Assembly: GCA_013393545.1 (NCBI GenBank)
Contig: JABXHG010000030.1
Coordinates: 1-6,645, forward strand
Length of the DNA stretch: 6,645 nt
Direction of reading: 5' to 3'
Source of the DNA: Alteromonadaceae bacterium
GTDB lineage: Bacteria; Pseudomonadota; Gammaproteobacteria; Pseudomonadales; Oleiphilaceae
The translations under genes were made by a program, and so were the position numbers. The notes under the pieces are model-generated. The model worked only from the letters and a program-made list of their open reading frames with translations. It had not been told where the DNA came from and did not search any database. This document shows positions 1 through 6,645 of the stretch, piece by piece. How positions within the stretch are numbered: the stretch's first letter is position 1; each line of letters opens with the position of its first letter.

Positions 1-116
1 ATGTTCGGCGATTTGCCACCAAGTTCCACAGTCGAGGGAATGATATTCTCGGCAGCACACTTGAGGATGTGGGAGCCAACAGGCGTGGAGCCGGTAAAGG
101 CAATCTTGGCAATGCG
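1..116 (-). pseudogene. aldehyde dehydrogenase fragment (NAD-dependent, AldB/ExaC-like), runs off left edge
   Basis: Read on the minus strand, this stretch encodes [18 protein letters not shown], then [18 protein letters not shown] up to the window edge. FTGSTxVG is the nucleotide-binding loop of aldehyde dehydrogenases. ELGGKSPN carries the conserved catalytic-base Glu that precedes the active-site Cys, which would lie further left, outside the window. The wording is closest to the AldB/ExaC (acetaldehyde dehydrogenase) type as I remember it. Homology stops around positions 110-125: upstream of RIAKI the expected N-terminal ~200 residues are absent, and the DNA instead reads on the plus strand as the end of another gene. 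No start codon or promoter is visible, so the piece is most likely a 5'-truncated relic. Family assignment is confident; subtype and full extent are not. Confidence 0.78.
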
Positions 117-117
117 C

Positions 118-192
118 GTGCTGGTGGAAGTGCCGTTGATGCTGGCACTGGTGAAGATTGCCAACAAGACGCGGGACAAGTTCCCGGAGTAA
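118..192 (+). pseudogene. C-terminal remnant of an ACR3-type arsenite efflux transporter
   Basis: The plus strand encodes [18 protein letters not shown] and a few charged residues before a TAA stop at 190-192. The LVEVPxML segment followed by a basic tail is typical of the last membrane helix and C-terminus of ACR3 (ArsB-type) arsenite/H+ antiporters, which are about 350 residues long. Only about 25 codons survive. The reading frame stays open to position 1, but upstream of 112 it is merely the antisense of the aldehyde dehydrogenase piece. The gene was therefore cut and joined to foreign DNA near 112-125. A hairpin begins 10 bases after the stop, as expected for a real gene end. The fragment is short, so the identification is tentative. 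Confidence 0.55.
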
Positions 193-202
193 ACCCTCAA
201 AA

Positions 203-232
203 CACCGGCTCTGGCCCACGCCAAAGCCGGTG
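203..232. terminator. hairpin after the ACR3 remnant, probable (bidirectional) terminator
   Basis: CACCGGCT (203-210) pairs perfectly with AGCCGGTG (225-232). An inner stem TGGC/GCCA (212-215/220-223) closes a CCAC loop, with one mismatch (C211 against A224). On the minus strand the stem is followed by TTTTGAGGGTTT; on the plus strand only by AATCTGTT. It looks like the old terminator of the arsenite exporter gene and insulates uppP from upstream transcription. Confidence 0.6.
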
Positions 233-236
233 AATC

Positions 237-265
237 TGTTCAGTCTCCCGCCACCCTGCTAATAT
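237..265 (+). promoter_or_regulatory. putative uppP promoter with extended -10
   Basis: TGCTAATAT at 257-265 is an extended -10 (TG, one base, TAATAT). TGTTCA at about 237-242 is a weak -35 at roughly 17-bp spacing. It lies just downstream of the hairpin and about 40 bases before the uppP start, the only sensible place for a promoter. Assigned by eye. Confidence 0.4.
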
Positions 266-306
266 CCAGCGCAGTTTCCACCACCGAACCTGACGGAACC
301 CGCATA

Positions 307-1104
307 ATGGATTTTTACCAGGCCCTGTTCCTTGGCCTTCTCCAGGGACTGACCGAATTCCTCCCCATCTCCAGCTCCGGCCACCTGATACTGACACCGG
401 CCTTCTTTGGCTGGGAAGACCAGGGGGTCGGATTCGACCTTTCGGTTCATATCGGCACTCTGCTGGCAGTGGTTCTCTACTTCCGCCGGGATGTGTTCGG
501 CATTGCCAAAGACGGCCTGATTTCCATGGGCCAGCGCAGGCTCGTTGGCCAGGGCGCGCTGGCCCTGTACCTGGTCATCGGCACCATCCCGGCCGGCTTG
601 GCGGGGCTGGCGCTGCTGGACATGATCGACAACGAACTGCGCGGAGCCGGCGTTATTTTCATCACCACCCTGGTGTTCGGCCTGCTACTGGGGGTTGCCG
701 ACTGGCTGCCCCGGCGCGAACGCACCCTGGACTCCCTGAGCTGGAAAGACGCCCTGATCGTCGGCCTCGCCCAGGCCTTCGCCCTGGTTCCCGGCACCTC
801 CCGCTCCGGCGTCACCATCACCGCCGGGCTGTTCCTGGGCATGAGCCGCCAGACGGCCTCTCGCTTCTCGTTCCTGCTGGCTATTCCGATTATTGTGCTC
901 GCTTCTGCGGTGAAATTGCTGGAAGTGGCCACCTCGGATGTTACCGTGGACTGGAGTGGCTTCCTGCTGGGCGGCGTGACCTCGTTCCTGATGGCCATCA
1001 CGGCGATTCACTTCTTCCTGAAGTGGCTCAACAAGGTAGGGATGTGGCCTTACGTGATTTACCGCATTGTACTGGCCGGGGTGATTTATGCGGTTCTTAT
1101 GTAG
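307..1104 (+). CDS. uppP: undecaprenyl-diphosphatase UppP (BacA)
   Basis: This integral membrane enzyme removes one phosphate from undecaprenyl diphosphate. It regenerates the lipid carrier for peptidoglycan and other envelope polymers, and overproduction confers bacitracin resistance. The 265 residues match the usual 265-275. Both signature regions are present: QGLTEFLPISSSGH at residues 13-26, giving the (E/Q)xxxE motif as Q13/E17 plus H26, and PGTSRSG at 162-168 with the essential Arg166. The remainder is strings of hydrophobic helices with a cytoplasmic-type loop around 134-146. The ATG at 307 places the first motif at the normal distance from the N-terminus; the ribosome site (GACGGA, 291-296) is weak. 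The gene appears monocistronic, with a relic upstream and a convergent transporter gene downstream. Nothing looks damaged. Confidence 0.97.
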   Translation: MDFYQALFLGLLQGLTEFLPISSSGHLILTPAFFGWEDQGVGFDLSVHIGTLLAVVLYFRRDVFGIAKDGLISMGQRRLVGQGALALYLVIGTIPAGLAGLALLDMIDNELRGAGVIFITTLVFGLLLGVADWLPRRERTLDSLSWKDALIVGLAQAFALVPGTSRSGVTITAGLFLGMSRQTASRFSFLLAIPIIVLASAVKLLEVATSDVTVDWSGFLLGGVTSFLMAITAIHFFLKWLNKVGMWPYVIYRIVLAGVIYAVLM

Positions 1105-1255
1105 GTTTGCTCCATGAGTCGAACTCCTTGGTCTTAGGAACGAGCCCATGTGGAATCGGACCTGTTTCTTCCACGCATCTCTCTTCAGGGACATCCTGCG
1201 CTGCACCTGCTGCCGCCGCGCCTGATCATCCTGCACAAGCCCTTCGGCCGGGCCT
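1105..1255. other. convergent intergenic spacer between uppP and the BCCT gene
   Basis: About 150 bases lie between the uppP stop and the terminator A-tract. I see no recognisable gene. A 39-codon open stretch (about 1138-1257, +) has no start codon or family resemblance. GCCC/GGGC arms around 1239-1253 could form a small hairpin next to the terminator. Confidence 0.5.
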
Positions 1256-1286
1256 AAAAAAAACCGCCAGGGCACAGCGCTGGCGG
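1256..1286 (-). terminator. intrinsic terminator of the BCCT transporter gene
   Basis: CCGCCAG (1264-1270) pairs with CTGGCGG (1280-1286), and a small inner GC/GC stem caps it. On the minus strand the stem is followed by eight T (A-tract at 1256-1263), a textbook Rho-independent terminator about 20 bases past the transporter stop. On the plus strand only GTTT follows, so it would stop uppP transcripts weakly at best. Confidence 0.85.
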
Positions 1287-1298
1287 GTTTCTAACAGC

Positions 1299-1314
1299 AA
1301 GCCTGATCAGGCTT
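1299..1314. repeat. perfect 16-bp palindrome over the BCCT stop codon
   Basis: AAGCCTGATCAGGCTT is a perfect inverted repeat that contains the TGA stop of the minus-strand transporter gene. It lacks a following T-run, so it is not a terminator by itself. It could add a 3'-end RNA hairpin before the main terminator. Confidence 0.6.
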
Positions 1315-3361
1315 TGCCGGGCTCCGGACTCTCGTCTGTATTGATCATTTCATCGTGCTCATCCATGTCCCACGGCAGTTTGCCCGGTGAGATATCCAGG
1401 AAGTGCAGATAGTTCTCGAACTGGTCGAGAGTGTCCTTGATCACATCGTGCTCATCATAGCCGTAGATATCGTAGGCCCGGCCACCCCGGCGCAGATACA
1501 CCTCGGCGCGGTAGTAAGAGTCCGGCTTGTCGGCCTCGCGCTTCAGCTCGCCGTAAACAAAGCCCGGCAACTCATGCTCGGTCAGGCGGATGTCGTAAAG
1601 GAAATCCACGTGATGTTCCCGATGCACCTGCAGGTGGGAGCGCTCGTTCTCGGCATCATACTCGGCGGTGGCGTTCCAGCCACGGGCCTTGAGCTCTTTT
1701 TCCACCTCGCGCATGGCGTTCATGACGGTGTTCTTGATGTACATTTCCACCTCATGCTTGCCGGGGAACTCGACAATCGACGCCAGACGGTGTTTCCACT
1801 GGGACGTGGTCATGTGCCGGCTGCTCATCATATGTGCCTGCAGACTGCTTTCCCGGTGCCCTTCAATCACCAGCGCCCGCCACATGCCAATACCGGCAAT
1901 CAGCATGATGATGGCAAACGGCAGTGCACTGGCAATGGTCATGGTCTGCAACGCGCTCAGGCCACCAGCCAACAGCAGCACCGACGCCACCGCACCTTCC
2001 AGCACCGCCCAGAACACCCGCTGCCAGGCCGGGGTATTGATCACACCACCGGAGGCCAGGGAGTCAATCACCAACGAGCCAGAGTCTGATGAGGTCACAA
2101 AGAAGGTGATGATCAGTAACACCGTCAGCAGTGAGATAAAGAAAGACCAGGGCAGCACATCAAACAACTGGAACAGCGCCACAGCGTGGTCCGCTTGTAC
2201 ATCTGCAATCAGGGTATCCAGGCCTTCGTTCATGATCAGGTTCAGGGCGGTATCGCCGAACACCGAAAACCAAAGGAAGGTGAAGATCGACGGCACCAGC
2301 ATCACCCCGAAAACAAACTGACGAATGGTGCGGCCACGGCTGATTTTCGCGATAAACATGCCGACAAACGGCGCCCAGGCGATGGTCCAGCCGAAGATGA
2401 ATAGCGTCCAGTTACCGATCCAGTCACTACGACTGTAGGCCTGGATATTGAAAGTACGCTCGACAATCCCGCTCATGTAGCTGCCGGTGTTCTGCAGGAA
2501 GGTTTCCAGGATGTGAATGGTCGGCCCGACAATAAACACGAACAGCATCAGCGACACCGCCAGCACCATATTCAGAATGGACAATCGTTTCACACCCTTG
2601 TCCATACCGGCGACAACAGACACAGTCGCTGCTGCGGTAATCACAGCAATGGCAATAATCTGGACCGTGGTGTTGATGGGAATGCCTTCCCACAGATAAT
2701 GAATACCGGCGTTAATCTGGGTAACCGACAGGCCAAGCGTGGTGGCAATACCAAACATGGTGCCAAGAATGGCAAACACGTCCACCGCGTGGCCAATGGG
2801 GCCATAGATTTTCTCGCCAATCAGTGGATAGAGCGCAGACCGGATAGACAGCGGCAGACCATGACGGAAGGCAAAGTACGCCAGTACCAGCCCCACCAGG
2901 CCGTAAATTGCCCAGATATGAAAGCCCCAGTGGAAGAAGGCGATCTGCATGGCCTGTTTGGCCGAGTCCACCGTCTCGGCCGCGCCGGCCGGGGGTGACG
3001 CATAATGCAGTACCGGTTCAGCGACACCGAAGAACAGCAGCGCAATACCGTAACCGGCGGAAAACAGCATGGCGAACCATTCGGGAAAGCTGTATTGGGC
3101 CTCGGCGTGATCCGGCCCCAGCTTGATGTTGCCCCACTTGGACACACCCACCGAAACGATAAACACCAGGAATATTGCCACCGACAGCATGTAGAACCAG
3201 CCAAAGGTGTCGGTAATCCAGGCCAGGGTCGAGCTGAACAGCTCGCCGGCCAACTCAGGGTTGCTGATGGTGCCAATCACCAGTAACAGCGCCACCGCAA
3301 CCGCAGGAATAAACACCGGAACCAGAATAGTGGACCGGATCGCCTTCTTTTCTGAAGCCAT
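1307..3361 (-). CDS. BCCT-family transporter, BetT-like (choline/betaine type) with regulatory C-terminal domain
   Basis: This inner-membrane ion-coupled uptake carrier for quaternary ammonium osmolytes (choline, glycine betaine or a relative) has 684 residues from the chosen ATG. A ~500-residue 12-helix core carries BCCT hallmarks: AGYGIALLFFGVAEP near 102, the helix-4 aromatic box W145, W150 and Y153, and PFVGMFIAKISRGRTIR at 331-347. Residues ~515-684 form a hydrophilic cytoplasmic domain, from about WKHRLASIVEFPGKHEVE, resembling the long osmosensing tail of BetT (E. coli BetT has 677 residues). In helix 8 the usual aromatic cluster FYWxWWIxW reads FIFGWTIAW (321-329), so the substrate is uncertain. 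The ATG at 3361 is preceded by GGATGGAG. ATG 3370 and GTG 3406 are in-frame alternatives without good ribosome sites. It follows the permease gene by 85 bases on the same strand. No betIBA genes are present. Confidence 0.93.
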   Translation of the reverse strand: MASEKKAIRSTILVPVFIPAVAVALLLVIGTISNPELAGELFSSTLAWITDTFGWFYMLSVAIFLVFIVSVGVSKWGNIKLGPDHAEAQYSFPEWFAMLFSAGYGIALLFFGVAEPVLHYASPPAGAAETVDSAKQAMQIAFFHWGFHIWAIYGLVGLVLAYFAFRHGLPLSIRSALYPLIGEKIYGPIGHAVDVFAILGTMFGIATTLGLSVTQINAGIHYLWEGIPINTTVQIIAIAVITAAATVSVVAGMDKGVKRLSILNMVLAVSLMLFVFIVGPTIHILETFLQNTGSYMSGIVERTFNIQAYSRSDWIGNWTLFIFGWTIAWAPFVGMFIAKISRGRTIRQFVFGVMLVPSIFTFLWFSVFGDTALNLIMNEGLDTLIADVQADHAVALFQLFDVLPWSFFISLLTVLLIITFFVTSSDSGSLVIDSLASGGVINTPAWQRVFWAVLEGAVASVLLLAGGLSALQTMTIASALPFAIIMLIAGIGMWRALVIEGHRESSLQAHMMSSRHMTTSQWKHRLASIVEFPGKHEVEMYIKNTVMNAMREVEKELKARGWNATAEYDAENERSHLQVHREHHVDFLYDIRLTEHELPGFVYGELKREADKPDSYYRAEVYLRRGGRAYDIYGYDEHDVIKDTLDQFENYLHFLDISPGKLPWDMDEHDEMINTDESPEPGKA

Positions 3362-3415
3362 AGACTCCATCCGTGTTGAGAGTGAGTGAAAGCCTTTGCA
3401 CAACACAAAGACACT

Positions 3416-3429
3416 CCGGGGTTGCCCGG
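3416..3429 (-). other. small GC hairpin in the permease-BCCT gap
   Basis: CCGGG and CCCGG arms sit in the 85-base gap between the two transporter genes. On the minus strand no T-run follows directly, so this is not a clear terminator. Partial attenuation or an mRNA processing site is possible. The gap holds no obvious promoter, which favours co-transcription. Confidence 0.3.
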
Positions 3430-3446
3430 CGATTGTCAGACGCGAC

Positions 3447-4682
3447 TCAGAGCAACACAGGTTCCGGCAACCAACCAGCCAGCCCCATGAAATGGAAAAG
3501 AATGGTCAGCACGCCAAAAATCAAAACCAGCGCAATGCCCAACTGGCCGCCCGGGGCCATAAAGCCACGACGCCCACCCTTCAGTGTTCGGGACTTTCGG
3601 GCCAGCAGCGCCGGGACAATACAGGCCCAGACCGCCGCAGCCGCACCGGCATAGCCAATGGCAAGAACGAAGCCAAACGGAAAAAACAACGAGAGCAGCA
3701 ATGGTGGAATAAAAGTAACTGACCAGGTTTTGGAGCGCCCTTTGCGATCATTATCGAAGCCCAGCAGGTCGGCCATGTAGTCAAAGGTACCCAGACCAAC
3801 GCCGACAAAAGACGACAAAATGGCAGCCGTTGAGAAAGCGCTGATGGTCGTCGCCACCCGCTCGGAATTGATGGCAAAACCAAGTGCGGCGAGCAGAACA
3901 TCCACATCACCGCCCTGGGCGACCACCGGGCCGAAATCCGCTCTCGGCAGATTGCCGAATATGCTGATCAGCCACACCAGGTAGAACATCAAAGCCACCA
4001 GTGTACCGCCCAGAATAGCTTTCTGCGCTTTACTCTCCTCGCCATAATAGGCGCGCATTGATGCCACCGAATGATGATAGCCGAAAGACGTCAGCGCCAC
4101 TGGCAACATCGCCATCGCATAAGGCGCATATTGACCGTCGGCATTTGCGGAATCAAACAGAATAGCCAGGTCAATTCTTACCGCTAGCCCAGAGACACCG
4201 AGTACAAAACTCACCAGCATGAAAGTGATGAGCACCACCGAAAGTCGGTCCACTGCACGGGTTGAATGCCACACGACCAGAGAGGACAGCAGGACAAAAA
4301 CAACCGAAGCCAGCTTACTGTTGACCCCAGTCATGCTCTGCAAAATCAAGCCAGACGACGTGATGTAGGCATACAGGAGAATGCCGCCAACAAAGTACAC
4401 CGTCAGATTACTGAATGCGTTCACCCGGGAACCGAGCAGAGATTTGGTAACGGTATTGAACGATGCCCGCAAACCGAAGTGCTTGAAGGCCTCCAGCAGC
4501 ATCCAGCCGGACAGCGTCATCACCACCATGGTGAGCACGAGCGCCAGGATAGACCAGGTCGTCCAGGCACCAGCACCGGAACTGGGCAAGCCCAGCATAC
4601 CGGCACCGACGCAAACACTTGCAATAATACTCGCCCCGCCAATCAGGGAAGGCATGGACTTGGGTTCTGCGCGCTCGGTCAA
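3447..4682 (-). CDS. aromatic amino acid permease, HAAAP family (Mtr/TnaB/TyrP-like)
   Basis: A proton-driven inner-membrane importer for tryptophan, tyrosine or a related aromatic amino acid. Its 411 residues match Mtr/TyrP (about 400-415), and the order of segments follows Mtr from end to end. SLIGGASIIASVCVGAGMLGLP at ~12-33 is the helix-1 substrate/ion site. QYAPYAMAMLPVALTSFGYHHS and MRAYYGEES follow in the middle, then LGTFDYMADLLGFDNDRKGR and the late AIGYAGAAAAVWACIVPALLAR. The start is TTG at 4682-4680, preceded by a perfect GGAGG four bases upstream. The first ATG (codon 10, 4655) has no ribosome site and would trim the N-terminus. Substrate specificity within the family cannot be read off. 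It is probably the first gene of a two-gene transcript with the BCCT carrier; no linked tryptophanase or regulator is present. Confidence 0.93.
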   Translation of the reverse strand: MTERAEPKSMPSLIGGASIIASVCVGAGMLGLPSSGAGAWTTWSILALVLTMVVMTLSGWMLLEAFKHFGLRASFNTVTKSLLGSRVNAFSNLTVYFVGGILLYAYITSSGLILQSMTGVNSKLASVVFVLLSSLVVWHSTRAVDRLSVVLITFMLVSFVLGVSGLAVRIDLAILFDSANADGQYAPYAMAMLPVALTSFGYHHSVASMRAYYGEESKAQKAILGGTLVALMFYLVWLISIFGNLPRADFGPVVAQGGDVDVLLAALGFAINSERVATTISAFSTAAILSSFVGVGLGTFDYMADLLGFDNDRKGRSKTWSVTFIPPLLLSLFFPFGFVLAIGYAGAAAAVWACIVPALLARKSRTLKGGRRGFMAPGGQLGIALVLIFGVLTILFHFMGLAGWLPEPVLL

Positions 4683-4868
4683 TGGGCCTCCGTCGTCGCG
4701 TATCAGCTTTTGGATTTAACAGCGGCCGCATGATAGCGCTTTGAATTTGCCGACACTACGGGCAGAAACAACGCCAGAACTGATTCTATTAGCAAAATCT
4801 TGAATGGCGATCTGGCGACAAAATGATAGGCAGCGAGCTATCTGAACCAGAGTTAGTTAAGGAGTTAC
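4683..4868. other. upstream region of the permease gene
   Basis: AT-richer non-coding DNA that must hold the minus-strand promoter of the permease-BCCT unit. I see TTAAAT and TAGAAT -10-like words on the minus strand but no pair with a good -35, so I do not place a promoter. The ribosome site GGAGG is at 4687-4691 (complement). No gene or relic is recognisable. Confidence 0.4.
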
Positions 4869-4887
4869 GGGGTCAGGCCTTGCATTC
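4869..4887. repeat. candidate dispersed-repeat motif downstream of higA
   Basis: GGGGTCAGGCCTTGCATTC with an AGGCCT core resembles short conserved words I associate with intergenic repeats and transposase flanks in gammaproteobacteria. It stands just before the left copy of the 13-bp repeat that flanks higBA. This rests on memory of similar sequences, not on a comparison within the window. Confidence 0.3.
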
Positions 4888-4888
4888 C

Positions 4889-4901
4889 TGGTCGCAAAGC
4901 G
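4889..4901. repeat. 13-bp direct repeat, left copy flanking higBA
   Basis: TGGTCGCAAAGCG occurs here and again, identical and in the same orientation, at 5609-5621. The pair brackets the whole higB-higA module. A repeat of this length 720 bases apart is unlikely by chance in so short a window. Confidence 0.65.
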
Positions 4902-4931
4902 GCGGAAAATCGATAGCTGTGAAGCCGTTGG

Positions 4932-5246
4932 TTATGCCCTATGTCTGATTTCAGATACCGCAGTCCACGGACGAATAGTCTTTAACTGATCCTCCAGGGC
5001 ATCTTCGGCAATCTCAGTGTCGTAGGCTGCCTGAGCGCGCAACCAGTAGCCGTTAGACAAACCAAAGAAACGACAGAGTCGCAGATCCGTGTCTGCGGTA
5101 ATCGAACGTTTTCCCGCAATGATCTGGCCTATTCTCTGAGCAGGCACCCCAATTTCTTTGGCCAGGCGGTATTGAGAAATGCCCATCGGTTCCAGAAAAT
5201 CTTCTTTGAGCAACTCGCCTGGCGTGACAGCATCAATGTTGCGCAT
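4932..5246 (-). CDS. higA: HigA antitoxin (HTH, VapI/HigA family)
   Basis: The antitoxin of a type II toxin-antitoxin pair: it binds and neutralises HigB and represses the operon. Its 104 residues fit the family. TPGELLKEDFLEPMGIS leads into a helix-turn-helix at ~24-47 (SQYRLAKEIGVPAQRIGQII then AGKR). The HigA-typical block of SITADTDLRLCRFFGLS, YWLRAQAAYD follows. The ATG at 5246 is chosen because TTAGGAGG lies six bases before it. The open frame extends upstream to 5408, but that part is only the antisense frame of the toxin gene. The ribosome site overlaps the TAG stop of higB, and the 10-base gap implies translational coupling. The TAA stop sits inside GCATAAC, which resembles an integron R'' core site. 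Short extension after YDTEIAEDALE is normal for the family. Confidence 0.95.
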   Translation of the reverse strand: MRNIDAVTPGELLKEDFLEPMGISQYRLAKEIGVPAQRIGQIIAGKRSITADTDLRLCRFFGLSNGYWLRAQAAYDTEIAEDALEDQLKTIRPWTAVSEIRHRA

Positions 5247-5256
5247 GAGCCACCTC
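5247..5256 (-). promoter_or_regulatory. higA ribosome binding site overlapping the higB stop
   Basis: On the minus strand TAGGAGGTGGCTC precedes the higA ATG. The higB TAG supplies the first bases of the Shine-Dalgarno word AGGAGG. Ribosomes finishing the toxin can start the antitoxin directly, and a strong antitoxin site beside a weak toxin site favours excess HigA. Confidence 0.85.
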
Positions 5257-5535
5257 CTAATGGTAATCAACAATTTCGACATCTTCCGCGCCAGCCCTGG
5301 TCCAGCGGAAGCAAACCCGGAACTGCTTGTTGATTCGAATGCTGTGCTGGCCTTGGCGGTCACCAAGCAATGGCTCCAACATATTTCCGGGCGGTACTTT
5401 AAGATCATCCAACTGGCTTGCAGCTTGGAGTTGCCGAATCTTCCTTAACGCAACTCGCTCAAAATTGACGAAGCGACTGACGCGGCGTCCGCTTGCCAAC
5501 TTCTCGGTGTCCTTACACTTGAACGATATGATCAT
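5257..5535 (-). CDS. higB: HigB toxin (RelE-superfamily, plasmid-killer type)
   Basis: The toxin of the pair, a ribosome-dependent mRNA interferase of the RelE fold. Its 92 residues are standard for the HigB family. Recognisable blocks are FKCKDTEKLASGRR at the N-terminus, the ALRKIRQLQAASQLDDL helix (29-45) and PPGNMLEPLLGDRQGQHSIR at 48-67. The strand INKQFRVCFRW (68-78) and the C-terminal EIVDYH follow. The last three blocks are the family signature, with R73 and the terminal H92 region where the active site lies. The ATG at 5535 is chosen because the family begins with MI.SF; the open frame continues upstream to 5697 only through repeat-like hairpins. No ribosome site is visible, and a promoter is predicted almost directly before the ATG. 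The toxin-first order is typical of higBA. It looks complete and functional. Confidence 0.95.
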   Translation of the reverse strand: MIISFKCKDTEKLASGRRVSRFVNFERVALRKIRQLQAASQLDDLKVPPGNMLEPLLGDRQGQHSIRINKQFRVCFRWTRAGAEDVEIVDYH

Positions 5536-5541
5536 GTCCCA

Positions 5542-5578
5542 ATAGTGACGTGATGCGACATTAACGTCAAGCGTTATT
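5542..5578 (-). promoter_or_regulatory. higBA promoter and probable HigA operator
   Basis: On the minus strand TTGACG (complement of 5565-5570) and CACTAT (complement of 5542-5547) are 17 bases apart, a plausible -35/-10 pair. Over the -35 lies an imperfect inverted repeat, ATTAACG (5560-5566), TCAAG, CGTTATT (5572-5578), with 6 of 7 positions matching. It is well placed for HigA autorepression. Confidence 0.6.
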
Positions 5579-5596
5579 AACCGGAAGATGAATCTC

Positions 5597-5628
5597 GAAC
5601 ATTCGCTTTGGTCGCAAAGCGAACGTTC
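5597..5628. repeat. hairpin containing the right 13-bp repeat copy
   Basis: GAACATTCGCTTT (5597-5609) pairs with AAAGCGAACGTTC (5616-5628) over 12 of 13 positions around the loop GGTCGC. The right copy of the direct repeat TGGTCGCAAAGCG (5609-5621) spans the loop and one arm. It lies upstream of the higBA promoter and has no T-run, so it is not a simple terminator. Confidence 0.7.
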
Positions 5629-5636
5629 AGATGGTG

Positions 5637-5721
5637 CGATAACGCGAAGCTTTGCGGCAGTTTTGGAACCGCGCAGCGGTGGAAAACTGTCCGACAACAG
5701 CGGCTGCTTAAAATGCTATCG
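5637..5721. repeat. long bulged hairpin, attC-like in architecture
   Basis: The stretch folds on itself. The outer stem is CGATA/TATCG, followed by AAGC/GCTT, then a long inner arm (5652-5697). That arm pairs TTG/CAA, CGG/CCG, CAGTTTT/AAAACTG and ACCGC/GCGGT around a GCA loop, with two single-base bulges on the same side (T5690 and A5694) and unpaired spacers between outer and inner stems. Same-side bulges and a spacer are features of integron attC sites. However, the core sites do not fit GTTRRRY/RYYYAAC. The outer stem contains the stop codon of the toxin relic. It could also be a dispersed repeat of this genome. Confidence 0.5.
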
Positions 5722-5907
5722 TTCACCTTCCAGCTCGTGCCATACCCTTAGAATGATGATGGCACTCACATGTACAGAATAGCGAACAATGTACTTGCCA
5801 AAGACCATGTCGCGGATGGAATCAGGTACTGGCGCCAGTTCAACCGGCGGACGGTCAGGCAACTGACACCTCACGTGCAGCTGCCAGCGGGCTGGCGTAG
5901 CAGCTCC
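5716..5907 (-). pseudogene. RelE/ParE-family toxin, C-terminal remnant
   Basis: The minus strand encodes LPDRPPVELAPVPDSIRDMV, then FGKYIVRYSV and IIILRVWHELEGER before a TAG stop at 5718-5716. The order IRDxVFGKYIVRY then ILRVWH is the C-terminal half of RelE/ParE toxins, mRNA interferases or gyrase poisons of about 90-100 residues. Only about 48 residues are recognisable, and the frame has no usable start codon. Just upstream, in another minus frame, SPLAAAREVSVA resembles the helical N-terminal part of the family, so an internal deletion with frameshift is likely. No antitoxin gene is seen; DNA beyond about 5910 turns into the metal exporter relic. The toxin should be inactive because the N-terminal half and start are lost. 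Family call fairly sure, lesion details less so. Confidence 0.68.
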
Positions 5908-5908
5908 C

Positions 5909-5926
5909 TATCCCCCCCCGGGGATA
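5909..5926. repeat. C8 tract inside an inverted repeat
   Basis: TATCCCC, four further C, then GGGGATA form an 18-bp inverted repeat with a run of eight C. It sits exactly where the toxin relic ends and before the exporter relic. It may be a slippage-prone tract or a scar of a join. Confidence 0.5.
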
Positions 5927-5987
5927 TGAATTCGTTCATAGCGACAAAACCGTCTATCCGTTTTTTCTCAGGAAATTTTCTGTGCAT

Positions 5988-6356
5988 CACGAACGATTGA
6001 ATCACTGGCAATGATGGTCTGGGAAATCCTCGCAGGAATCGTATATGGCTCAATGGCATGGCTAGCCGATGGCGTACCAAAGTCTTTCTCGACGAGCAAC
6101 TTCAGGACTTGGAGGAAGCTATAAAACAAACTGTCGAAGACGACGAAGCAAAAGTCTCTGACCTGCATGTGTGGACGATTGGTTCAAACATACACGCTGC
6201 ATAGTATCTTTGGTTTCACACCGTATTGAGTCACCCACAGCGTACAGGAATCGTATTCAAGCCCAGCCTAAATCTCTGGTTCATGTAACCGTTGAGTTAA
6301 ACCAGTGCAGTACCAATCATGAATCAATGCCAGAGGAACTGCCGAATCAATGCTAA
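5988..6356 (+). pseudogene. cation diffusion facilitator (DmeF/CzcD-like metal exporter), deleted and frameshifted relic
   Basis: Three pieces of a CDF metal/H+ antiporter are in order but in different frames. Frame 2 (to about 6073) gives AMMVWEILAGIVYGSMAWLA followed by DG, the first membrane helix with the LADG metal-site motif. Frame 1 (6079-6201) gives KVFLDEQLQDLEEAIKQTVE, then DDEAKVSDLHVWTIGSNIHA, the cytoplasmic metal-binding domain. Frame 3 (6201-6356) gives IVSLVSHRIESPTAYRNRIQ and LVHVTVELNQC to TAA. Helices 2-6, about 180 residues, are missing at the 6073-6079 join. The second shift is explained by one lost base after 6200. HHER in another frame at 5985-5996 may be the N-terminus with a third lesion. 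CDF proteins are about 300-320 residues and export Co, Zn, Cd, Fe or Mn. Family call solid; metal unknown; no function expected. Confidence 0.82.
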
Positions 6357-6403
6357 TCAGAGGCAAGTTTGTATTGGCTATAGAAGCTTGCTAAATTACC
6401 GTT

Positions 6404-6505
6404 TCGTTGGGGAGTAGCCTGCTTCCGATGCTCGGAAGAGGTTGTGTCAACAAACTTTGCCCCATGCCATGGTGCGAACACCCCTCCGGTGGCGCGACCA
6501 TCTAA
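6404..6505 (+). promoter_or_regulatory. yybP-ykoY manganese riboswitch
   Basis: The conserved blocks of this Mn2+-sensing RNA are present in order: TTGGGGAGTAGCC at 6407-6419, a perfect hairpin CTTCCG/CGGAAG (6422-6438), GTCAACA at 6446-6452, a variable hairpin ATGGT...ACCAT (6469-6501) with CACC/GGTG inside, and the closing GCGCGACC at 6492-6499. In known members GGGGAGUAGC and the CAACAUAC/GC..GACC core form the two docked loops that bind Mn2+. The outer stem (TGG/CCA) is short here. These riboswitches sit in front of Mn exporters (MntP, GDT1/UPF0016 or P-type and CDF exporters) and turn them on when Mn2+ is high. The regulated gene would start beyond the right edge. Confidence 0.87.
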
Positions 6506-6513
6506 ATATCCAT

Positions 6514-6535
6514 GCCCCAAGCCGGGCGTTTTGTT
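6514..6535 (+). terminator. terminator-like hairpin in the riboswitch expression platform
   Basis: GCCC (6514-6517) and GGGC (6524-6527) flank a CAAGCC loop and are followed by GTTTTGTT. The stem is short, but its position directly after the aptamer fits a transcription-attenuating expression platform released by Mn2+ binding. Confidence 0.4.
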
Positions 6536-6645
6536 ATATCTGGTACTCAAATTCCCCGTCCCGACGCCGTCTAATTAGCCCCTTTGCCCTTTGCTTTCCT
6601 TCCCTTGCGCTTGTCCCCCGTTCCTTTGCTTCTGCCATTGGTAAC
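6536..6645 (+). other. pyrimidine-rich leader downstream of the riboswitch, no gene start
   Basis: No ATG or GTG occurs on the plus strand here, so the controlled gene begins past the window. 6571-6640 is about 80% pyrimidine (27 C and 10 G in 70 bases), with little self-pairing. C-rich, G-poor RNA like this can bind Rho. On the minus strand two short lysine/arginine-rich frames run in from the right edge, but neither resembles a family. Confidence 0.5.

What the first reader, a model, noticed from the sequence alone, without database searches (positions are those of the whole stretch)
6404..6535. Manganese riboswitch at the right edge with an off-window target
The blocks GGGGAGTAGCC, GTCAACA and GCGCGACC occur in the order and spacing of yybP-ykoY RNAs, and a hairpin plus T-rich stretch follows. 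The spot carries only a meaningless antisense open frame, so it is easily mis-annotated. It predicts that the next gene to the right encodes a Mn2+ exporter.
Basis: partly seen in the sequence, partly recalled or inferred. Interest (0 to 1): 0.72.

Follow-up and report, generated by a model that had tools for sequence, protein, structure and literature searches.

The report
Manganese riboswitch on misread contig end
The right edge of this Marinobacter sequence holds an ordinary manganese-sensing RNA switch in front of a manganese pump gene, but its last 205 bases look like sequencing errors, which make the switch look damaged and the gene look absent.

Summary
The riboswitch is real and ordinary. 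Window 6397-6550 matches Rfam RF00080 at only 24.3 bits (cut-off 45). The same locus on Marinobacter plasmid pMAD49a scores 56.4 bits and precedes an intact mntP. The window equals that plasmid from 5609 to 6440 apart from one base in a C run, then carries 48 substitutions in its last 205 bases. These hit columns invariant among relatives as often as chance predicts (28 of 48; expected 28.1), while 24 relatives have 0-7 each. An unreliable contig end explains this best; no reads were available.

The predicted Mn2+ exporter is right, but the target is not off-window: mntP would start at 6574, inside the damaged tail. The "hairpin plus T-rich stretch" is absent from the plasmid copy. The likely mechanism is a translational ON switch: in 23 of 23 leaders the Shine-Dalgarno bases are calculated to be easier to open when aptamer helix P1.1 is enforced, although they are not cleanly free.

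Side finding: riboswitch-mntP units lie on plasmids, two on pMAD49a.

The parts
6397..6535 (+). Mn2+ riboswitch aptamer region (yybP-ykoY); correct letters up to 6440, suspect letters after
   Evidence: RF00080 hit 6397-6550 at 24.3 bits in the window; the corresponding L146:6796-6934 of pMAD49a scores 56.4 bits
6409..6417 (+). L1 block GGGGAGTAG, unaffected by the tail
   Evidence: invariant in 23 of 23 leaders; identical to pMAD49a
6446..6456 (+). L3 block, relatives read (A/G)TCAACATACTT or a near variant; the adenosine matching A48 of the X. oryzae aptamer is kept, the next base differs from all but one of 26 relatives that carry T
   Evidence: A48 role from passages of PMC6754395; the numbering match is my inference
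6486..6499 (+). segment that in relatives pairs either inside the aptamer or with the Shine-Dalgarno region (CGGTTGGC), followed by GCGAGACC of the P1.1 side; both damaged in the window
6512..6529 (+). false terminator-like hairpin, absent from the plasmid copy
   Evidence: found, not found
6562..6565 (+). place of the Shine-Dalgarno GGAG of mntP, unreadable in the window
   Evidence: alignment to pMAD49a
6574..6645 (+). first 24 codons of mntP, damaged; the start codon reads ATT
   Evidence: alignment and translation against L146:6973-7530; Pfam PF02659 for the plasmid protein
6441..6645 (.). unreliable tail: 48 substitutions against pMAD49a
5982..6335 (+). remnant of dmeF (CDF family Co/Ni exporter), broken by a large internal deletion, frame changes and a stop; identical in the plasmid, so real decay
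   Evidence: tblastn of the intact pMAD49a DmeF; identity with pMAD49a

Best explanation
The locus is a Mn2+-sensing yybP-ykoY riboswitch in the leader of mntP, a Mn2+ efflux pump gene, in a Marinobacter stretch also present on plasmid pMAD49a. It most likely works as a translational ON switch. Without Mn2+, bases at the 3' side of the aptamer (CGGTTGGC and neighbours) pair with the Shine-Dalgarno region of mntP and the following bases form a long hairpin. With Mn2+, loops L1 and L3 dock, helix P1.1 is held, those bases stay in the aptamer, and ribosomes can start on mntP. The damaged look of the window copy comes from unreliable base calls in its last 205 positions. Shown: homology, gene order, the break in identity at 6441 and its lack of selective pattern, alternative folds by calculation. 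Inferred: Mn2+ binding, the switch itself, the sequencing cause, and that 6645 is a contig end.
For: 56.4 bits for RF00080 at the same locus of pMAD49a before an annotated and Pfam-confirmed mntP. Window equal to the plasmid over 5609-6440 but for one base, then 48 substitutions in 205; 28 of 48 in invariant columns with 28.1 expected, against 0-7 for each of 24 relatives. A second genome (L125) agrees with the plasmid (leader 100% over 167 bases, coding sequence 99.8%). 27 purine-to-pyrimidine against 9 reverse changes, 36 transversions against 12 transitions. Leaders: consensus fold with the Shine-Dalgarno bases paired, 99.3% of cells standard pairs, opening cost lower with P1.1 enforced in 23 of 23. 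E. coli mntP works by translation (PMC11647493, passages).
Against: No reads or quality values were seen, and no tool says that the window ends where its contig ends. The onset of differences at 6441 is abrupt (6 in the first 34 bases) rather than slowly rising. The alignment method matters: MAFFT gives 48 substitutions and no gaps, blastn 41 mismatches and 5 gap positions over 5603-6644. For the mechanism: the anti-Shine-Dalgarno helix 6 shows no change on both sides (7 of 8 pairs never vary); P1.1 costs a mean 15.7 kcal/mol in the calculation; in the P1.1-enforced pMAD49a fold three of four Shine-Dalgarno bases are still paired.
Confidence: 0.9

Rival explanations
1. The window holds a genuinely decayed riboswitch and mntP pseudogene that mutated freely.
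For: The changes ignore conserved columns, as in a dead sequence; mntP has no ATG and the riboswitch scores low; the neighbouring dmeF is really decayed.
Against: 48 changes in 205 bases beside 832 bases with one difference to the same plasmid; ordinary decay has no reason to begin sharply at 6441 or to favour purine-to-pyrimidine changes on one strand. No gap in the MAFFT alignment.
Confidence: 0.05
2. The tail comes from a different, diverged mntP locus joined by recombination or by assembly at about 6440.
For: A sharp break point; the window's left end also looks joined from two places.
Against: No relative is closer to the tail than pMAD49a and L125 (0.77 and 0.76; the others 0.42-0.71). 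32 of 48 window bases are found in none of 26 relatives (my count), 38 of 48 after dropping L125 and L145. A working diverged copy would spare invariant columns.
Confidence: 0.03
3. The riboswitch is real but acts by an intrinsic transcription terminator, as the reader's hairpin with T-rich tail suggests.
For: A terminator-like site at 6512-6529 in the window; terminator control is described for Gram-positive members (PMC11647493, passage).
Against: The site is absent from the plasmid copy; the consensus hairpin of 23 leaders is not followed by a T run. Rho-dependent control is not tested.
Confidence: 0.07
4. The blocks are a chance resemblance.
For: The window alone scores below the curated cut-off.
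Against: 56.4 bits at the same locus of pMAD49a; leaders 91-95% identical to it stand directly before mntP in 7 of 7 further non-identical loci that I compared.
Confidence: 0.01

Closest known systems
Mn2+ riboswitch upstream of E. coli mntP (yybP-ykoY, RF00080)
   Same: Same Rfam family, same target gene family, and a calculated fold in which the ribosome site is hidden without the aptamer helix, as reported for E. coli (PMC11647493, passages).
   Different: Carried on a plasmid next to a dmeF remnant; Mn2+ response untested; Rho dependence, known in E. coli, not examined.
X. oryzae yybP-ykoY aptamer (crystal structure)
   Same: L1 block and the L3 adenosine that contacts Mn2+ are present (numbering matched by me).
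   Different: The X. oryzae RNA is discussed as a transcription antiterminator (PMC6754395, passages); here translation control is proposed.
Second copy on pMAD49a: dmeF, RF00080, mntP (L172:5402-7153)
   Same: Leader 94.7% identical, MntP 84.9% identical; RF00080 56.2 bits.
   Different: dmeF is intact there and a remnant in the stretch shared with the window.

Membership tests
RF00080 Mn2+ riboswitch, window letters as given | Covariance score at or above the curated 45 bits | tested here: not met
   24.3 bits; the shortfall is attributed to the suspect tail
RF00080 Mn2+ riboswitch, same locus as read in pMAD49a | Covariance score at or above the curated 45 bits | tested here: met
   56.4 bits, E 8.2e-14
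RF00080 Mn2+ riboswitch | Conserved L1 block GGGGAGTAGC | tested here: met
   window 6409-6418; invariant in 23 of 23 leaders
RF00080 Mn2+ riboswitch | L3 with the invariable adenosine that contacts Mn2+ | tested here: inconclusive
   adenosine kept in the window, neighbouring base suspect; full L3 in pMAD49a; numbering matched by me to PMC6754395
RF00080 Mn2+ riboswitch | Four-way junction with docked legs | not testable with these tools
   secondary-structure helices only; no three-dimensional RNA model
RF00080 Mn2+ riboswitch | Selective Mn2+ binding and switching | not testable with these tools
   needs in-line probing or reporter assays
RF00080 Mn2+ riboswitch | Metal-exporter gene directly downstream | tested here: met
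   mntP in pMAD49a and, damaged, at window 6574
MntP (PF02659) | Pfam match of the downstream protein | tested here: met
   179.9 bits for the pMAD49a protein; the window holds only 24 damaged codons, which were not scanned

The most novel reading that the evidence does not exclude
A portable Mn2+-sensing module: a Mn2+ riboswitch with mntP, beside an intact or broken dmeF, moves on conjugative plasmids and islands between marine gammaproteobacterial orders. The RNA leader stays more alike (91-95%) than the gene it controls (72-81% of nucleotides) in 7 of 7 non-identical pairs compared, and one plasmid carries two copies.
Probability: 0.5. Interest if true: 0.4.

Novelty: new member of a known kind. 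Interest (0 to 1): 0.2.

Why it matters
It is a clean example of a sub-threshold, seemingly decaying riboswitch that is most simply explained by an unreliable contig end. A scan that trusted the letters would report a degenerate RNA, a false terminator and a missing target. The side finding, riboswitch-controlled Mn2+ efflux units on plasmids, would add an RNA-controlled metal pump to the cargo of marine plasmids, if transfer is confirmed.

Tried and rejected
Own genome: none is held for the window, so relatives were used. Viral contigs: one exact-pattern match among 2.9 million contigs, with no RF00080 match in that record and unrelated open frames around it; taken as chance. Solved structures: no relative of the plasmid MntP by sequence at E up to 0.01. 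Papers: none held with both Marinobacter and yybP-ykoY; three with Marinobacter and mntP (listing only), whose titles do not concern this locus; none for a five-term search on riboswitch, plasmid-borne, mobile elements, metal resistance and manganese; none with MntP, Asp16 and manganese efflux, so nothing is claimed about that residue. These searches cover the held open-licence library only. The first alignment had four loci on the wrong strand (L083, L084, L103, L115); only its correctly oriented rows were used. The idea that the repeat TGGTCGCAAAGCG marks an integron attC site was considered and left untested. A search for further copies of the M. vinifirmus uppP leader found only itself in 124 genomes.

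Full report
WHAT WAS CLAIMED.

THE OBSERVATION. The blocks are present at 6409-6419, 6446-6452 and 6492-6499. The Rfam scan of the whole window at E up to 1 gave one match: RF00080 at 6397-6550, plus strand, 24.3 bits, E 0.0011, curated cut-off 45 bits. On the window letters alone this is a sub-threshold hit.

WHERE IT COMES FROM. The window's BCCT transporter is up to 91% identical to proteins in Marinobacter genomes. A megablast of the window against 72,556 plasmid records found two. One is M. shengliensis plasmid pMAD49a, which matches 5603-6644 at 95.6%; the other shares 36 bases. On pMAD49a the annotated gene is a manganese efflux pump of the MntP family at L146:6973-7530, Pfam PF02659 at 179.9 bits. 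The RNA before it scores 56.4 bits, E 8.2e-14. No whole genome is held for the window itself.

THE DAMAGED TAIL. The window equals pMAD49a from 5609 to 6440 (832 bases) except for one base in a run of C, and from 6441 to the end differences are dense. In a MAFFT alignment there are 48 substitutions and no gaps in 205 positions: 6, 6, 7, 10, 8 and 10 per 34 bases and one at the last base. blastn over 5603-6644 counts 41 mismatches and 5 gap positions. Of the 48, 36 are transversions and 12 transitions; 27 go from purine to pyrimidine and 9 the other way (p 0.00015). A second genome (G073, L125) agrees with the plasmid: leader 100% over 167 bases, mntP 99.8%. In a table of 26 relatives, 32 of the 48 window bases occur in none (my count). 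For one search I dropped L125 (a near-copy of the plasmid) and L145 (a short outlier) and compared the window with the other 25 sequences, the plasmid included. Of 205 columns, 120 are invariant. The window changes 28 of 48 times in invariant columns, 28.1 expected by chance, and 38 of its 48 bases are private. Each of the 24 other relatives, with 18-41 differences to the plasmid, has 0-7 in columns invariant among the rest. So the window's differences show no trace of selection, start sharply beside a nearly identical stretch, and run to the end of the sequence. Half of them (24 of 48) are A-C or G-T exchanges, one third expected (p 0.02); that such pairs are typical of Illumina miscalls is recalled, not looked up. 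I conclude that the tail is an unreliable contig end. That the window ends where its contig ends is inferred, and the abrupt rather than gradual onset is not what a simple read-end decline would give.

CONSEQUENCES FOR THE FINDING. The terminator-like site at 6512-6529 (shuffles give 0.4 on average) is absent from the same stretch of the plasmid. The third block reads GCGAGACC in 23 of 23 mntP-type leaders. The window leader folds only slightly better than its shuffles (z -1.2; 25 of 200 at least as good); the plasmid leader does clearly (z -3.2; 1 of 200). The gene is not off-window: mntP would start at 6574, where the window reads ATT and translates as ISPFALCFPSLALVPRSFASAIGN, against MSPFALLLLAFAMSTDAFAAAIGK in the plasmid.

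THE GENUS. RF00080 matches at E up to 0.001 occur in 104 of 124 Marinobacter genomes, over the cut-off in 37 of 124 (with stricter filters that lose weak matches; 3 of 14 control genomes ring). Of 33 loci fetched have an MntP relative, one a UppP relative and nine neither. In 9 of those 9 a 189-residue frame follows, with the motif EIGDKT twice in the stretch shown. That fits the GDT1 (UPF0016) signature given in the abstract of PMC7380456 (search listing); no Pfam test was made. These loci are the best-scoring ones, not a random sample. Window 6340-6645 itself finds matches in 23 of 124 genomes.

MECHANISM. In the consensus fold of 23 leaders the segment CGGTTGGC pairs with the bases up to and including the first G of the Shine-Dalgarno GGAG (helix 6), the other three pair with columns 13-15 before L1 (helix 1), and the aptamer's 3' strand lies in a long hairpin with later bases. 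In the fold of pMAD49a alone the last three pair instead with CTC just before CGGTTGGC. Of all cells, 99.3% are standard pairs; five pairs have a change on both sides, 0.8 in shuffles. One of these is in helix 1, none in helix 6, where 7 of 8 pairs never vary and so say nothing. Enforcing three P1.1 pairs lowers the calculated cost of opening the Shine-Dalgarno bases in 23 of 23 leaders, from a mean of 6.6 to 3.0 kcal/mol, but itself costs 15.7 kcal/mol, which Mn2+ docking or folding during transcription would have to outweigh. In the P1.1-enforced pMAD49a fold three of the four bases are still paired, so a free ON state is not shown. The model agrees with E. coli mntP, whose leader hides the ribosome site without Mn2+ and frees it with Mn2+ (PMC11647493, passages), and with the stabilisation of P1.1 by Mn2+ (PMC6754395, passages). 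Mn2+ binding by this RNA is inferred from its family.

MOBILE SETTING. pMAD49a is typed as conjugative. It has a second RF00080 match of 56.2 bits, between an intact dmeF and another mntP. The window's stretch has only a dmeF remnant at 5982-6335, identical in the plasmid, so that decay is real. The stretch L146:6008-8446 recurs in G073 at 99.7%; among the plasmids only pMAD49a holds most of it (1 of 5 matching records). Similar leaders are found on five plasmid records in all. Those of a Methylophaga plasmid and a 1.2 Mb Pseudoalteromonas replicon are 94.4% and 92.7% identical to pMAD49a, their mntP sequences 77.4% and 71.9%, with RF00080 at 52.0 and 53.2 bits. Transfer between orders is a reasonable reading, but no tree was made, and strong constraint on the RNA would give the same difference.

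VERDICT. An ordinary Mn2+ riboswitch before mntP, correctly spotted, on an unreliable contig end that hides its target and creates a false terminator. New member of a known kind; low interest.

Noticed in passing
L087:1501-1675 (M. vinifirmus, G002): A weak RF00080 match (25.6 bits, below the cut-off) stands before a uppP/BacA gene, an unusual target; no similar leader in the other 123 of 124 genomes searched.
   Followed up: partly
window 1-127 joined to 113-700: The first 127 bases match an aldehyde-dehydrogenase-like stretch (name from reading the frame, not searched) that in the listed Marinobacter genomes lies apart from the place that matches 113-700; the left end may be an assembly join as well, or a rearrangement.
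   Followed up: partly
window 4890-5612: A HigB-like toxin and HTH antitoxin pair in a stretch of 723 bases found at 97% in G065 and G006, with the 13-base direct repeat TGGTCGCAAAGCG at 4889 and 5609; the same repeat begins the mntP stretch on pMAD49a. A mobile unit of unknown kind.
   Followed up: partly
window 5597-5628: An inverted repeat (14-base arms, 93% complementary, 4 bases apart) at the junction of the toxin-antitoxin stretch and the plasmid-like stretch.
   Followed up: no
L172:5402-7153 (pMAD49a 63401-65152): A second, intact dmeF, RF00080 and mntP set on the same plasmid, close to a tyrosine recombinase gene and conjugation genes.
   Followed up: partly
L170:5994-7734 (Methylophaga pinxianii plasmid pWTT2411): RF00080 at 52.0 bits before mntP, with dmeF and a metal-sensitive repressor gene on the other strand beyond it.
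   Followed up: partly
L085 and L089 (M. bryozoorum, G006): The mntP frame behind its riboswitch matches for only 52 residues and then stops: a possible real mntP pseudogene, or a fault on a short contig.
   Followed up: no
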